64,000 bases of DNA, taken from contig NZ_JACZCQ010000004.1 of NCBI RefSeq assembly GCF_014904705.1, positions 62,001-126,000 on the forward strand, read 5' to 3'. This document shows positions 1 to 64,000 of this stretch, piece after piece. Position numbers and translations under genes: made by a program. The notes beneath the pieces are model-generated. The model was not told where the DNA came from. It saw nothing but the letters and a program-made list of their open reading frames with translations, and ran no database searches. The DNA is from Nisaea sediminum. GTDB lineage: Bacteria > Pseudomonadota > Alphaproteobacteria > Thalassobaculales > Thalassobaculaceae. The stretch's first letter is position 1, and each line of letters starts with the position of its first letter.

Positions 1-519
1 GATCAATCCCGCGACCTTGCGGTAGCCGAGATGGGTCCAGACCGGATCGAGCGGCGGGATCGCCGGGTCGCGGAGCGGATGATTCGCCGGACGCACGACT
101 CCGCAGAAGGTCTCCCAGCGGAAGCCGCCGAGATCGATCGCATGCTGGCGCCGGCGTTCGAGGAAGCTGCGGTAGAGCCCCTGTCCGCGATAGTCGGGAA
201 GCATTACCGTCTCCGCGCCGTAGAACACCTGCTCCGGCGGGAAATCCGAACCGCGGAACGGCGCGATCAGTTCGTCGTGCTCGGACAGAAGCGGCATGCC
301 GGTCGAGACCCCGACGATCTTTTCCCCGTCGCGGGCGGCGATGACCACGGCACCTTCCGCCGCGGCGAGCTTGGATATGTAGCGGCGCTCCCACGTCTCG
401 GTCCCGTCATAGAGATAGGGCCATTCGCGGAACACCCTGATCCGCAGCGCGGCGACCTGCTCGACGGCCCCCTCGAATTCGGCGGAGCCCGGCGTCAGTG
501 TCAGAAAGTCGATGCTCAT
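1..519 (-). CDS. GNAT family N-acetyltransferase, 3' end cut by window edge
   Basis: This reading frame starts at ATG 519 and stays open to base 1, so at least 173 residues are present and the C-terminus lies outside the window. The N-terminal part begins MSIDFLTLTPG and reads as an acetyltransferase: a strand VVIAARDGEKIVGVSTG is followed by the acetyl-CoA-binding segment LPDYRGQGLYRSF, whose RGQGLY matches the GNAT R/Q-x-x-G-x-G/A signature. The start overlaps the stop of the upstream SnoaL-like gene by four bases (ATGA), so the two are almost certainly co-translated. GNAT enzymes move an acetyl group from acetyl-CoA to an amine. The substrate here cannot be told. Confidence 0.85.
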   Translation of the reverse strand, partial: MSIDFLTLTPGSAEFEGAVEQVAALRIRVFREWPYLYDGTETWERRYISKLAAAEGAVVIAARDGEKIVGVSTGMPLLSEHDELIAPFRGSDFPPEQVFYGAETVMLPDYRGQGLYRSFLERRRQHAIDLGGFRWETFCGVVRPANHPLRDPAIPPLDPVWTHLGYRKVAGLI

Positions 520-950
520 GCGCCCTCGCCCGTGACCTGCGCGATCCAGTCCTGAAGATTGTAATAGGTCGTCACACGGGAGATTAGTCCACCGGAGATC
601 TCGAAGAAGGTCCCGGCCGGAAGACAATAGGTCTGGCCGCTGGCGGCCGGCAGCCCTTCATCGTCGGCGAGATAGGTGCCGTTCACCGTAAACTCGGCCG
701 CGACCCGGCTTCCATCTGCCGCTGGCATGACGACGATATCCGTCAGCTCTTCCCGGTAGCAGCGGGCCATATGGGCGCAGAACTCGGCGAACAGGTCCTT
801 GCCGGTGCGCCGTCCGCCCTGGTTCACGTCATGCGCCACATCCTCGGTGAGGCAGGCGAGCATGCCGCCCGCGTCGCCGGCATTGAAGGCCGCGTAATAG
901 CGCTCCACCAGAGCTTTGGCGTTCTCGGAGGATTGGGTTCCGGCTGACAT
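516..950 (-). CDS. SnoaL/NTF2-like (ketosteroid isomerase-related) protein
   Basis: The product is 144 residues when started at ATG 950, which is preceded by a good ribosome-binding site (CGAGGT about 6 bases upstream). An ATG nine codons earlier lacks one. The sequence has the cone-shaped SnoaL/NTF2 pattern: an N-terminal helix ALVERYYAAFNAGD, a central LTEDVAHDVNQGG, and C-terminal strands ending in RVTTYYNLQDWI. Proteins of this fold include ketosteroid isomerases, polyketide cyclases and many non-enzymatic small-molecule binders, so the reaction is unknown. It overlaps the start of the GNAT gene by 4 bp. I infer that the two form a small operon acting on a common metabolite. Confidence 0.85.
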   Translation of the reverse strand: MSAGTQSSENAKALVERYYAAFNAGDAGGMLACLTEDVAHDVNQGGRRTGKDLFAEFCAHMARCYREELTDIVVMPAADGSRVAAEFTVNGTYLADDEGLPAASGQTYCLPAGTFFEISGGLISRVTTYYNLQDWIAQVTGEGA

Positions 951-1107
951 GGTTTTACCTCGGACTATCGGGAACAAACGGCAATTGCGATCCGGCTTCC
1001 TTAATGAAGCCGGTGACCGCGCAAATCAATCGCGGCGATCCTAGTCCCGCATGCCGGCGCGATTTTCCTTCACCGCGACATTTATTTCGCCGCAGCGGCA
1101 CCTCCGC

Positions 1108-1136
1108 TTGACCTCCGGCGCATCCGGACCCTATCT
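1108..1136 (+). promoter_or_regulatory. sigma-70 type promoter of rnpB
   Basis: TTGACC (1108-1113) and CTATCT (1131-1136) are separated by exactly 17 bases. The predicted transcription start, 7-8 bases downstream, falls on the first paired base of the RNase P RNA P1 helix at about 1144. The position of the mature RNA end independently supports the promoter. Confidence 0.8.
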
Positions 1137-1143
1137 CTAGCGC

Positions 1144-1536
<393 letters not shown>

Positions 1537-1562
1537 CGACTTCCCGCACCGATGCCTCCGAT

Positions 1563-1580
1563 GGTGAGAGTTTTCTCACC
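1563..1580. terminator. hairpin downstream of rnpB
   Basis: GGTGAGA (1563-1569) and TCTCACC (1574-1580) form a perfect 7-bp stem with a GTTT loop, 27 bases after the RNase P RNA P1 helix. No T-run follows, so it may be a 3' processing or protection hairpin rather than a strong intrinsic terminator. The rest of 1537-1956 has no gene, only this hairpin and the MraZ boxes described separately. Confidence 0.5.
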
Positions 1581-1764
1581 TATCGCAAATGCACATAGAA
1601 CAGAACAAACCAGGAACAATTTATTAATACTGGAAGCGACCGACTTTCTCTTTGCTGCTCATTTCCGGCAGAACCGCAACCGTTCAGCGAGTTCTGTTCG
1701 TTAATCTTAAATCCTTCAAAAATCACAGTAAAAACGCCACGAATACCGCAGTTTCCCGCCATAT

Positions 1765-1809
1765 TCCCATTGCGCTCCAGTTTTTCCCATGATATCCCAG
1801 TATATCCCA
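1765..1809. promoter_or_regulatory. MraZ operator: five 10-bp-phased TCCCA boxes
   Basis: On the plus strand, TCCCA occurs at 1765, 1785, 1795 and 1805, and a one-transposition variant CTCCA at 1775. The result is five boxes at an exact 10-bp period. Read on the other strand the unit is TGGGA, the known half of the MraZ-binding repeat (TGGGN-N5-TGGGN) described upstream of mraZ in several bacteria. The array ends about 148 bp before the mraZ GTG. I infer that MraZ represses the dcw operon here. The core promoter probably overlaps the array, but I could not assign its -35 and -10 with confidence. Confidence 0.85.
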
Positions 1810-1956
1810 TAAGGGACCGTGCCGATCCCATGCCATCTCCACGGCAGCGGCGCGCCGGCCCCGGACGGATGGACACAAGGCCGGACCGCAACGGTTCCGG
1901 CTTCTGGGTGGAACGGACTTCCGGACGCGGAAGACCGGATTGAAACGGGGGACGTC

Positions 1957-2418
1957 GTGGCAGTTTTTCTGTCCACATTCGCGAACAAGGTTGACCGGAA
2001 GGGCCGCGTGTCCGTTCCGGCGTCCTTCCGCAGCGTCCTCGAACGGCAGGCTTCCTCCGGCCTGATTCTCTACCCGTCCTTCAAGCATCCCTGCATCGAC
2101 GGCTGCGGCGACGAGCGCATCCAGGAAATGGTCGACTCCATCGACCGGCTCGACGCCTTCTCCGAAGAGGCCGAAGACCTGCAGACCATTCTCGCCGACG
2201 CGCGGCAGCTCACCATCGACGGCGATGGCCGGGTGATGATGCCGAAGGACCTGCTCGACTACGCGGGCATCTCCGACACGATCATGTTCGTCGGCCTCGG
2301 CAAGTCCTTCCAGCTCTGGGAACCGGACGCCTATGCGGCGCACCGGGACGAGAAGCGCAAGCGCGCACGCGACCGCGGCATCACCCTGCCGATGGCCGGG
2401 CGCGGGAGCGACAAATGA
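1957..2418 (+). CDS. mraZ: transcriptional regulator MraZ
   Basis: MraZ is a ring-forming DNA-binding protein with two SpoVT/AbrB-like repeats that controls the dcw cluster it heads. The chosen start is GTG 1957, preceded by GGGGGA, giving a 153-residue protein beginning with the expected [22 protein letters not shown]. The second repeat, [17 protein letters not shown], contains the matching DGRVMxP motif. A frame extending upstream to 1819 has no family support in the added 46 residues. The last bases overlap the rsmH start (ATGA). The five phased boxes upstream are its probable autoregulatory operator. Confidence 0.95.
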
Positions 2419-3383
2419 GCGGCGCGGTGCATATCCCCGTCCTCCGCGACGAGGTCGTCGACGCCCTGAAGATCGCCGGCGGCAAGATTTTCCTCGACGG
2501 GACCTTCGGCGCGGGCGGCTACACCACGGCCATCCTCGAGGCCGCGGACTGCCGCGTCGTCGCCATCGACCGCGACCCCGACGCCATCGCCCGCGGCAAG
2601 GCCCTGACCGACCGTTTCGGCGATCGGCTGACCCTGATCCAGGGCCGCTTCGGCGACATGGACATCCTGCTCGAGGAGGCAGGCATCGGCCATGTCGACG
2701 GCGTCGCGCTCGATATCGGCGTCTCCTCGCCGCAGATCGACGAGGCGGCGCGCGGCTTCTCCTTCCGCGAGGATGGCCCGCTCGACATGCGGATGGAAAA
2801 ATCCGGACCGAGCGCCGCCGATGTCGTGAACACCGAAAGCGAACAGAACCTCGCCAACCTGATTTACCGGCTCGGCGAAGAGCGGCATTCGCGCCGCATC
2901 GCCAAAGCCATCGTCCTGGCACGGACCAGCGGCGCCATTCTCAGGACCTCCCAGCTTGCTGAGATCGTCCGGGGGGTGGTGCCGCGCGCCCGGGGCAAGG
3001 ACACGATCGATCCCGCGACCCGGACCTTCCAGGCGCTGCGCATCCATGTGAACGACGAGCTCGGCGAGCTCGACCGCGGCCTCGCCGCCGCCGAGCGGAT
3101 CCTGCGTCCGGGCGGCCGCCTCGCCGTGGTTTCCTTCCACAGCCTGGAAGACCGCCGGGTGAAGACCTTCATCCGCACCCGTGCCGGCAAGACCGCGCGG
3201 CCGTCCCGTCACGTGCCGGAAACCGGCGAGACCGGCCCCGCGCCGAGCTTCATCGAGATCACGCGCAAGCCGATCGGTCCGGGCGCGGAAGAGGAAAAGC
3301 GCAATCCGCGGGCCCGGTCCGCACGGCTGCGCGTCGCCGAGCGCACCGATGCGCCGGCCTGGGACGACAGGGAGGCCGCGTGA
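2415..3383 (+). CDS. rsmH: 16S rRNA (cytosine(1402)-N4)-methyltransferase RsmH
   Basis: RsmH (MraW) methylates N4 of C1402 in the ribosomal decoding centre using S-adenosylmethionine. The 322-residue product has the expected length. It begins [13 protein letters not shown], has the SAM-binding loop [10 protein letters not shown] at residues 28-37, the acidic AIDRDP at the end of the second strand, and the family motifs [18 protein letters not shown] and [13 protein letters not shown]. It starts in a 4-bp overlap with mraZ and its stop overlaps the ftsL start (TGATG), so it is translated as part of the dcw message. Confidence 0.97.
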
Positions 3384-3754
3384 TGGTGCGCCGCTCCACC
3401 GCCCTCTGGCTGATGCTCGCGACCTGCGCCGGGATCACGCTCTTCCTCGTCAAACACGAGGTGCAGGAGCGCGAGGACCGGCTGAACGCCCTGCACAGCG
3501 AAATTCTCGACAACCAGGAAGCGATCCAGGTGCTGAAGGCCGAATGGAGCTACCTGAACCGCCCCGAGCGGCTGGAGCGCCTGATCCGCGAATTCAGCGA
3601 AGAACGCCCGGCGGACCGCCTGCAGCGCGCCACACTCGACATGCTGCCGCAGCCGCTCAACAGCGACGGGGAGGCGCCGCTGACGGAAGCCGCCCATATC
3701 GGCGGCATCGTCCTGCCGATGGCGCGCCCGGTGACCGTGGGAGCACCCCAATGA
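3383..3754 (+). CDS. ftsL: cell division protein FtsL
   Basis: This is a small bitopic divisome protein of 123 residues. It has a short cytoplasmic N-terminus, one membrane helix (about residues 8-22, ALWLMLATCAGITLFLV), and a periplasmic leucine-zipper-like coiled coil (VQEREDRLNALHSEILDNQ onward). FtsL sequences are poorly conserved, and the identification rests on size, topology and position between rsmH and ftsI. In the cell FtsL joins FtsB and FtsQ to activate FtsWI. The start ATG 3383 overlaps the rsmH stop; a GTG one codon earlier is also possible. The end overlaps the ftsI start by 4 bp. Confidence 0.92.
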   Translation: MVRRSTALWLMLATCAGITLFLVKHEVQEREDRLNALHSEILDNQEAIQVLKAEWSYLNRPERLERLIREFSEERPADRLQRATLDMLPQPLNSDGEAPLTEAAHIGGIVLPMARPVTVGAPQ

Positions 3755-5487
3755 CCCATACCCGGATCGATATCAACGACATCCCGAAACCGGACAAGAC
3801 AGTGCGGATCGAAGGTACCGGACGGCAGGCGCTGGAGCAGGGCCGCACCCGGCTGCTGATCGCCGGCTCAGTCTTCGCCCTCGCCTTCTCCGTGATCGCG
3901 GCGCGGGTGGTGGACGTTTCCGTCTTCGACCGCGGCGCGGAGCCGAACCTGGCGCAGGAAAGCAGCAATCTCGCGCACAAGACCGGCCGCGCCGACATTG
4001 TCGACCGCAACGGCATGCTGCTGGCGACCACGCTGTCGGTGCCCTCGCTCTATGCCGATCCGAAGAGCGTCATGGACCCGGTGGAAGCGGCCGACAAGCT
4101 GCTGACGGTGCTGCCGGAGCTGGACCGCGCCGAGCTGGTCGAGACCCTTTCTTCCGACAAGCGATTCATCTGGATCAAGCGCAACCTGACGCCGCGCCAG
4201 CAATATGCGGTGAACAAGCTCGGCGTGCCAGGGCTCTATTTCCAGAGTGAATCCAAACGAGTCTACCCGCAGGGCCGACTCACCGCCCATATCGTCGGCC
4301 GCGCCGGGTTCGACGATGTCGGGCTCTCCGGCATCGAGAAAAATTTCGACTCGCTGCTGCGCGACGGCACCGAACCGCTCGCCCTTTCGGTCGACCTCCG
4401 GGTGCAGCACATCCTGCGCGAGGAACTGCAGACCCAGATCGATGCCTTCGACGGCATCGGTGCGGCCGGCATCGTGCTCGACACCCGGACCTCCGAGATC
4501 GTCGCCATGGTCTCGCTGCCGGACTTCGATCCGAACCGCCGCGACCAGGTCTCAGACGACGCCCTCTTCAACCGCGCCACCCTCGGCGTCTACGAGATGG
4601 GCTCGACCTTCAAGATCTTTAACACCGCCATGGCGCTCGATTACGGCACCACGACGCTGGCCAACGGCTACGATGCCAGCAAGCCGATCCGGGTCGCCCG
4701 CTTCACCATCAATGACGATCACGCCAAGAACCGCTGGCTCTCGGTACCGGAAATCTTCATGTACTCGTCGAATATCGGCTCCGTGAAGATGGCGCTGGAT
4801 GTCGGCGGCGAGCGCCAGAAGGCCTTCATGGAACGCCTCGGCTTCCTCGAGAACGCCTCGATCGAACTGCCCGAGCGCGGGCGCCCCCTGGCGCCCAATC
4901 CCTGGCGCCCGATCAACACCATGACGATCTCCTTCGGGCACGGCATCGCGGTCAGCCCCGTCCATCTCGCCAACGGCGTTGCCAGCATCGTCAACGGCGG
5001 CATCTTCCGCCCGGCCACACTGCTGCGCCACCAGAGCGGCGAACTGCTGATCGGCGAGCGGATCATCAAGGAACAGACCTCGCTCGCGATGCGGCGCCTG
5101 TTGCGTCTCGTGGTCGAGAAAGGCACCGGCCGGAATGCCAGCGCCGAGGGCTATCTCGTCGGCGGCAAGACCGGCACGGCGGAAAAGCCCGGCGGCCGGG
5201 GCGGATACCGCCAGAAGGCCCTGCTCTCCTCCTTCGTCGGCGTCTTCCCGGTAACCGATCCTCGCTATGTCGTGCTGGCGATGGTGGACGAGCCGAAAGG
5301 CAACAAGAGCTCGTTCGGATATGCCACCGGCGGCTGGGTCGCGGCGCCGGCGGTGAAGCGGATCATCGAGCGTGCCGCACCACTGCTGAATGTGGCGCCG
5401 GTCGACGAGGATGCGCCCGAAATCCGCCGCGCTCTCATGGTCAATATCCCCGAACCCAAAGGGAAAAAAGCACTTGCGTCTTTCTGA
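3751..5487 (+). CDS. ftsI: septal peptidoglycan transpeptidase FtsI (PBP3)
   Basis: FtsI is the class B penicillin-binding protein that cross-links septal peptidoglycan. The product is 578 residues from ATG 3751. It has an N-terminal cytoplasmic tail, one membrane helix at about residues 32-50, the dimerisation/pedestal domain, and a transpeptidase domain with all three active-site motifs: S285-T-F-K288, S339-S-N341 and K473-T-G. RVYPQGRLTAHIVGRAG is the usual family segment before the catalytic domain. A longer open frame begins at 3181 but runs through rsmH and ftsL. It overlaps ftsL by 4 bp and murE by about 14 bp. Confidence 0.97.
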   Translation: MTHTRIDINDIPKPDKTVRIEGTGRQALEQGRTRLLIAGSVFALAFSVIAARVVDVSVFDRGAEPNLAQESSNLAHKTGRADIVDRNGMLLATTLSVPSLYADPKSVMDPVEAADKLLTVLPELDRAELVETLSSDKRFIWIKRNLTPRQQYAVNKLGVPGLYFQSESKRVYPQGRLTAHIVGRAGFDDVGLSGIEKNFDSLLRDGTEPLALSVDLRVQHILREELQTQIDAFDGIGAAGIVLDTRTSEIVAMVSLPDFDPNRRDQVSDDALFNRATLGVYEMGSTFKIFNTAMALDYGTTTLANGYDASKPIRVARFTINDDHAKNRWLSVPEIFMYSSNIGSVKMALDVGGERQKAFMERLGFLENASIELPERGRPLAPNPWRPINTMTISFGHGIAVSPVHLANGVASIVNGGIFRPATLLRHQSGELLIGERIIKEQTSLAMRRLLRLVVEKGTGRNASAEGYLVGGKTGTAEKPGGRGGYRQKALLSSFVGVFPVTDPRYVVLAMVDEPKGNKSSFGYATGGWVAAPAVKRIIERAAPLLNVAPVDEDAPEIRRALMVNIPEPKGKKALASF

Positions 5488-6967
5488 GCTGATAAACGGC
5501 GACCTGGTCCGCCGCGATCCCCGCACCGCCTCGCTGGCGGCGTCGGGCGCGCTTGAGCGCGATATCGCGGGCCTGACCGCCGACAGCCGGGACGTGAAAC
5601 CGGGCTATCTCTTCGCTGCGCTCTCCGGCAGCCATCTCGACGGCCGCAAGTTCATCACCGATGCGGTGCGCCGCGGCGCGGTCGCCGTGCTGACGGAGAA
5701 CGGCACCGATCCGGTCGAGACCGACATCGCACTGATCGCGGACGACAATCCGCGCCGCCGCCTCGCCCTGATGGCCGCCCGCTTCTACGGGCGTCAGCCG
5801 CAAACGGTGGCCGCCGTCACCGGCACCAGCGGCAAGACCTCCACGGTCGAATTCGTGCGCCGCATCTGGGCCGCGCTCGGCAAAAAGAGCGCCAGCCTCG
5901 GGACCCTCGGGATCACCACCGACGCAGGTTCGGAAGGGCCCGGCCTGACGACGCCGGATCCGGTCGCGCTCCATGCCGCGCTCACCGGCCTCGCGGACCG
6001 CGGGATCGATCATCTCGCCATGGAGGCCTCCAGCCACGGACTCGACCAGTTCCGGCTCGACGGCGTGAAAGTCGGGGTCGCCGCGTTCCTCAATCTCAGC
6101 CACGAGCATCTCGACTATCACCGCACCATGGCCGACTACTTGAAGGCCAAGGCCGGACTGTTCGAGCGCGTGCTGCAAACCGACGGCACCGCGATCCTCT
6201 CGGCGGACGCCCCGCAATCGGCGGAACTGGCCGAGATCGCGGCCGAGCGCGGCATCCGCGTGCTCACCTTCGGCCGGAAATGCGGTGCCGATTTCCGCAT
6301 GACCGACTGGGAACCGACGGCCACAGGCCAGCGCTTCTCCGTCACCCTTGCCGGCCGCACCCATCTGGTCGAGCTGCCGTTGATCGGCGCCTTCCAGGCG
6401 ATGAACATCCTCGCCGCGACCGCCATCACCGTCGCCTCCGGCGCGGATCTGGAACGGGTCATTGCCGTGCTCGCAACCCTCGAAGGCGTGCGCGGACGCA
6501 TGGAACTGGCGGCGCAGCATCCGAACGGCGCCCCGATCTTCGTCGACTACGCCCACAAGGCCGAGGCGCTGGAGACCGTGTTGAAGGCGATCCGCCCGCA
6601 TGTCGCCGGCGCGCTGCATGTCGTGTTCGGCTGCGGCGGCGATCGCGACCGGGGCAAGCGCCCGATCATGGGGCGGACCGCCATCGAGCTCGCCGACCAT
6701 GTCTATGTGACGGACGACAATCCGCGCACCGAGGACCCGGCCGCGATCCGCGCCGAAATCATGGCCGCCTGCCCCGGCGCCGCCGAAATCGGCGACCGGG
6801 CGAAGGCGATCGAGACGGCGATCCGGGCGCTCGGCCCCGAGGATGCGCTGATCGTCGCCGGAAAAGGACACGAAACCTATCAGATCGTCGGGACCGAGAT
6901 CCGGGACTTCGACGACAGAGACGCCGCGCGCGCTGTCGTTTCAGCGCTTCTGGGGGACGTCCGATGA
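5474..6967 (+). CDS. murE: UDP-MurNAc-L-Ala-D-Glu:meso-DAP ligase MurE
   Basis: MurE adds the third stem residue to the cytoplasmic peptidoglycan precursor. The best start is TTG 5474 (MRLSELINGDL), inside the end of ftsI and with AAAGGGA upstream, giving 497 residues. Starts further upstream add residues that do not belong to the family. The ATP loop TGTSGKTSTVEF is present. The motif DDNPRTEDP carries DNPR, the signature of meso-diaminopimelate-specific enzymes, consistent with a Gram-negative wall. The stop overlaps the murF start (ATGA). Confidence 0.95.
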   Translation: MRLSELINGDLVRRDPRTASLAASGALERDIAGLTADSRDVKPGYLFAALSGSHLDGRKFITDAVRRGAVAVLTENGTDPVETDIALIADDNPRRRLALMAARFYGRQPQTVAAVTGTSGKTSTVEFVRRIWAALGKKSASLGTLGITTDAGSEGPGLTTPDPVALHAALTGLADRGIDHLAMEASSHGLDQFRLDGVKVGVAAFLNLSHEHLDYHRTMADYLKAKAGLFERVLQTDGTAILSADAPQSAELAEIAAERGIRVLTFGRKCGADFRMTDWEPTATGQRFSVTLAGRTHLVELPLIGAFQAMNILAATAITVASGADLERVIAVLATLEGVRGRMELAAQHPNGAPIFVDYAHKAEALETVLKAIRPHVAGALHVVFGCGGDRDRGKRPIMGRTAIELADHVYVTDDNPRTEDPAAIRAEIMAACPGAAEIGDRAKAIETAIRALGPEDALIVAGKGHETYQIVGTEIRDFDDRDAARAVVSALLGDVR

Positions 6968-8400
6968 CCGAAATGCTCTGGACATCGGATGAGCTGGAAC
7001 AGGCGACGCGCGGCACCCTGCACGGCCCCGCCTTCGAGATCGCGGATCTGGTCATCGACAGCCGCAAAGTGACGCCCGGCTGCCTGTTCGTCGCCCTCCC
7101 CGGCGAGCGGGTGGACGGTCACGACTATGTCGGATCCGCGCTCGAGGCCGGGGCCGCCGCCGCGCTGGTCAGCCGCATTCCGGCCGGGCTCGGTGCCGAC
7201 GCGCCGCTGCTTGAGGTCAAGGACGTCCTCGGCGGCCTCCGCGACATCGCCGCCGCGGCGCGGAAACGTTGCAAGGCGACGGTACTCGCCGTCACCGGCA
7301 GCGTCGGCAAGACCGGCACGAAAGATTCGCTGGCGGCCGCCCTCGCCGCCTTCGGCAGCGTCCATTCGAGCGCCGGCAACCTGAACAACCATATCGGCGC
7401 CCCGCTCAGCCTGGCGCGGCTGCCGAAAGATACCGAATACGCGGTGTTCGAGCTCGGGATGAACCATCTCGGGGAGATTTCCGAACTCACACGACTGGTC
7501 CGCCCGCACCTGACGATCATCACCAATGTCGAGGAAACCCATATCGGGCATTTCCGCGATGTCGAGCAGATCGCCGAAGCCAAGTCCGAGATCTTCGAAG
7601 GCCTCGAGAAGGACCGGGGCCTGGCCGTCCTGAATCGCGACAACGCGCATTTCTACTTCTGCGCCGAGCGCGCGGAAGCGGTTGGCGCGAAGATCGTCAG
7701 TTTCGGGCGCAGCGAGGACGCGGATGTCCGTCTGATCGGTGCCGAATGCGGCCCGGACGGCTCGAACATCGTGGTGCGGGTCGAGGGCCGGCAGCTGGTC
7801 TACCGGATCGACGGCATCGGCCTGCACTGGGCCTTCAATTCCGTCGGCGTGCTCGCCTGCATGCACGCGCTCGGTCTCGACCTGCAGACGGCGGCGCGGG
7901 CGATCCGAGAAGTCTCCGCCAAGGCCGGCCGGGGGCGGCAGGAAGAGATCGCGCTCGGCGAGACCGGCCTGCTGTTGATCGACGAGAGCTACAATGCCAG
8001 CCCGGCCTCGGTCACCGCCGCGCTTGAAGTGCTGGCGATGACCAAACCGAAGGACTCCGGCCGACGCATCGCCGTGCTCGGCGACATGCTGGAACTCGGC
8101 GACCGTTCGGAATTCCTCCATCTCGACCTGCTGGCCAAGGTCTGCGGTGCCGCCGATCTGGTTTTCACCGTCGGCCCGATGATGGACCGCCTGGCCCGCA
8201 ACCTTCCGCCGATCCTGCTCGGCGGAAGCGGGAACAGCGCCGCGGAAGTCGCCGACATGGTGACCGAGCAGCTCGAAGACGGCGACGTGGTGCTCGTGAA
8301 AGGCTCTCTCGGCATGGGGATGGCGCCGATCGTCGCCGCGATCCGCGCGCTTCCGGAAACCCGACTTTCAATGCCGCGAAACGCGGCCTACGGAGGCTAG
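6964..8400 (+). CDS. murF: UDP-MurNAc-tripeptide:D-Ala-D-Ala ligase MurF
   Basis: MurF completes the UDP-MurNAc-pentapeptide by adding D-Ala-D-Ala. The product is 478 residues from ATG 6964, overlapping murE by four bases. It contains the ATP-binding loop [12 protein letters not shown], the central [11 protein letters not shown] motif and [11 protein letters not shown], all typical of MurF. A longer frame from 6280 lies within murE and is not real. mraY follows after only 8 bp. Confidence 0.97.
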
Positions 8401-8408
8401 GCCGCGTC

Positions 8409-9497
8409 ATGCTGTACAATTTCCTCGCTCCGCTCGCCGACCAGGCCCAGATCTTCAACCTGTTCCGCTACCTCACCTTCCGGACCGGCGGCGCGATCAT
8501 GACCGCGCTCCTCATCGGCTTCGTGCTCGGCCCGTGGCTGATCGACTGGCTGCGCTCCAAGCAGCGCGAGGGTCAACCGATCCGCGAGGACGGCCCGGAG
8601 AGCCACCTGCTGACCAAGAAGGGCACGCCGACCATGGGCGGGCTCCTCATCCTGATCGCGCTCTCGGTCTCGACCCTGCTCTGGGCCGATCTCAGCAACA
8701 GTTTCATCTGGGCCGTGCTGCTGGTCACCGGCGGTTTCGGTCTGCTCGGCTTCGCGGATGACTTCCTGAAACTGACCAAGCGCAACACCAAGGGCCTGCC
8801 GGGCAAGCTGAAGCTTGCCGGTCAGATCGCGATCTCCCTCGTCGCGGTGCTGATGGTGCAGGCCGCCATGCCGGCCAACCTCGCCAACGGCCTCGCGGTG
8901 CCGTTCTTCAAGGACGTGCTGATCAATCTCGGCTGGTTCTTCGCGCCCTTCGCGATCTTCGTCATGGTCGGCGCCTCGAACGCGGTCAACCTGACCGACG
9001 GGCTCGACGGGCTTGCCATCGTCCCAGTGATGATCGCCTGCCTCTGCTTCGCGCTGATCGCCTATCTGACCGGCAACACGGTGTTCGCCAACTACCTGCA
9101 GATCAATCACGTGCCCGGCACCGGCGAACTCGCGGTGTTCTGCGGCGCCCTGCTCGGCGCCGGTCTCGGCTTCCTCTGGTTCAATGCCCCGCCGGCCATG
9201 GTCTTCATGGGCGACACCGGCTCGCTCTCCCTCGGCGGCGCGCTCGGCACCATCTCCATCGTCACGAAGCACGAGCTGGTGCTCGCCATCATCGGCGGCC
9301 TTTTCGTGCTGGAGACGGTCTCCGTCATCGTCCAGGTCGCCTCCTTCAAGCTGACCGGCAAGCGCGTCTTCCGCATGGCGCCGCTGCACCATCACTTCGA
9401 GAAGAAGGGCTGGGCGGAGCCCACCATCGTCATCCGGTTCTGGATCATCGCCGTCATCCTGGCGCTGATCGGCCTGTCCACCCTGAAGCTGAGGTAG
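8409..9497 (+). CDS. mraY: phospho-MurNAc-pentapeptide translocase MraY
   Basis: MraY is a polytopic inner-membrane enzyme that transfers phospho-MurNAc-pentapeptide to undecaprenyl phosphate, making lipid I. The 362 residues contain about ten hydrophobic helices. Family motifs are all present: [13 protein letters not shown], the catalytic FADDFLKL and [10 protein letters not shown] acidic loops, [12 protein letters not shown], and the [11 protein letters not shown] loop near the C-terminus. It sits between murF (8-bp gap) and murD (2-bp gap). Confidence 0.98.
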
Positions 9498-9499
9498 AG

Positions 9500-10888
9500 A
9501 TGATCCCCTGCCACAGCAAATCGGGTAAACGCCTCTTCGTCATGGGCCTCGGCCTCAGCGGTCTCGCGACCGTCGAGGCGCTGGTCGAGGGCGGCGCCGA
9601 AGTGCTTGCCTGGGACGACAATGGCGAGCGGCGCGCCAGCGCGGGCCGGCGGGACGCGACGATCGCCGCCCCAGACTCCGTCGACTGGTCCAGGATCGAT
9701 TACCTGATCCTGAGCCCCGGCATTCCGCACACCCATCCGGAACCGCACCCCGCGGCCAGAATGGCGAAAGCGGCGGGCGTGCCGATCATCGGCGACGTCG
9801 AGCTGATGCTCGCCGAATGTCCGGACGCAAGAGTGATCGCGATCACCGGGACCAACGGCAAGTCGACCACCACCGCGCTGATCGGACATATCTTCGAGAC
9901 CGCCGGCAAGAAGGCCGAGGTCGGCGGCAATCTCGGAACGCCGGTGCTCTCCTTCGAGCCGCTCGGCGCCGACGGCACCTACATTCTCGAGCTCAGCTCC
10001 TACCAGCTTGAGCTGACGCCGTCACTCGCTCCGGAAATCGCGATCCTCCTGAACATCTCGCCGGATCATCTCGACCGGCATGGCGGGCTGCGCGGCTATA
10101 TCGAGGCCAAGACCCGGATCTTCGCCAACCAGACCGCCGGGGACACCGCCATCGTCGGGATCGACGACACGGAAGCCGCCGCCGTCGCGGAGCGGATCGA
10201 TGCGCAGGCGCCGAAGCTGATGCGGATCTCCGGCAAGGACAATGCGGCGGCGGATCTGCGCTATTCCGGCGCCTCGCTCGTCGCCTGCGGCAAGCCGGTC
10301 CTGAGCCTCGCCCCGGCCAAGACCCTGCCGGGAGACCATAACCATCAGAACGCAGCGGCCGCCTATGCCGCCTGCCGCGCGGCGGGGATCGACGCTTCCG
10401 TGATCGCCGAAGCGATCTTCAGCTTCCCGGGCCTCGCGCATCGCCAGGAACTGGTGACCGAACGCGACGGCATCCGCTATGTGAACGACAGCAAGGCAAC
10501 CAACGCCGACGCGGCCGAACGCGCGCTTGGCTGCTACGACCCGATCTACTGGATCGCGGGCGGCCGCGCGAAGGAAGGCGGCATCGCGCCGCTGAAGCCC
10601 TATTTCCCGCGCATCCGCCATGCCTTCCTGATCGGCGAATCCGCATCGAGTTTCGGCGAGACCCTCGGCGACGCCGTTCCGCACACCCAGTGCGGCACCC
10701 TCGACAAGGCCGTCGATGCCGCCCACCACATGGCGCGGAAAGAGCATCTGCGCGGCGCGACGCTGCTGCTGTCGCCGGCCGCTGCGTCTTGGGATCAGTT
10801 CGACAATTTCGAACAGCGCGGCGACCGCTTCCGCGATCAGGTCCTCCGGCTGACCGAGATGGGCGATGGCGGGGAGGCGCGGCCATGA
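9500..10888 (+). CDS. murD: UDP-MurNAc-L-Ala:D-Glu ligase MurD
   Basis: MurD adds D-glutamate as the second stem residue in the cytoplasm. The product is 462 residues. An N-terminal Rossmann segment LFVMGLGLSGLATVEAL binds the UDP substrate, the Mur ligase P-loop is ITGTNGKSTTTALIG, and NISPDHLDRHG and FVNDSKATN-like VNDSKATNADAAERAL follow. Its stop overlaps the ftsW start (ATGA), keeping the coupled reading chain of the cluster. Confidence 0.97.
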   Translation: MIPCHSKSGKRLFVMGLGLSGLATVEALVEGGAEVLAWDDNGERRASAGRRDATIAAPDSVDWSRIDYLILSPGIPHTHPEPHPAARMAKAAGVPIIGDVELMLAECPDARVIAITGTNGKSTTTALIGHIFETAGKKAEVGGNLGTPVLSFEPLGADGTYILELSSYQLELTPSLAPEIAILLNISPDHLDRHGGLRGYIEAKTRIFANQTAGDTAIVGIDDTEAAAVAERIDAQAPKLMRISGKDNAAADLRYSGASLVACGKPVLSLAPAKTLPGDHNHQNAAAAYAACRAAGIDASVIAEAIFSFPGLAHRQELVTERDGIRYVNDSKATNADAAERALGCYDPIYWIAGGRAKEGGIAPLKPYFPRIRHAFLIGESASSFGETLGDAVPHTQCGTLDKAVDAAHHMARKEHLRGATLLLSPAAASWDQFDNFEQRGDRFRDQVLRLTEMGDGGEARP

Positions 10889-12009
10889 GCACGATCGCCC
10901 GCACCGATACGAGCATTCTCGGCCGCTGGTGGTGGACGGTGGATCGCTGGACCGCCGGCGTGCTGTTGCTCATCATCCTCTTCGGCGCCCTGATGATCTT
11001 CGCCGCCAGCCCGGCCGTGGCCGAGCGGATCGGCCTCGACAGCTACCACTTCGTGCGCCGCCAGCTCATGCTGCTGCCGGTCGCCGCCGGCGTGCTGTTC
11101 ACCTGCTCACTGATGAGCCCGCTGCAGGTGCGACGCGCCGCGACCATCGGCTTCATCGGCTGCATCGGGCTGCTGGTCCTCACCCTGATCTTCGGCGCGG
11201 AGATCAAGGGCGCCCGGCGCTGGCTCAGCGTCGCCGGCTTCTCCCTGCAGGCCTCGGAATTCCTGAAGCCCTGCTTCGCCGTGGTCGCCGCCTGGATGTT
11301 CGCAGAATGGCGCAAGGAAAGCGGCTTCCCGGGCCAGTGGATCGCGATCGCGCTCTACGGCCTCGTCGTTTCCCTGCTGCTGCTGCAGCCGGACCTCGGA
11401 CAGACCGTCGTCGTCTCCCTGGTCTGGTTCGGCCAGTTCTTCCTCGCCGGCCTACCGATGATGCTGGTCGGCGGCGCGGCCCTGCTCGGCGCGGGCGGTC
11501 TGGTCGCGGCCTATTTCCTGCTGCCGCACGTCAACGACCGGATCAACCGTTTCCTCGATCCGGCGGCCGGCGACAGCTATCAGGTCGAACGCTCTCTGGA
11601 AGCCTTCCGCAGCGGCGGCCTCCTCGGCACCGGCCCCGGCGAGGGCCAGGTGAAGGCCTTCCTGCCGGACGCTCATGCCGACTTCGTCTTCTCCGTCGCC
11701 GGCGAGGAATTCGGCGCCATCGTCTGCCTCCTTCTGATCGTCCTCTTCGGCTTCGTCGTACTGCGCGGCTTCGCCCGCCTGTTCTCCGAGCAGAGCCTGT
11801 TCGTGCTGCTGGCGGGCGCGGGCCTGCTCGCCCAGTTCGGCCTGCAGTCGATCATCCACATGGCGTCCGCCCTGCAGCTGATGCCGGCGAAGGGCATGAC
11901 CCTGCCCTTTATCAGCTACGGCGGTTCGTCCCTGCTCGCGCTCGCGCTCGGCATGGGCCTGATGCTGGCGCTGACCCGCAGCCGGGCCGGCCGGATGGAG
12001 GCATTGTGA
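10885..12009 (+). CDS. ftsW: septal peptidoglycan glycosyltransferase FtsW
   Basis: FtsW is the SEDS-family polymerase that extends glycan strands from lipid II with FtsI as partner. The 374-residue product has about ten membrane helices and the SEDS signatures KGARRWLSVAGFSLQASEF, LQPDLGQTVV, and the C-terminal LPFISYGGSSLLALALGMG. The ATG at 10885 lies in a 4-bp overlap with murD. The frame continuing upstream to 10690 is within murD. The stop shares a base with the murG start (TGATG). Confidence 0.97.
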   Translation: MSTIARTDTSILGRWWWTVDRWTAGVLLLIILFGALMIFAASPAVAERIGLDSYHFVRRQLMLLPVAAGVLFTCSLMSPLQVRRAATIGFIGCIGLLVLTLIFGAEIKGARRWLSVAGFSLQASEFLKPCFAVVAAWMFAEWRKESGFPGQWIAIALYGLVVSLLLLQPDLGQTVVVSLVWFGQFFLAGLPMMLVGGAALLGAGGLVAAYFLLPHVNDRINRFLDPAAGDSYQVERSLEAFRSGGLLGTGPGEGQVKAFLPDAHADFVFSVAGEEFGAIVCLLLIVLFGFVVLRGFARLFSEQSLFVLLAGAGLLAQFGLQSIIHMASALQLMPAKGMTLPFISYGGSSLLALALGMGLMLALTRSRAGRMEAL

Positions 12010-13145
12010 TGAGCGGCGGAACCGTCATCCTCGCCGCCGGCGGCACCGGCGGGCACATCTTCCCGGCCCTGTCGCTCGGTCAGGCGCTCATCGCGCGCGG
12101 CATCCGCGTCGCACTGGTCACCGACGACCGCGGCGGCCGCTACGAGGGCGAGAACCCGGAGGTCGCGGTGCGCCGCATCCGCGCCGCCAGCCCGAGCAAG
12201 GGCGGCATCGCCGGCAAAGCGAAAGCGATCGTCGAACTCGGCATCGGCGCGCTGCAGGCGGCGATCCACATGAAAGGCCTCGGCGCTGCCATCGCTGTCG
12301 GCTTCGGCGGTTATCCCTCGGTCCCGACCGTGCGCGCCGCCGCATTCCTCGGCCTGCCGGTCGTGCTGCACGAACAGAACGCCGTGCTCGGCCGCGCCAA
12401 CCGCTTCCTCGCGCCGCACGCCTCGAAGATCGCCACCTCGTTCCGCGAGATGACCAATCTCTCCGAACGCGAGTCCGCGAAATGCCACTTCACCGGCAAT
12501 CCGGTGCGCGACAACGTGCTGGCGCTGCGCGGCGAGAAGATTGTCGCCTCGGACGGTCCGGTCAACCTCCTGGTCTTCGGCGGCAGCCAGGGCGCGACCG
12601 TGTTTTCCAATGTCGTTCCCGCCGGGATCGCAGAGTTGCCGGAGAACCTCCGCTCCCGCCTGCGCATCACCCAGCAGAGCCGGGCCGAAGACATCGAGCG
12701 CGTGAAAGCGGAATACCAGCGCCTCGGCGTCGCCGCTGACATCCGCGCCTTTTTCGACGACCTGCCGGACCGCATGGCCTCGGCCGACCTGGTCATCGCC
12801 CGCTCCGGCGCCTCGACCATCGCCGAGCTGACCACGCTCGGCCGCCCGTCGATCCTGGTGCCCTATCCGAGCGCCGCCGACGACCACCAGACCGCCAATG
12901 CCCGCGCCGTCGAAGCCGGCAAGGCTGCCTGGGTCATGACCGAACCGGCGGAATTCACCGCGCCGAAACTCGCCGGCGCCCTGCTCGGCCTGCTGAAGGC
13001 GCCCGATCGCCTGAACCGGGCCGCCTCCGCGGCGCGCGACCTCGGCACGCCGGACGCGGCCGATCGCCTCGCCGATCTCGTCATTGCCACCGCGCCGGCC
13101 CTCGCCGCCGCCCCTTCGACCCCGCAACAAGGACGCGCCGCATGA
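12009..13145 (+). CDS. murG: lipid II synthase MurG (GlcNAc transferase)
   Basis: MurG adds GlcNAc from UDP-GlcNAc to lipid I on the inner face of the membrane. The 378-residue product starts at ATG 12009 and begins with the glycine-rich lipid-I-binding loop [15 protein letters not shown], followed by [13 protein letters not shown] and [14 protein letters not shown]. The UDP-GlcNAc-binding region near [19 protein letters not shown] is also clear. It follows ftsW with a one-base stop/start overlap and ends in a 4-bp overlap with murC. Confidence 0.97.
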
Positions 13146-14587
13146 GAGAGATGCCGCTCAGCATCGGAACCATGCACTTCACCGGCATCGGCGGTATCGG
13201 CATGTCCGGCATCGCCGAGGTTCTGCACAATCTCGGCTATTCAGTGCAAGGCAGCGACATTGCGGAAAACCCGAATGTGCGCCGCCTGAGGGATCTCGGC
13301 ATCAAGGTATTCATCGGCCAGCAGGCCTCGAATATCGAGGATGCCTCCATCGTCGTCATCTCCACCGCGATCAAGCGGAACAATCCGGAACTGCTGGCCG
13401 CGCGCGAGCGCATGCTGCCGGTGGTCCACCGCTCCGAGATGCTGGGCGAGCTGATGCGGCTGAAATGGTCGATCGCTTGCGCCGGCACCCACGGCAAGAC
13501 CACCACCACCTCGCTGGTCGCCGCCATGCTGGACGCCGCAGGGCTCGACCCGACCGTGATCAACGGCGGCATCATCAACGCCTACGGTACCAATGCCCGG
13601 CTCGGTTCCGGCGACTGGATGGTGGTCGAGGCGGACGAGAGCGACGGCAGCTTCAACCGTCTACCGGCGACCATCGCCGTCGTCACCAACATCGATCCGG
13701 AACATCTCGATTTCCACGGCGATTTCGACAAGCTGCAGGAGGCCTTCCGCGCCTTCGTCGCGAACATCCCGTTCTACGGTTTCGCCACCCTCTGCATCGA
13801 TCATCCGACGGTGCAGAAGCTGATCCCGAAGGTCGCTGACCGCCGCATCGTCACCTACGGCTTCTCGCCGCAGGCGGATGTCCGCGCCGTCAATCTCGAG
13901 ATCACCTCCTCTGGCGCGAAATACGACGTCGTGATCGCCGACCGTGCGCACGACACCGAGCGTACGCTCGAGGGCGTGACCCTGCCGATGTACGGCCAGC
14001 ACAACGTCTCCAACTCCCTCGCCGCGATCGCCATCGGCATCGAGATGGGCCTCAGCGACGACCTGGTCGCCAAGGCGCTCGCCGGCTTCAGCGGTGTGAA
14101 GCGCCGTTTCACCAAGACCGGCGAGACCGGAGGCGTTTCCGTAATCGACGATTACGGCCACCATCCGGTCGAGATCAGCGCCGTGCTCTCCGCCGCACGC
14201 TCCGCCTGCCCGGACGGCCGCGTCTATGCCGTCGTGCAGCCGCACCGTTATTCCCGCCTGCACGACCTCTTCGAGGATTTCTGCGCCTGCTTCAACGACG
14301 CCGACGGCGTCATCGTCGCGGATGTCTATACCGCCGGTGAGGATCCGATCGAGGGCGCCGACCGGGACAGCCTGATCGCCGGCCTCCGCGCCCGCGGGCA
14401 CCGTCATGTCTATGCGTTGAACGACCCGTCCGAACTCGCCGGCATCGTCGCCGGGATCACCAAGCCCGGCGACATGGTGGTCTGCCTCGGCGCCGGCAGT
14501 ATCACCAACTGGGCCCAGGCCCTTCCGGGCCAGCTCGAACCGCTGGTGAGCGGCGCCGCGCGCGCCGCCGGGACGGAAGGGCAATGA
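13142..14587 (+). CDS. murC: UDP-MurNAc:L-alanine ligase MurC
   Basis: MurC adds the first amino acid, L-alanine, to UDP-MurNAc. The 481 residues include the N-terminal [16 protein letters not shown] loop, the ATP loop [19 protein letters not shown], the [11 protein letters not shown] motif, and the family hallmark [11 protein letters not shown]. It overlaps murG and murB by four bases at each end. The gene order murC-murB-ddl-ftsQ is the usual one. Confidence 0.98.
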
Positions 14588-15528
14588 CCATGGCCGCTCT
14601 CCGTTCCGACGAGACCCGTCCCCTGATCGAGCGCCTGCCCGAGGTGCGCGGGCGCTACCAGGAGAATGTCGATCTCGCGCAGCAGACCTGGTTCCGCGTC
14701 GGCGGCCCGGCGGAAGTCGTGTTCCGTCCGGCGGATGCCGAGGATCTCGCGGTCTTCCTGCGCGGCAAGCCGGCCGACGTGCCGGTGACCGTGATCGGCG
14801 TGACCTCCAACCTGCTGATCCGCGACGGCGGTATTCCGGGCGTGGTGATCCGGCTCGCCCGCGGTTTCAACGAGATCCGCTTCGGGACCGACATGGTGAC
14901 CGCGGGCGCCGCGGTACTCGACCTCAACCTGGCGAAGGCCGCGCTCGCCGAGGGCCGCGACGGTCTCGCCTTCATGTCCGGCATCCCGGGCAGCATCGGC
15001 GGCGGCCTGCGCATGAATGCGGGCGCCTACGGCCGGGAGTTCAAGGACGTCCTGTTCTCCGCCGAGCTGGTGACCGGCGACGGCATCATCCGGCGCGTGC
15101 CGGCCGCCGCGCTCGGCATGTCCTACCGGCACACCGATGCGCCTGCCGACTGGATCTACACGGAAGCGACCTTCCACGCCCCCGCGGGAGACAAGGCGGA
15201 GATCGCGCGTGCGATGGACGAAATAAAGCAGGCCCGCGAGAGCAGCCAGCCGATCCGCGAACGGACCGGCGGCAGCACCTTCGCCAATCCGGAAGGCGGC
15301 AAAGCCTGGCAGTTGGTCGACGCGGCCGGCTGCCGCGGCCTCCGGGTCGGTGGCGCCATGGTCTCGGAACAGCACTGCAATTTCCTGATCAATACCGGCA
15401 CCGCGACCGCATCGGACATCGAGGCCCTCGGCGAATCCGTGCGGCGCCGGGTGAAGGAGAAGAGCGGTGTGGAGCTGCGCTGGGAAATCCGGCGCATCGG
15501 AGTCACCAGGCAGGGAGAAGACGCATGA
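14584..15528 (+). CDS. murB: UDP-N-acetylenolpyruvoylglucosamine reductase MurB
   Basis: MurB is an FAD enzyme that reduces UDP-GlcNAc-enolpyruvate to UDP-MurNAc with NADPH. The 314-residue protein shows [15 protein letters not shown], the FAD-contacting [40 protein letters not shown], and the catalytic-serine region [16 protein letters not shown]. The last motif and the short length fit the type II subfamily. An alternative ATG lies two codons downstream (MAALRSDE). It overlaps murC and ddl by 4 bp. Confidence 0.97.
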
Positions 15529-16442
15529 GCAAGCACGTCGCGGTTCTGATGGGCGGCTGGTCCGGCGAGCGCGAGGTTTCGCTCTCGAGCGGTCGCGAGT
15601 GCGCCAAGGCCCTGCGCGAGGCTGGCTACCAGGTGACCGAGGTCGATGTCGACCGGCAGATCCCGTTCCGGCTCGCCGAGCTGAAGCCGGATGTCTGCTT
15701 CAACGCCCTGCACGGCCGCATCGGCGAGGACGGCAATATCCAGGGCCTGCTGAACATCATGGATATTCCCTATACGCATTCCGGCGTCGAGGCCTCGGCC
15801 ATCGCGATGGACAAGCCGCGCGCCAAGGAACTCTTCGCCCGTGCCGGCATCAAATGCCCTGTCGGCATCGTGCGCTCCCGTGAGGAAGCCCTCGAGCGCG
15901 AGGCGCTGAAGCGCCCCTATGTGCTGAAGCCGATCGACCAGGGCTCCAGCCTCGGTGTCCACATCGTGCGCCCGGGCGACAATTACCGTCCGACGAAGGA
16001 AGACTGGCCCTTCGGCGACATGGTGCTGGAAGAGAAGTTCATCGCCGGCCGCGAGCTGACCGTCGCCGTTCTGGACGGTGCTGCCCTCGCGGTCACCGAG
16101 ATCACCTCGGAACGTGGTTTCTACGATTACGACGCCAAGTACGCCGACGGCGGCTCTATCCACATTCTGCCGGCGCGGCTTCCGGAGGCAGTGACCGCCC
16201 GCGCCCTGGAAATGGCGGAGAAGGCTCATTCGGCGCTCGGCTGCCGCGGCGTCAGCCGGGCCGATCTGCGCTTCGACGACACCGAAACCGAAGCCGATCC
16301 CGACAATCTCTACCTGCTCGAGGTCAATACCCAGCCGGGTATGACCCCGACCTCTCTGGTTCCCGAACAGGCCAGTTTCCGCGGCATGAACTTCCCCGCG
16401 CTCTGCGCCAAGCTGGTGGAGGACGCACGATGCGACTACTGA
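15525..16442 (+). CDS. ddl: D-alanine--D-alanine ligase
   Basis: Ddl is the ATP-grasp enzyme that makes the D-Ala-D-Ala dipeptide used by MurF. At 305 residues it is the short DdlB type usual in dcw clusters. VLMGGWSGEREVSLSSG near the N-terminus, LHGRIGEDGNIQGLL, the ATP-binding YVLKPIDQGSSLGV and the metal-binding LLEVNTQPGMTPTS are all recognisable. It overlaps murB by 4 bp and ftsQ by 13 bp. Confidence 0.97.
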   Translation: MSKHVAVLMGGWSGEREVSLSSGRECAKALREAGYQVTEVDVDRQIPFRLAELKPDVCFNALHGRIGEDGNIQGLLNIMDIPYTHSGVEASAIAMDKPRAKELFARAGIKCPVGIVRSREEALEREALKRPYVLKPIDQGSSLGVHIVRPGDNYRPTKEDWPFGDMVLEEKFIAGRELTVAVLDGAALAVTEITSERGFYDYDAKYADGGSIHILPARLPEAVTARALEMAEKAHSALGCRGVSRADLRFDDTETEADPDNLYLLEVNTQPGMTPTSLVPEQASFRGMNFPALCAKLVEDARCDY

Positions 16443-17302
16443 GCCCCGCCAAAGGCACCAAAGGCAAGAAGACTGCCGCCAAGCGGCGTCCGGCCCGGCG
16501 TCCGAGACTGTCGGCCCGCCGCATGCGGCAGGTGCTGATCGGCACCGGTTTCGCCGCCCTGACCGCGATCGTCGCCGGCACCGGCTGGCACGCGGCGCGC
16601 ACCGGCGCGATCGGTCAGCTCGCCGCCGCCATCGACGATGCCGGCATCGCGGTGTCGAACGAGCTCGGCCTCGTCGTCTCCGACATCCTCGTCGAGGGTC
16701 GCTACCGCACGGAGCGCAGCGACCTGGTCGGCGCGATCGCGACTGACCGCGGCACCCCGATCCTCCGCGTCGATCTCGCGGCGCTGAAGGCGCGCGTCGA
16801 CGCGCTCCCCTGGGTCCGCACCGCCACAATCGAACGGCGCCTGCCGGATACACTGTTCGTCCGCCTCGAGGAACGCACACCGCTGGCGCTCTGGCAGCGC
16901 GAAGGCGAGCTGACCTTGATCGACGATCTGGGCGTCGAGGTGCCGGGACAGAACCCGCGCCGCTTCGCCGATCTGCCCATTGTCGTCGGCGATGAGGCAC
17001 CGGCCCGGGCCCGCGCCTTCCTCGCCCTCCTGTCGCGCGAGCCGGACCTGAACAAGCGCGTGCGTGCCGTCACCTGGATCGGCGAGCGGCGCTGGAACGT
17101 GCGGCTCGATACCGGGGTCGATATCGAGCTGCCGGAACGGGCGCCGGAGAAGGCCTGGTCCCACCTCGCGCAGCTTCAGCGCGACCATCACGTGCTCGAC
17201 CGCGACGTGGTCGCCATCGACCTGCGCCTGCCGAACCAGCTCGTGGTCCGCGTCGCGCCGGACGTCTCGAGCCGTCTCCGCAATCCCGGAAAGGACACCT
17301 GA
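16430..17302 (+). CDS. ftsQ: cell division protein FtsQ
   Basis: FtsQ is the bitopic scaffold of the FtsQLB complex. The 290-residue product has a very basic cytoplasmic N-terminus (Lys/Arg-rich over residues 7-34), one membrane helix at about 34-53, and a periplasmic POTRA domain followed by the FtsQ beta-domain. The segment LPWVRTATIERRLPDTLFV is the conserved POTRA motif. The start at 16430 lies 13 bases inside ddl, and the stop overlaps the ftsA start by one base. Confidence 0.95.
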   Translation: MRLLSPAKGTKGKKTAAKRRPARRPRLSARRMRQVLIGTGFAALTAIVAGTGWHAARTGAIGQLAAAIDDAGIAVSNELGLVVSDILVEGRYRTERSDLVGAIATDRGTPILRVDLAALKARVDALPWVRTATIERRLPDTLFVRLEERTPLALWQREGELTLIDDLGVEVPGQNPRRFADLPIVVGDEAPARARAFLALLSREPDLNKRVRAVTWIGERRWNVRLDTGVDIELPERAPEKAWSHLAQLQRDHHVLDRDVVAIDLRLPNQLVVRVAPDVSSRLRNPGKDT

Positions 17303-18600
17303 TGCGCAAGAGCCTGGTCAAACCGCGCACCGGCACCGTCGCGATCCTGGATATCGGGTCGACGAAGATCTGCTGCCTGATCGCCCGGATCGGCGAGAGC
17401 GGCGCACGGATCGCGCCCGGCGAAGGCGGCAAGAGCCTGCCCGGCATCCGGGTCACCGGCATCGGCCATCAGGTCGCGCGCGGCATCCGCAGCGGCATGG
17501 TGATCGACATGGCCGAGGCCGAGGAATGCGTGCGCGCCGCGGTCCATACGGCGGAGAAGATGGCCGACGAGACCATCCAGCGGGTCTTCGTCAATCTCTC
17601 CGGCGGCTATCCGCATTCCCAAACCGTCGGCGTCGAGGTCGCGATCGGCGGCCAGGAGGTCTGCGATACCGACATGCGCCGCATTCTGAGCCAGTGGCAG
17701 AAGCTCGAGGTCGAGGCCGACCGCCAGCTCATCCACTCGATCCCGGTCGGCTATTCGATCGACGGCAGCCGCGGCATCCGCGATCCGCGCGGCATGTGCG
17801 GGGTCCGTCTCGGCGCCTCCATGCACATGGTCACCGCCGCGTCCAGCGCGGTGCGCAACATCGCCAGCGTGATCGAGCGCTGCCATCTTGGGATCGAGGC
17901 CTTCGTGGTTTCGCCCTATGCTTCCGGCCTCGCCTGCCTGGTCGAGGACGAGCGCGATCTCGGCGTCACCGTGATCGACATGGGCGGCGGTACCACGACC
18001 ATGGCGGTCTTCTTCGACGGCAGCGTGATCTACACCGACTGCGTGCCGGTCGGCGGCGCGCATATCACGAGCGACATCGCCCGCGGTCTCGCCACCCCGG
18101 TGCACGAGGCCGAACGGCTGAAGACGCTCTATGGCAGCGCGATCCCGTCCAGCCTCGACGAGCGCGAGGTCATCGATGTGCCGCTGGTCGGCGAGCAGGA
18201 CGAGACCCACCCCAATCATGTCCCGAAATCCCTCCTGATCCGGATCATCCATCCGCGTCTGGAGGAAACCTTCGAACTTGTTCGGGGCCGGCTGGAAGCC
18301 AGCGGGTTCGACAAGGTCGCCGGCCGCCGCGTGGTGATCACCGGCGGTGCCAGCCAGATGCCGGGGATCCGGGATCTGGCGCAGGAAATCCTGGACAAGC
18401 AGGTCCGTCTGGGCCGGCCGATCCGGGTCAACGGGCTGGCCGACGTCGCCAGCGGTCCGGCCTTCGCGACGAGCGCCGGACTGCTCGCCTACGCGGCCGA
18501 TCCGGCACTCGACGCGTCCCGCCAGGGGCATGTCGCCAACAAGGAGACCGGAAGCGGGCTGTTCGGCCGCGTCGGCTCCTGGCTGAGGGAGAACTTCTGA
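17302..18600 (+). CDS. ftsA: cell division actin-like protein FtsA
   Basis: FtsA is the actin-family ATPase that tethers FtsZ to the membrane and recruits later divisome proteins. The 432 residues contain the phosphate-1 loop VAILDIGSTKICCLIA, the phosphate-2 loop VTVIDMGGGTTTMAVF and the adenosine motif VVITGGASQMPGI. A C-terminal amphipathic tail, SGLFGRVGSWLRENF, serves as the membrane-targeting sequence. The start overlaps the ftsQ stop (TGATG). It is the last gene of the overlapping chain before a 188-base gap to ftsZ. Confidence 0.98.
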   Translation: MRKSLVKPRTGTVAILDIGSTKICCLIARIGESGARIAPGEGGKSLPGIRVTGIGHQVARGIRSGMVIDMAEAEECVRAAVHTAEKMADETIQRVFVNLSGGYPHSQTVGVEVAIGGQEVCDTDMRRILSQWQKLEVEADRQLIHSIPVGYSIDGSRGIRDPRGMCGVRLGASMHMVTAASSAVRNIASVIERCHLGIEAFVVSPYASGLACLVEDERDLGVTVIDMGGGTTTMAVFFDGSVIYTDCVPVGGAHITSDIARGLATPVHEAERLKTLYGSAIPSSLDEREVIDVPLVGEQDETHPNHVPKSLLIRIIHPRLEETFELVRGRLEASGFDKVAGRRVVITGGASQMPGIRDLAQEILDKQVRLGRPIRVNGLADVASGPAFATSAGLLAYAADPALDASRQGHVANKETGSGLFGRVGSWLRENF

Positions 18601-18764
18601 TGATCGAGACCCGGTTCCACCCCACCGCACATGCCGGCCCGCGCCCGAAAGGAACGGCCCGACAACCGAGCCACAGGAATTCAGTGACAGAACGTTCACC
18701 GACCCCGGCCGAAAGGCCCAATACCCGCGTGCTTCAGGCGCGCATCCCCCAGAGCACCCTCTAA
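18600..18764 (+). CDS. possible 54-codon ORF between ftsA and ftsZ
   Basis: An ATG overlaps the ftsA stop (TGATG at 18598-18602) exactly as at several true junctions upstream. It opens a 54-codon frame ending at 18764, 24 bases before ftsZ. The predicted peptide is basic and Pro/Arg/Thr-rich, with no hydrophobic segment and no motif I recognise. The same stretch must also hold the ftsZ leader and perhaps a promoter, so it may be non-coding. Conservation in related genomes would decide. Confidence 0.25.
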   Translation: MIETRFHPTAHAGPRPKGTARQPSHRNSVTERSPTPAERPNTRVLQARIPQSTL

Positions 18765-18788
18765 ACGCGAGAACAGGAGGCCACCCCC

Positions 18789-20402
18789 ATGACCATCAAC
18801 ATCTCCGTCCCCACCGAAGACAACGACCTGAAGCCGCGGATCAGCGTGGTCGGCGTCGGCGGCGCCGGCGGCAATGCCGTCAACAACATGATCCGCTCCA
18901 ACCTCGAAGGCGTCGAGTTCATCGTCACCAATACCGACGCCCAGGCCCTCAAGCAGTCGCTCGCCGACCGCACGATCCAGCTCGGCACCGGCGTCACCCA
19001 GGGTCTCGGCGCCGGCTCCCGGCCGGAAGTCGGCCGCGCCGCCGCCGAGGAAGCGATCGGCGAGATCATGGAGAACCTGCGCGACAGCAACATGGTCTTC
19101 ATCACCGCCGGCATGGGCGGCGGCACCGGGTCCGGCGCCGCTCCGGTGATCGCCCAGACCGCCCGCGAGAACGGCATCCTGACCGTCGGCGTGGTGACCA
19201 AGCCGTTCCACTTCGAAGGCCAGCACCGGATGCGCATCGCCGATCAGGCGATCGAGGAGCTGACCCAGTATGTCGACACCCTGATCATCATCCCGAACCA
19301 GAACCTGTTCCGGGTGGCGAACGAGAAGACGACTTTCGCGGACGCCTTCAACATGGCCGACGACGTGCTGCATTCCGGCGTGCGCGGCGTCACCGACCTG
19401 ATGATCATGCCGGGCCTGATCAACCTCGACTTCGCGGACATCCGTACGGTCATGAGCGAGATGGGCAAGGCGATGATGGGCACCGGCGAGGCGAGCGGCG
19501 AGAAGCGCGCCATCGACGCCGCCGAGGCCGCGATCAACAACCCGCTGCTCGAGGACACCACGATGAAGGGTGCCCGCGGCGTGCTGATCAACATCACCGG
19601 CGGCATGGACATGACCCTGTTCGAGGTCGACGAGGCCGCCAACCGCATCCGCGAGGAAGTCGATCCGGAAGCCAACATCATCTTCGGCTCGACCTTCGAC
19701 GAGAAGATGGAAGGCACCATGCGGGTCTCCGTGGTCGCCACCGGCATCGCCGCCGAGGGCATGGCCGCCAAGCGCCCGCCGCTGACCGTCGTCCCGACCA
19801 AGGCGAAGGCCGCCCCGGCCGCGAAGCCCGCCGCGGAAGCGGCCCCGGCGCCGGCTGCTGCGGTCGCCTCCGCCACGGCCATGCCGACCGCTCCGGCCGC
19901 CGACATCCCGGCGATCTCGGCCACGACCGAGACCGTCCATGTTGCCGGCAACACCCTCGTGATCGGCGAGATGGACCTCGACGAGGCCGCGCTGGAAGCC
20001 CAGACCAAGGCCGACGCCGCGAAGAGCATGAAGACAGAAGAAGAGCCGGCCGCTCCGAAGGCCGGAGACAGCTTCATCGCCCCGCCGCCGGCGATGCCGG
20101 AGACCACAGCCGCCAGCGGCGAGCCGGACCCCTTCCAGGCGGCGGCGATGGTCAATGCCGGCGGGCGCGAGAGCGCCGCGGAGAAGACTCCGAGCCTGTT
20201 CACCCGGATGACCGGGATCGGCAGCAAGAAGCCGTCCGAGCCGGCCCAGGAGGCCCGCCCGCAGCGCTTCGTGGACGTCAACGCGGCGGAACCGAAGCAG
20301 GCCCGTCTCGGCGCTCTGGAACAGTCGGAAAGGGTCGCCCCGTCCCGTCAGGACGACGACCTTCTGGACATTCCGGCCTTCCTGCGCAGGCAGGCTAACT
20401 AA
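18789..20402 (+). CDS. ftsZ: cell division protein FtsZ
   Basis: FtsZ is the tubulin-like GTPase forming the Z-ring. The start ATG 18789 has a strong AGGAGG site ten bases upstream. The globular domain (about residues 15-320) shows [15 protein letters not shown], the tubulin signature [13 protein letters not shown], and the catalytic T7 loop [15 protein letters not shown]. About 190 residues of Ala/Pro-rich disordered linker follow. The protein ends with the conserved C-terminal peptide [14 protein letters not shown] that binds FtsA. At 537 residues it is long, as is common in alphaproteobacteria. A terminator lies about 70 bases downstream. Confidence 0.98.
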
Positions 20403-20468
20403 CCTGGATTTTAGGCCGTTATATCAGACGTTTACGGCGTAATATTCAGTTACAAAGAGTGATTTGAG

Positions 20469-20506
20469 AGCCCCGGAAGATATTGATACATCTTCTGGGG
20501 CTTTCA
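20469..20506 (+). terminator. intrinsic terminator after ftsZ
   Basis: AGCCCCGGAAGAT (20469-20481) pairs with ATCTTCTGGGGCT (20490-20502), a 13-bp stem with a single G-T wobble and an 8-base loop, followed by TTCATT. It separates the dcw transcript from lpxC, which lies 80 bases downstream and must have some transcription of its own. Confidence 0.8.
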
Positions 20507-20582
20507 TTATCCAGAGCAATTCCGTGCAGAATTTGCCGTAAAACACAGGCAAATCCTGCGGTTGCAGCAGGAGCATCGTTAA

Positions 20583-21497
20583 GTGATTTCGCAACAGACC
20601 TTGAAGACGAGCATATCCTGCACGGGTGTCGGGTTGCATGGCGGTGTCGACTGCGTAATGACGCTGCACCCCGCGGATGCCGATCACGGCATCGTCTTCA
20701 AGCGCACCGATGTCTCCGGCAAGGATCCGCTGGTCCCCGCGCGCTGGGATATGGTCCACGATGCGACCATGTGCACCCGGCTGCAGAACGGCGACGGCGT
20801 GAGCGTCTCCACCGTCGAACACCTGATGGCGGCGTTCGCCGGCTGCCGCATCGACAATGCCCTGATCGAAATCGACGGCCCGGAAGTCCCGATCATGGAC
20901 GGCTCCTCCGAGCCCTTCGTCCTGCTGATCGAATGCGCCGGGATCCGCAAGCTTCCCGCGCCGCGCAAGGCGATCCGGGTCCTGAAGCGGGTTTCCGCCG
21001 CGGACGACAAGCGGCATATCGAGCTCAGCCCGGACGATCATTTCTCCGTCAATTTCGAGATCGAGTTCGACAGCGCGGCCATCACCGAGAAGCAGCTCGA
21101 CGTGAAACTGGTGAACGGCACCTTCAACGAGAAGATCAGCGGCGCGCGGACCTTCGGCTTCATGCAGGATATCGACCGCTTGCGGGCCGCCGGTCTCGGC
21201 CGTGGCGGTAATCTGGACAATGTGGTGATCGTCGACGGCGACCGGATCCTCAACGAGGGCGGTCTGCGCTTCAAGGACGAGTTCGTGCGCCACAAGATCC
21301 TCGACTGTGTCGGCGACCTCTATCTCGCCGGCGCGCCGATTCTCGGCCGCGTCGATGCCTCGAAATCCGGGCATCTGTTCAACAACAAGCTGCTCCGGGA
21401 GCTGTTCGCGGACGAAAGCGCCTGGGAGCTGGTCGAGATGACGCCGGAGATGGCGGCAGCCGACCACGACCATCCGCTGCTTGCCGCGACCGCTTAA
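20583..21497 (+). CDS. lpxC: UDP-3-O-acyl-GlcNAc deacetylase LpxC
   Basis: LpxC is the zinc hydrolase for the first committed step of lipid A synthesis. The 304-residue product begins at GTG 20583 with GCAGGAG upstream. It starts QQTLKTSISCTGVGLHGG, and the zinc site is visible: VSTVEHLMAAF supplies the first histidine, and FVRHKILDCVGDL supplies the other histidine and the aspartate. The catalytic histidine lies in KSGHLFNNKLL. Finding lpxC after ftsZ is the usual arrangement in proteobacteria. Confidence 0.97.
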   Translation: MISQQTLKTSISCTGVGLHGGVDCVMTLHPADADHGIVFKRTDVSGKDPLVPARWDMVHDATMCTRLQNGDGVSVSTVEHLMAAFAGCRIDNALIEIDGPEVPIMDGSSEPFVLLIECAGIRKLPAPRKAIRVLKRVSAADDKRHIELSPDDHFSVNFEIEFDSAAITEKQLDVKLVNGTFNEKISGARTFGFMQDIDRLRAAGLGRGGNLDNVVIVDGDRILNEGGLRFKDEFVRHKILDCVGDLYLAGAPILGRVDASKSGHLFNNKLLRELFADESAWELVEMTPEMAAADHDHPLLAATA

Positions 21498-21618
21498 TTC
21501 CTCTATCCGATCACACAGGACGGAGCGTTCGGGCCGACCCGCGTCGGCCGGAAGCTAGCCCCTTGGCTACAGCGCCCCGGGACCGTATTTTCTAAGGGCA
21601 CATGTCCGGGGAAATCCG

Positions 21619-22452
21619 ATGAAGTTCGCCTATGGAGGTCTGGGTCCGCTGCGGCTGAAACGCCTTGCACTGCTGGCCTGCGCCCTTGCTCTCGTCGCCT
21701 GTAGCTCCAAAGAGGAGAAGCTCGAATATGTCGAGCGGCCGGTCGAGGAGCTCTACAACGAGGCGGTCGATACCGCGCTCGACGGCGACTACAAGAAGGC
21801 TGCGCCGCTGTTCGACGAGGTGGAGCGCCAGCATCCCTATTCCGTCTGGGCCACCCAGGCCCAGCTGATGGCCGCCTACTCGCTCTACCAGAGCAACAAG
21901 TACGACGACGCGATCAGCGCGCTCGACCGCTTCATCCAGCTCAATCCGAGCAACCAGAATGTCGATTATGCCTATTACCTGAAGGGGCTCAGCTACTACG
22001 AGCAGATCGTCGATGTCGGGCGCGACCAGAAACTGACCCGCAACGCGATGGAGACACTCGACGAACTCGTCCAGCGTTTCCCGGAGAGCAAATATTCCCG
22101 CGACGCCCTGCTGAAGATCGATCTCACCCGGAACCACCTTGCCGGCAAGGAGATGGAGATCGGCCGCTTCTACCTGCGCCAGGGCAAATATCTCGCTGCC
22201 ATCAACCGCTTCAAGAAAGTGGTCGAGGACTACGACACCACCGACCAGGTGCCCGAAGCGCTGCATCGCCTGACCGAGGCCTATACCGCCCTCGGCCTTC
22301 ACGAACAGGCCCAACGGACCGCGGCCGTACTCGGACACAACTACCCGGGCAGCGAGTGGTACGAGGACAGCTACGCGCTGGTGACCACCGGCAGCAGCCG
22401 TGGCGGCGGCAAGGACGACGGCCTCCTCGGTCTCGGGCTCTGGGTTTTCTGA
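21619..22452 (+). CDS. bamD: outer membrane assembly lipoprotein BamD
   Basis: BamD is the essential lipoprotein partner of BamA in inserting outer-membrane beta-barrels. The 277-residue precursor has a signal peptide ending in the lipobox LVAC with the lipidated Cys at residue 28. It then shows YNEAVDTALDGDYKKAAPLFDEV and further TPR repeats (HPYSVWATQAQLMAAYSLYQ and YDDAISALDRFIQLNP) of the YfiO family. No ribosome-binding site is very strong; GGGGAAATCCG precedes the ATG. recN follows after six bases, so the two share a message. Confidence 0.95.
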   Translation: MKFAYGGLGPLRLKRLALLACALALVACSSKEEKLEYVERPVEELYNEAVDTALDGDYKKAAPLFDEVERQHPYSVWATQAQLMAAYSLYQSNKYDDAISALDRFIQLNPSNQNVDYAYYLKGLSYYEQIVDVGRDQKLTRNAMETLDELVQRFPESKYSRDALLKIDLTRNHLAGKEMEIGRFYLRQGKYLAAINRFKKVVEDYDTTDQVPEALHRLTEAYTALGLHEQAQRTAAVLGHNYPGSEWYEDSYALVTTGSSRGGGKDDGLLGLGLWVF

Positions 22453-22458
22453 CCTGAC

Positions 22459-26222
<3,764 letters not shown>

Positions 26223-26243
26223 ACGAGACGGCGATCAGAGTCT

Positions 26244-26789
26244 TCAAGGTGTGCCGAGCGGTATCGTCGCGGAGACCGACCAGAGTCCCTGACTGTTATC
26301 CATCAAGGCGATCTCGCGGATATGCGCGCCGACCGGAAGAAGCCCGCCGGCGGCGATGGCGAGTTCCTCCGCGATGCTTTCGCGCCTCGACGGATCGGAG
26401 ACCGAAGCGACCGTCAGATGGGGGACGACATCCGGATGCCTGCCTTCATAGGGCTGGTACTCCGGAAAGGCTTCCCGGACGCTCTCCGTCAATGCCCGAA
26501 AGCGCGCGTCCGGCTCCGGCGCGAGATAAATAAGGCCGGGAAACTGCCTGATCCCGGACAGCTTGCAGTCAAACGGCAGGTGCTGGCCGAAACAGGCCGC
26601 AAGCCGCCGCACGATGCCGTCGTCGATGAGCTCCGGCGTCATGAAGGGGTAAAGCACCGTCACATGCGCCGGCACGCCGGCGGCGGCCGACGGGTCATAA
26701 ACGGCCCTGAACGGCGCCACGAGCGTCTCCGCCTCCGGCAGCAGGACGACGAGCGCCGATTGCGCTTCGGGTATCGGCCATCTCTTCAT
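26244..26789 (-). CDS. 2H phosphoesterase / 2'-5' RNA ligase-like protein
   Basis: The product is 181 residues from ATG 26789, which has GGGGAG five bases upstream. A longer frame to 26861 only adds an arginine-rich, unlikely N-terminus read through a repeat. Two HxT motifs define the 2H fold: H42-V-T44 (AHVTVLYPF) and H124-L-T126 (PHLTVASV). Members hydrolyse 2',3'-cyclic or 2'-5' linked nucleotides or related phosphodiesters. The substrate here is unknown. It stands alone, convergent with ligA. Confidence 0.88.
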   Translation of the reverse strand: MKRWPIPEAQSALVVLLPEAETLVAPFRAVYDPSAAAGVPAHVTVLYPFMTPELIDDGIVRRLAACFGQHLPFDCKLSGIRQFPGLIYLAPEPDARFRALTESVREAFPEYQPYEGRHPDVVPHLTVASVSDPSRRESIAEELAIAAGGLLPVGAHIREIALMDNSQGLWSVSATIPLGTP

Positions 26790-26803
26790 TCTTGCTCCCC
26801 ATT

Positions 26804-26838
26804 CGTCATCCCTGGGCCCCGGCCTACGCCGGGGTAAC
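26804..26838. repeat. short palindromic repeat-like element
   Basis: GTCATCCCTGGG precedes CCCCGGC (26817-26823), CTAC loop, GCCGGGG (26828-26834) and TAACG. Its outer part resembles the GTCATCCCGGA element at 50562, suggesting copies of a dispersed intergenic repeat. It sits directly upstream of the phosphoesterase gene. The copy number cannot be judged from this window. Confidence 0.45.
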
Positions 26839-27028
26839 GGTCTGGGATGGGTACCGAACACCGCCTTGTCATTCTCCAGACGGGACGAGAATGCATCGGG
26901 CCATGTAATTGACGCATATCAACCCTGAGATTTCTCGATTACTCGGTTTGCAGTAGATCGCCTATCTGTTTGTCAGCAACGGCGAACGAGCGACGGGCTC
27001 AGTGCCTCTAACCCCCGAGGAGGTTGCG

Positions 27029-27112
27029 ATGACGAGTTTCCACTATGTCGGTTTATCCCATATGGCCGCGATCGGCGTTCTTACGCTGGTTCTCGCCATC
27101 GTTGCCGGATGA
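27029..27112 (+). CDS. 27-residue hydrophobic small protein (candidate)
   Basis: A 28-codon frame (ATG 27029 to TGA 27110-27112) is preceded by GAGGAGG at 27017-27023 with a 5-base spacer, one of the strongest ribosome-binding sites in the window. The peptide starts MTSFHYVGLSHM and continues as one membrane-spanning stretch (AAIGVLTLVLAIVAG) to its end. An intrinsic terminator with seven T's follows 33 bases after the stop. The combination of RBS, short frame and terminator looks like a complete small gene. I do not recognise a family. It would act, if made, in the inner membrane. Confidence 0.6.
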   Translation: MTSFHYVGLSHMAAIGVLTLVLAIVAG

Positions 27113-27145
27113 GCCCGAACGAAAGCCTTACAAATCCCCTCCCCT

Positions 27146-27179
27146 AAAAACGGGTTCCGGAAACGGAGTCCGTTTTTTT
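27146..27179 (+). terminator. intrinsic terminator after the small ORF
   Basis: AAAAACGG (27146-27153) pairs with CCGTTTTT (27170-27177), with an inner CCG-GAAA-CGG tetraloop stem, followed by more T's. On the minus strand the A-run gives T's too, so it may also stop transcription from the other side. Confidence 0.75.
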
Positions 27180-27199
27180 ATGCGCGGCGGATCGGTGCA

Positions 27200-27607
27200 T
27201 CAGCTCTGCAGCCTGGCTCCCTTGGTGACCTTGTCGACCAGCTTCCTTTCGTCGCGGATCGCAAGCCCGACGACCGGCATCTCGCTGGCAGCATGCTTTT
27301 TCACCGTCGCCCGGTTCGCGGCGTCGTGGCCGGTCGCGAACATGTCCTCGATATAGAGCGACATTCGAACGTCGCGAGCGAGCGCACGCTCATAGATCTT
27401 CTTGATGCCCGCGGCGTCGGCAGAGAGCACGATCACCGGCTGGATCAGGAGCGGGTTATAGAGATTGCCTTCAGCGTCCTCGTAGGCCTCGCCCATCAGC
27501 TCCGCGCGCCCGCCGACAATCCCGCTGGTCAGGAACGCGGTCACATTGAGCTTCTGCCAGAGCACGAGGTCGTCCCTGAGGACCAGCGCCACCTTGGTAT
27601 CGAACAT
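27200..27607 (-). CDS. DUF2000 family protein
   Basis: The product is 135 residues from ATG 27607 with GGGAAAGAC just upstream. Start codons further upstream are inside the marR gene. It begins FDTKVALVLRDDLVLWQKLNV, has GIVGGRAELMGEAYEDAEG in the middle and YNPLLIQPVIVLSAD, and matches what I know of DUF2000 proteins, an alpha/beta family of unknown function related to peptidyl-tRNA hydrolase II-like folds. It lies 22 bases after a marR gene in the same direction, so it is probably the operon's regulated product. Confidence 0.8.
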   Translation of the reverse strand: MFDTKVALVLRDDLVLWQKLNVTAFLTSGIVGGRAELMGEAYEDAEGNLYNPLLIQPVIVLSADAAGIKKIYERALARDVRMSLYIEDMFATGHDAANRATVKKHAASEMPVVGLAIRDERKLVDKVTKGARLQS

Positions 27608-27629
27608 CTGTCTTTCCCGTGTTTGAAAT

Positions 27630-28043
27630 TCAACGCCCGGAGAGCGCGCGGAGGCCTTCGAAAACCGTCCCGGCCGATGGGCCGAGCATGTCGCGGGCCT
27701 CGCGGTTGAGCGTGTCCATGGCCTCGTCGAGCGGTTCCGCGAGGGCCCGCGCTCTATCCGTGAGTTCGAGCCGGTAGATCCGGCGGTCCGCCGGATCGTC
27801 CCGGCGCTCGACCAAACCGGCTTTCTCGAGGCGGTCGAGGATCCCGGTGATGGTCGCCGCGTCGATTGCAAGCCGGTCGCCAACTTCCCTGGCAGTCTGG
27901 CCTCCGGAGCCGGAGAGCACCTTCAGCACCACATATTGCGGCGGCGTCACGTCAAACTGTGCGAGCAGTTCCTTTGCCCGGCGGGAGATCCGCTGAGCCG
28001 CCTTGCCGACAAGAAAGCTGACGCACTCCTCGACTCGTTCCAT
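27630..28043 (-). CDS. MarR family transcriptional regulator
   Basis: This is a 137-residue winged-helix regulator. The recognition region GGQTAREVGDRLAIDAATITGILDRLEKAGLVERR and the wing DPADRRIYRLELTDRARAL (residues about 48-100) are typical of MarR proteins, which dimerise and leave DNA on binding a small ligand. It is the first gene of a two-gene operon with the DUF2000 protein. A 19-bp palindrome 46 bases upstream (28089-28107) is its probable autoregulatory site. Confidence 0.92.
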   Translation of the reverse strand: MERVEECVSFLVGKAAQRISRRAKELLAQFDVTPPQYVVLKVLSGSGGQTAREVGDRLAIDAATITGILDRLEKAGLVERRDDPADRRIYRLELTDRARALAEPLDEAMDTLNREARDMLGPSAGTVFEGLRALSGR

Positions 28044-28088
28044 CTCCGCTCCACCGTGCCGTCATTTCATTTGCAAACATATAACTAT

Positions 28089-28107
28089 TATACAAATAAT
28101 TTGTATA
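28089..28107. promoter_or_regulatory. palindromic operator upstream of marR-DUF2000
   Basis: TATACAAAT-A-ATTTGTATA is a perfect 9-bp inverted repeat around one central base, lying in an AT-rich island (about 28060-28135) unlike the GC-rich surroundings. MarR dimers typically bind palindromes of this size near their own promoter, so autoregulation is inferred. Confidence 0.65.
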
Positions 28108-28224
28108 CGAATTATATTCTGACGAAAACATTCAGTTTCTTGCACCAATCCGTATTACACAGCCGCACGATGCGGCCGTTCGAAAATAGACAGAGTTGTG
28201 AGGTGGGCTGACTCCGCGGCCGGA

Positions 28225-28557
28225 CTAATCAACGATGAAAAGCTTGGCCCCGGTCCGGGTCGATGAACGGTGTGCGGGATCCCCGAAATCGGATACCTGA
28301 TAGCTCATGCCGGGCGTCAGGACGAAACGCCGCCCGTCACGCAGCTCGGTTTCAAGCTCTCCCTCGAGCACATAGAGGATATGGCCCCGATCGCACCAGT
28401 GATCGGCCAGATAGCCCGGCGTGTATTCCACCTGGCGGATACGGATGTCGCCCATAGCGAGTGTGCGCCACAGGGCCTCGCCCGTTTCGCCCGGATGTAC
28501 CGTCGGCTCGACCGCGGTCCAGTCAACGACGGTAAAAGGATTGTCGGGAAGTTTCAT
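28225..28557 (-). CDS. small cupin protein (DHCW-motif type)
   Basis: A 110-residue single-domain cupin. The core reads YLADHWCDRGHILYVLEGE with the two conserved beta-strand motifs, and LTPGMSYQVSDFGDPAH closes the barrel. The DHWC segment resembles the DHCW-motif cupin group. Cupins of this kind bind a metal or small ligand; the substrate is not indicated. It stands between the marR-DUF2000 operon and the enoyl-CoA isomerase-like gene, all on the minus strand but with its own 180-base upstream context downstream of neither. Confidence 0.85.
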   Translation of the reverse strand: MKLPDNPFTVVDWTAVEPTVHPGETGEALWRTLAMGDIRIRQVEYTPGYLADHWCDRGHILYVLEGELETELRDGRRFVLTPGMSYQVSDFGDPAHRSSTRTGAKLFIVD

Positions 28558-28624
28558 GGGTTCGGGTCTCTACAAATTCCCATAAGCACGAAAAGGAATG
28601 GCGCACCGGTGATGCCCCGACCGC

Positions 28625-29413
28625 TCAGCGGCCCTTGAAGTTCGGCTTCCGTTTGTTGAGGAAGGCGTCGAGGCCCTCGCGGCCGTCCTCGGTCTGGGCG
28701 AGTTCCGCGATGGTCCGGGTCTCGTCCTCCATCTGGGCCTCCACCGACTGCTGAAAACTGGAGGCGAGCAGCCGCTTCACGCCGCCATAGGCGCGGGTCG
28801 GTCCCTTGGCGAATCTCTGCGCGAGCTTCGTCGCCTCGTCGGCGAGATCGTCATCTTCGACGACGCGGGTGACGATACCCCAGTCCTGAGCCTCGTCCGC
28901 ACTGAGCGTGCGGTTCGTCAGCATCAGTTCCATCGCCCGCCGCATGCCGACGACACGGGGCAGGAAGTAGCTGGAGCTGCCGTCCGGCGAGAGGCCGGCG
29001 GCGGTATAGGCCATCTTGAACTGCGCCGATTTCGCCGCCAGCACGATGTCCCCGATCAGCGACAGGCTGAAGCCGGCACCAGCCGCCATGCCCTGGACCG
29101 CGACCACGACCGGCGAGTTCAGCCGGTGCAGCCGGGAGACGGCGGCGTGGAAATAGGCCGTGGTTTCCTTCAGGCAGGCGCCGATCCGATCGCTCTGGGA
29201 TTCGAAATATTTCAGGTCGCCGCCGAAGCCGAAGACCGTACCGCTGGCATCGAGGATGACGGCGCGGACATCGGGGTCCTCGCTGGCATTGATCGAGGCT
29301 TCGAGCAATTCGTGCGCGAGCGCCAGATTCACCGCATGCCCGGCTTCGGGCCGGTTGAGCGTGATTCGGGCAACACCGTCGGTCGCCTCGTAGAGAATGG
29401 TCTCATAGGCCAT
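28625..29413 (-). CDS. enoyl-CoA hydratase/isomerase family protein, PaaG-like
   Basis: The product is 262 residues from ATG 29413, with GGGGAG seven bases before it. The crotonase fold is clear: ITLNRPEAGHAVNLALAHEL, the oxyanion-hole segment AVQGMAAGAGFSLSL, and AGLSPDGSSSYFLPRVVG. The last has Asp where hydratases have the second catalytic Glu, as in PaaG-type isomerases, so double-bond isomerisation or a related step is more likely than hydration. It follows the aminopeptidase gene by 19 bases, suggesting co-transcription without an obvious functional link. Confidence 0.9.
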   Translation of the reverse strand: MAYETILYEATDGVARITLNRPEAGHAVNLALAHELLEASINASEDPDVRAVILDASGTVFGFGGDLKYFESQSDRIGACLKETTAYFHAAVSRLHRLNSPVVVAVQGMAAGAGFSLSLIGDIVLAAKSAQFKMAYTAAGLSPDGSSSYFLPRVVGMRRAMELMLTNRTLSADEAQDWGIVTRVVEDDDLADEATKLAQRFAKGPTRAYGGVKRLLASSFQQSVEAQMEDETRTIAELAQTEDGREGLDAFLNKRKPNFKGR

Positions 29414-29432
29414 CTTAGTCTCCCCTCTGCCC

Positions 29433-31250
29433 CTATCCCTGTGACATTTCCTTGCCGGCCAGCGGCGCGGTCGCATCGACCAGCCAGGCCGCGGTTTCCG
29501 GATCGAGTTCCGGGCCCAGCGTATCGCGGACCCGTGCATGATAGGCGTCGAGCCAGGCGATCTCGTGACGATCAAGCAGCGAGAGGTCGATCAGCGCCCG
29601 GTCGATCGGCGCCAGCGTCAGGGTCTCGAAGCCGAGCATCGGCCTCTCCGCGCCCGCGACCTCACGCTCCTCGACAAACACAAGGTTTTCAATCCGGATG
29701 CCGAAAGCGCCCGCCCTGTAGTAGCCGGGTTCGTTGGAGATGATCATTCCGGGCTTCAGTTCCGCCCCGCCTCCGGTCTTGGAGATCCGCTGCGGCCCCT
29801 CATGCACGCCGAGATAGGCGCCGACCCCGTGCCCGGTTCCGTGATCGTAGTCAAGACCGGCCGCCCAGAGCGCACGCCGCGCCAGAGCATCTAGCTGGCC
29901 TCCGGTCGTCCCTGCCGGGAATACCGCCTCGGAGAGTGCGATCATGCCCTTCAGCACCAGGGTGAAGCAGCGCTGCTCCTCGTCGCCGACGACACCGGTC
30001 GACAATGTGCGGGTGATGTCGGTCGTGCCGTCGAGATATTGCGCGCCGGAATCGACCAGATAGATCTCTCCCGGATTGAGGTTCCGGTTGCTTTCCTCGG
30101 TCACCCGGTAATGCACGATCGCACCGTTCGGACCGGCGCCGGAAATGGTGTCGAAGCTCGGCCCGCGGAACATCTCGTGCTCGGCCCGGAAGCCGTGCAG
30201 CCGCTCGACCAGCGTCATCTCGTCGAGCCCGCCCTGATGCGCCCTGGCCGCGAACCAGCAGAGGAAACGCGCATAGGCGAGGCCGTCGCGGAGATGCGCC
30301 GCCCGAACGCCGGTCAGCTCGACATCGTTCTTCATCGCCTTCGCGGCGATGATCGGATCGGCTTCCGTATCCAGTTTCCCGCCACCGGCCCGGATCCGCT
30401 CCATCGGCCAGGCGGGCGCACTCTCCGGATCGATCCTCAGCGTCCTGCCGGCAGCGGCGATCCCGTCGAGCGCCGCCCCGAGTTCGTCCCGGCTGCGGAT
30501 CGTGACAGCATTGCCGAGATGGGCACGGATCTCATCGCCGATCTTGCGCGGATCGACGAACAGCTCCGCCGTTCCGTCGGCAGAGAGGATCGCAAAACAG
30601 AGACAGAGCGGCGTGTTGCGCACGTCCTCGCCACGGATGTTGAGGAGCCAGGCGATCGATTCCGCGGAGGTGACAAGCAAGGCATCGACCTTGGCCTCGG
30701 AGAGAACCGCGCCGATTTCAGCCCTCTTCTCCTCGGACCTTCTGCCCGCATAGGCCGTCGGGTGCGGCTTCATCGGTTCGGCCGGCGGTTCCGGCCGGTC
30801 ACTCCAGATCGCGTCGAGCGGGTTGCTTTCCAGCAGCTTCAGCTCGCCGCCCGCCTTCTCCACCGCCTTGCGCAGGCGCTCGAGCTGGCGCTCCGTATGC
30901 AGCCAGGGATCGACCCCAAAGCGGCTCCCGCTCGCCAGATGCTCCTCGATCCAGTCGGCAGGCGTCTTGTCCGCACTGTTCAGGCGTTCATAAAGAGCGC
31001 CATCCACCTGATCCTGGATTTGCAGGCTGTAGCGGCCGTCGGTAAACACGGCCGCCGTCTCCGGCAGCACGACTGCGGTTCCGGCGGATCCCGTAAAGCC
31101 GGTGAGCCAGGCGACGCGTTCCGCCGAGGCGGGCAGGTATTCGCTCTGATGCTCATCGGCCCTCGGCACGATCATGCCGTCCACCTCTGCCGCCGCCAGC
31201 GCGGACCTCAATGCTGCCAGCCGTTCCGCAGCGCCGCCCGTTACGGACAT
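29433..31250 (-). CDS. aminopeptidase P family protein (M24B, Xaa-Pro aminopeptidase)
   Basis: A 605-residue, three-domain aminopeptidase P that removes the N-terminal residue from Xaa-Pro peptides. Two creatinase-like N-terminal domains (from DGMIVPRADEHQSEYLP and about 165-310) precede the pita-bread catalytic domain. Its five metal ligands are visible: the two Asp of LVDSGAQYLDGTTDITRT, the His of GTGHGVGAYLGVHEGP, and the two Glu of SNEPGYY and IRIENLVF. The length matches the long cytosolic form found in many bacteria and in eukaryotes. Confidence 0.94.
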   Translation of the reverse strand: MSVTGGAAERLAALRSALAAAEVDGMIVPRADEHQSEYLPASAERVAWLTGFTGSAGTAVVLPETAAVFTDGRYSLQIQDQVDGALYERLNSADKTPADWIEEHLASGSRFGVDPWLHTERQLERLRKAVEKAGGELKLLESNPLDAIWSDRPEPPAEPMKPHPTAYAGRRSEEKRAEIGAVLSEAKVDALLVTSAESIAWLLNIRGEDVRNTPLCLCFAILSADGTAELFVDPRKIGDEIRAHLGNAVTIRSRDELGAALDGIAAAGRTLRIDPESAPAWPMERIRAGGGKLDTEADPIIAAKAMKNDVELTGVRAAHLRDGLAYARFLCWFAARAHQGGLDEMTLVERLHGFRAEHEMFRGPSFDTISGAGPNGAIVHYRVTEESNRNLNPGEIYLVDSGAQYLDGTTDITRTLSTGVVGDEEQRCFTLVLKGMIALSEAVFPAGTTGGQLDALARRALWAAGLDYDHGTGHGVGAYLGVHEGPQRISKTGGGAELKPGMIISNEPGYYRAGAFGIRIENLVFVEEREVAGAERPMLGFETLTLAPIDRALIDLSLLDRHEIAWLDAYHARVRDTLGPELDPETAAWLVDATAPLAGKEMSQG

Positions 31251-31496
31251 GCGATCCCCCCGCTCTCTCTGAATTCATCGATCGTCGCCAGATTAGGCAG
31301 CCGAGCGAACGGGAACAAGGGAGCGAAATCCAAACGACAGATAAGAAATATTAACGAGCGATTAATTCAACGCATGGCAATCTTGCTTGCGCATGCATCA
31401 AACGCATAACTGCGCTGCAAACACATCGCTCCTCGCATGTCAAGCAAGGATCTATATTCCGGTCATCGAACAACAGAGCCTTACGAGGCGAAGATC

Positions 31497-31937
31497 ATGA
31501 ACTACTACAAACTGAGCCGCGCCGATAACCTGCGCGTGATTGAAGCGGGCCCCTTTGTTGCCCGGATCAGCGATCCGGACAACACAGTGATCCGCAATCA
31601 CAGCCTCTATTCCGCCGAGATGCACATCCGCCAGGAATGGAACCGCTATATCGGCACCCTTCTTGTGAACGGAGTGAAAACCATGTTCTCGAACCTGATC
31701 AACCGCCTGCGGATCTCCCGTACGATGGCGGAACTGAACGACCTCGACGACCGCATGCTGGCCGATATCGGCCTCTATCGCAGCGATATCGCCCATGTCG
31801 CCCGCAAGCTGGCCGCGTCCACGACCGAGCCGGTCGCCGCGAAGACGATCATCGCCCCGATGGCCGCCGTCGCCGAAGCCCCGGCGGTTGTTACCGTCAA
31901 GGCCGCGAATACCGACGAGCACCGGGAAGCCGCCTGA
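31497..31937 (+). CDS. DUF1127 domain protein with long N-terminal extension
   Basis: The DUF1127 motif lies at about residues 66-98 (LINRLRISRTMAELNDL and DRMLADIGLYRSDI), followed by an Ala/Pro/Val-rich tail. Small DUF1127 proteins in alphaproteobacteria affect RNA-related metabolism and stress or nutrient responses. Three in-frame starts are possible: ATG 31437 without an RBS, ATG 31497 with GAGGCG upstream (chosen, 146 residues), and ATG 31683 with GGAG nine bases upstream, which would give an 84-residue protein nearer the family norm. Its last 41 bases overlap the end of prmA on the other strand. A perfect-stem terminator follows. Confidence 0.8.
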   Translation: MNYYKLSRADNLRVIEAGPFVARISDPDNTVIRNHSLYSAEMHIRQEWNRYIGTLLVNGVKTMFSNLINRLRISRTMAELNDLDDRMLADIGLYRSDIAHVARKLAASTTEPVAAKTIIAPMAAVAEAPAVVTVKAANTDEHREAA

Positions 31938-32940
31938 TATCCCCCTCCCCAAAGGAGGCTTTCCAAGCTCGAATACCGGCGGTTCCGAACCTTCCTCCCA
32001 TTCGGAACCGCCGAATTTCCCCTAAGTAGATACGTCCCTGCCGGCGCGGGCCTCCGACCGCGCCCTTTTTCTTTTCCAGCCACACCGGCCTCCAGGCGCC
32101 CCAGGGCCATTTGCGCACCAGGCGGAGCCCCTGGCCCCGGTGCGCCGCGACGACCGCGGCGGTTTGATGGAAGAGCAATCCCGACAGCACCGCCATGCCG
32201 CCAGGCTTGAGCTGAAGCGCCAGGTCGGGCGCCATCCGGCACAACGGACGCGCAAGGATATTGGAGAGGATAAGATCGTAGGAGCCCGACGGCTCCCGGG
32301 CGAGGACGTCATAGCCGTTGCCCGCGTCGGCACGGACCCGCGCCGCAACCCGGTTCGCCACCGCATTCTCCCGCGTCGTCGTCACCGAAACGGGATCGAT
32401 ATCGACGGCGCGCACGAGGGCGTCGGGCCAGATCTTCGCCGCCGCCATGCTGAGGATGCCCGAGCCGCAGCCCATATCGAGCACGTTCCGCGGCCGCATC
32501 CGGTGCGACAGCATGCCAATCGCGCGCAGACAGCCTTCGGTCGTTCCGTGCGAGCCGGAGCCAAAGGCCTGCGCCGCATCCACTTCAATCGCGAGAACCG
32601 CTTTCGGCGTCTTGCCACGGAGGTGCGAGCCATGCACCAGGAAGCGCCCGAATTGCATCGCCGGGAAGGATTCCCGATTGAGCCGGATCCAGTCGGTATC
32701 CGGCAAGAGGGCGACCTCCACTTCGGGCAAGGCGTAGCCCTCGACCGCGGCCGCAACCGAGAGCGCGGCAACGATGGCCCGCCGGTCCGGTTCCTCTGTC
32801 GTCACGCCCTTGAGGACCCAGATCCCGCGATCCTCTTCCTCGAATACGGAAATCGCGTCGACGAACGGCTCAAGGACGTCGGAAAGCGGGAGCGCCGCCT
32901 CCGCGGAGGTCTCCAGCGAGACCTGCCAGATTGGTTTCAT
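31897..32940 (-). CDS. prmA: ribosomal protein L11 methyltransferase PrmA, C-terminally extended
   Basis: PrmA trimethylates ribosomal protein L11 with SAM. The N-terminal substrate-recognition domain is followed by the Rossmann domain with VLDMGCGSGILSMAAAK, VRAVDIDPVSV and the SNILARPL motif IV. The family normally ends at about residue 290, here near WRPVWLEKKK, but this frame runs on for roughly 57 basic residues across a terminator hairpin and into the 3' end of the DUF1127 gene. In the next frame a stop occurs at 32022, just after an A5-G-A4-like run. It overlaps the end of uvrD by 4 bp. Confidence 0.9.
   Translation of the reverse strand: MKPIWQVSLETSAEAALPLSDVLEPFVDAISVFEEEDRGIWVLKGVTTEEPDRRAIVAALSVAAAVEGYALPEVEVALLPDTDWIRLNRESFPAMQFGRFLVHGSHLRGKTPKAVLAIEVDAAQAFGSGSHGTTEGCLRAIGMLSHRMRPRNVLDMGCGSGILSMAAAKIWPDALVRAVDIDPVSVTTTRENAVANRVAARVRADAGNGYDVLAREPSGSYDLILSNILARPLCRMAPDLALQLKPGGMAVLSGLLFHQTAAVVAAHRGQGLRLVRKWPWGAWRPVWLEKKKGAVGGPRRQGRIYLGEIRRFRMGGRFGTAGIRAWKASFGEGDIRRLPGARRYSRP
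31977..32017 (+). terminator. terminator after the DUF1127 gene
   Basis: CGGCGGTTCCGAA (31977-31989) pairs perfectly with TTCGGAACCGCCG (32001-32013), then AATTT. It lies inside the open frame of the opposing prmA, which reads straight through it. Confidence 0.75.
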
Positions 32941-35246
32941 GGTTTGCTCACAAAGCTCGCGACGACTTTCTTGCTGCCCGCCTTGTCGAAGGCGATCTGC
33001 AGCTTGTCCCCATCGATGGAGGAGACGGTGCCCATGCCGAATTTCTGGTGGAAGACGCGTTCCCCGACCGAGAAGCCCGACGGCGAAGACCGGTCGACGA
33101 CATAGCCCTTGCCTTCCAGCAGGGGCGGGCCGGCACGGCTTTCGCCCCGGCGCCGACCGTAACCCGGACCGCGTCCCGACTGGGCCGATCCATAGCCGAA
33201 ACCGCCATCACCCCAGAGATCCGCGGAGCCGCCCCCGGCTCCGAACCCGCCGTAGCGCGAGCCCTGGAACCCGGTCTCGCTGGAAATCTCGACATGCTCG
33301 TCCGGCAGTTCCTCGACAAAGCGCGAGGGCACCGCACTCTGCCACATGCCGTGGACGCGGCGGTTCGCGGCGAAACTGATATGCACGCGCTTGCGCGCAC
33401 GCGTCAGTCCGACATAGGCCAGCCGCCGTTCCTCTTCGAGCCCGGCGGCGCCATTCTCGTCCAGCGCCCGCTGGTTCGGAAACATGCCGTCTTCCCAGCC
33501 GGGCAGGAATACGTCGTTGAATTCGAGACCCTTGGCGGCATGCAGGGTCATGATGCTGACCTGCTCCTGGTCCGCACTTTCCGCATTTTCCATCACCAGG
33601 CTGATATGTTCGAGAAAGCCGGCGAGGTTCTCGAATTCCTCCATCGCCCCGCAGAGTTCCTTAAGGTTCTCGAGCCGTCCGGGCGCTTCCGGCGACTTGT
33701 CCTTCTGCCACATCTCGGTATAGCCGGACTCGTCCAGCACGATGCGGGCGAGGTCGCTGTGATCCTCGACCTCGACGAGGGAGCGCCAGCGCTCGAAATT
33801 TTCGATCACCTCCGCGAGCTTGCGCTTCGCCGCCGGTTTCAGCTCGTCGGTCTCGACGATGCGCGCGGCCGCGCGGTAGAGCGACGTACCTTCGTTCCGC
33901 GCGAGGTGATGCACAGCCTGCATGGTGCTGTCGCCGATCCCGCGCTTCGGCTTGTTCACGATCCGCTCGAAGGCGAGATCGTCGTCACGCTGGTTGATCA
34001 CCCGGAGATAGGCCAGCGCGTCGCGGATCTCCATCCGCTCGTAAAACCGTGCGCCGCCAACGACCCTGTAGGGCAGACCGATGGTGAGGAAACGCTCCTC
34101 GAACTCTCGGGTCTGGAAGCCGGCGCGCACCAGCACCGCGATCTCGGAGAGTTTCGCGCCCTTGCGCTGCAGCGCCTCGATCTCCTCGCCGACATAGCGG
34201 GCCTCGGATTCGCCATCCCAGAGCCCGCGGACCTCCAGCTTTTCGCCGTCCGCACCCTCGGTCCAGAGCGTCTTGCCGAGTCGCCCCTCGTTATGGGCGA
34301 TCAGGCCGGACGCCGCCGCAAGGATGCGCGAGGTGGAGCGGTAATTCTGCTCCAGCCTGACGATCCGGGCGCCGGGAAAATCCTTCTCGAATTTCAGGAT
34401 GTTGCCGACCTCGGCGCCGCGCCAGCCGTAGATCGACTGGTCGTCGTCGCCGACGCAGCAGATATTCCGGTTCCTCTGCGCCAGCAGCCGGAGCCAGAGA
34501 TACTGGACGACGTTGGTGTCCTGATATTCATCGACCAGAATGTGGGTGAACTGATCGTGGTACCGCGAGAGCACATCGGGATGGCTCTGGAAGATGTCGA
34601 CGACGAGCAGAAGCAGATCCCCGAAATCCACCGCGTTCAGGATCTTCAGACGCTCCTGGTAAAGCCGATAGATCTCGACCATGCGGCCGCCGGCGAGGTC
34701 GCCCGCTTCGTCCCGTCCGACCTTGTCGGGGGTCAGGCCGCGATCTTTCCAGCGCTGGATCACGCCCATCATCGCGCGCGCCGGCCATTTTTTGTCGTCG
34801 ATATTCGACGCCTGCAGGATCTGTTTCAGCAACCGCTGCTGATCGTCCGCATCAAGGATGGTGAAATCGGGCCGCAGCCCGACGAGTTCGGCATGGCGCC
34901 GCAGGATCTTGGCGCCGAGGGCATGAAAGGTACCGAGCCAGACCTGCTCCGCCATCGGTCCGATCACGGCGGCCACCCGCTCGCGCATCTCCCGCGCCGC
35001 CTTGTTCGTGAAAGTGACCGCGAGCACGTTCCAGGGCCGCGCCGTCCCGGTCGAAATCAGATGCGCGAGACGGGTCGTCAGCACGCGGGTCTTGCCCGTT
35101 CCGGCCCCTGCCAGCACCAGAACCGGGCCGTCCAGGGATCGCACCGCCTCCGCCTGTGGCGTGTTCAGCCCATCGAAATAGGGCTCGGCTCCGGTACCGC
35201 GCGAAAGCGGTTGTTCAGGTTCACTTTCAAAAAACAGATCAGTCAT
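32937..35246 (-). CDS. uvrD: UvrD/PcrA-type superfamily 1 DNA helicase
   Basis: A 769-residue 3'-5' DNA helicase of nucleotide excision repair, mismatch repair and replication restart. It has the Q motif LNTPQAEAV, Walker A LAGAGTGKTRVL, TFTNKAAREM, motif II VDEYQDTN, CVGDDDQSIYGWRGA and VSIMTLHAAKGLEF in the right order. A Gly/Arg-rich linker (about 650-715) leads to a C-terminal Tudor-like fold (VGERVFHQKFGMGTV) that contacts RNA polymerase in relatives. It precedes prmA in the same operon with an ATGA overlap. Confidence 0.95.
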   Translation of the reverse strand: MTDLFFESEPEQPLSRGTGAEPYFDGLNTPQAEAVRSLDGPVLVLAGAGTGKTRVLTTRLAHLISTGTARPWNVLAVTFTNKAAREMRERVAAVIGPMAEQVWLGTFHALGAKILRRHAELVGLRPDFTILDADDQQRLLKQILQASNIDDKKWPARAMMGVIQRWKDRGLTPDKVGRDEAGDLAGGRMVEIYRLYQERLKILNAVDFGDLLLLVVDIFQSHPDVLSRYHDQFTHILVDEYQDTNVVQYLWLRLLAQRNRNICCVGDDDQSIYGWRGAEVGNILKFEKDFPGARIVRLEQNYRSTSRILAAASGLIAHNEGRLGKTLWTEGADGEKLEVRGLWDGESEARYVGEEIEALQRKGAKLSEIAVLVRAGFQTREFEERFLTIGLPYRVVGGARFYERMEIRDALAYLRVINQRDDDLAFERIVNKPKRGIGDSTMQAVHHLARNEGTSLYRAAARIVETDELKPAAKRKLAEVIENFERWRSLVEVEDHSDLARIVLDESGYTEMWQKDKSPEAPGRLENLKELCGAMEEFENLAGFLEHISLVMENAESADQEQVSIMTLHAAKGLEFNDVFLPGWEDGMFPNQRALDENGAAGLEEERRLAYVGLTRARKRVHISFAANRRVHGMWQSAVPSRFVEELPDEHVEISSETGFQGSRYGGFGAGGGSADLWGDGGFGYGSAQSGRGPGYGRRRGESRAGPPLLEGKGYVVDRSSPSGFSVGERVFHQKFGMGTVSSIDGDKLQIAFDKAGSKKVVASFVSKP

Positions 35247-35588
35247 TCAATCCAGCGCACGATCCGAAAGAGCTTGCCAAATGCTTCGCCCTTTAACAAA
35301 GTTTTAGTAAATTAGGCTTTACAGTTCATTTAAATCGAGGTGGTTCCCAGGAATTAAAAAAAACCACCAAGAGCGAATGCCTCGTTCCATTGCCGTAGAC
35401 GCATCTTGCGCTAGCTATATCACAGATGGATCGGGTCTCGCGTTAATACGGTTTCGAATCCGTTGTCGCACCTTTCAAGAGCCGGTCCCAAATGGTCGCG
35501 ACAAACGGTAGACGGGGTGCCACTCCATCACTTGTCCCCAACGGGTGAATGGAAGCACCCCGTCGTCCTTTCAGGCTGCTCTTCCCGC
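35247..35588. other. gene-free stretch with a large inverted repeat
   Basis: There is no convincing gene in these 342 bases. They hold an AT-rich half next to the uvrD start (probable uvrD promoter region, elements not assigned) and a hairpin at 35511-35564. In the hairpin, GACGGGGTGC (35511-35520) and GCACCCCGTC (35555-35564) pair perfectly over 10 bp, with a weaker inner stem. It lies 25 bases downstream of the clc gene stop. It may end that transcript or belong to a small RNA. No T-run follows on either strand. A GGTTCGAATCC-like string near 35452 is not part of a tRNA. Confidence 0.5.
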
Positions 35589-37382
35589 TCAGCGTCCCCG
35601 GCTTTCGCCATGTTCCTCGTCCCGCAGGCGTTCCAGGGCCTGGTTATAGGCACGCATGACGTCGGCCTCGTCGAGCCGCCCGACCAGAACCGGCCAGCCC
35701 GTCTCGCGAACGACCGGAAGCTGCCCGTCGCCACCCGCACCGAACCGGTCCAAGACCGTCCCCAATTCGTCTCCGCCTGCTAGAATCGGGCGCGACCGGT
35801 CGATGACCTCGTCGAGCTTAAATTCTGCCTCCGTGTTGGTTTCGAAAGCATATTTTCCGAGATCGGCCAGAGTTATGCTGCCTTGCAGCCGGTTTTTGCC
35901 ATCGACCACGAAGACAACACCGCCCGCCGCACTCAGCAACGCCTTCCTGACATCCTCCAGTGACGCATCGTCGCGAATCGAGGCCTGGTCGTCCCGCATC
36001 AGATCGGCCACGACTACCCCGCTCAGCACGGCGACGTCGTGGCTGCCGCGCACGGTGATGCCGCGCGCCGCGAGCTGATCGTGGAACAGCGACGGTCCGT
36101 GCAGGGTCCGGGTCAGCAGCGAGGCGATCACCACGGCCACCATGACAGCGATCGTCAGCCGGTAATCGCCCGTCAGCTCCACGATGATGAGCATGGTCGA
36201 GATCGGCGCCCCGAGGACCGCCCCCGAGACGGCCCCCATCCCGACCAGAGTGTAGGCGCCGTGCCCGGATGAGATATCCGGGTTCGGGATCGACGCGATG
36301 ATACCGAAGGCGCCTCCGACCATGGCGCCGATGAAAAGGCTCGGACTGAAGACCCCGCCGCCGAAGCCGAAGCCGAAGGAGATGCCTGTCGCGACGATCT
36401 TGAGCAGCGCCAGCGTGACAAGCATGAGCAGCGCGTAATTCTCGTTCAGCGCGTTATCCATCGCCTCGTAGCCGACACCTAGAATCTCGGGATAGAAGAC
36501 AGCGATTCCGCCGACCGCGAGACCGCCGACGGCCGGCCTGATCCAGAGCGGCAGCCGGGTGAAGTCGGCCACTTTCTGGGAAAACCGGAACACCCGCATG
36601 AAGGCGACCGCGGCGATGGCGGAGGTAATGCCAAGCAGGGCGAAGGCTCCGAACTCGAAGAAGGACGCGATCTCGTGCGGCGGCACGACGAAAGCCGGCA
36701 CGTCGCCGAAATAGGTTCGCGACACCACCGTTCCCGCGACCGAGGCGATGACGATCGGGGCGAAGGCGGTCAGCGCATAGTGCCCGATGACCACCTCGAG
36801 GGCGAAGAAGACGCCGGCGACAGGGGCGTTGAACGATGCCGCAACCGCCGCCGCCACGCCGCAGCCGAGGAGAGTGCGGGACTGCGAGCGGTTGAGCCTG
36901 AACCGGCGCCCGATCCAGCTTGCGATGGTGGCACCGAGATGCACCGCGGGCCCTTCGCGCCCGACAGAAGCGCCTGCGCCGATGGAGGCTGCGCTGACGA
37001 AGGCCGCCCCGAGACCGACCCGCCCGGAGACGCGTCCCGCCCGCAGCGCATTCGCCTCGATCACATCGGCCACGCCCTGTGGCCGGCCGCCGGGCATGAG
37101 ATACCGCACGAACAATCCGATCAGCAGTCCGCCGACGGCCGGCGCCAGCAGCACGTGCCACCAAGCGAGCGCGGCGACTCCGGACGCCACCCGCTCGTGC
37201 TCGAAACCGTAGAAGCCCGTCTGGATAAGGCCGATCAGTTCCCGGAACAGGACGGCGGAAAAGGCCGCGGCGACGCCGATCACGACCGCGAGGCCGGAAA
37301 GCAGCACCTGCTCGTTTCGAAGCACATGGAGCGCTCGTTCACGTCCCTTTGAAATCCACTTTACCGGAAAACCGTCGGACAT
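35589..37382 (-). CDS. CLC-family chloride/proton antiporter with C-terminal CBS domains
   Basis: The product is 597 residues from ATG 37382; a frame extending upstream lies within the thioesterase gene. About ten to twelve membrane helices precede a CBS-domain pair at roughly 445-590 (VADLMRDDQASI and GVVFVVDGKNRLQGSI). The filter motif SVGREGPAVHLGA keeps the gating glutamate, which indicates a Cl-/H+ exchanger, and GGGVFSPSLFIGA is the GxFxP motif. The usual GSGIP is replaced by GGRPQGVADVIEA, so ion preference may differ. It starts 4 bases after the thioesterase stop. Confidence 0.92.
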   Translation of the reverse strand: MSDGFPVKWISKGRERALHVLRNEQVLLSGLAVVIGVAAAFSAVLFRELIGLIQTGFYGFEHERVASGVAALAWWHVLLAPAVGGLLIGLFVRYLMPGGRPQGVADVIEANALRAGRVSGRVGLGAAFVSAASIGAGASVGREGPAVHLGATIASWIGRRFRLNRSQSRTLLGCGVAAAVAASFNAPVAGVFFALEVVIGHYALTAFAPIVIASVAGTVVSRTYFGDVPAFVVPPHEIASFFEFGAFALLGITSAIAAVAFMRVFRFSQKVADFTRLPLWIRPAVGGLAVGGIAVFYPEILGVGYEAMDNALNENYALLMLVTLALLKIVATGISFGFGFGGGVFSPSLFIGAMVGGAFGIIASIPNPDISSGHGAYTLVGMGAVSGAVLGAPISTMLIIVELTGDYRLTIAVMVAVVIASLLTRTLHGPSLFHDQLAARGITVRGSHDVAVLSGVVVADLMRDDQASIRDDASLEDVRKALLSAAGGVVFVVDGKNRLQGSITLADLGKYAFETNTEAEFKLDEVIDRSRPILAGGDELGTVLDRFGAGGDGQLPVVRETGWPVLVGRLDEADVMRAYNQALERLRDEEHGESRGR

Positions 37383-37386
37383 TTCG

Positions 37387-37878
37387 TCACCGCCGCCGGA
37401 TGCCGATCGCGTGTCCGGCGGCGTCTGGCCGCGGCAGCGTTCTATGGAGGTCGTGCAGTTCGGCAATCCGCGACAGCGCGGTAGCCGGAAACGGCGCCGG
37501 ACGGCGCGTCGTAAGGTCCATATGCATGATCATCAGTTCATTGGTCGCGGCGAGATAGCCCGCCCCGGCATGATACATCCGGTGGAACAGGTGCACGCGT
37601 TTCGAATCATGATCGAGAAACTGCGTCGTAAAGCGCAAGCGGTCTCCCGGATGCACCTCGCGGTCATAGGTGACATGCGCCTCCAGAACGAAGACGGAGG
37701 CCTCTTCGGCCTGCCTGTAGGATTCTCCGATGCCCAGATGGTCCAGAACGACGTCGGTCGCCTTGTCGAAGGCAACGACATAGTAGCCCACGTTCATATG
37801 CCCGTTATAGTCGGTCCACTCGGTGGGGACGGTCAGTTCGCCGGAGGCGAAACACTTATTCGAATCAGCCGGTTCCAT
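37387..37878 (-). CDS. acyl-CoA thioesterase, hot-dog fold
   Basis: A 163-residue protein from ATG 37878 (MEPADSNKCF). In-frame ATGs at 37890 and 37920 are alternatives, but the last would overlap the divergent transporter's start. The hot-dog pattern is clear: VPTEWTDYNGHMNVGYYVVAFDKA with the conserved Asp-Tyr-Asn-Gly-His motif, then VLEAHVTYDREVHPGDRL and LFHRMYHA. The family hydrolyses acyl-CoA thioesters, and relatives in carnitine catabolism act on betainyl-CoA. The acyl group here is not known. It is four bases ahead of the CLC gene. Confidence 0.85.
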   Translation of the reverse strand: MEPADSNKCFASGELTVPTEWTDYNGHMNVGYYVVAFDKATDVVLDHLGIGESYRQAEEASVFVLEAHVTYDREVHPGDRLRFTTQFLDHDSKRVHLFHRMYHAGAGYLAATNELMIMHMDLTTRRPAPFPATALSRIAELHDLHRTLPRPDAAGHAIGIRRR

Positions 37879-37937
37879 AGAGGCGACCATACCGGCAATT
37901 CTGCTGTCCTGCCATGGCACAAAAGGAGCGGATCCAG

Positions 37938-38894
37938 GTGAGGCTGCTGCAATATCTCGGACGGCGCGCAGCGCTCGTCATGGCGCTCGGAGTCTTCATC
38001 GGGCTCGCTCTGCCGGATCTCGCGGCCGTGGCGAAGCCGCTGCTCGCGCCGACCGTCATCGTCATGCTGACCCTGGCGATGACCCGGACAGACGCCTCGT
38101 CCCTCGGCCAGACCAGCCGGCGCTTCGGAACCCACCTGGTCGCCATCGCGTGGCTGCTGGTCGCGACTCCTTGCCTGTTCTACCTCGCTCTCACCTGGCT
38201 GGCGGTTCCTTCGGATCTCGCGGTTCCGCTTTTGATCTGGAGCGGCAGCCCGCCGCTGGTCACAGTTCCGGTCATCGCGCTGATCATCGGGCTCGACGCC
38301 GCAGCCGCGCTGTTTCTCATGGTCGTATGCACCTTTGTCTTCCCCTTTATTCTTCCCGGCCTCCTGTTCTGGCTGATCGGAATCGAGGTGGACCTCGGAG
38401 CCGGCGCCCTGACCTTGAGGCTCGCCCTGATGATCGCCGGCTGCGCCATCGCCGCCACCGTGCTCCGGCACAAGCTCGGCCCCACCTTTCTGCGGGAAAA
38501 ATCAGCAATCATCGACGGGATTGCGGTGCTTCTGATGCTGGTCTTCGCCGTGTCCGTGATGGACGGGGTACGGGACTGGCTGGAAAGGGACCCCGGAACG
38601 GTCCTGCTTTATACGGGTGCCGCCTTCGCCGCGAGCATCGCGCTGCAAGTCGCCGGCGGGCTGGCCTTCTTCTGGACCGGGAGACAGAATCAACTTTCCG
38701 TCGCCCTCTGCTCGGGGAACCGCAACATGGCGCTGTTCATGGCCGCGGCCGGACCAGCGCTCGGCCCCGAGGCGTTCCTTTTTTTCGCCGTCGTCCAGTT
38801 TCCCATTTACATCCTTCCGGCGCTGCAGAAGCCGATTTACCGGTATTTTTCCGGCAGAAGGCTCGTATCTCAGGCGGGAAAGACGCATTTGTGA
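37938..38894 (+). CDS. bile acid:sodium symporter (BASS)-like membrane transporter
   Basis: A polytopic protein with about nine to ten hydrophobic helices. GTG 37938 (318 residues) is preferred because AAGGAG lies nine bases before it; ATG 37914 would add eight polar residues without an RBS and crowd the divergent thioesterase start. The segments VIVMLTLAMTRTD and LSVALCSGNRNMALFMAA are like the BASS/arsenite (ACR3)-type fold, where paired crossed helices bind Na+ and substrate. The substrate is not evident; I base the assignment on overall pattern only. It is transcribed divergently from the thioesterase-CLC pair. Confidence 0.7.
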   Translation: MRLLQYLGRRAALVMALGVFIGLALPDLAAVAKPLLAPTVIVMLTLAMTRTDASSLGQTSRRFGTHLVAIAWLLVATPCLFYLALTWLAVPSDLAVPLLIWSGSPPLVTVPVIALIIGLDAAAALFLMVVCTFVFPFILPGLLFWLIGIEVDLGAGALTLRLALMIAGCAIAATVLRHKLGPTFLREKSAIIDGIAVLLMLVFAVSVMDGVRDWLERDPGTVLLYTGAAFAASIALQVAGGLAFFWTGRQNQLSVALCSGNRNMALFMAAAGPALGPEAFLFFAVVQFPIYILPALQKPIYRYFSGRRLVSQAGKTHL

Positions 38895-38996
38895 ACAGGC
38901 TGAACGCCCGTTGTTAACAGAATGGCATAGAATCTGAATTAGATTACATGCCATCTGTCCAACTCCCGTTTCGGGGCAGCGGAAGGAAAAGCGCTT

Positions 38997-40748
38997 TTGC
39001 GTTCTGCGATCACACGAGCGAAACGCCGGGGCCGGCTCGGCATCTGGCAAAGGCGCCTGACGATTGTCGCGCTGACCTCGATCGCTGTGACCGCAAGTTA
39101 CTTCTTCACCCTCGGCAAGGCGCCGAACTACCAGCACCTGGTGGCGGCAACGATCGGTGTGTTCGGTTTCTGCGGTCTGATCGCCGACTGGGTCGTCTCG
39201 CGCGACATTCAGCGCGGCGGCGGCGTCCAGGCGATGCGCTCGGGCGGAACGCTCAGCACCGGCCCCGGAGCGATGGCCGGCCGACTCTGGGCCCAGGGAG
39301 AAGGTTTCCGCCTGCACGGCCTGTTCCCGGAGGCCAAGGACAATTTCCAGGAAGCGCGCGACCTGTTCAAGGAGGCCAAAGACAATGAGGGCATCGTCGA
39401 TTGCCTGTTGAGCCTCGGGAAACTCGAACGCGCGCGTGGTCACCCGGACGACGCGGCGCGAAACTACGAATCTGCCTATAACACGGCAAACACATCCAAG
39501 CTCCGTACCAGCATGGCAAATGCCTTGCTTCAGCAAGGCTATCTTCTGATCGAACGGAAAAGCTTCGACGGCGCCAGGGAAGCCTTTGCGGAGGCCGGAC
39601 GTCTGTTCGCCGACGAGAATTTCCGCTTTGGCGAAGCGAACGCGACCCTCGGGCTCGCAGAAGCGGCGATGCAGCTCACCAAATCGGACGAAGCGGCCGG
39701 CGCTTTCGAGCACGCGCATTTCCTGTTCAGCCAGGTCGGCGACCGCAGCGGAGAAGCGCACGCCCTCTATTGCCGGGCGGAAATCGACCGTCAAACGCGC
39801 AAGACAGCCGAAGCGCAGAATCGCCTCGAGCGCGCCCTGACACTCTACCGACGCACCGGCGACTTCATCGGCGAGGCGATGACCCGGCTCGCCATGACGG
39901 ACATCCTGCGGCGCCTGGAAAGGGCTCCGAACGCCCAGGCCACCGCCCTCGAAGCCGCGGACCGGTTTCGCGACGCGGCCCGAAGGGTCGGCAACAGCAC
40001 GCTGATGGCGGGTCGCGGCGACATCAGACGAGCCCCGATCCGATTCGATTTCGCCCGCGCTCAAGGCACGGTCGCGCGGACCCTGCTCGCCGAATCGAAG
40101 GATGACAGCCTGGAAGCGCGCCTCGTCATCGGGCTCGGCGAAATGGAGCGCATGGCGGGGCGCCTGGAAGATGCGCGGGTGAATTTCGAGCGCGCCATTC
40201 AGCTCTCCAAAGGCGGCGACAAGCTCCCGATTCTCGCCGACGCCCTCAAGGGCAAGGGCCGCGTCGAAATGCAGAAGGGAAATAACCGCGGCGCCCGAGA
40301 GGTGATGAAAGAGGCCCAGAATCACTACCGGAATGCCGGCGGCACCAGGGATGCCGCGCAAACCCTGATGGATATGGGCCAGATCGACCTGCTGATGGAG
40401 ATGCCGGATCGGGCCCGGGTGACCTTCGCTCAAGCGCGCACGATGTATCGGGGCCTCAACGAAATGGCGCTCGAAGGGGCGGCGCTCCGCGCGATCGGGG
40501 ATCTCGAATCGCAGCTCAGCCGCCTGCCGCAGGCGCAACAGGCTTATGCCGAAGCCCGCGGTCTGTTCCGTCAGGCAGCCGACCATATCAGCGAAGCCGA
40601 CGCGCTGCTCATGATCGGCCTGCTCTCGATCAATATCGACAATGCCACAGCCGCCGCCTTCACGATCCAGGCCGGGCGACTCTACAAGGCCGTCGGTACG
40701 ATCGAGTGGAACCGCCGCGCCTTCGCGCTTGCGCGCCGCGTCAGATAG
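38997..40748 (+). CDS. membrane-anchored TPR repeat protein, function unknown
   Basis: The product is 583 residues starting at TTG 38997, eight bases after GGAAGGA. Two hydrophobic helices near the N-terminus (about 20-39 and 46-66) are followed by at least ten degenerate tetratricopeptide repeats, for example FRLHGLFPEAKDNFQEARDLF, GRLEDARVNFERAIQLS and LPQAQQAYAEARGLFRQA. Such a layout suggests a membrane-tethered cytoplasmic scaffold. No enzyme domain is visible. It lies 100 bases after the BASS-like gene and 227 bases before mlaA; a functional link to either is not indicated. Confidence 0.85.
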   Translation: MRSAITRAKRRGRLGIWQRRLTIVALTSIAVTASYFFTLGKAPNYQHLVAATIGVFGFCGLIADWVVSRDIQRGGGVQAMRSGGTLSTGPGAMAGRLWAQGEGFRLHGLFPEAKDNFQEARDLFKEAKDNEGIVDCLLSLGKLERARGHPDDAARNYESAYNTANTSKLRTSMANALLQQGYLLIERKSFDGAREAFAEAGRLFADENFRFGEANATLGLAEAAMQLTKSDEAAGAFEHAHFLFSQVGDRSGEAHALYCRAEIDRQTRKTAEAQNRLERALTLYRRTGDFIGEAMTRLAMTDILRRLERAPNAQATALEAADRFRDAARRVGNSTLMAGRGDIRRAPIRFDFARAQGTVARTLLAESKDDSLEARLVIGLGEMERMAGRLEDARVNFERAIQLSKGGDKLPILADALKGKGRVEMQKGNNRGAREVMKEAQNHYRNAGGTRDAAQTLMDMGQIDLLMEMPDRARVTFAQARTMYRGLNEMALEGAALRAIGDLESQLSRLPQAQQAYAEARGLFRQAADHISEADALLMIGLLSINIDNATAAAFTIQAGRLYKAVGTIEWNRRAFALARRVR

Positions 40749-40974
40749 AGAGGAAAATGATGGCAAGCCGGAGCGCGATATTTTTGCAACATCAGTGCGC
40801 TAACAAATCGTGGGTAAATTGCGGGGCTCTGGCCTTGCTTAAACCTCTATGGTACCAGCTACTCCTCGCGGCTGAAGATACGGAGGTTGGCAACTCCATG
40901 TCTGCGAAGGCGGTTGCGAACTTTGGAATCAGGGGCGGGCGTCCGCTGGGATGCACAGGTAACGGGTTGGGAAA

Positions 40975-41796
40975 ATGACATTTTTGTCTCGGATGCATCG
41001 GGCAGCCGGCGTCTTTCTCGTGCTGTTTTTGCTTGCTGGTTGCGCCTCCGCACCGGAGGAAGCGGCAGAAGGCCCGCAGATTTACGACCCCATTGAGCCG
41101 GTCAACCGTGTGTTTTTCGCGATGAATGACGCCGTTGATACGATGGTCCTTCGGCCGACTGCGTTCGTTTACAAGACCGCCGTGCCGAATCCGATCCAGG
41201 ACATGGTCCGGAACTTCCTTCAGTGGCTGCGCTCTCCGGTCGTGATCGCCAACAGCCTGCTGCAGGGCGATACGGACAATGCCGGCAGCGCGACCCGTCA
41301 GTTCTTTGTCAACGGCGTCACCGCAGGTCTGATCGACTGGGGCAACGGGCTCGGCTGGGGTTATCGCGAAGAAGATTTCGGCCAGACCCTCGGCGTGCAC
41401 GGCGTCGACGGCGGCCCCTATCTCGTCATTCCGATCATCGGTCCGTCGAACGGCCGCGATCTCGTCGGCCGGGTGGTCGACATCTTTTTCGACCCGCTCA
41501 CCTATATCGTGACCGGCCCCGGGGCCCGCAACGCGATCACCATCGCGCGCGGCACGGGCGAAGCGGTCGATTTCCGGGCCCGGAACTACGACGCGATCAA
41601 CGATCTGAAAGCCTCGTCGGTCGATTACTATGCGCGCCTGCGGTCGATCTACCTCCAGCGCCGCGATGCGGAGATCAGCAACGGGCAGCCGCCGAAAGGC
41701 GTGCAGGCCGCCGATGGCAGCCGTGAATTCGATAAGTTCGAGCCGTCCGACCGCCCGCGTTCGGTGACCGGCGAGCTTCCGGCGAACACGAACTAG
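40975..41796 (+). CDS. mlaA: outer-membrane lipoprotein MlaA (VacJ)
   Basis: MlaA sits in the outer membrane and passes mislocalised phospholipids to MlaC, keeping the membrane asymmetric. The 273-residue precursor has a lipoprotein signal ending LLAGC with Cys at residue 23, followed by the family core DPIEPVNRVFFAMND, QWLRSPVVIANSLLQGD, FGQTLGVHGVDGGPYLVIP and DPLTYI. GTTGGGAAA precedes the ATG. mlaC follows after 14 bases. The inner-membrane MlaFEDB genes are not in this window. Confidence 0.96.
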   Translation: MTFLSRMHRAAGVFLVLFLLAGCASAPEEAAEGPQIYDPIEPVNRVFFAMNDAVDTMVLRPTAFVYKTAVPNPIQDMVRNFLQWLRSPVVIANSLLQGDTDNAGSATRQFFVNGVTAGLIDWGNGLGWGYREEDFGQTLGVHGVDGGPYLVIPIIGPSNGRDLVGRVVDIFFDPLTYIVTGPGARNAITIARGTGEAVDFRARNYDAINDLKASSVDYYARLRSIYLQRRDAEISNGQPPKGVQAADGSREFDKFEPSDRPRSVTGELPANTN

Positions 41797-41810
41797 CCTG
41801 AGGCATCTCG

Positions 41811-42434
41811 ATGACCGTTCTGCAGCGCGCGATCTTCGGCCTTTTGGTCTGCATTTCGCTTGCGACGTATCCCGCGCTTGCCGACAGCAAGGGCGAGAAT
41901 GCCGAGAAGTTCGTCGCCAAGCTGGGCGAGACCGCTCTCGAGATGGTCACGAACAAGGAGCTTGTCGGAGACGCCCGGCGCGAGTCATTCCGCAAACTGC
42001 TGCAGGCGAATTTCGATATGCCCTGGATCGGGCAGTTTGTGCTCGGCAAGCATTGGCGCCGCGCCAGTCCCGATCAGCGGGAAACCTACTTGAAGCTGTT
42101 CGAAGAGAGCATCGTCTTCACCTATACGAACCGGTTCGACGAGTATTCGGGGCAGACCTTCGAGGTCACCGGCAATACCGAGGCTGACCGCTTCACCATG
42201 GTGAAGAGCAGGATTGTCAATCCAGCCAATCCGGAAGGCAGTGTGCTGGTCGACTGGCGCCTGATCGAGGACAGTGGCGACTTCAAGATCGTCGACGTCG
42301 TGATCGAGGGCATCAGCATGGGCATCACCCAGCGCAACGAATATTCCGCGGTCATCGACAGCAACGGCGGGAAGATCGACTCGCTGCTGGTCAAGATGGA
42401 AGAGATCCTGGAGAACCTGCGCAAGCGCGCCTGA
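41811..42434 (+). CDS. mlaC: periplasmic phospholipid-binding protein MlaC
   Basis: MlaC ferries phospholipids across the periplasm between MlaA and the MlaFEDB ABC transporter. The 207-residue precursor has a signal peptide cut after about residue 25 (ATYPALADS). The mature part shows FDMPWIGQFVLGKHWRRASPD, the Tol-Tol-Ttg2 family core, and IVNPANPEGSVLVDWRL with GISMGITQRNEYSAVI. It is the second gene of the mlaA-mlaC operon, closed by a strong hairpin. Confidence 0.95.
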   Translation: MTVLQRAIFGLLVCISLATYPALADSKGENAEKFVAKLGETALEMVTNKELVGDARRESFRKLLQANFDMPWIGQFVLGKHWRRASPDQRETYLKLFEESIVFTYTNRFDEYSGQTFEVTGNTEADRFTMVKSRIVNPANPEGSVLVDWRLIEDSGDFKIVDVVIEGISMGITQRNEYSAVIDSNGGKIDSLLVKMEEILENLRKRA

Positions 42435-42467
42435 TCGCGCCCCCGGAAACATCCGCTTTCCCAAACA

Positions 42468-42495
42468 AAAACGCCGGCCCGAGGGCCGGCGTTTT
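42468..42495. terminator. bidirectional terminator between mlaC and ettA
   Basis: AAAACGCCGGCC (42468-42479) and GGCCGGCGTTTT (42484-42495) form a perfect 12-bp stem with a 4-base loop and T's at the exit on both strands. It lies between two convergent genes and should serve both. Confidence 0.9.
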
Positions 42496-42513
42496 GCATT
42501 TCGGGCTCTTCGC

Positions 42514-44196
<1,683 letters not shown>

Positions 44197-44266
44197 GGGG
44201 CCGCTCCTGTCGAGAATGAAAGACGTCAGAGGGCGCAGTTTTAGACAAGTGCGGCGGCGGCGGCAA

Positions 44267-45715
44267 CTAGCCGCTGATCGCGCCCTGAACCATCGGCTGA
44301 AGCAAATCGATCACCTCGAGGTGGGCGCGCAACCTGCGGCGCTCCTGGCGGTCGAGAAGCGCGGGATCGATCTTCGACGAGGGCGGCAGTCCAGCTTCGA
44401 GATCGGCCAGTTGCTGCCGCAGGACAATGGCCATGATCGCTTCGAGCGCCTCCGCCGCTGCCGCGGCGTCGCCAGTCGAGAGCACGCCCTTCTCCCTTAG
44501 TAGCCGCAGACGCTCGGTCGTGGAGGTTACCTCGATCTGATGACGCAGTGCGAGGACACGGGCGGCGGAGACCAGCGGCAGGGTCCCGCCGATTTTCAGA
44601 TCCACCCGCCCGTCCTTGAGCTGGAAGCCGCTCAGCAGCCCGAAAGCGTCCCAGGCGAGCGGCGGTCGGAATCCCCCGATATGCTGCACGAGATTGCCGA
44701 GGAACACGGTCTGCTTCTCGACCGCGCCGATCGCGTCGCGGCGCAGCGATGCTGCGAGAGCCGCATCTCCCAGCACCGGAGCGAAATCGAAGAAGATATC
44801 GACATTCATGATGCTCTCGCCGCGCCCGCTGCGGATCCAGCCCGCGACCCGCTCGCGCCAGCTTGCCGGCGTCCCGCGCCAGAGCGGGTTCGACGCCATC
44901 ACGCCGCCGTTGCAATAGGGCACGCCGGCCGCATCGAGGATATCGGATAGCCGCTTGCCCCACTCCGCGAACCAGGCGTCGTCCGCATCGGCCCCGTCGA
45001 AGATCACGGCATTGTCCTGGTCCGGGGAGAGCAGGCTTTCGCCGCGCCCGCCACTGCCGAGCACCAGCAGGACGTAAGGTGCGGGCGGCGGACCGAGACC
45101 GTCTCGCTCCATAGAGGCAAGCGCCAGCAACCCCGCCCGCTCCGTCGAATCCCTCATGGCCGCGCTGATCGCGCCGGCGACCGTCGTGCCCCGGCCGCCG
45201 TCCTGCATCAGGGCCCGCACCAGGTCCGGCAACCGCGCCCGTGCGGATGCGATGGCCGCCGCGTCCGGCGCCGCCTCGATCGCATCGCCGAGCGCGAAAG
45301 CGGCGGTATTGCGGGTCTTCAGGATGGTCCGGAGCGAGATCACGCCGACGATCCGCCCGTCAGGATCGGTCACCGCGAGATGGCGGATACCGAGCCGTTC
45401 CATCCGCCCCATCGCCTTGTAGACGAGGGCGTCAGCCGGAAGCGACTGGACGGGCGACGACATGACCGTTCCGACCGCCGCGGCGGCGCTCCCTCCGGCT
45501 GCGATGTGGCGGACGATATCCCGCTCGGTGACAATGCCCGCATGGATGCCGGTGCCCCCCCGCACCAGGATCGAGCCCACATCGCGTCCTGCCATGGCCG
45601 CAGCGGCCTCCTCCAGGCTCGCCTCCGGAGCTATATCCAGCGGTTCCCAGGCCACCACGTCGCTGAGACTGTGGCGGTAGGGATAACTGTCGAACGTGGC
45701 GCCCTCTTCCATCAC
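44267..45715 (-). CDS. CBS-pair and DUF294 putative nucleotidyltransferase
   Basis: This 482-residue protein has a CBS pair (about residues 17-140: [21 protein letters not shown] and [17 protein letters not shown]), then a GlnD-like DUF294 nucleotidyltransferase domain and its C-terminal helical partner. The catalytic motif [18 protein letters not shown] keeps the Gly-Ser and paired acidic residues of an active enzyme. CBS pairs usually sense adenine nucleotides. Relatives are found next to DUF4212/SSS transporters, as here. The target, whether protein or nucleotide, is unknown. It is the last gene of a three-gene minus-strand operon. Confidence 0.88.
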
Positions 45716-45730
45716 TCTCTCCCCGACAGC

Positions 45731-47113
45731 CTATTCCCGGCCCCATGGGCGCGGCGCCGCCACGTCCAGTGCGGAGCCGTAATTGGAGATGCCCAACTGA
45801 CGCAGCTCCGGCACCATCGCATTGAACAGCTCTGCGGTGACGATCGCGTCGCCGAGAGCGGTATGGCGACCGAAGATGCTCAGCCCCATCGCCTCCGCGG
45901 CACTATCGAGGCCGATCCGCTCGTCCGGCGCGATCAGCTTGAACAGCGCCATGGTATCGAGGGCCGGCACACCGATCGGGGGCAGCTTGTGCCGCTTCGC
46001 CTCCGCGGCGAGCACCGCCAGATCGAACCCGATCTGGTGCCCGACGATGACACACCCCTCACAGAACCGGGTCAGCTCCTCCCACAGCTCCGGCAGCGGC
46101 GGGGCGCCGGCGACCAGTTCGTCGCCGATCCCGTGCACCCGGAAGGATCGCTCCGGGATCTGGATTCCCGGCTTCACCAGAAGATCGAGGCAGGCGCCTG
46201 TAAAGACATGACCGTCCTGCACCCGGACCGCGCCGATGGAAACGATCCGGTCGCGTGCGGCCTCCAGCCCCGTGGTCTCGAGGTCGAGGCTGACGATAGG
46301 CAGGGAGCCGAGCGGCGTGGAATTGAGAAACGGCGCCGGCTCCGGAGCTACGCTCCCGAGGCTGAGGTCCATCGCGGTCTGTTCCGGGAGCACCTCCTCC
46401 ACCGGAGCGAGGAAGGAAATGACGCCGCCTTCCGCCAGTCCGGCGATCTGGGCCTCCACACTCTTTCCCTCGGTATCGGTGAGAGCGAATTCGACCGGAC
46501 GCCGGCTGTCCCGCGCGCGCCGGAGCGCCGCCCCCAGCAATCCATGATCGACGATCGAGAAGATGCTGTGTCCCGGCGCGGTGCCGAATTCGCCGAGACG
46601 CCTCCGGGCGGCGGCATTCGAGAGCGCGACGAGGCCGGTACCGGTGAAAACGATCACTGCCGCAGGGATGCCCGCGAGGACGCCGGCGATCCAGGCACCT
46701 TCGGAATCATGCCGCTGGCGGCGGATGAATGCCCGCTCGATCGTCTGCGACAGTCCCGCGATCTCGCCCGGCCCGCCGGTGAATTGCCGCCATCGCGCCG
46801 GCAGCCGTCCGGTGCTGGCCGCGAGGTCGAGATCCTCCTTCATCCTGTCGAGATCGCCGATATGCGCCGCGATGATGCCATAGACCGCGTAGGTGAGCAC
46901 GGCCGCCGCCACGGTGCCGACCGCGGGCAGGACGAGCAGCGTCCAGTCCTGCTCGTCGGCAAGCAGGACGTGACGGACGGCAAAGATCACGAGCGCGAGG
47001 GCAAGGATCGCCGGGATCGCCGAGAGCAGGACCGCATGGGTGCGGCGCGTCCGATAGCGCATGACAATGGCCCGGCGGAGCGGCGAGTCGTCCCTGTCCC
47101 GCGCGGGCGCCAC
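45731..47113 (-). CDS. membrane-anchored PAS-like and DEDDh 3'-5' exonuclease protein
   Basis: The 460-residue protein has two N-terminal membrane helices (about 27-48 and 58-82), a linker and PAS-like region (GIPAAVIVFTGTGLVALSNAA and following), and a C-terminal DnaQ-type exonuclease from about residue 275. The DEDDh residues are visible: IVSLDLETTGLEAARD, VGHQIGFDLAVL and HTALGDAIVTAELF. Membrane tethering and a sensory domain are unusual for an exonuclease. A role in degrading a nucleotide signal or RNA is possible, DNA proofreading unlikely. It starts 4 bases after the unknown gene's stop and ends 15 bases before the CBS-DUF294 start. Confidence 0.88.
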   Translation of the reverse strand: MAPARDRDDSPLRRAIVMRYRTRRTHAVLLSAIPAILALALVIFAVRHVLLADEQDWTLLVLPAVGTVAAAVLTYAVYGIIAAHIGDLDRMKEDLDLAASTGRLPARWRQFTGGPGEIAGLSQTIERAFIRRQRHDSEGAWIAGVLAGIPAAVIVFTGTGLVALSNAAARRRLGEFGTAPGHSIFSIVDHGLLGAALRRARDSRRPVEFALTDTEGKSVEAQIAGLAEGGVISFLAPVEEVLPEQTAMDLSLGSVAPEPAPFLNSTPLGSLPIVSLDLETTGLEAARDRIVSIGAVRVQDGHVFTGACLDLLVKPGIQIPERSFRVHGIGDELVAGAPPLPELWEELTRFCEGCVIVGHQIGFDLAVLAAEAKRHKLPPIGVPALDTMALFKLIAPDERIGLDSAAEAMGLSIFGRHTALGDAIVTAELFNAMVPELRQLGISNYGSALDVAAPRPWGRE

Positions 47114-47117
47114 GGCG

Positions 47118-47774
47118 CTACTCGGCGGCCGGACGCACGGCGGCGAAATCCTCCGCGACCGCGTTGGCTTTCAGCGAAGACGTCAGCTGGGTCCGGATGT
47201 CCTTCCACTTGAAGCGGATGGAGTTCCGCACGATCCCCTCGTCGTGGATCTTCAGTTCGTCGGCGATCGGCGCCCAATGGATCAGGGCATCCTCGCTGCC
47301 CCTGAACGCCGCGACCGGGTCTTCCGGGTCCGGTCTGACAAGGCGCAACCTCGACTCCGCCTGCGCGACCGCCTCCGCCCAGTCGGGAACCGTCCGGGTG
47401 GGTTCCTCATATTCCGCGAGGGCCGACCGCAGGAACGAGAGCGCCAGTTCCCGCTCGCTCTCCTGATCGAGCCTTTCGCGGCAGCCCGCCGCGACATATG
47501 CCGCGAGATCGGCCGCGCAGGCGAGGAACAGCTGCCATTTCGCGATATTCAGCGATTGGGCGAAAAGATCGTCGTCGAACAGCGCCGTATAGCGCGTCCC
47601 CGCTCGGGTCCGGACATAGCCGTAAAGCGTGGTCTGGGCGACGAAGGCCGCCCGGGTACTCACGAACCCGGACGCCGATTCGATATCGTCGAGCGGCTGT
47701 TCGTTCCAGCGGGTCGAGAACGGCATAAACAGTCTCGCCTTCCGCCAAAACTCCCTCAAAACACCAGGAAACAT
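47118..47774 (-). CDS. conserved-looking protein of unknown function
   Basis: A 218-residue soluble protein. I recognise no domain. It is rich in helix-forming residues, with the segments RWNEQPLDDIESASGFVSTR and TRYTALFDDDLFAQSLNI, and no clear membrane helix or signal peptide. ATG 47774 has GGAAAG six bases before it; ATG 47726 is an alternative start. It heads the minus-strand operon with the membrane exonuclease and CBS-DUF294 protein and is divergent from the transporter genes, sharing a 160-base promoter region with them. Confidence 0.75.
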   Translation of the reverse strand: MFPGVLREFWRKARLFMPFSTRWNEQPLDDIESASGFVSTRAAFVAQTTLYGYVRTRAGTRYTALFDDDLFAQSLNIAKWQLFLACAADLAAYVAAGCRERLDQESERELALSFLRSALAEYEEPTRTVPDWAEAVAQAESRLRLVRPDPEDPVAAFRGSEDALIHWAPIADELKIHDEGIVRNSIRFKWKDIRTQLTSSLKANAVAEDFAAVRPAAE

Positions 47775-47935
47775 AACAACTTTCCGAGTTTCATGCGAAC
47801 TACAGTCAATTCAAGACCTTCACAAAGCTGTAGCTGATTCGACTAAACCGTCATAGACTAAGAATATTGCGTGGTACACGCGATACACAAAAAAGCCGTC
47901 AGTAAATGGCGGTGATTGGAAAGGGGGGTACCAAG

Positions 47936-48211
47936 ATGGCGGAAGCCGACTCCAACAATGAGGCTCATTGGCAGCGCACCAAGAACCTCACTATCATCAC
48001 ACTGATCATCTGGTTCATCTTCGCCTTCGGCGTGCACTGGTTCGCGCCGCAGCTCAACTCAATCACCTTCCTCGGATTCCCGCTCGGCTTCTACATGGCC
48101 GGACAGGGCTCCCTGTTTGCATTCGTCGTCATCATCTTCTGGTTCGCACGCACCCAGAACAAGATCGATGAGGAATTCGGCGTCGCTGAAGACGAAAACG
48201 AGGACGAGTAG
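47936..48211 (+). CDS. DUF4212 small subunit of a sodium:solute symporter
   Basis: The product is 91 residues from ATG 47936, preceded by AAGGGGGG seven bases away; an upstream in-frame ATG (47906) has no RBS. After a short polar N-terminus come two membrane helices (LTIITLIIWFIFAFGVHWF and FPLGFYMAGQGSLFAFVVII), then an acidic tail DEEFGVAEDENEDE. This matches DUF4212, which is found ahead of VC_2705-type symporters and is thought to be a small partner subunit. The symporter starts 11 bases downstream. Confidence 0.92.
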   Translation: MAEADSNNEAHWQRTKNLTIITLIIWFIFAFGVHWFAPQLNSITFLGFPLGFYMAGQGSLFAFVVIIFWFARTQNKIDEEFGVAEDENEDE

Positions 48212-48222
48212 GGAGATCCGAC

Positions 48223-50037
48223 ATGAAGGGTGATTTCATCCAGAATCTGGGGAAGATCTACGGCCTCTATACCGGCGGGTTCCTCCTCTTCATTATCCTG
48301 ATGGCCATTCTCGAACAGGCCGGTGTCAGTCCCGACACGATCGGTTACCTGTTCGTCGGCTTCACCATTGCGATCTACGCCCTGATCGGCGTGCTGTCGC
48401 GCACCATGGCGACGGACCAGTACTATGTCGCCGGCCGGCAGGTTCCGGCGCTCTATAACGGCATGGCGACAGCGGCGGACTGGATGTCCGGCGCCTCCTT
48501 CGTTGCCATGGCCGGCGGCATCTATTTCGGCGGTTACGGCTACATGGCCTTCCTGGTCGGCTGGACCGGCGGCTATGTGCTCGTCGCCTCGCTGATGGCG
48601 CCGTATCTGCGCAAGTTCGGCTGCTACACGGTGCCGGACTTCATCGGCACGCGCTACGGCGGCAACTTTGCCCGCCTCTGCGCGGTGATCGTTCTGGTGG
48701 TCGCGTCCTTCACCTACGTGACGGCGCAGATCAACGCCACCGGCACGGTCGCCTCCCGGGCCCTGCAGATTCCGTTCGAAGTCGGCGTCTGGTTCGGTCT
48801 TGCAGGCATCCTCGTCTGCTCGATGCTCGGCGGCATGCGGGCGGTGACCTGGACCCAGGTGGCCCAGTACATCGTGCTGATCGTCGCCTACATCGTCCCG
48901 GTCGTCTGGATGTCGAACAAGAGCGGGTTCGGCATGATTCCGCAGCTCGCCTATGGCGATGCCGTCCATCGCGTACAGGAACTCGAGGTCCTGCACCAGA
49001 TCGGCACTTTGAAGCCGACGGAGAAGTTCGGCGGTCTCGCGGCCCTGGTGAACCCGATCAACGCGCCGGGCGACACCCTGATGGCGAAATGGAAGTTCGC
49101 CACGCTGGTGCTCTGCATGATGTGCGGCACGGCCTCGCTGCCTCACGTGCTGATGCGTTACTTCACGACGCCGTCCGTGCGCTCCGCGCGGATCTCGGTG
49201 GGCTGGTCGATCCTCTTCATCTTCCTGCTCTACTTCACGGCGCCGGCGCTCGCGACCTTCACCAAGCTTTCGCTGCTCGATCCGACCTTGGCGACAGGCA
49301 TCATCGGCAAGTCCATCGCCGATGTGAACGCGCTCGAGTGGATCCAGAAATGGTCGGCGGTCGACTTCCTGAGAGTGTCCGACTCCAACGGGGACGGGAT
49401 CCTGCAGATCAACGAGCTTTTCATGCGGGCCGACATCGTCGTGCTGGCCACGCCTGAAATCGCCGGTCTGCCCTACGTGATCTCGGGTCTGGTGGCGGCA
49501 GGCGGCATGGCCGCGGCCATGTCGACGGCGGACGGGCTGCTGCTCGCCATCGCCAACGCCCTCAGCCACGATCTGTACTACAAGATCATCGACCCGAAGG
49601 CGGAGACCAAGACCCGGCTCGTTGTGGCCCGGATTCTGCTCCTCGGCGTCGGCGCGGCCGGCGCGTTCGTGGCCAGCCTGAAGCTGACCTCGATCCTCGG
49701 TGCAGTGGCCTGGGCGTTCGACTTCGCCTGTTCCGGTCTGTTCTTCCCGCTGGTGCTCGGCATCTGGTGGAAACGGGCGAACCGACAGGGCGCGCTCGCG
49801 GGCATGATCGGCGGCTTCGTCGCGGGATCGGCGTATCTCTACTACGTCTATTTCGCCGGCGGCACGCCGTGGTTCGGCATCGACCACCTGCGCTTCGGCG
49901 TGATCGGCATGCCGGTCAGCTTGGTGCTGATGATCGTCGTCAGCCTGATGACCGAAGAACCGGACGAGGAGACCCAGCGCATGGTCGACGCGGTCCGGAC
50001 GCCGCGCGGCGGCACGATCCTCGACAGCGCTCACTAA
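48223..50037 (+). CDS. sodium:solute symporter, VC_2705 subfamily, with EF-hand-like loop
   Basis: A 604-residue SSS-family transporter with about 13 membrane helices. The family segments ATAADWMSGASFVAMAGGIYF, GYVLVASLMAPYLRKFG and GLVAAGGMAAAMSTADGLLL are clear. Between helices, at residues 387-398, lies DSNGDGILQINE, a canonical EF-hand calcium loop with acidic or polar ligands at positions 1, 3, 5 and 12 and Gly at 6. Characterised relatives carry acetate or other short monocarboxylates, so such a substrate is inferred. It is paired with the DUF4212 subunit and followed by tandem hairpins. Confidence 0.93.
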   Translation: MKGDFIQNLGKIYGLYTGGFLLFIILMAILEQAGVSPDTIGYLFVGFTIAIYALIGVLSRTMATDQYYVAGRQVPALYNGMATAADWMSGASFVAMAGGIYFGGYGYMAFLVGWTGGYVLVASLMAPYLRKFGCYTVPDFIGTRYGGNFARLCAVIVLVVASFTYVTAQINATGTVASRALQIPFEVGVWFGLAGILVCSMLGGMRAVTWTQVAQYIVLIVAYIVPVVWMSNKSGFGMIPQLAYGDAVHRVQELEVLHQIGTLKPTEKFGGLAALVNPINAPGDTLMAKWKFATLVLCMMCGTASLPHVLMRYFTTPSVRSARISVGWSILFIFLLYFTAPALATFTKLSLLDPTLATGIIGKSIADVNALEWIQKWSAVDFLRVSDSNGDGILQINELFMRADIVVLATPEIAGLPYVISGLVAAGGMAAAMSTADGLLLAIANALSHDLYYKIIDPKAETKTRLVVARILLLGVGAAGAFVASLKLTSILGAVAWAFDFACSGLFFPLVLGIWWKRANRQGALAGMIGGFVAGSAYLYYVYFAGGTPWFGIDHLRFGVIGMPVSLVLMIVVSLMTEEPDEETQRMVDAVRTPRGGTILDSAH

Positions 50038-50052
50038 GAGACACCTTTATCA

Positions 50053-50130
50053 TCCGGGACGGCGTCAAATCCGTCCCGGACAGGCTTGAAGAGAAATCCG
50101 GGACGGGCCAAGCTTCGTCCCGGATTTTTT
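50053..50130 (+). terminator. tandem hairpins, second an intrinsic terminator
   Basis: TCCGGGACGG (50053-50062) pairs with CCGTCCCGGA (50071-50080). AAATCCGGGACG (50094-50105) pairs with CGTCCCGGATTT (50116-50127), then TTT. All four arms share the same 9-base core, so alternative pairings are possible. Confidence 0.8.
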
Positions 50131-50171
50131 ATGCCCAATCAAAAAAATAAGCGGCGGGAGGATACGCCCCG

Positions 50172-50534
50172 ATGGATGCAAGCGCCTTTCCCCTCTGGGT
50201 TCTGGTGATCGACTACCTGCTCGGCACGGTGATGTGGACCCTGTTCGGCCGTTTCGCGATGTCGATCTTCCTGCCGGAGGATTCGAATTTCTTCTTCATG
50301 CGCTTCTTCGTCCGCGTGACGAACCCGCTGCTCCGCTTCTTCGCGCCGGTGACCCCGGGCTTCCTGCTGCCCTGGCTGCACCCGCTCTATGTCGCCTGGT
50401 TCTTCTTCATGATCCGCTTCTACCTGATGCCCTGGCTGCTGGGGTACGGCGCCATGGGCATGCTGTCGCTGCCGCTGGAGAGCGAGATCTCGTATATGGT
50501 GTACGATCTGATCGGGCAGCTGCTGGGGCGGTAG
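50172..50534 (+). CDS. small polytopic membrane protein, YggT-like by pattern
   Basis: A 120-residue, very hydrophobic protein with about three helices, starting at ATG 50172 with GGGAGG nine bases before it. FFMRFFVRVTNPLLRFFAPVTP resembles the YggT-family core (Asn-Pro-Leu-Leu-Arg after a helix), but the match is only by eye. It follows the symporter after a double hairpin, so it may be read at a reduced level with the transporter. A bidirectional terminator closes it. Confidence 0.7.
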   Translation: MDASAFPLWVLVIDYLLGTVMWTLFGRFAMSIFLPEDSNFFFMRFFVRVTNPLLRFFAPVTPGFLLPWLHPLYVAWFFFMIRFYLMPWLLGYGAMGMLSLPLESEISYMVYDLIGQLLGR

Positions 50535-50561
50535 GGGAGCTCTTCTTCCCCCAAGTAAGTT

Positions 50562-50594
50562 CGTCATCCCGGACTTGATCCGGGATGACGGTTT
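50562..50594. terminator. bidirectional terminator between convergent genes
   Basis: CGTCATCCCGGA (50562-50573) and TCCGGGATGACG (50579-50590) form a perfect 12-bp stem with a CTTGA loop, followed by GTTTT. It serves the plus-strand small membrane gene, and its sequence resembles a dispersed repeat (compare 26804-26838). Confidence 0.8.
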
Positions 50595-50598
50595 TCTC

Positions 50599-51483
50599 TT
50601 ACCGCCCCGCGATCCGGTCGCGCAGCACGAGCGCGCGGCGGGCGCGTTCCACCACCGGGACGTCGATCATCTTGCCGCGGAAGCTGACCGCGCCGAGCCC
50701 CTCCGCCATCGCCGCGTCATAGGCCGCGACCATCGCTTCCGCCGTCTCGATCTCCGCCTCGGTCGGGGAGAACACCGCGTTCAGGATCGGCACCTGGGCC
50801 GGATGGACGCAGGAGGCGCCCTCCATGCCGAGGGCGCGGGCCCGTTCGGCACTGGCGCGGAACGCCTCCATGTCGGTGATCTCGGCGATCGAGCCAGCAA
50901 AGCCGAGCGGCAGGATGCCGGCCTCGCGGGCGGCGCGCTGGACGAGGCGCATATCCTCCACCAGATCCCCCGGACCGAGCGACGGCATGCCGAGGGCGGC
51001 GGAATAATCCTCCTGGCCGAGCGAGAGGCCCTTCAGGCGCCGGCTTGCCTTGGCGATCTCCCGCACATTGTTGAGCCCACGCGGGGTCTCTATCAGGCCC
51101 ATGAAGCGGATCGTGCCGACCTCCAGGCCTCGTTCGCGCTCCAGTTCCTCCACGGTCTCGTCGAGGAAGGCGAGATGATCGGCGCTTTCCAGTTTCGGCA
51201 GGCAGAGGCCAGAGACCTCCGGCCAGACCGCCGCTTCGAGATCCTGCACGGCGAGCCGCCAGGGCCGGTTGATCCGGACCAGCACCTCGGTGCCAGCATT
51301 GGAGATCACCTGCGCCGCATCGCGCAGCGCTTTCCGGGCAGCAGGCTTCTCGGCCGGCGGAATGCTGTCCTCGAGATCGAGCTTGATCGCGTCGGCGCCG
51401 CGCGCGGCGGCCTTCTCGACGAAGCGTTCGTTGGTCACTGGGACATAGAGCAGCGAGCGCCAGAGCGGCAGGGTTCCGGCCAT
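50599..51483 (-). CDS. HpcH/HpaI-CitE family CoA-ester lyase
   Basis: A 294-residue TIM-barrel protein. It begins LWRSLLYVPVTNERFVEKA, has DAIKLDLEDSIPPAEK (the Asp-Leu-Glu-Asp metal/CoA motif), VLVRINRPW with the conserved Arg, GLCLPKLESADH, and MEGASCVHPAQVPILNAVF. Members cleave citryl-, malyl- or citramalyl-CoA, so the substrate is a hydroxyacyl-CoA. It is the last gene of an operon with a CaiB-type CoA transferase, which could make its CoA ester. The ATG overlaps the transferase stop. Confidence 0.92.
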   Translation of the reverse strand: MAGTLPLWRSLLYVPVTNERFVEKAAARGADAIKLDLEDSIPPAEKPAARKALRDAAQVISNAGTEVLVRINRPWRLAVQDLEAAVWPEVSGLCLPKLESADHLAFLDETVEELERERGLEVGTIRFMGLIETPRGLNNVREIAKASRRLKGLSLGQEDYSAALGMPSLGPGDLVEDMRLVQRAAREAGILPLGFAGSIAEITDMEAFRASAERARALGMEGASCVHPAQVPILNAVFSPTEAEIETAEAMVAAYDAAMAEGLGAVSFRGKMIDVPVVERARRALVLRDRIAGR

Positions 51484-52724
51484 CAGATCACTCCTTCTTG
51501 CGCGAGACGCGCCTGCTCGGCGACGTCGATCCCGAGACCGCCCCAGATTTCCGCGTTATGCTCGCCGAGCTCCGGCGCAGGGCTGCGCACCGCGCCCGGC
51601 GTGCCGGAAAGCCGCGGGATTACCGCATGCATCGGCAAGGTGCCGATATCGGGATCCGGGAAGGCCTCGACCACGCCCCTTCCCTCCATGTAATCGTCGT
51701 CGGCCAACTGCGCGACGTCAGCCACCGGCCCGACGGTGACGCCGGCCTTCTCGAAGATCTCCAGGCATTCCGCCTGGGTGCGCTCGGCCATATAGTCGGC
51801 GACGATCGGATCCAGGATATCGTTGTTCTTCACCCGGTCCGTGTTCGTCCTGAAGCGCGGATCGTCGATCAGGTCCGGCCGGCCGATGGTGCGGAACAAT
51901 CGCTCCGCCATCGCCTGGATCGAGCCGGAGAGCGCGACGTACTTGCCGTCCTTGCAGCGGTAGGTGTTGCGCGGGGAGGTCAGGTTGGAACGGCTGCCGG
52001 TGCGTGGCGGGACCTTGCCGGAGAGCGCGTAGTTCGCCGCCTCCGGGCCGAGGATGGCGTGGATCGGCTCGAAGAGCGAGAGATCGATGCTCTGCCCCTT
52101 CCCGCCCGAGACCTCGACGTTGCGCAATGCGACCATCACGGCGAAGGCACCGTAAAGTCCGGCGATCATGTCGGCGAGCGCCAGCGGCGGCAGTACCGGC
52201 GGCCGGTCGCCGAAGCCGTTGAGCGCGGCAAAGCCGCTCATCGCCTCGACCAGCGAGCCGAAGCCGGGCTTGTGCTTCCAGGGCCCGGTCTGGCCCCAGC
52301 CGGAGACCCGGACCAGCGTCAGCTTCGGATTACGCGCCTGAAGGACGTCCGGCCCGAGACCCCATTCCTCCAGTGTGCCGGGCTTGAAATTCTCCACCAC
52401 CGCGTCGGCGGTCTCCACCAGCTTCAGGAACAGCGCCTTGCCCTCCTCCTTGCGGAGATCGAGGGTGACGCTCTTCTTGTTGCGGCAGAAAACCTTCCAG
52501 TGGGTCGCGACGCCCTCGGTGCGCCAGTTGCGCAGATCGTCTCCGAAGCCCGGTCGCTCCAGCTTGATCACCTCGGCGCCGTAGTCGGCGAGCACATGGG
52601 TGACCATGTTACCGGCGACGAGGCGGGAAAGGTCGAGCACCCGGACGCCGTCGAGCGGCAGCTTCGCGCCCGTATCGTAGTCGTTCGCCGGATAGCGGCC
52701 CGGCCGTGCCTGGACCGTGCTCAT
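51483..52724 (-). CDS. CaiB/BaiF family (class III) CoA transferase
   Basis: The 413 residues start with a short leader and then LPLDGVRVLDLSRLVAGNMV, followed by ADYGAEVIKLERPGFGDDLRNW and SVTLDLRKEEGKALFLKLV. These are characteristic of class III CoA transferases, which move CoA between carboxylic acids without acyl-enzyme ping-pong. It lies between the threonine aldolase (4-bp overlap) and the CitE-like lyase (TGATG overlap). I infer that it activates a hydroxydicarboxylate to its CoA ester for the lyase. Confidence 0.95.
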   Translation of the reverse strand: MSTVQARPGRYPANDYDTGAKLPLDGVRVLDLSRLVAGNMVTHVLADYGAEVIKLERPGFGDDLRNWRTEGVATHWKVFCRNKKSVTLDLRKEEGKALFLKLVETADAVVENFKPGTLEEWGLGPDVLQARNPKLTLVRVSGWGQTGPWKHKPGFGSLVEAMSGFAALNGFGDRPPVLPPLALADMIAGLYGAFAVMVALRNVEVSGGKGQSIDLSLFEPIHAILGPEAANYALSGKVPPRTGSRSNLTSPRNTYRCKDGKYVALSGSIQAMAERLFRTIGRPDLIDDPRFRTNTDRVKNNDILDPIVADYMAERTQAECLEIFEKAGVTVGPVADVAQLADDDYMEGRGVVEAFPDPDIGTLPMHAVIPRLSGTPGAVRSPAPELGEHNAEIWGGLGIDVAEQARLAQEGVI

Positions 52725-53803
52725 GCCGCCGTTCCCTTTGCGCCGACGCGCGCGGCCTCAATGAAATGGCCGGTATCCGCTTCGCCTGTGTTGAAGGCGG
52801 TGACAAGCCTGATGCCGACCGAGCCGTCCGGCGCCTCGCCGAACGCATAGTACTGGCACCCCGCAGCACGCAGCGCCTGATGCACGGACGCGGAAATGCG
52901 GGCGAAGATCTCGTTGCCGTCCACTGGGTAGAGCAGTTCGACGCCCGGCAGGCCGCGAAGACCGTCCGTCAGCACCTTCGCCGCGCGGTTGGCGTTCGCC
53001 GCGTAGCGCAGCCAGTTATCGTTCTCGAGATAGGCGCAGAGCTGGGCCGAGAGAAACCGCATCTTGGAGAAGAGATGGCCGCCGCGCTTGCGCCGGAACT
53101 CGACGTCTTTCGCCAGCGCGGGATCGAAGAAGATCACAGCTTCGGCGGCGAAGGCGCCGTTCTTGGTAGCGCCGAAGGAGAGCACGTCGACCCCGGCCTT
53201 CCAGGTCGCTTCAGCCGGCGAGCAGCCGAGCCCGTTCACCGCGTTGGCGAAACGGGCGCCGTCCATGTGCAGCTTCAGGCCGTGGGCATGGGCGACGTCG
53301 GCGATCGCGCGGATCTCGTCGAGCGTGTACGCGGTCCCCGTCTCCGTCAGCTGGCTGATGCTGACGGCAGCCGGTTGGGCGTGATGCACCGCCGAGGCCG
53401 CACTCGGATCTCCGAGTTTCGCCTTCAGGGTCTCCGCCGAGAATTTGCCGTCGGCGCCGCCGAGCAAGGTGAGCTTGCCGCCGCCAATAAAAAATTCCGG
53501 TGCCGCGCACTCATCTTCCTCGATATGCGCGCCCTCGTGGCAATAGATCACGCCGTAGGGCGGCGAGAGAGTGGCGAGCGCGATGGAGTTGGCCGCCGTG
53601 CCGGTCGCGACCGGATAGGCCGCGAGTTCGGTCTCGAAGGTCTCCGCCGCCATCCGGCGGAACTTGTCGGTCAGATCGTCATTCCCGTAGGGCATGGCGA
53701 ACCCGGACGCCGCCTCGCTGAGAGCCGCCACGATCTCGGGCGCCGCGCCGCCGACATTGTCGCTGGCGAAATTGACCTTCCAGTCGTTGGAATTGGTGCT
53801 CAT
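52721..53803 (-). CDS. low-specificity L-threonine aldolase family, PLP-dependent
   Basis: A 360-residue fold-type I PLP enzyme. NFASDNVGGAAPEIVAAL at the start, PVATGTAANSIALATL for cofactor phosphate, LHMDGARFANAV with the PLP-contacting Asp, and SFGATKNGAFA with the Schiff-base Lys identify it. Family members split L-threonine or other beta-hydroxy amino acids into glycine and an aldehyde. It overlaps both neighbours by four bases and appears to be co-translated with the CoA-metabolising enzymes. Confidence 0.93.
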   Translation of the reverse strand: MSTNSNDWKVNFASDNVGGAAPEIVAALSEAASGFAMPYGNDDLTDKFRRMAAETFETELAAYPVATGTAANSIALATLSPPYGVIYCHEGAHIEEDECAAPEFFIGGGKLTLLGGADGKFSAETLKAKLGDPSAASAVHHAQPAAVSISQLTETGTAYTLDEIRAIADVAHAHGLKLHMDGARFANAVNGLGCSPAEATWKAGVDVLSFGATKNGAFAAEAVIFFDPALAKDVEFRRKRGGHLFSKMRFLSAQLCAYLENDNWLRYAANANRAAKVLTDGLRGLPGVELLYPVDGNEIFARISASVHQALRAAGCQYYAFGEAPDGSVGIRLVTAFNTGEADTGHFIEAARVGAKGTAA

Positions 53804-53994
53804 GCCTTGCTTTCCGGAATAAGGGCGACACTGCCGAGCGGATCGCCCGTCGAGAGATCGACGACGATCAGGCGCACCAGATCCTCCGGGCCCGTCACCT
53901 GCAGGATCATCTTGCCTTCATGGTACTGCGCCGGACCAAGCGTCGCGCCGTCCGGAATCACAACGCGCAGCGTCTCCGAGTTCCATTTGCTCAT
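53800..53994 (-). CDS. 64-residue protein, paralogue of the adjacent 136-residue protein's C-terminal domain
   Basis: A small soluble protein that overlaps the threonine aldolase start by 4 bp (ATGA). From residue 8 onward it aligns end to end with the C-terminal 56 residues of the gene just upstream: both share IPxGxxLGxAQ, GxMILQ, RLxVxDLxTG and LGxxxL. The pattern of short beta-strands suggests a compact beta domain. The family looks like the alphaproteobacterial DUF6476 group, an assignment by memory only. The function is unknown. Confidence 0.8.
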   Translation of the reverse strand: MSKWNSETLRVVIPDGATLGPAQYHEGKMILQVTGPEDLVRLIVVDLSTGDPLGSVALIPESKA

Positions 53995-54012
53995 AGTCGT
54001 TCCTCAAAATGA

Positions 54013-54423
54013 TCAGTTCGAAGGTGGGGCCAACTCAAATGTGCCGAGTTGCTTTCCGGTCGCCAGGTCGAAAACCAGAAGCCGGATTTTGCGATTGGGC
54101 ATGTTCATCTGCAGAATCATACGGCCGCTGTCGAACTGCGCTGCGCCGAGCCGGCTGCCTTGCGGAATATCGATCCGGACCGTCCCGAAGGGCGTCGAGA
54201 CCGCCTGGATCCCCGAAACGGCGGCTGGCGCCGAAGCGGCGGGCGCTTTCGCGGCCTCCGTTTCATCGCTTCCGGCAAGCCGGGTGGCGATGGTATAGGC
54301 GATCACGCCGAGACCGACGAAGATCATGAGTCCCATGACAACGACGGCAATTTTCGCGGGCAGCAGCCAAGAGGGCTCTGCCGGCTTCTGATTCTGATCG
54401 CTATCGGGTAGCTTCGCGGCCAT
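54013..54423 (-). CDS. single-pass membrane protein with small beta domain (DUF6476-like)
   Basis: The 136 residues have a polar N-terminus, one membrane helix (about 24-46, KIAVVVMGLMIFVGLGVIAY), an Ala/Pro/Glu linker, and a C-terminal beta domain (about 80-136) homologous to the following 64-residue protein. ATG 54423 has AGGATCC before it. The domain would lie in the periplasm. The gap to the next gene is 18 bases, so it probably opens the aldolase operon. Its start shares the CATG tetramer with the divergent rluD start. Confidence 0.85.
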   Translation of the reverse strand: MAAKLPDSDQNQKPAEPSWLLPAKIAVVVMGLMIFVGLGVIAYTIATRLAGSDETEAAKAPAASAPAAVSGIQAVSTPFGTVRIDIPQGSRLGAAQFDSGRMILQMNMPNRKIRLLVFDLATGKQLGTFELAPPSN

Positions 54424-55414
54424 GGATCCTGCTTCAGAGACACTTCAGTTAGAGATCGCCTCGGGCGAAGCCGGGCAGAGCGACGAGACAACCGACCGCA
54501 TCGACCGCTGGCTTGCCGGGCGTCTCGCGGAGATGCCCGATGTGCCGAAACTGTCCCGGAGTCGGTTGAAAAATCTCATCCTGGACGGCCGCGTCAGCGC
54601 CGGAGACGCGACGATAACCGACCCCTCGGAAGCGGTCAAACCCGGGCGGACCTACCGCATTCAGGTGCCCCCGCCGGAGCCCGCGGACCCGGAACCGGAG
54701 GCCATCGCGCTGACCGTGGTCTACGAGGACAAGGACCTTATCGTGGTCGACAAGCCGGCGGGCATGGTGGTCCATCCAGCCCCCGGCAGCAGCGACGGCA
54801 CGCTTGTGAATGCCCTGCTCGCCCATTGCGGCGGCAGTCTTTCTGGGATCGGCGGCGTCCGGCGCCCGGGGATCGTGCACCGCATCGACAAGGATACCAG
54901 CGGACTGATGGTCGTGGCCAAGAGCGACGAGGCGCATCACGGGCTGGTCGTGCAGTTTGCCGCCCACACGATCGAGCGGCTTTATCGGGCGGTCACCCGC
55001 GGCGTGCCGACGAAACGGGCTGACCGGATCGAGGGCGCCATCGGGCGCAGCCAGCGCAACCGCAAGAAGATGGCGGTGACGTCGAACGGCAAACCGGCGG
55101 TGACGCACTACAAGGTCATCGAACGCTTCGGCACCCGCGCAGCTCTGGTCGAGTGCAGGCTGGAAACCGGACGGACGCACCAGATCCGCGTCCACATGTC
55201 CCATATCGGCCATCCGCTGATCGGCGACCCGCTTTACGGACGCGGCCACAAGGCAGGCGATCCGGAAGCAGTGAAAGCCTTCCGCCGACAGGCCCTGCAC
55301 GCCGCGGTTATCGGCTTCGAACACCCGGTCACGAAGGAATGGTTGCGCTTCGAAAGCGCCCTTCCGGACGACATGGAAGCGCTGCTCGCCGGACTCCGGC
55401 AGTCTGGTGAATAA
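54422..55414 (+). CDS. rluD: 23S rRNA pseudouridine synthase RluD
   Basis: RluD converts uridines in helix 69 of 23S rRNA to pseudouridine. The 330-residue product has an N-terminal S4 domain (DRIDRWLAGRL and LSRSRLKNLILDGRV) and the RluA-type catalytic domain with HRIDKDTSGLMVVAK. The catalytic Asp is D156. RLETGRTHQIRVHMSHIGHP is the usual second motif. The ATG at 54422 has no visible ribosome-binding site and overlaps the divergent gene's start by two bases. No better in-frame start is obvious before the S4 domain, so a leaderless start is possible. Confidence 0.94.
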   Translation: MDPASETLQLEIASGEAGQSDETTDRIDRWLAGRLAEMPDVPKLSRSRLKNLILDGRVSAGDATITDPSEAVKPGRTYRIQVPPPEPADPEPEAIALTVVYEDKDLIVVDKPAGMVVHPAPGSSDGTLVNALLAHCGGSLSGIGGVRRPGIVHRIDKDTSGLMVVAKSDEAHHGLVVQFAAHTIERLYRAVTRGVPTKRADRIEGAIGRSQRNRKKMAVTSNGKPAVTHYKVIERFGTRAALVECRLETGRTHQIRVHMSHIGHPLIGDPLYGRGHKAGDPEAVKAFRRQALHAAVIGFEHPVTKEWLRFESALPDDMEALLAGLRQSGE

Positions 55415-55580
55415 GATTGTTTTCCTATGGCGACCAATAGACCGTTAACAAGGCCTTAAAATCGCCACAGAAGAACACTACATAGTGTACCAGACGGGGG
55501 AACAAGAAGCGTTTGGGCGCGTGCCCCCGAAACCGGCGGATAAAGGACGAAGCCGCCGGAGACGTGACGAAGGGGATCAC

Positions 55581-56468
55581 ATGGCACAGGCGACACAACT
55601 TCCGACGCTTACTGCTGAAGGCAACCTCACCCGCTATCTGCAGGAAATCCGCAAATTTCCGATGCTGAAGCCGGAAGAGGAGTACATGCTCGCCAAGCGC
55701 TGGCGCGAGCATGACGATTCAGAAGCCGCGCACAAGCTCGTCACCAGCCATCTCCGCCTCGTGGCGAAGATCGCCATGGGATATCGCGGCTATGGTCTCC
55801 CCGTCGCCGAACTGATTTCCGAAGGCAATGTCGGCATGATGCAGGCGGTGAAGCGCTTCGATCCGGAACGCGGCTTCCGCCTCGCGACCTATGCGATGTG
55901 GTGGATCCGTGCCGCGATCCAGGAATATATCCTGCACTCATGGTCGCTGGTGAAGATCGGTACCACGGCGGCGCAGAAGAAGCTCTTCTTCAACCTGCGC
56001 AAGCTCAAGGGCCAGATGCAGGCGATCGAGGAAGGCGACCTCTCGCCCGAACGGGTGACGGCAATCGCGACGAAGCTGGAAGTTCCGGAACAGGACGTCA
56101 TCAACATGAACCGGCGCCTCTCGGCCCCGGACCATTCCCTGAATGCCCCGCTGCGAGTCGAGGGCGAAGGCGAATGGCAGGACTGGCTGGTCGACGAGAA
56201 CGAGAGCCAGGAAGAGGTTCTGGCCGAGAGCGAGGAACTGGACCAGCGGCGCAAGCTGCTCGCGGTCGGCATGGAGGCACTCAACGAACGTGAACGCCAC
56301 ATCCTGACGGAGCGTCGCCTGCTGGAAAATCCGACAACGCTCGAGGATCTGAGCCAGGAATACGGCATCAGCCGGGAACGGGTGCGGCAAATCGAGGTCC
56401 GCGCCTTCGAGAAGCTGCAGAAGGCGATGCGGAACGCCGCCATCGAACAGCGGCTCGAAACCGCCTGA
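55581..56468 (+). CDS. rpoH: RNA polymerase heat-shock sigma factor RpoH (sigma-32)
   Basis: The 295-residue sigma factor starts at ATG 55581, with GAAGGGG upstream; a frame reaching back to 55485 adds an unrelated basic segment. The regions are in order: 1.2 (NLTRYLQEIRKFPMLKPEEEY), 2.1-2.4 with AISEGNVGMMQAVKRFDP-like LISEGNVGMMQAVKRFD and YAMWWIRAAIQEYIL, the RpoH box QKKLFFNLRKLK, and 4.2 (YGISRERVRQIEVRAFEKL). It directs transcription of chaperones and proteases on heat shock. It lies 166 bases after rluD. Confidence 0.96.
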   Translation: MAQATQLPTLTAEGNLTRYLQEIRKFPMLKPEEEYMLAKRWREHDDSEAAHKLVTSHLRLVAKIAMGYRGYGLPVAELISEGNVGMMQAVKRFDPERGFRLATYAMWWIRAAIQEYILHSWSLVKIGTTAAQKKLFFNLRKLKGQMQAIEEGDLSPERVTAIATKLEVPEQDVINMNRRLSAPDHSLNAPLRVEGEGEWQDWLVDENESQEEVLAESEELDQRRKLLAVGMEALNERERHILTERRLLENPTTLEDLSQEYGISRERVRQIEVRAFEKLQKAMRNAAIEQRLETA

Positions 56469-56490
56469 GCAAGATATCCTGCCGGGGCGC

Positions 56491-56991
56491 TCAGCTTTCC
56501 TGCTTGGCGTCCCCGGCAGCCTTCGCTTCCCTCTTTTCGGAATCGTCGAGCGCCCCCGCCACGCCGGGGCCCCATTCCTCGACCAGTTCGCGCTGGCGCC
56601 GGCGTAGCCGGCCGATGCGCTGCTCGATCCGCATCGCGATGCCCATCGAGACGATCCCCGGCGCGATGAGGTAGATGCACCAGCCGAGCCCAGCCGCCCC
56701 CAGCATGGTGAGCCAGGCGAAAGGATCGGCCATGATGGCGAAGGCGCGCTCGTAGGAATGCCCCTCCGTCCAGAGCTGGGCGACGAAGGGCAACACGCCG
56801 ACGAAATTCATGCAGCCGACGCAGAGCGTGGTGTACTTCTCCCGCCGCCGGTCGATCGCCATGGCGGCGAAGGTCGGCATCATGCCGATCCCGAGCAGAA
56901 GCACGGTCGGCAGAGTGAACAGCATCAGCCCGCCGACGATCGTAATGACGATCACCTTCATCGAAGCGGCATTTGCCGAACTTGCTGCCAT
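56491..56991 (-). CDS. three-TM membrane protein of unknown function
   Basis: A 166-residue protein from ATG 56991, with GGGACGGG just upstream (ATG 57012 adds seven residues). Three hydrophobic segments (about 12-45, 56-78 and 90-125) are followed by a charged tail, RIGRLRRRQRELVEEWG and KREAKAAGDAKQES, probably in the cytoplasm. A pair of cysteines in TLCVGCMNF could bind metal. I recognise no family. It lies 60 bases downstream of the pseudokinase gene in the same direction and may be its partner. Confidence 0.78.
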   Translation of the reverse strand: MAASSANAASMKVIVITIVGGLMLFTLPTVLLLGIGMMPTFAAMAIDRRREKYTTLCVGCMNFVGVLPFVAQLWTEGHSYERAFAIMADPFAWLTMLGAAGLGWCIYLIAPGIVSMGIAMRIEQRIGRLRRRQRELVEEWGPGVAGALDDSEKREAKAAGDAKQES

Positions 56992-57054
56992 CGCCCGTCC
57001 CGATACATCCAAATGCCGGCGGAAACCTCCGCCGCGAACATCCGATCCGCGAGT

Positions 57055-59055
57055 TTATACCAAATAAAGGATTACGATAGCGGTGGTTCCAACGCTGCCG
57101 ACCACGCCCGAGACCACGGCGGCGGCCTGCTCGCCGACTTCCGCCGCCAGACTGTCCTTGTTCTGCAGATCCAGATTCATCTGCGCGATCTGGACAGCGC
57201 ACTGGGCGAATTCCTGCTGCGCGCGCTGGTATCCCTGCTGATCCCGCTGCTGCGCGCGCTGATCGTCGAATATCTTCAGAATTTCCCCGAGCTGCCCCGA
57301 ATCCGACGCCTTCATCACACTGTTCTCGACCGCCGCCCGGGCCTTCAGATTGTGAAAGGCATTGACCGCGGGCTTCATCAGCTCGACGAACCAGTGGCTC
57401 AGTCCCGGCATCGGACCGTTGCGCGAGAGCGTCTGGATCCGCGCGAGCAGGCGCAACACATTGAGCGCATCGATGGCAGGACGGGTGTCGGAGGAATTGC
57501 CGAGCGGCCGCAGCAGACGGTCGTCGATATCGGGGGACCTGGCGCCGAGGAAAGCCGCGAGATGGCGATCCATCGGGATCGGCGGCCGCCGGCCTTGCTG
57601 CGCCACGGCCTCCAGAGCCGGGATCACCTCTTCCGGGTCCGTCACATAGAGATGCTCGATCATCGAGCTCATGCAGTGGATGTCTTCGTTCAGCTCGTAG
57701 AGCACCCGCTCGATCCCGTATCCGGGGCCGGTGCTGTTGAGCAGGGTCGGCAGCTTGTCGAACTTGGAGAACAGTCCGAGCAAGTCCTGTTTCGACCGGG
57801 TCTGCACCGACATCCAGGGGCCGACGGAGCGGCTGCCGATGAAGGCCGCGACCTTCTGCCGGGTGGCGTCATCGTTGAAATTGAGTGCCAGCGTCGGGCC
57901 GACCCCGTCGATATGGGTCGAAAACCCCTTGTGCCGCATCGGCGCGGCCGGATCGAGGCCGATCGCGACCCGCGTGATCAGGCGCGCATCCTCTTCCTTC
58001 GGCGCGCTCTGGATGCCGTTCGCCCCGCCGGTCACCTTGTTGACCGCCTCGACGACATTCTCGTTGCCAAGCGAGCGTCGCAGCCAGTTGTCGAAATCCT
58101 GTCCCCGGACCAGTTCCGCGGCCGTGTTCCAGTTCCGCCCGATCGCATGGGCGACCGATCGGACGTTCTCGTAGGAACCGCCGCCGACCATCAGCGGGCG
58201 GGCAGCTTTCTGCGGCAGCTTGACCTGCTTCGGCGTCAGCCGGCGCCCACCGAGCCAGAGTTCGACATCGCGGATGGTCCAGCGCTCGCGCGGCTCGTCG
58301 GTCAGGAGACCGCGCAGCAGCTCGACCATGTTCATCTGCAGCCGGGTGCCGCCGACGAGACAGGCGTAGGACCCGAGATTGATCCGGTCGAAGATCGCGC
58401 GCTGCGGATCCGGATCCTCCGGCAGCATCCTGCCGGTCACGAGACTGAGCACGGTTGCGCCGACCGAGAAGAGATCGTCGAGCACGCTGCCGTCGCCCCG
58501 CGCAGTGCGGTCCGCCATCGCGTTTTCGAGACTCTCGTACTTGTCCGGCTGGAAGAGCCCGGCGGGGCAGCTGATGCATTCTCCAAGCATCACGGAGCGG
58601 CGGTTGGGGTCACTGTAGAACAGATTATCCGGACGAATGTTCCGGTGGGTCACGCCGCGCTGGGACATTTCGCGCAGACTGGCGACAAGCGGTGTCAGGA
58701 ACCCGCGGGTCAGTTGCTCGTCCGTAAAAGGCTCGATCGTGTCGTCCTCGGACTTGAAGACCCGCCCGCCGCGCGGCCGGTCCACGACCAGAACCGGCAT
58801 CCTCCGGCCGGTGAGGGTCCAGTTGACGACGCCATGGTCCTGGACGCGCATCAGGCTGTGGTTCGGAAAGCCCTTCAGTGCGTTGATCGCCTCGACCCTG
58901 AGCGGATATTTCGGTTCGCAGACCAGAGCCACGAAATCGGCCTTGTTGTTGCCGTCACGGCAAGCATAAGCCTTCGCCGTCGGCGAATCGAAATCGGGCA
59001 AGGGCTGACCGGGGTCGATATCGAACCGGTCGTTGACTGAGACCACATCCGCCAT
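57055..59055 (-). CDS. tail-anchored protein kinase-like protein, probable pseudokinase
   Basis: The 666-residue protein has an N-terminal kinase-like domain (about 10-285), a long helical region, a Gln-rich coiled coil (about 605-640) and one membrane helix at the very C-terminus (VSGVVGSVGTTAIVILYLV). The catalytic loop is H137-R-N-I-R-P-D-N144 instead of HRDxKxxN, so the catalytic Asp is Asn. The beta-3 Lys is absent (FVALVCEP), no glycine loop is seen, and the DFG position reads LGE. These changes indicate a pseudokinase facing the cytoplasm. Its target is unknown. Confidence 0.85.
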   Translation of the reverse strand: MADVVSVNDRFDIDPGQPLPDFDSPTAKAYACRDGNNKADFVALVCEPKYPLRVEAINALKGFPNHSLMRVQDHGVVNWTLTGRRMPVLVVDRPRGGRVFKSEDDTIEPFTDEQLTRGFLTPLVASLREMSQRGVTHRNIRPDNLFYSDPNRRSVMLGECISCPAGLFQPDKYESLENAMADRTARGDGSVLDDLFSVGATVLSLVTGRMLPEDPDPQRAIFDRINLGSYACLVGGTRLQMNMVELLRGLLTDEPRERWTIRDVELWLGGRRLTPKQVKLPQKAARPLMVGGGSYENVRSVAHAIGRNWNTAAELVRGQDFDNWLRRSLGNENVVEAVNKVTGGANGIQSAPKEEDARLITRVAIGLDPAAPMRHKGFSTHIDGVGPTLALNFNDDATRQKVAAFIGSRSVGPWMSVQTRSKQDLLGLFSKFDKLPTLLNSTGPGYGIERVLYELNEDIHCMSSMIEHLYVTDPEEVIPALEAVAQQGRRPPIPMDRHLAAFLGARSPDIDDRLLRPLGNSSDTRPAIDALNVLRLLARIQTLSRNGPMPGLSHWFVELMKPAVNAFHNLKARAAVENSVMKASDSGQLGEILKIFDDQRAQQRDQQGYQRAQQEFAQCAVQIAQMNLDLQNKDSLAAEVGEQAAAVVSGVVGSVGTTAIVILYLV

Positions 59056-59173
59056 TTTTGGCAGGTCCCTTCATCCAAGAGCTTCTTCGGTTTCCCAAGC
59101 TTTCGCCGAGAATGCAAGAAAAAGCAGAAGACGAAGGGGTTTATCCGCCGAAACTACAGTTTTCTCTCAGGCC

Positions 59174-60466
59174 TCAACCGCGGAACGGGTCATGCACCAG
59201 AATGGTGTCCTCGCGCTCCGGGCTGGTCGACAGCAGGGCCACCGGCGTCTCGATCAGCTCCTCGAGATAACGGATATATTTCACCGCGTTGGCCGGAAGA
59301 TCCGCCCACGAACGGGCGCCGAACGTACTTTCGGACCAACCCTCGACGGTCTCGTAGATCGGCGTCACGGCGGCCTGCGGCCCGGCGCCTGCCGGGAAAT
59401 AGTCCATCCGTTCGCCCTTCAGCTCGTAGCCGACGCAGATCTTCAGCTCGTCGAACCCGTCCAGCACGTCGAGCTTGGTGAGAGCGATGCCGTCGACGCC
59501 GGATACTTTCAGCGCCTGGCGGACCATCACCGCGTCGAACCAGCCGCAGCGCCGCTTGCGTCCGGTGACGGTGCCGAACTCGCGCCCGCGCTCGCCGAGC
59601 CGCTGACCATTCTCGTCGTTGAGTTCCGTCGGAAACGGACCGGAGCCGACGCGCGTGGTGTAGGCCTTCACCAGGCCAAGCACGTAGCCGACATCCCGCG
59701 GGCCGAGGCCGGAGCCCGCCGCGGCCTGACCGGCGACGGTGTTGGAAGAGGTGACGAACGGATAGGTGCCGTGGTCGACATCGAGCATCACGCCCTGCGC
59801 GCCCTCGAAGAGGATCCGCTTGTCGTTCGCCGCCGCTGCCTGAAGCTCGCGCCAGACCGGACGCACGAACGGCAGCACCGTCTGCGAGATCTCGGCAAGC
59901 TGGACCAGCGTCTCCTCCGGATCGACGAGATCCTCGCCGGCGCCCTTCAGGAAGATGTTGTGATGCGCGATCAGTTCGCGCACCCGGACAGCGAGGCAAT
60001 CCGGATCGGCGAGATCGGATACCTTCACTGCACGACGGGCGACCTTGTCCTCATAGGCCGGGCCGATGCCGCGGCCGGTGGTGCCGATCTTGCCCTCGCC
60101 CTTTACCGCTTCGCGGGCCTGGTCGATCCGGCGGTGTACCGGCAGGATGAGCGAGGCGTTGTCCGCGATCACGAGGCTGTCGGTGGAGATCTTCACGCCG
60201 GCCTTGCCGAGAGTCTCGATCTCGCTCGCCAGCGCCCAGGGATCGATCACGACGCCGTTGCCGATCACCGAGAGTTTACCTTCGCGCACCACACCTGACG
60301 GCAGCAGACTCAGCTTGTAGGTCTGATTGCCGATGACGAGCGTATGGCCCGCATTGTGTCCGCCCTGGAAGCGCACGATCACATCCGCGCGCTCCGAGAG
60401 CCAGTCGACGATCTTCCCCTTGCCTTCGTCGCCCCACTGGGCGCCGATCACGGTGACGTTTCTCAT
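59174..60466 (-). CDS. purA: adenylosuccinate synthetase PurA
   Basis: PurA makes adenylosuccinate from IMP, aspartate and GTP, the first step to AMP. The 430-residue protein starts with the GTP-binding loop [17 protein letters not shown] and [12 protein letters not shown], then shows [37 protein letters not shown] and [11 protein letters not shown]. It is 50 bases downstream of hisZ in the same direction, an arrangement seen in several alphaproteobacteria. Confidence 0.98.
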
Positions 60467-60515
60467 GGTCTGTCTCGTCTTTCTCAGGTTCAGGCCGCAG
60501 GTCGGCGGCCCGGGT

Positions 60516-61676
60516 TCAGAGCGCGACCGGCGCTCCGTTCTTCAGCAGATGGGTACAGCCGAGGCGCGACGCTTCTAGCGCCGGATCGCCTTCCTTGTCC
60601 AATCCTGCAATGGTGATCCAGCCGTCGGTGCGCAGTTTGCGTGCTGTCTCCGGGGAGGTACCGAACGGCAGGTAGAGCCTTTCCGGGCGCGTGGGTTCCG
60701 GCAGCGCGCGCATCACGGATTCCATGTAGAGCGTGAAGCCGGCCGAACGCAGCCCCTCGCCGCCATCCACCCGGTAGCGGCCGCCGCGTCCGAGCTCGCC
60801 GCGTACGCCGCGCGAGAACAGACTGAAGCCGTAGCCGGTGTAATATTCGAAACCGCGGTTCTCCACCGGATCGATCGTCATCGCGAGATCCGGCTCGACT
60901 GCCGCCACGCTCTCGGCAATCGCGCCAACCCGCTCGATCGCCGCCCGGGCGGCGTCCGGGAGCCTGACATTCTTCAGATCGCCCAACGCCTCGCGCCAGG
61001 AATCGGTGGCATCCATCAGCTGCTTCAGGACGGGGGCCAGCGGCCCGGCAAGGCGGCTGACTTCAGCCGAGTGCTTGCGGTCGATCGCGGTGCGCAGCGC
61101 GCGCAGGGTATCGTCCGGAAGGTCCGCCTCCTCAAGCAATACCGGGATCACCCGGGGCGCCGTCAGGTCGACCGAAAGGTTCCCGACGCCGATGGCACGC
61201 AGTGCTTCGACGGCCAGCAGGATCGGCTCCACATCCGCGGCGACACTGTCGCCGCCGAGCAGTTCGGCGCCGACCTGGACCAGCTCGCGCTCCGGATTAA
61301 GCTGGTTGGCGGAGACCCGCAGGACCTCGCCCGCGTAGCAGAGGCGGAGCGGACGCGGCTCGTCGCGCAGCCGGGTGGTGGCGATGCGGGCGATCTGCAC
61401 CGTCATGTCGGCGCGCACCCCCATCATCTTCTGCGAGACGGGGTCCATCAGGCGGAAAGTGCTGTTGCTCATCGCCGCGCCCGGTCCCGCGAACAGCGAG
61501 GTCTCGAACTCGACCAGCGGCGGCTTCACGAGGTCGTAGCCATGCGCGGCACACTCGGCGAGCAGGGCCCGGATCACCTCCGCCTCATGCGCCGCATCAA
61601 GCGGCAGCACGTCGCGCAATCCCGCGGGCAGCAGGGCGCGTCTGGTCAGTTCGCTCTCACTGTCTGGATGCGACAC
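60516..61676 (-). CDS. hisZ: ATP phosphoribosyltransferase regulatory subunit HisZ
   Basis: HisZ is a catalytically inactive paralogue of histidyl-tRNA synthetase that activates the short form of HisG in histidine synthesis. The 386-residue product has the class II synthetase core: [19 protein letters not shown] at the start, [24 protein letters not shown] as motif 2, and [13 protein letters not shown]. It lacks the C-terminal anticodon-binding domain expected of HisS. It precedes purA in the same operon. Confidence 0.94.
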
Positions 61677-61807
61677 GCGGTCTCTCCGGCTCTGAAGGCA
61701 AAAAAGCGCCTTGTCCTAGCGGTTTTATGCTTCTGCCGCAACCGGATGCTGGCGCCGGGCAGGCTCCCATTTTCCGGCATGTCCCGGCAATCTTCGCCCT
61801 TTACAGG

Positions 61808-61821
61808 TGTGCATATGCACA
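61808..61821. promoter_or_regulatory. MarR operator upstream of its own gene
   Basis: TGTGCATATGCACA is a perfect 14-bp palindrome, 13 bases before the marR ATG. A version with two mismatches lies before the next gene (62287-62300), so both are the probable sites of the same regulator. Confidence 0.75.
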
Positions 61822-61834
61822 TTAAGTGACAGAC

Positions 61835-62269
61835 ATGGACGCAAAGCTCGCTGGATATATGGCCGCCAATTGTCTCGTGGTGAAGACGCGCCGGGCGGCC
61901 CGCGCGATTACCCGGCGCTACAACCGGCTCGACCTGCCGCTCGATCTGAGCGCGCCGCAGATCACCCTGCTCTTCTCGATTTCCCGTGGCGGTTTCTCTT
62001 CCGTCAGCGAACTGTCGGAGCGCACCGCTATCGAGCGGAGTGCACTGACCCGGAACCTGAAGATATTGCGCAAGAGAGGCCTGATCTCGTCGGAGGTTGA
62101 GGGCCGCGGCCGCGCGCAGCGCGTCGAACTGACCCAGGCCGGCGAACAATGTGTCGCCGACTTCATCCCGGTCTGGTTCGAGGCGCATGACCGGATCAAG
62201 GCGGAACTCGGCGAGGAGAAATGGAACATGGTCCAGGACGCGCTGCAGATCCTGAGCGATCTCGAGTGA
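61835..62269 (+). CDS. MarR family transcriptional regulator
   Basis: A 144-residue MarR protein from ATG 61835 (MDAKLAGYMA); GTG 61826 is an alternative three codons earlier. The winged helix reads FSSVSELSERTAIERSALTR and ILRKRGLISSEV, with the wing EGRGRAQRVELTQAGEQC. A perfect palindrome lies just before its start and a near copy before the FabF-like gene 45 bases downstream, so autoregulation and control of that gene are inferred. It is divergent from hisZ. Confidence 0.92.
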   Translation: MDAKLAGYMAANCLVVKTRRAARAITRRYNRLDLPLDLSAPQITLLFSISRGGFSSVSELSERTAIERSALTRNLKILRKRGLISSEVEGRGRAQRVELTQAGEQCVADFIPVWFEAHDRIKAELGEEKWNMVQDALQILSDLE

Positions 62270-62286
62270 TCATTTTTAACTGAAGT

Positions 62287-62300
62287 TGTGCATATACATA
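62287..62300. promoter_or_regulatory. second MarR operator, upstream of the FabF-like gene
   Basis: TGTGCATATACATA matches the palindrome at 61808 at 12 of 14 positions and lies 14 bases before the ATG of the synthase gene. Confidence 0.65.
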
Positions 62301-62313
62301 ACTGGAGAAAGAC

Positions 62314-63588
62314 ATGTCTGACGATCCGATCGTGATTACCGGAATGGGCCTCGTCACGCCGCTCGGCGCAGGGGTCGAGACCGTGTGGAAAAGGCTCCTC
62401 GAGGGCCGGTCCGGCATCCGCGGCATCGACCGCGTCGACGTCTCGGACCTGCCGACCCGCTTCGCCGGACTGGTGCCGTCGAAGGAGGAGGATGCGGAAG
62501 CCGGACTCGATATCGACGCCGTGGTCTCTACGAAGGAGCGGAAGAAGGTCGATCTCTTCACCATCTACGCTCTCGCCGCGGCCGAGGAAGCGCTGACCCA
62601 GGCGAACTGGAAACCGGAAGACCAGGAGAGCCGCGACCGCACCGCGACGGCGGTCGCCACCGGCATCGGCGGCTTTCCGACCATCACCGAGGCCAAGGCC
62701 ACGCTCGACCAGCGCGGCTACCGGCGCCTCTCCCCCTTCGTCATCCCGGCCTTCCTCGGCAATCTCGCGGCCGGGAACATCTCGATCCGCTACGGCTTCC
62801 GGGGGCCGATCGATACGCCGGTGACGGCCTGCGCCGCCGGGCTGCAGGCGATCGGCGACGGCGTCCGGCTGATCCGCGCGGGAGAGGCGGATGTGGTGCT
62901 GGCGGGCGGCACCGAAGCCTGCATCGACCGGCTGACCATCGGCGGCTTCGCCGCGGCCCGCGCGCTCTCGACCCGGAACGAGGATCCCGCCGCCGCCTCC
63001 CGCCCCTATGACCGGGACCGGGACGGGTTCGTGCTCGGCGAGGGCGCCGGGCTGGTCGTGTTGGAGCGGCGGAGCCATGCCGAAGCGCGCGGCGCCACTC
63101 CCCTGCTGGAGGTTGCCGGATACGGCACCAGTGCCGACGCCTGGCACATCACCGCCGGACCGGAAGACGGCGGCGGTGCCGCGCTTGCCATTTCGGCCGC
63201 GCTGAACCGGGCCGGCCTCGCGCCGGAGGAGATTGGCTACGTGAACGGGCACGCCACCTCGACCCCTGTTGGCGACCGGGCGGAACTTGCCGCGCTGCGC
63301 CGGGTGTTCGGCAAGGCGCTCACGGCGACGCCGATCTCCTCGACTAAATCCGCGATCGGCCACCTCCTCGGCGCCGCGGGCGGCGTCGAGGCCGTCTTCA
63401 CCGCGCTTGCCGTGCTGCGCGGAACGTTGCCGCCGACGCTGAACTTCACCGCCCCGGACGAGGGCTCCGAGGATCTCGATTTCGTGCCGCTGACGGCGCG
63501 GGCGAGCAATATCGGCGCGGCACTCTGCAACAGCTTCGGCTTCGGCGGGGTAAATGCCGCGCTCTGCCTCCGGGCGCTGAGGGGCTGA
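62314..63588 (+). CDS. beta-ketoacyl-ACP synthase, FabF-like paralogue
   Basis: A 424-residue thiolase-fold condensing enzyme that extends acyl-ACP with malonyl-ACP. The catalytic triad is visible: C173 in VTACAAGLQA, H313 in VNGHATSTPVGD and H350 in SAIGHLLGAAGG; the usual Lys is at 345. The N-terminal VITGMGLVTPLGAG and C-terminal CNSFGFGGVNAALCL fit the FabF/KAS II type. GGAG lies seven bases before the ATG. The main fabF is normally in a fab cluster, so this is probably a specialised copy for a modified or secondary fatty acid, controlled by the adjacent MarR protein. Confidence 0.93.
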   Translation: MSDDPIVITGMGLVTPLGAGVETVWKRLLEGRSGIRGIDRVDVSDLPTRFAGLVPSKEEDAEAGLDIDAVVSTKERKKVDLFTIYALAAAEEALTQANWKPEDQESRDRTATAVATGIGGFPTITEAKATLDQRGYRRLSPFVIPAFLGNLAAGNISIRYGFRGPIDTPVTACAAGLQAIGDGVRLIRAGEADVVLAGGTEACIDRLTIGGFAAARALSTRNEDPAAASRPYDRDRDGFVLGEGAGLVVLERRSHAEARGATPLLEVAGYGTSADAWHITAGPEDGGGAALAISAALNRAGLAPEEIGYVNGHATSTPVGDRAELAALRRVFGKALTATPISSTKSAIGHLLGAAGGVEAVFTALAVLRGTLPPTLNFTAPDEGSEDLDFVPLTARASNIGAALCNSFGFGGVNAALCLRALRG

Positions 63589-63606
63589 CCGCCGGGACCG
63601 GCCGCC

Positions 63607-64000
63607 TCAGCGCTTCGGCAGCGAGGCGGCCGCGACCAGCAGCGCGGTGGCGAACATCGACGCCGCAACGGCGCCGAGCGCCGCCGTGATGGAGAATGCG
63701 GTCAGCACCGAGCTCGCGAAGATGACGCCGACCGCGTTGCCGGTCCGGAGCAGCGCGAAGACTTCCGCACGCTTTTCCGGGAGGACCAGGGTGTCGAGGG
63801 TCAGGGAATAATAGGTTCCGAGCGGCGCTATCACGGATCCGATCACGACCGCGCCCACAATGGTCGTCGCGAGCGACAGGCCGGATGCGGCCAGCGTGGC
63901 GCCAACGGCCATGAGCAGCAACAGGAGGACCACCACCGGGCGCGAGAGACGGCGGTTGAAGACGCTGACCCAGATCCCGCCCGAAATGGAGGCGATGCAG
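63607..64000 (-). CDS. MFS transporter, C-terminal part only (cut by window edge)
   Basis: The frame enters at the window's end without a start codon and stops at 63607, giving the last 131 residues of a multi-helix transporter. Short loops such as NRRLSRPVV and LPEKRAEVFALLRTGNAVGV between hydrophobic helices are typical of the C-terminal half of major facilitator proteins. The internal GTG at 63936 is not the true start. It converges on the FabF-like gene 18 bases away. The substrate cannot be told. Confidence 0.75.
   Translation of the reverse strand, partial: CIASISGGIWVSVFNRRLSRPVVVLLLLLMAVGATLAASGLSLATTIVGAVVIGSVIAPLGTYYSLTLDTLVLPEKRAEVFALLRTGNAVGVIFASSVLTAFSITAALGAVAASMFATALLVAAASLPKR

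Follow-up and report, generated by a model that had tools for sequence, protein, structure and literature searches.

The locus lies in a window of 64,000 nucleotides of Nisaea sediminum (the whole stretch of DNA that was analysed), and contains two adjacent genes of the minus strand. The first gene (57055..59055, minus strand) encodes a putatively tail-anchored kinase-like protein of 666 residues, here called K, which was recognized by its open reading frame, its kinase homology, and its relatives throughout the class. The second gene (56491..56991, minus strand) lies 63 bp downstream and encodes a three-TM protein of 166 residues with a charged C-terminal tail, here called T, recognized by its open reading frame, its relatives, and its hydropathy. 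The initial annotation placed the pseudokinase at 56491-57055, an interval that spans T and the end of the K stop codon; it was right about the shared strand of the two genes, and gave their distance as 60 bp. Comparison with relatives suggests that the T start is more likely the ATG at 56991 than the upstream TTG of the open reading frame list, because the relatives start there. The commonest neighbour upstream of K, purA (59174..60466, minus strand; Pfam), is preceded by hisZ (60516-61676, minus strand), a match to the histidyl-tRNA synthetase family. A sigma factor gene of the RpoH type (55590..56468, plus strand; Pfam sigma-70 domains) and a gene for a pseudouridine synthase (referred to as rluD; Pfam) are downstream and convergent. 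The name rpoH was borrowed from the RefSeq annotation at the equivalent place in Azospirillum thermophilum, and the name hisZ from that in Azospirillum, where the gene at this place is labelled ATP phosphoribosyltransferase regulatory subunit. A promoter and terminator scan gave signals at chance level only.

The kinase-fold domain of K (residues ~8-275; 58231..59034, minus strand, edges approximate) lacks the Gly-rich loop and the β3 Lys. The K of the window matches PF00069 with 21.4 bits (E 1.8e-4), which is under the Pfam cut-off of 31.7 bits. PF00069 similarity at E<=0.1 extends to all 19 K members from the window's family (best E 1.8e-9), and several K copies from other families exceed the curated cut-off. 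A class-wide profile of 80 K relatives searched against the PDB matched the BRSK2 kinase (E 5.8e-15) and PknB (E 1.4e-12), and an hhalign comparison with ten kinase sequences of the same class gave 9.4e-21. The overall kinase domain is therefore kept in K on PF00069, class-profile, and hhalign similarity, as had been proposed. Models of K and T, each folded from nine sequences, were of low confidence (mean pLDDT 44.6 and 60.6, respectively), too poor for judging the pocket or an interface. A Foldseek search with this K model gave kinase matches, the strongest at E 3.3e-5; among the matches listed, TM-scores relative to query length were 0.16-0.19, and the search is weakly suggestive of a kinase fold. 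At E<=0.001, no PF00069 match was found in the window's own genome; K was missed as well, so other degenerate kinases may escape this search. Four further genomes of the genus were searched, and three of them contain kinases above the PF00069 cut-off.

Two proteins from another class of the phylum (L219 and L220; genomes G643 and G658) match the K profile at E 6.7e-19 and 1.3e-17. Both have intact HRD and DFG motifs, and in both the kinase domain is followed by a related helical repeat region, although the likeness to K stops near profile position 420. They probably represent a catalytic sister lineage. The kinase ancestry of K is indicated by this comparison, since two kinases with intact motifs share the related helical region. 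The first part of the K C-terminal domain aligns to the helical repeats of these sister kinases, and K therefore probably descends from kinases of that layout.

Catalytic residues were counted over 144 distinct K copies, to which the window's own family contributed 15; the set excludes duplicates and any copy that covered fewer than 450 positions of the profile. Hits outside this set include those in G037, G309, G156, G123, G376, G055, G117, G366, G378, and G256, and K matches beyond those listed in the class search plus eight named loci likewise fall outside it. In the window, K reads HRN at residues 137-139 and LVC at the β3 position (residues 44-46), so that the initial reading of HRN in place of HRD and of a missing β3 Lys holds; the DFG site reads LGEC. 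The degenerate catalytic loop HRNIRPDN (residues 137-144; 58624..58647, minus strand) has lost the HRD Asp and kept the Asn. The HRD Asp is missing in 143/144 copies (one of these a gap), and the position is occupied by Ala in 69, Gly in 19, Asn in 18, Ser in 18, Glu in 3, and Asp in 1, the last of which reads HGD. Homologues with an intact HRD thus do not dominate the family. Lys is absent from residues 44-46 in 143/144 copies as well, and the lone Lys copy differs from the HGD copy. The HRD Asp and β3 Lys by which active Hanks-type kinases are recognized are each found in only one of the 144. Where the Gly-rich loop would be expected, K has a conserved PLPxxDxPxAxAY segment instead.

The metal-binding Asn144 of the catalytic loop is kept in 136/144 copies. 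Residue 159 (58579..58581, minus strand; Glu in the window) is Glu in 74 and Asp in 55 copies, that is, acidic in 129/144, and 124 copies have both Asn144 and this acid. HMMER aligned NLFFAD..RIMLGDFG of L220 to NLFYSD..SVMLGEC of K, which places the DFG Asp on residue 159; hhalign comparison with other kinases places it on Leu157 instead. The alignment to residue 159 is judged the more reliable of the two, as the letters on either side match with no gap needed. By this alignment an acid is probably retained at the DFG-Asp position, while Gly at residue 161 occurs in 0/144 copies. The statement that K has no DFG is thus literally correct, and understates the site. Since the Asn and the acid are both kept, the metal site of K may survive.

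The C-terminal region of K (residues ~276-635; 57151..58230, minus strand, edges approximate) is a conserved domain of its own, which the initial annotation had not recognized, and contains the conserved motifs ERxLYxLN, HCxS, and DRHxAAF. The near-invariant residues are Tyr453 (144 of 144 copies), Cys461 (143), Asp605 (142), Asp496 (140), Ser463 (139), His498 (136), Arg450 (136), and Glu449 (135). A search of this region for Pfam families found none, and a Pfam search of 19 K members from the window's family found no domain besides the kinase in more than one member. The domain is followed by a predicted C-terminal membrane anchor (residues ~641-666; 57058..57135, minus strand). Hydropathy fits the anchor that was first proposed: the protein is hydrophobic from about residue 643, and its best 19-mer scores 2.06, versus 1.32 for the top internal window. 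Within the last 45 residues, the best 19-mer reaches at least 1.4 in 141/144 copies and at least 1.6 in 134; random internal stretches of equal length reach 1.4 in 9/144. The tail is more hydrophobic than the best internal window in 138/144 copies. One of the three tails under 1.4 is truncated by a contig end, and the other two score 1.38 and 1.39. Tail-anchored proteins combine a single hydrophobic segment at the extreme C-terminus with a cytosolic N-terminal part, and hydropathy suggests that K may have this layout.

T has three hydrophobic stretches (residues ~11-40, 53-75, and 90-122), which are followed by a charged tail, and hydropathy thus bears out its description as a three-TM protein. 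The T of the window matched no Pfam family. A weak NCBIfam match was rejected as pointing to unrelated membrane families, as were weak Pfam matches of T relatives to 11 families, none of which was found in more than 3/18 members. One genome (G049) carries three extra T-like genes (L258, L259, and L260) without K nearby, one of them after a hybrid histidine kinase gene; another genome of the same genus (G181) has four T matches and one K. Inspection by eye of the genes around extra or relocated T copies (L258-L262) revealed nothing recurrent.

The nearest named relative of K is 98% identical and comes from the metagenome-assembled genome Nisaea sp. HXMU1428-11. K was found at E<=1e-20 in 131/385 sampled alphaproteobacterial genomes, about a third. 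In a sample of 398 genomes from the phylum, 18 had a match at E<=1e-15; 16 belong to the class of the window, and the remaining two matches are L219 and L220, whose motifs are intact. Since only these two lie outside the class, this sample suggests a K family confined to Alphaproteobacteria. No relative turned up in a scan of IMG/VR. Both genes are under purifying selection: within Nisaea, comparison with four relatives gave K a dN/dS of 0.03-0.09, and comparison with two gave T 0.10-0.14. The kinase lobe has higher values than the C-terminal domain, 0.12-0.17 versus 0.05-0.07 in the three more distant of the four pairs, and 0.04 versus 0.016 in the closest pair. A role as a defence system was considered and rejected; PADLOC models match the kinase domain only (MkoA, E 1.5e-7), and the locus lies amid housekeeping genes.

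T was found in 131/385 of the same genomes (E<=1e-4). Both genes are present in 129 genomes, K only in 2, T only in 2, and neither in 252; Fisher's test of this co-occurrence ignores shared ancestry. Three of the four discordant genomes are drafts of 75-84% completeness (K only in G207; T only in G067 and G081). The fourth, G366, has K only and is listed as 100% complete, which makes it an exception at the thresholds used. K occurs in 28/36 genomes of the window's family, and T is directly downstream in 28/28; in one of them K is split over two contigs, with T on the second. Over the class, T lies downstream of K in 133/141 copies with readable flanks (3 of the 144 are at a contig edge), and these 133 copies are mostly from families other than that of the window. 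The eight copies without adjacent T consist of four in genomes with T elsewhere and four second copies beside an intact pair (L136, L145, L146, and L147; genomes G131, G169, G269, and G350). The genomes in which K and T are apart and both kept are clear in two cases (G336 and G252) and involve short contigs in two others (G205 and G066). Two loci (L085 and L130; genomes G387 and G167) contain tandem K-T-K-T arrays, with T on both sides of a K copy. The listed positions in G310 also give the order K-T-K-T. The sequence distances of K and T are correlated over 68 loci, each with one K, one T, and purA (r 0.75), and the correlation persists in a partial Mantel test that removes purA (r 0.65, p 0.001). 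The linkage elsewhere and the partnership that had been suggested are thus both upheld, the latter well supported by the genomic evidence of co-occurrence, linkage, and distance correlation; physical association of the two proteins would be in keeping with it. Since K is almost always found together with T, both are probably parts of one membrane machine.

K was compared with the seven bacterial pseudokinase families in the accessible part of a 2025 review (PMC12599244), and it fits none of those for which a defining feature could be compared. The GLW family is the closest in layout. GLW replaces HRD in that family, whereas K mostly has HR(A/N/S/G), and GLW occurs at residues 137-139 in 0/144 copies; the β3 motif is LLLL/W in GLW and ALV in K. 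No partner protein is named for GLW in the available text, whereas K has T. The DLHK family is the closest in the catalytic loop, and shares with K an HRxxRP-like loop, an Arg replacing the catalytic-loop Lys, and a degenerate β3. DLHK is described as keeping the HRD Asp and having no transmembrane region; K is the reverse on both points. CP1, linked to a COG3899 domain, is likewise described as having no transmembrane region, unlike K with its hydrophobic tail. The published classification separates ActPs1, ActPs2, ActPs3, and DYD by residue patterns of each family; the review's statements of taxon and motif assign ActPs1, ActPs2, and ActPs3 to actinobacteria and DYD to firmicutes. K may stand under another name in the 42-family bacterial kinase classification that the review cites. 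MviN/ActPs3 resembles K in the linkage of a pseudokinase domain to the membrane, and differs in being primarily actinobacterial with completely lost motifs, again according to the accessible descriptions. T is a separate small protein, in contrast to the fusion in MviN/ActPs3. The pseudokinase of MviN/ActPs3 is fused to a large multi-span protein. EssB/YukC of type VII secretion, also named in the review, is alike in outline as a membrane-tethered dead kinase within a membrane complex. K ends at its hydrophobic tail with no domain after it, unlike EssB/YukC. In the EssB/YukC proteins, a further domain follows the transmembrane segment and lies across the membrane from the pseudokinase.

Sequence and genomic analyses suggest that K and T form one inner-membrane module of the Alphaproteobacteria, in which K is a non-catalytic, membrane-tethered regulator or scaffold that works with T; we give this reading a probability of about 0.6. 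K is probably derived from a bacterial Ser/Thr kinase whose C-terminal region was helical. The catalytic Asp, the β3 Lys, and the Gly-rich loop are gone, and K ends in a hydrophobic anchor. Because these catalytic residues are lost, K most likely does not perform the usual phosphate transfer. The tail might insert into the membrane and hold K at its cytosolic face, where K would bind T. The pseudokinase lobe, with its Asn and the probable acid at the DFG position, may be a surface for ligand sensing or docking. The conserved C-terminal domain may be an output or interaction surface, and T might position the complex in the membrane or relay a signal across it. The four second K copies with no T beside them, the three surplus T genes in each of two genomes, and the K-only genome G366 count against this reading.

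With the Asn and the acid retained, an unusual catalytic activity is conceivable. K could be an atypical active transferase, in which these two residues bind a metal-nucleotide and the reaction proceeds without the HRD Asp. Their joint conservation fits this idea, as does that of Arg141 (120/144 copies) and Arg53 (135/144), and precedent exists in SelO, SidJ, and POMK, which were first called pseudokinases and are credited with such activity or ATP binding in the accessible part of the review (PMC12599244). The absent Gly-rich loop and β3 Lys and the lack of Gly at residue 161 argue against it, as does the weaker constraint on the kinase lobe than on the C-terminal domain within Nisaea, and we consider it unlikely. 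That same difference in constraint would be expected if the C-terminal domain, as a new enzyme or binding domain, were the main working part and the kinase lobe a degenerate support. The near-invariant polar residues, from Tyr453 to Glu449, point in the same direction, and so does the Pfam search, in which the kinase domain alone was matched in more than one of 19 members. Across the class, however, the mean information of the kinase C-lobe is 2.00 bits versus 2.02 bits for block 441-510, and 20 positions conserved in at least 90% of copies lie before residue 276 versus 15 after it. The part that aligns to the sister-kinase helical repeats would fit a scaffold as well. A dominant C-terminal domain is therefore rather improbable, more so than an atypical transferase.

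The gene neighbourhood bears on whether K and T are partners at all. Among 119 loci, 74 have purA and 63 have hisZ upstream, 62 have a convergent rpoH, and 58 have rluD; all four neighbours are present in 42/119 loci and none in 30/119, partly owing to contig ends. This pattern suggests that the genes were inherited at an ancestral site and in some cases moved later. Since purA and rpoH are such frequent neighbours, linkage of K and T by descent is plausible, and the two genes might have no more in common than an inherited position between purA and rpoH. Yet T is beside K in 22 of the 30 loci without the four usual neighbours, and in 16 of these 22 the sequence extends for 2 kb or more to either side of K. 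The two genes are also kept after separation and are missing together, and their distance correlation survives the purA correction, which leaves a merely shared position very improbable. Decay of K as a gene is hardly credible: an internal TAA occurs in one relative from the family (L010, genome G029), against which stand dN/dS values well below 1 and long open copies throughout the class. This TAA might reflect an assembly error or decay.

The preferred reading of K and T as an inner-membrane module could be extended to a bolder and rather doubtful proposal, in which the pair is an ancestral two-protein membrane switch of the Alphaproteobacteria. A kinase without phosphotransfer, but with a metal-nucleotide site, would sense an internal ligand. 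By way of T and of its new C-terminal domain, which has a conserved Glu-Arg-Tyr-Cys-Ser and Asp-His site, it would control a membrane process common to about a third of the class.

Literature searches, whose reach left out most subscription papers, found no paper on the K-T pair. In RefSeq, two K copies from Azospirillum are labelled 'serine/threonine protein kinase', and the gene after each is labelled hypothetical. Both copies read HGA for HRD, and the genes that follow them match the T profile (E 5e-45 and 9e-48). Should the pair be real, it would be a widely conserved membrane module, unstudied as far as the literature searches show, and the seven bacterial pseudokinase families in the accessible part of the review (PMC12599244) would gain an alphaproteobacterial one. 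The pair occurs in cultured species of Azospirillum, Nisaea, and Thalassobaculum, in which it would be directly testable. The interest of K and T lies in the breadth of their conservation and in their testability in Azospirillum.
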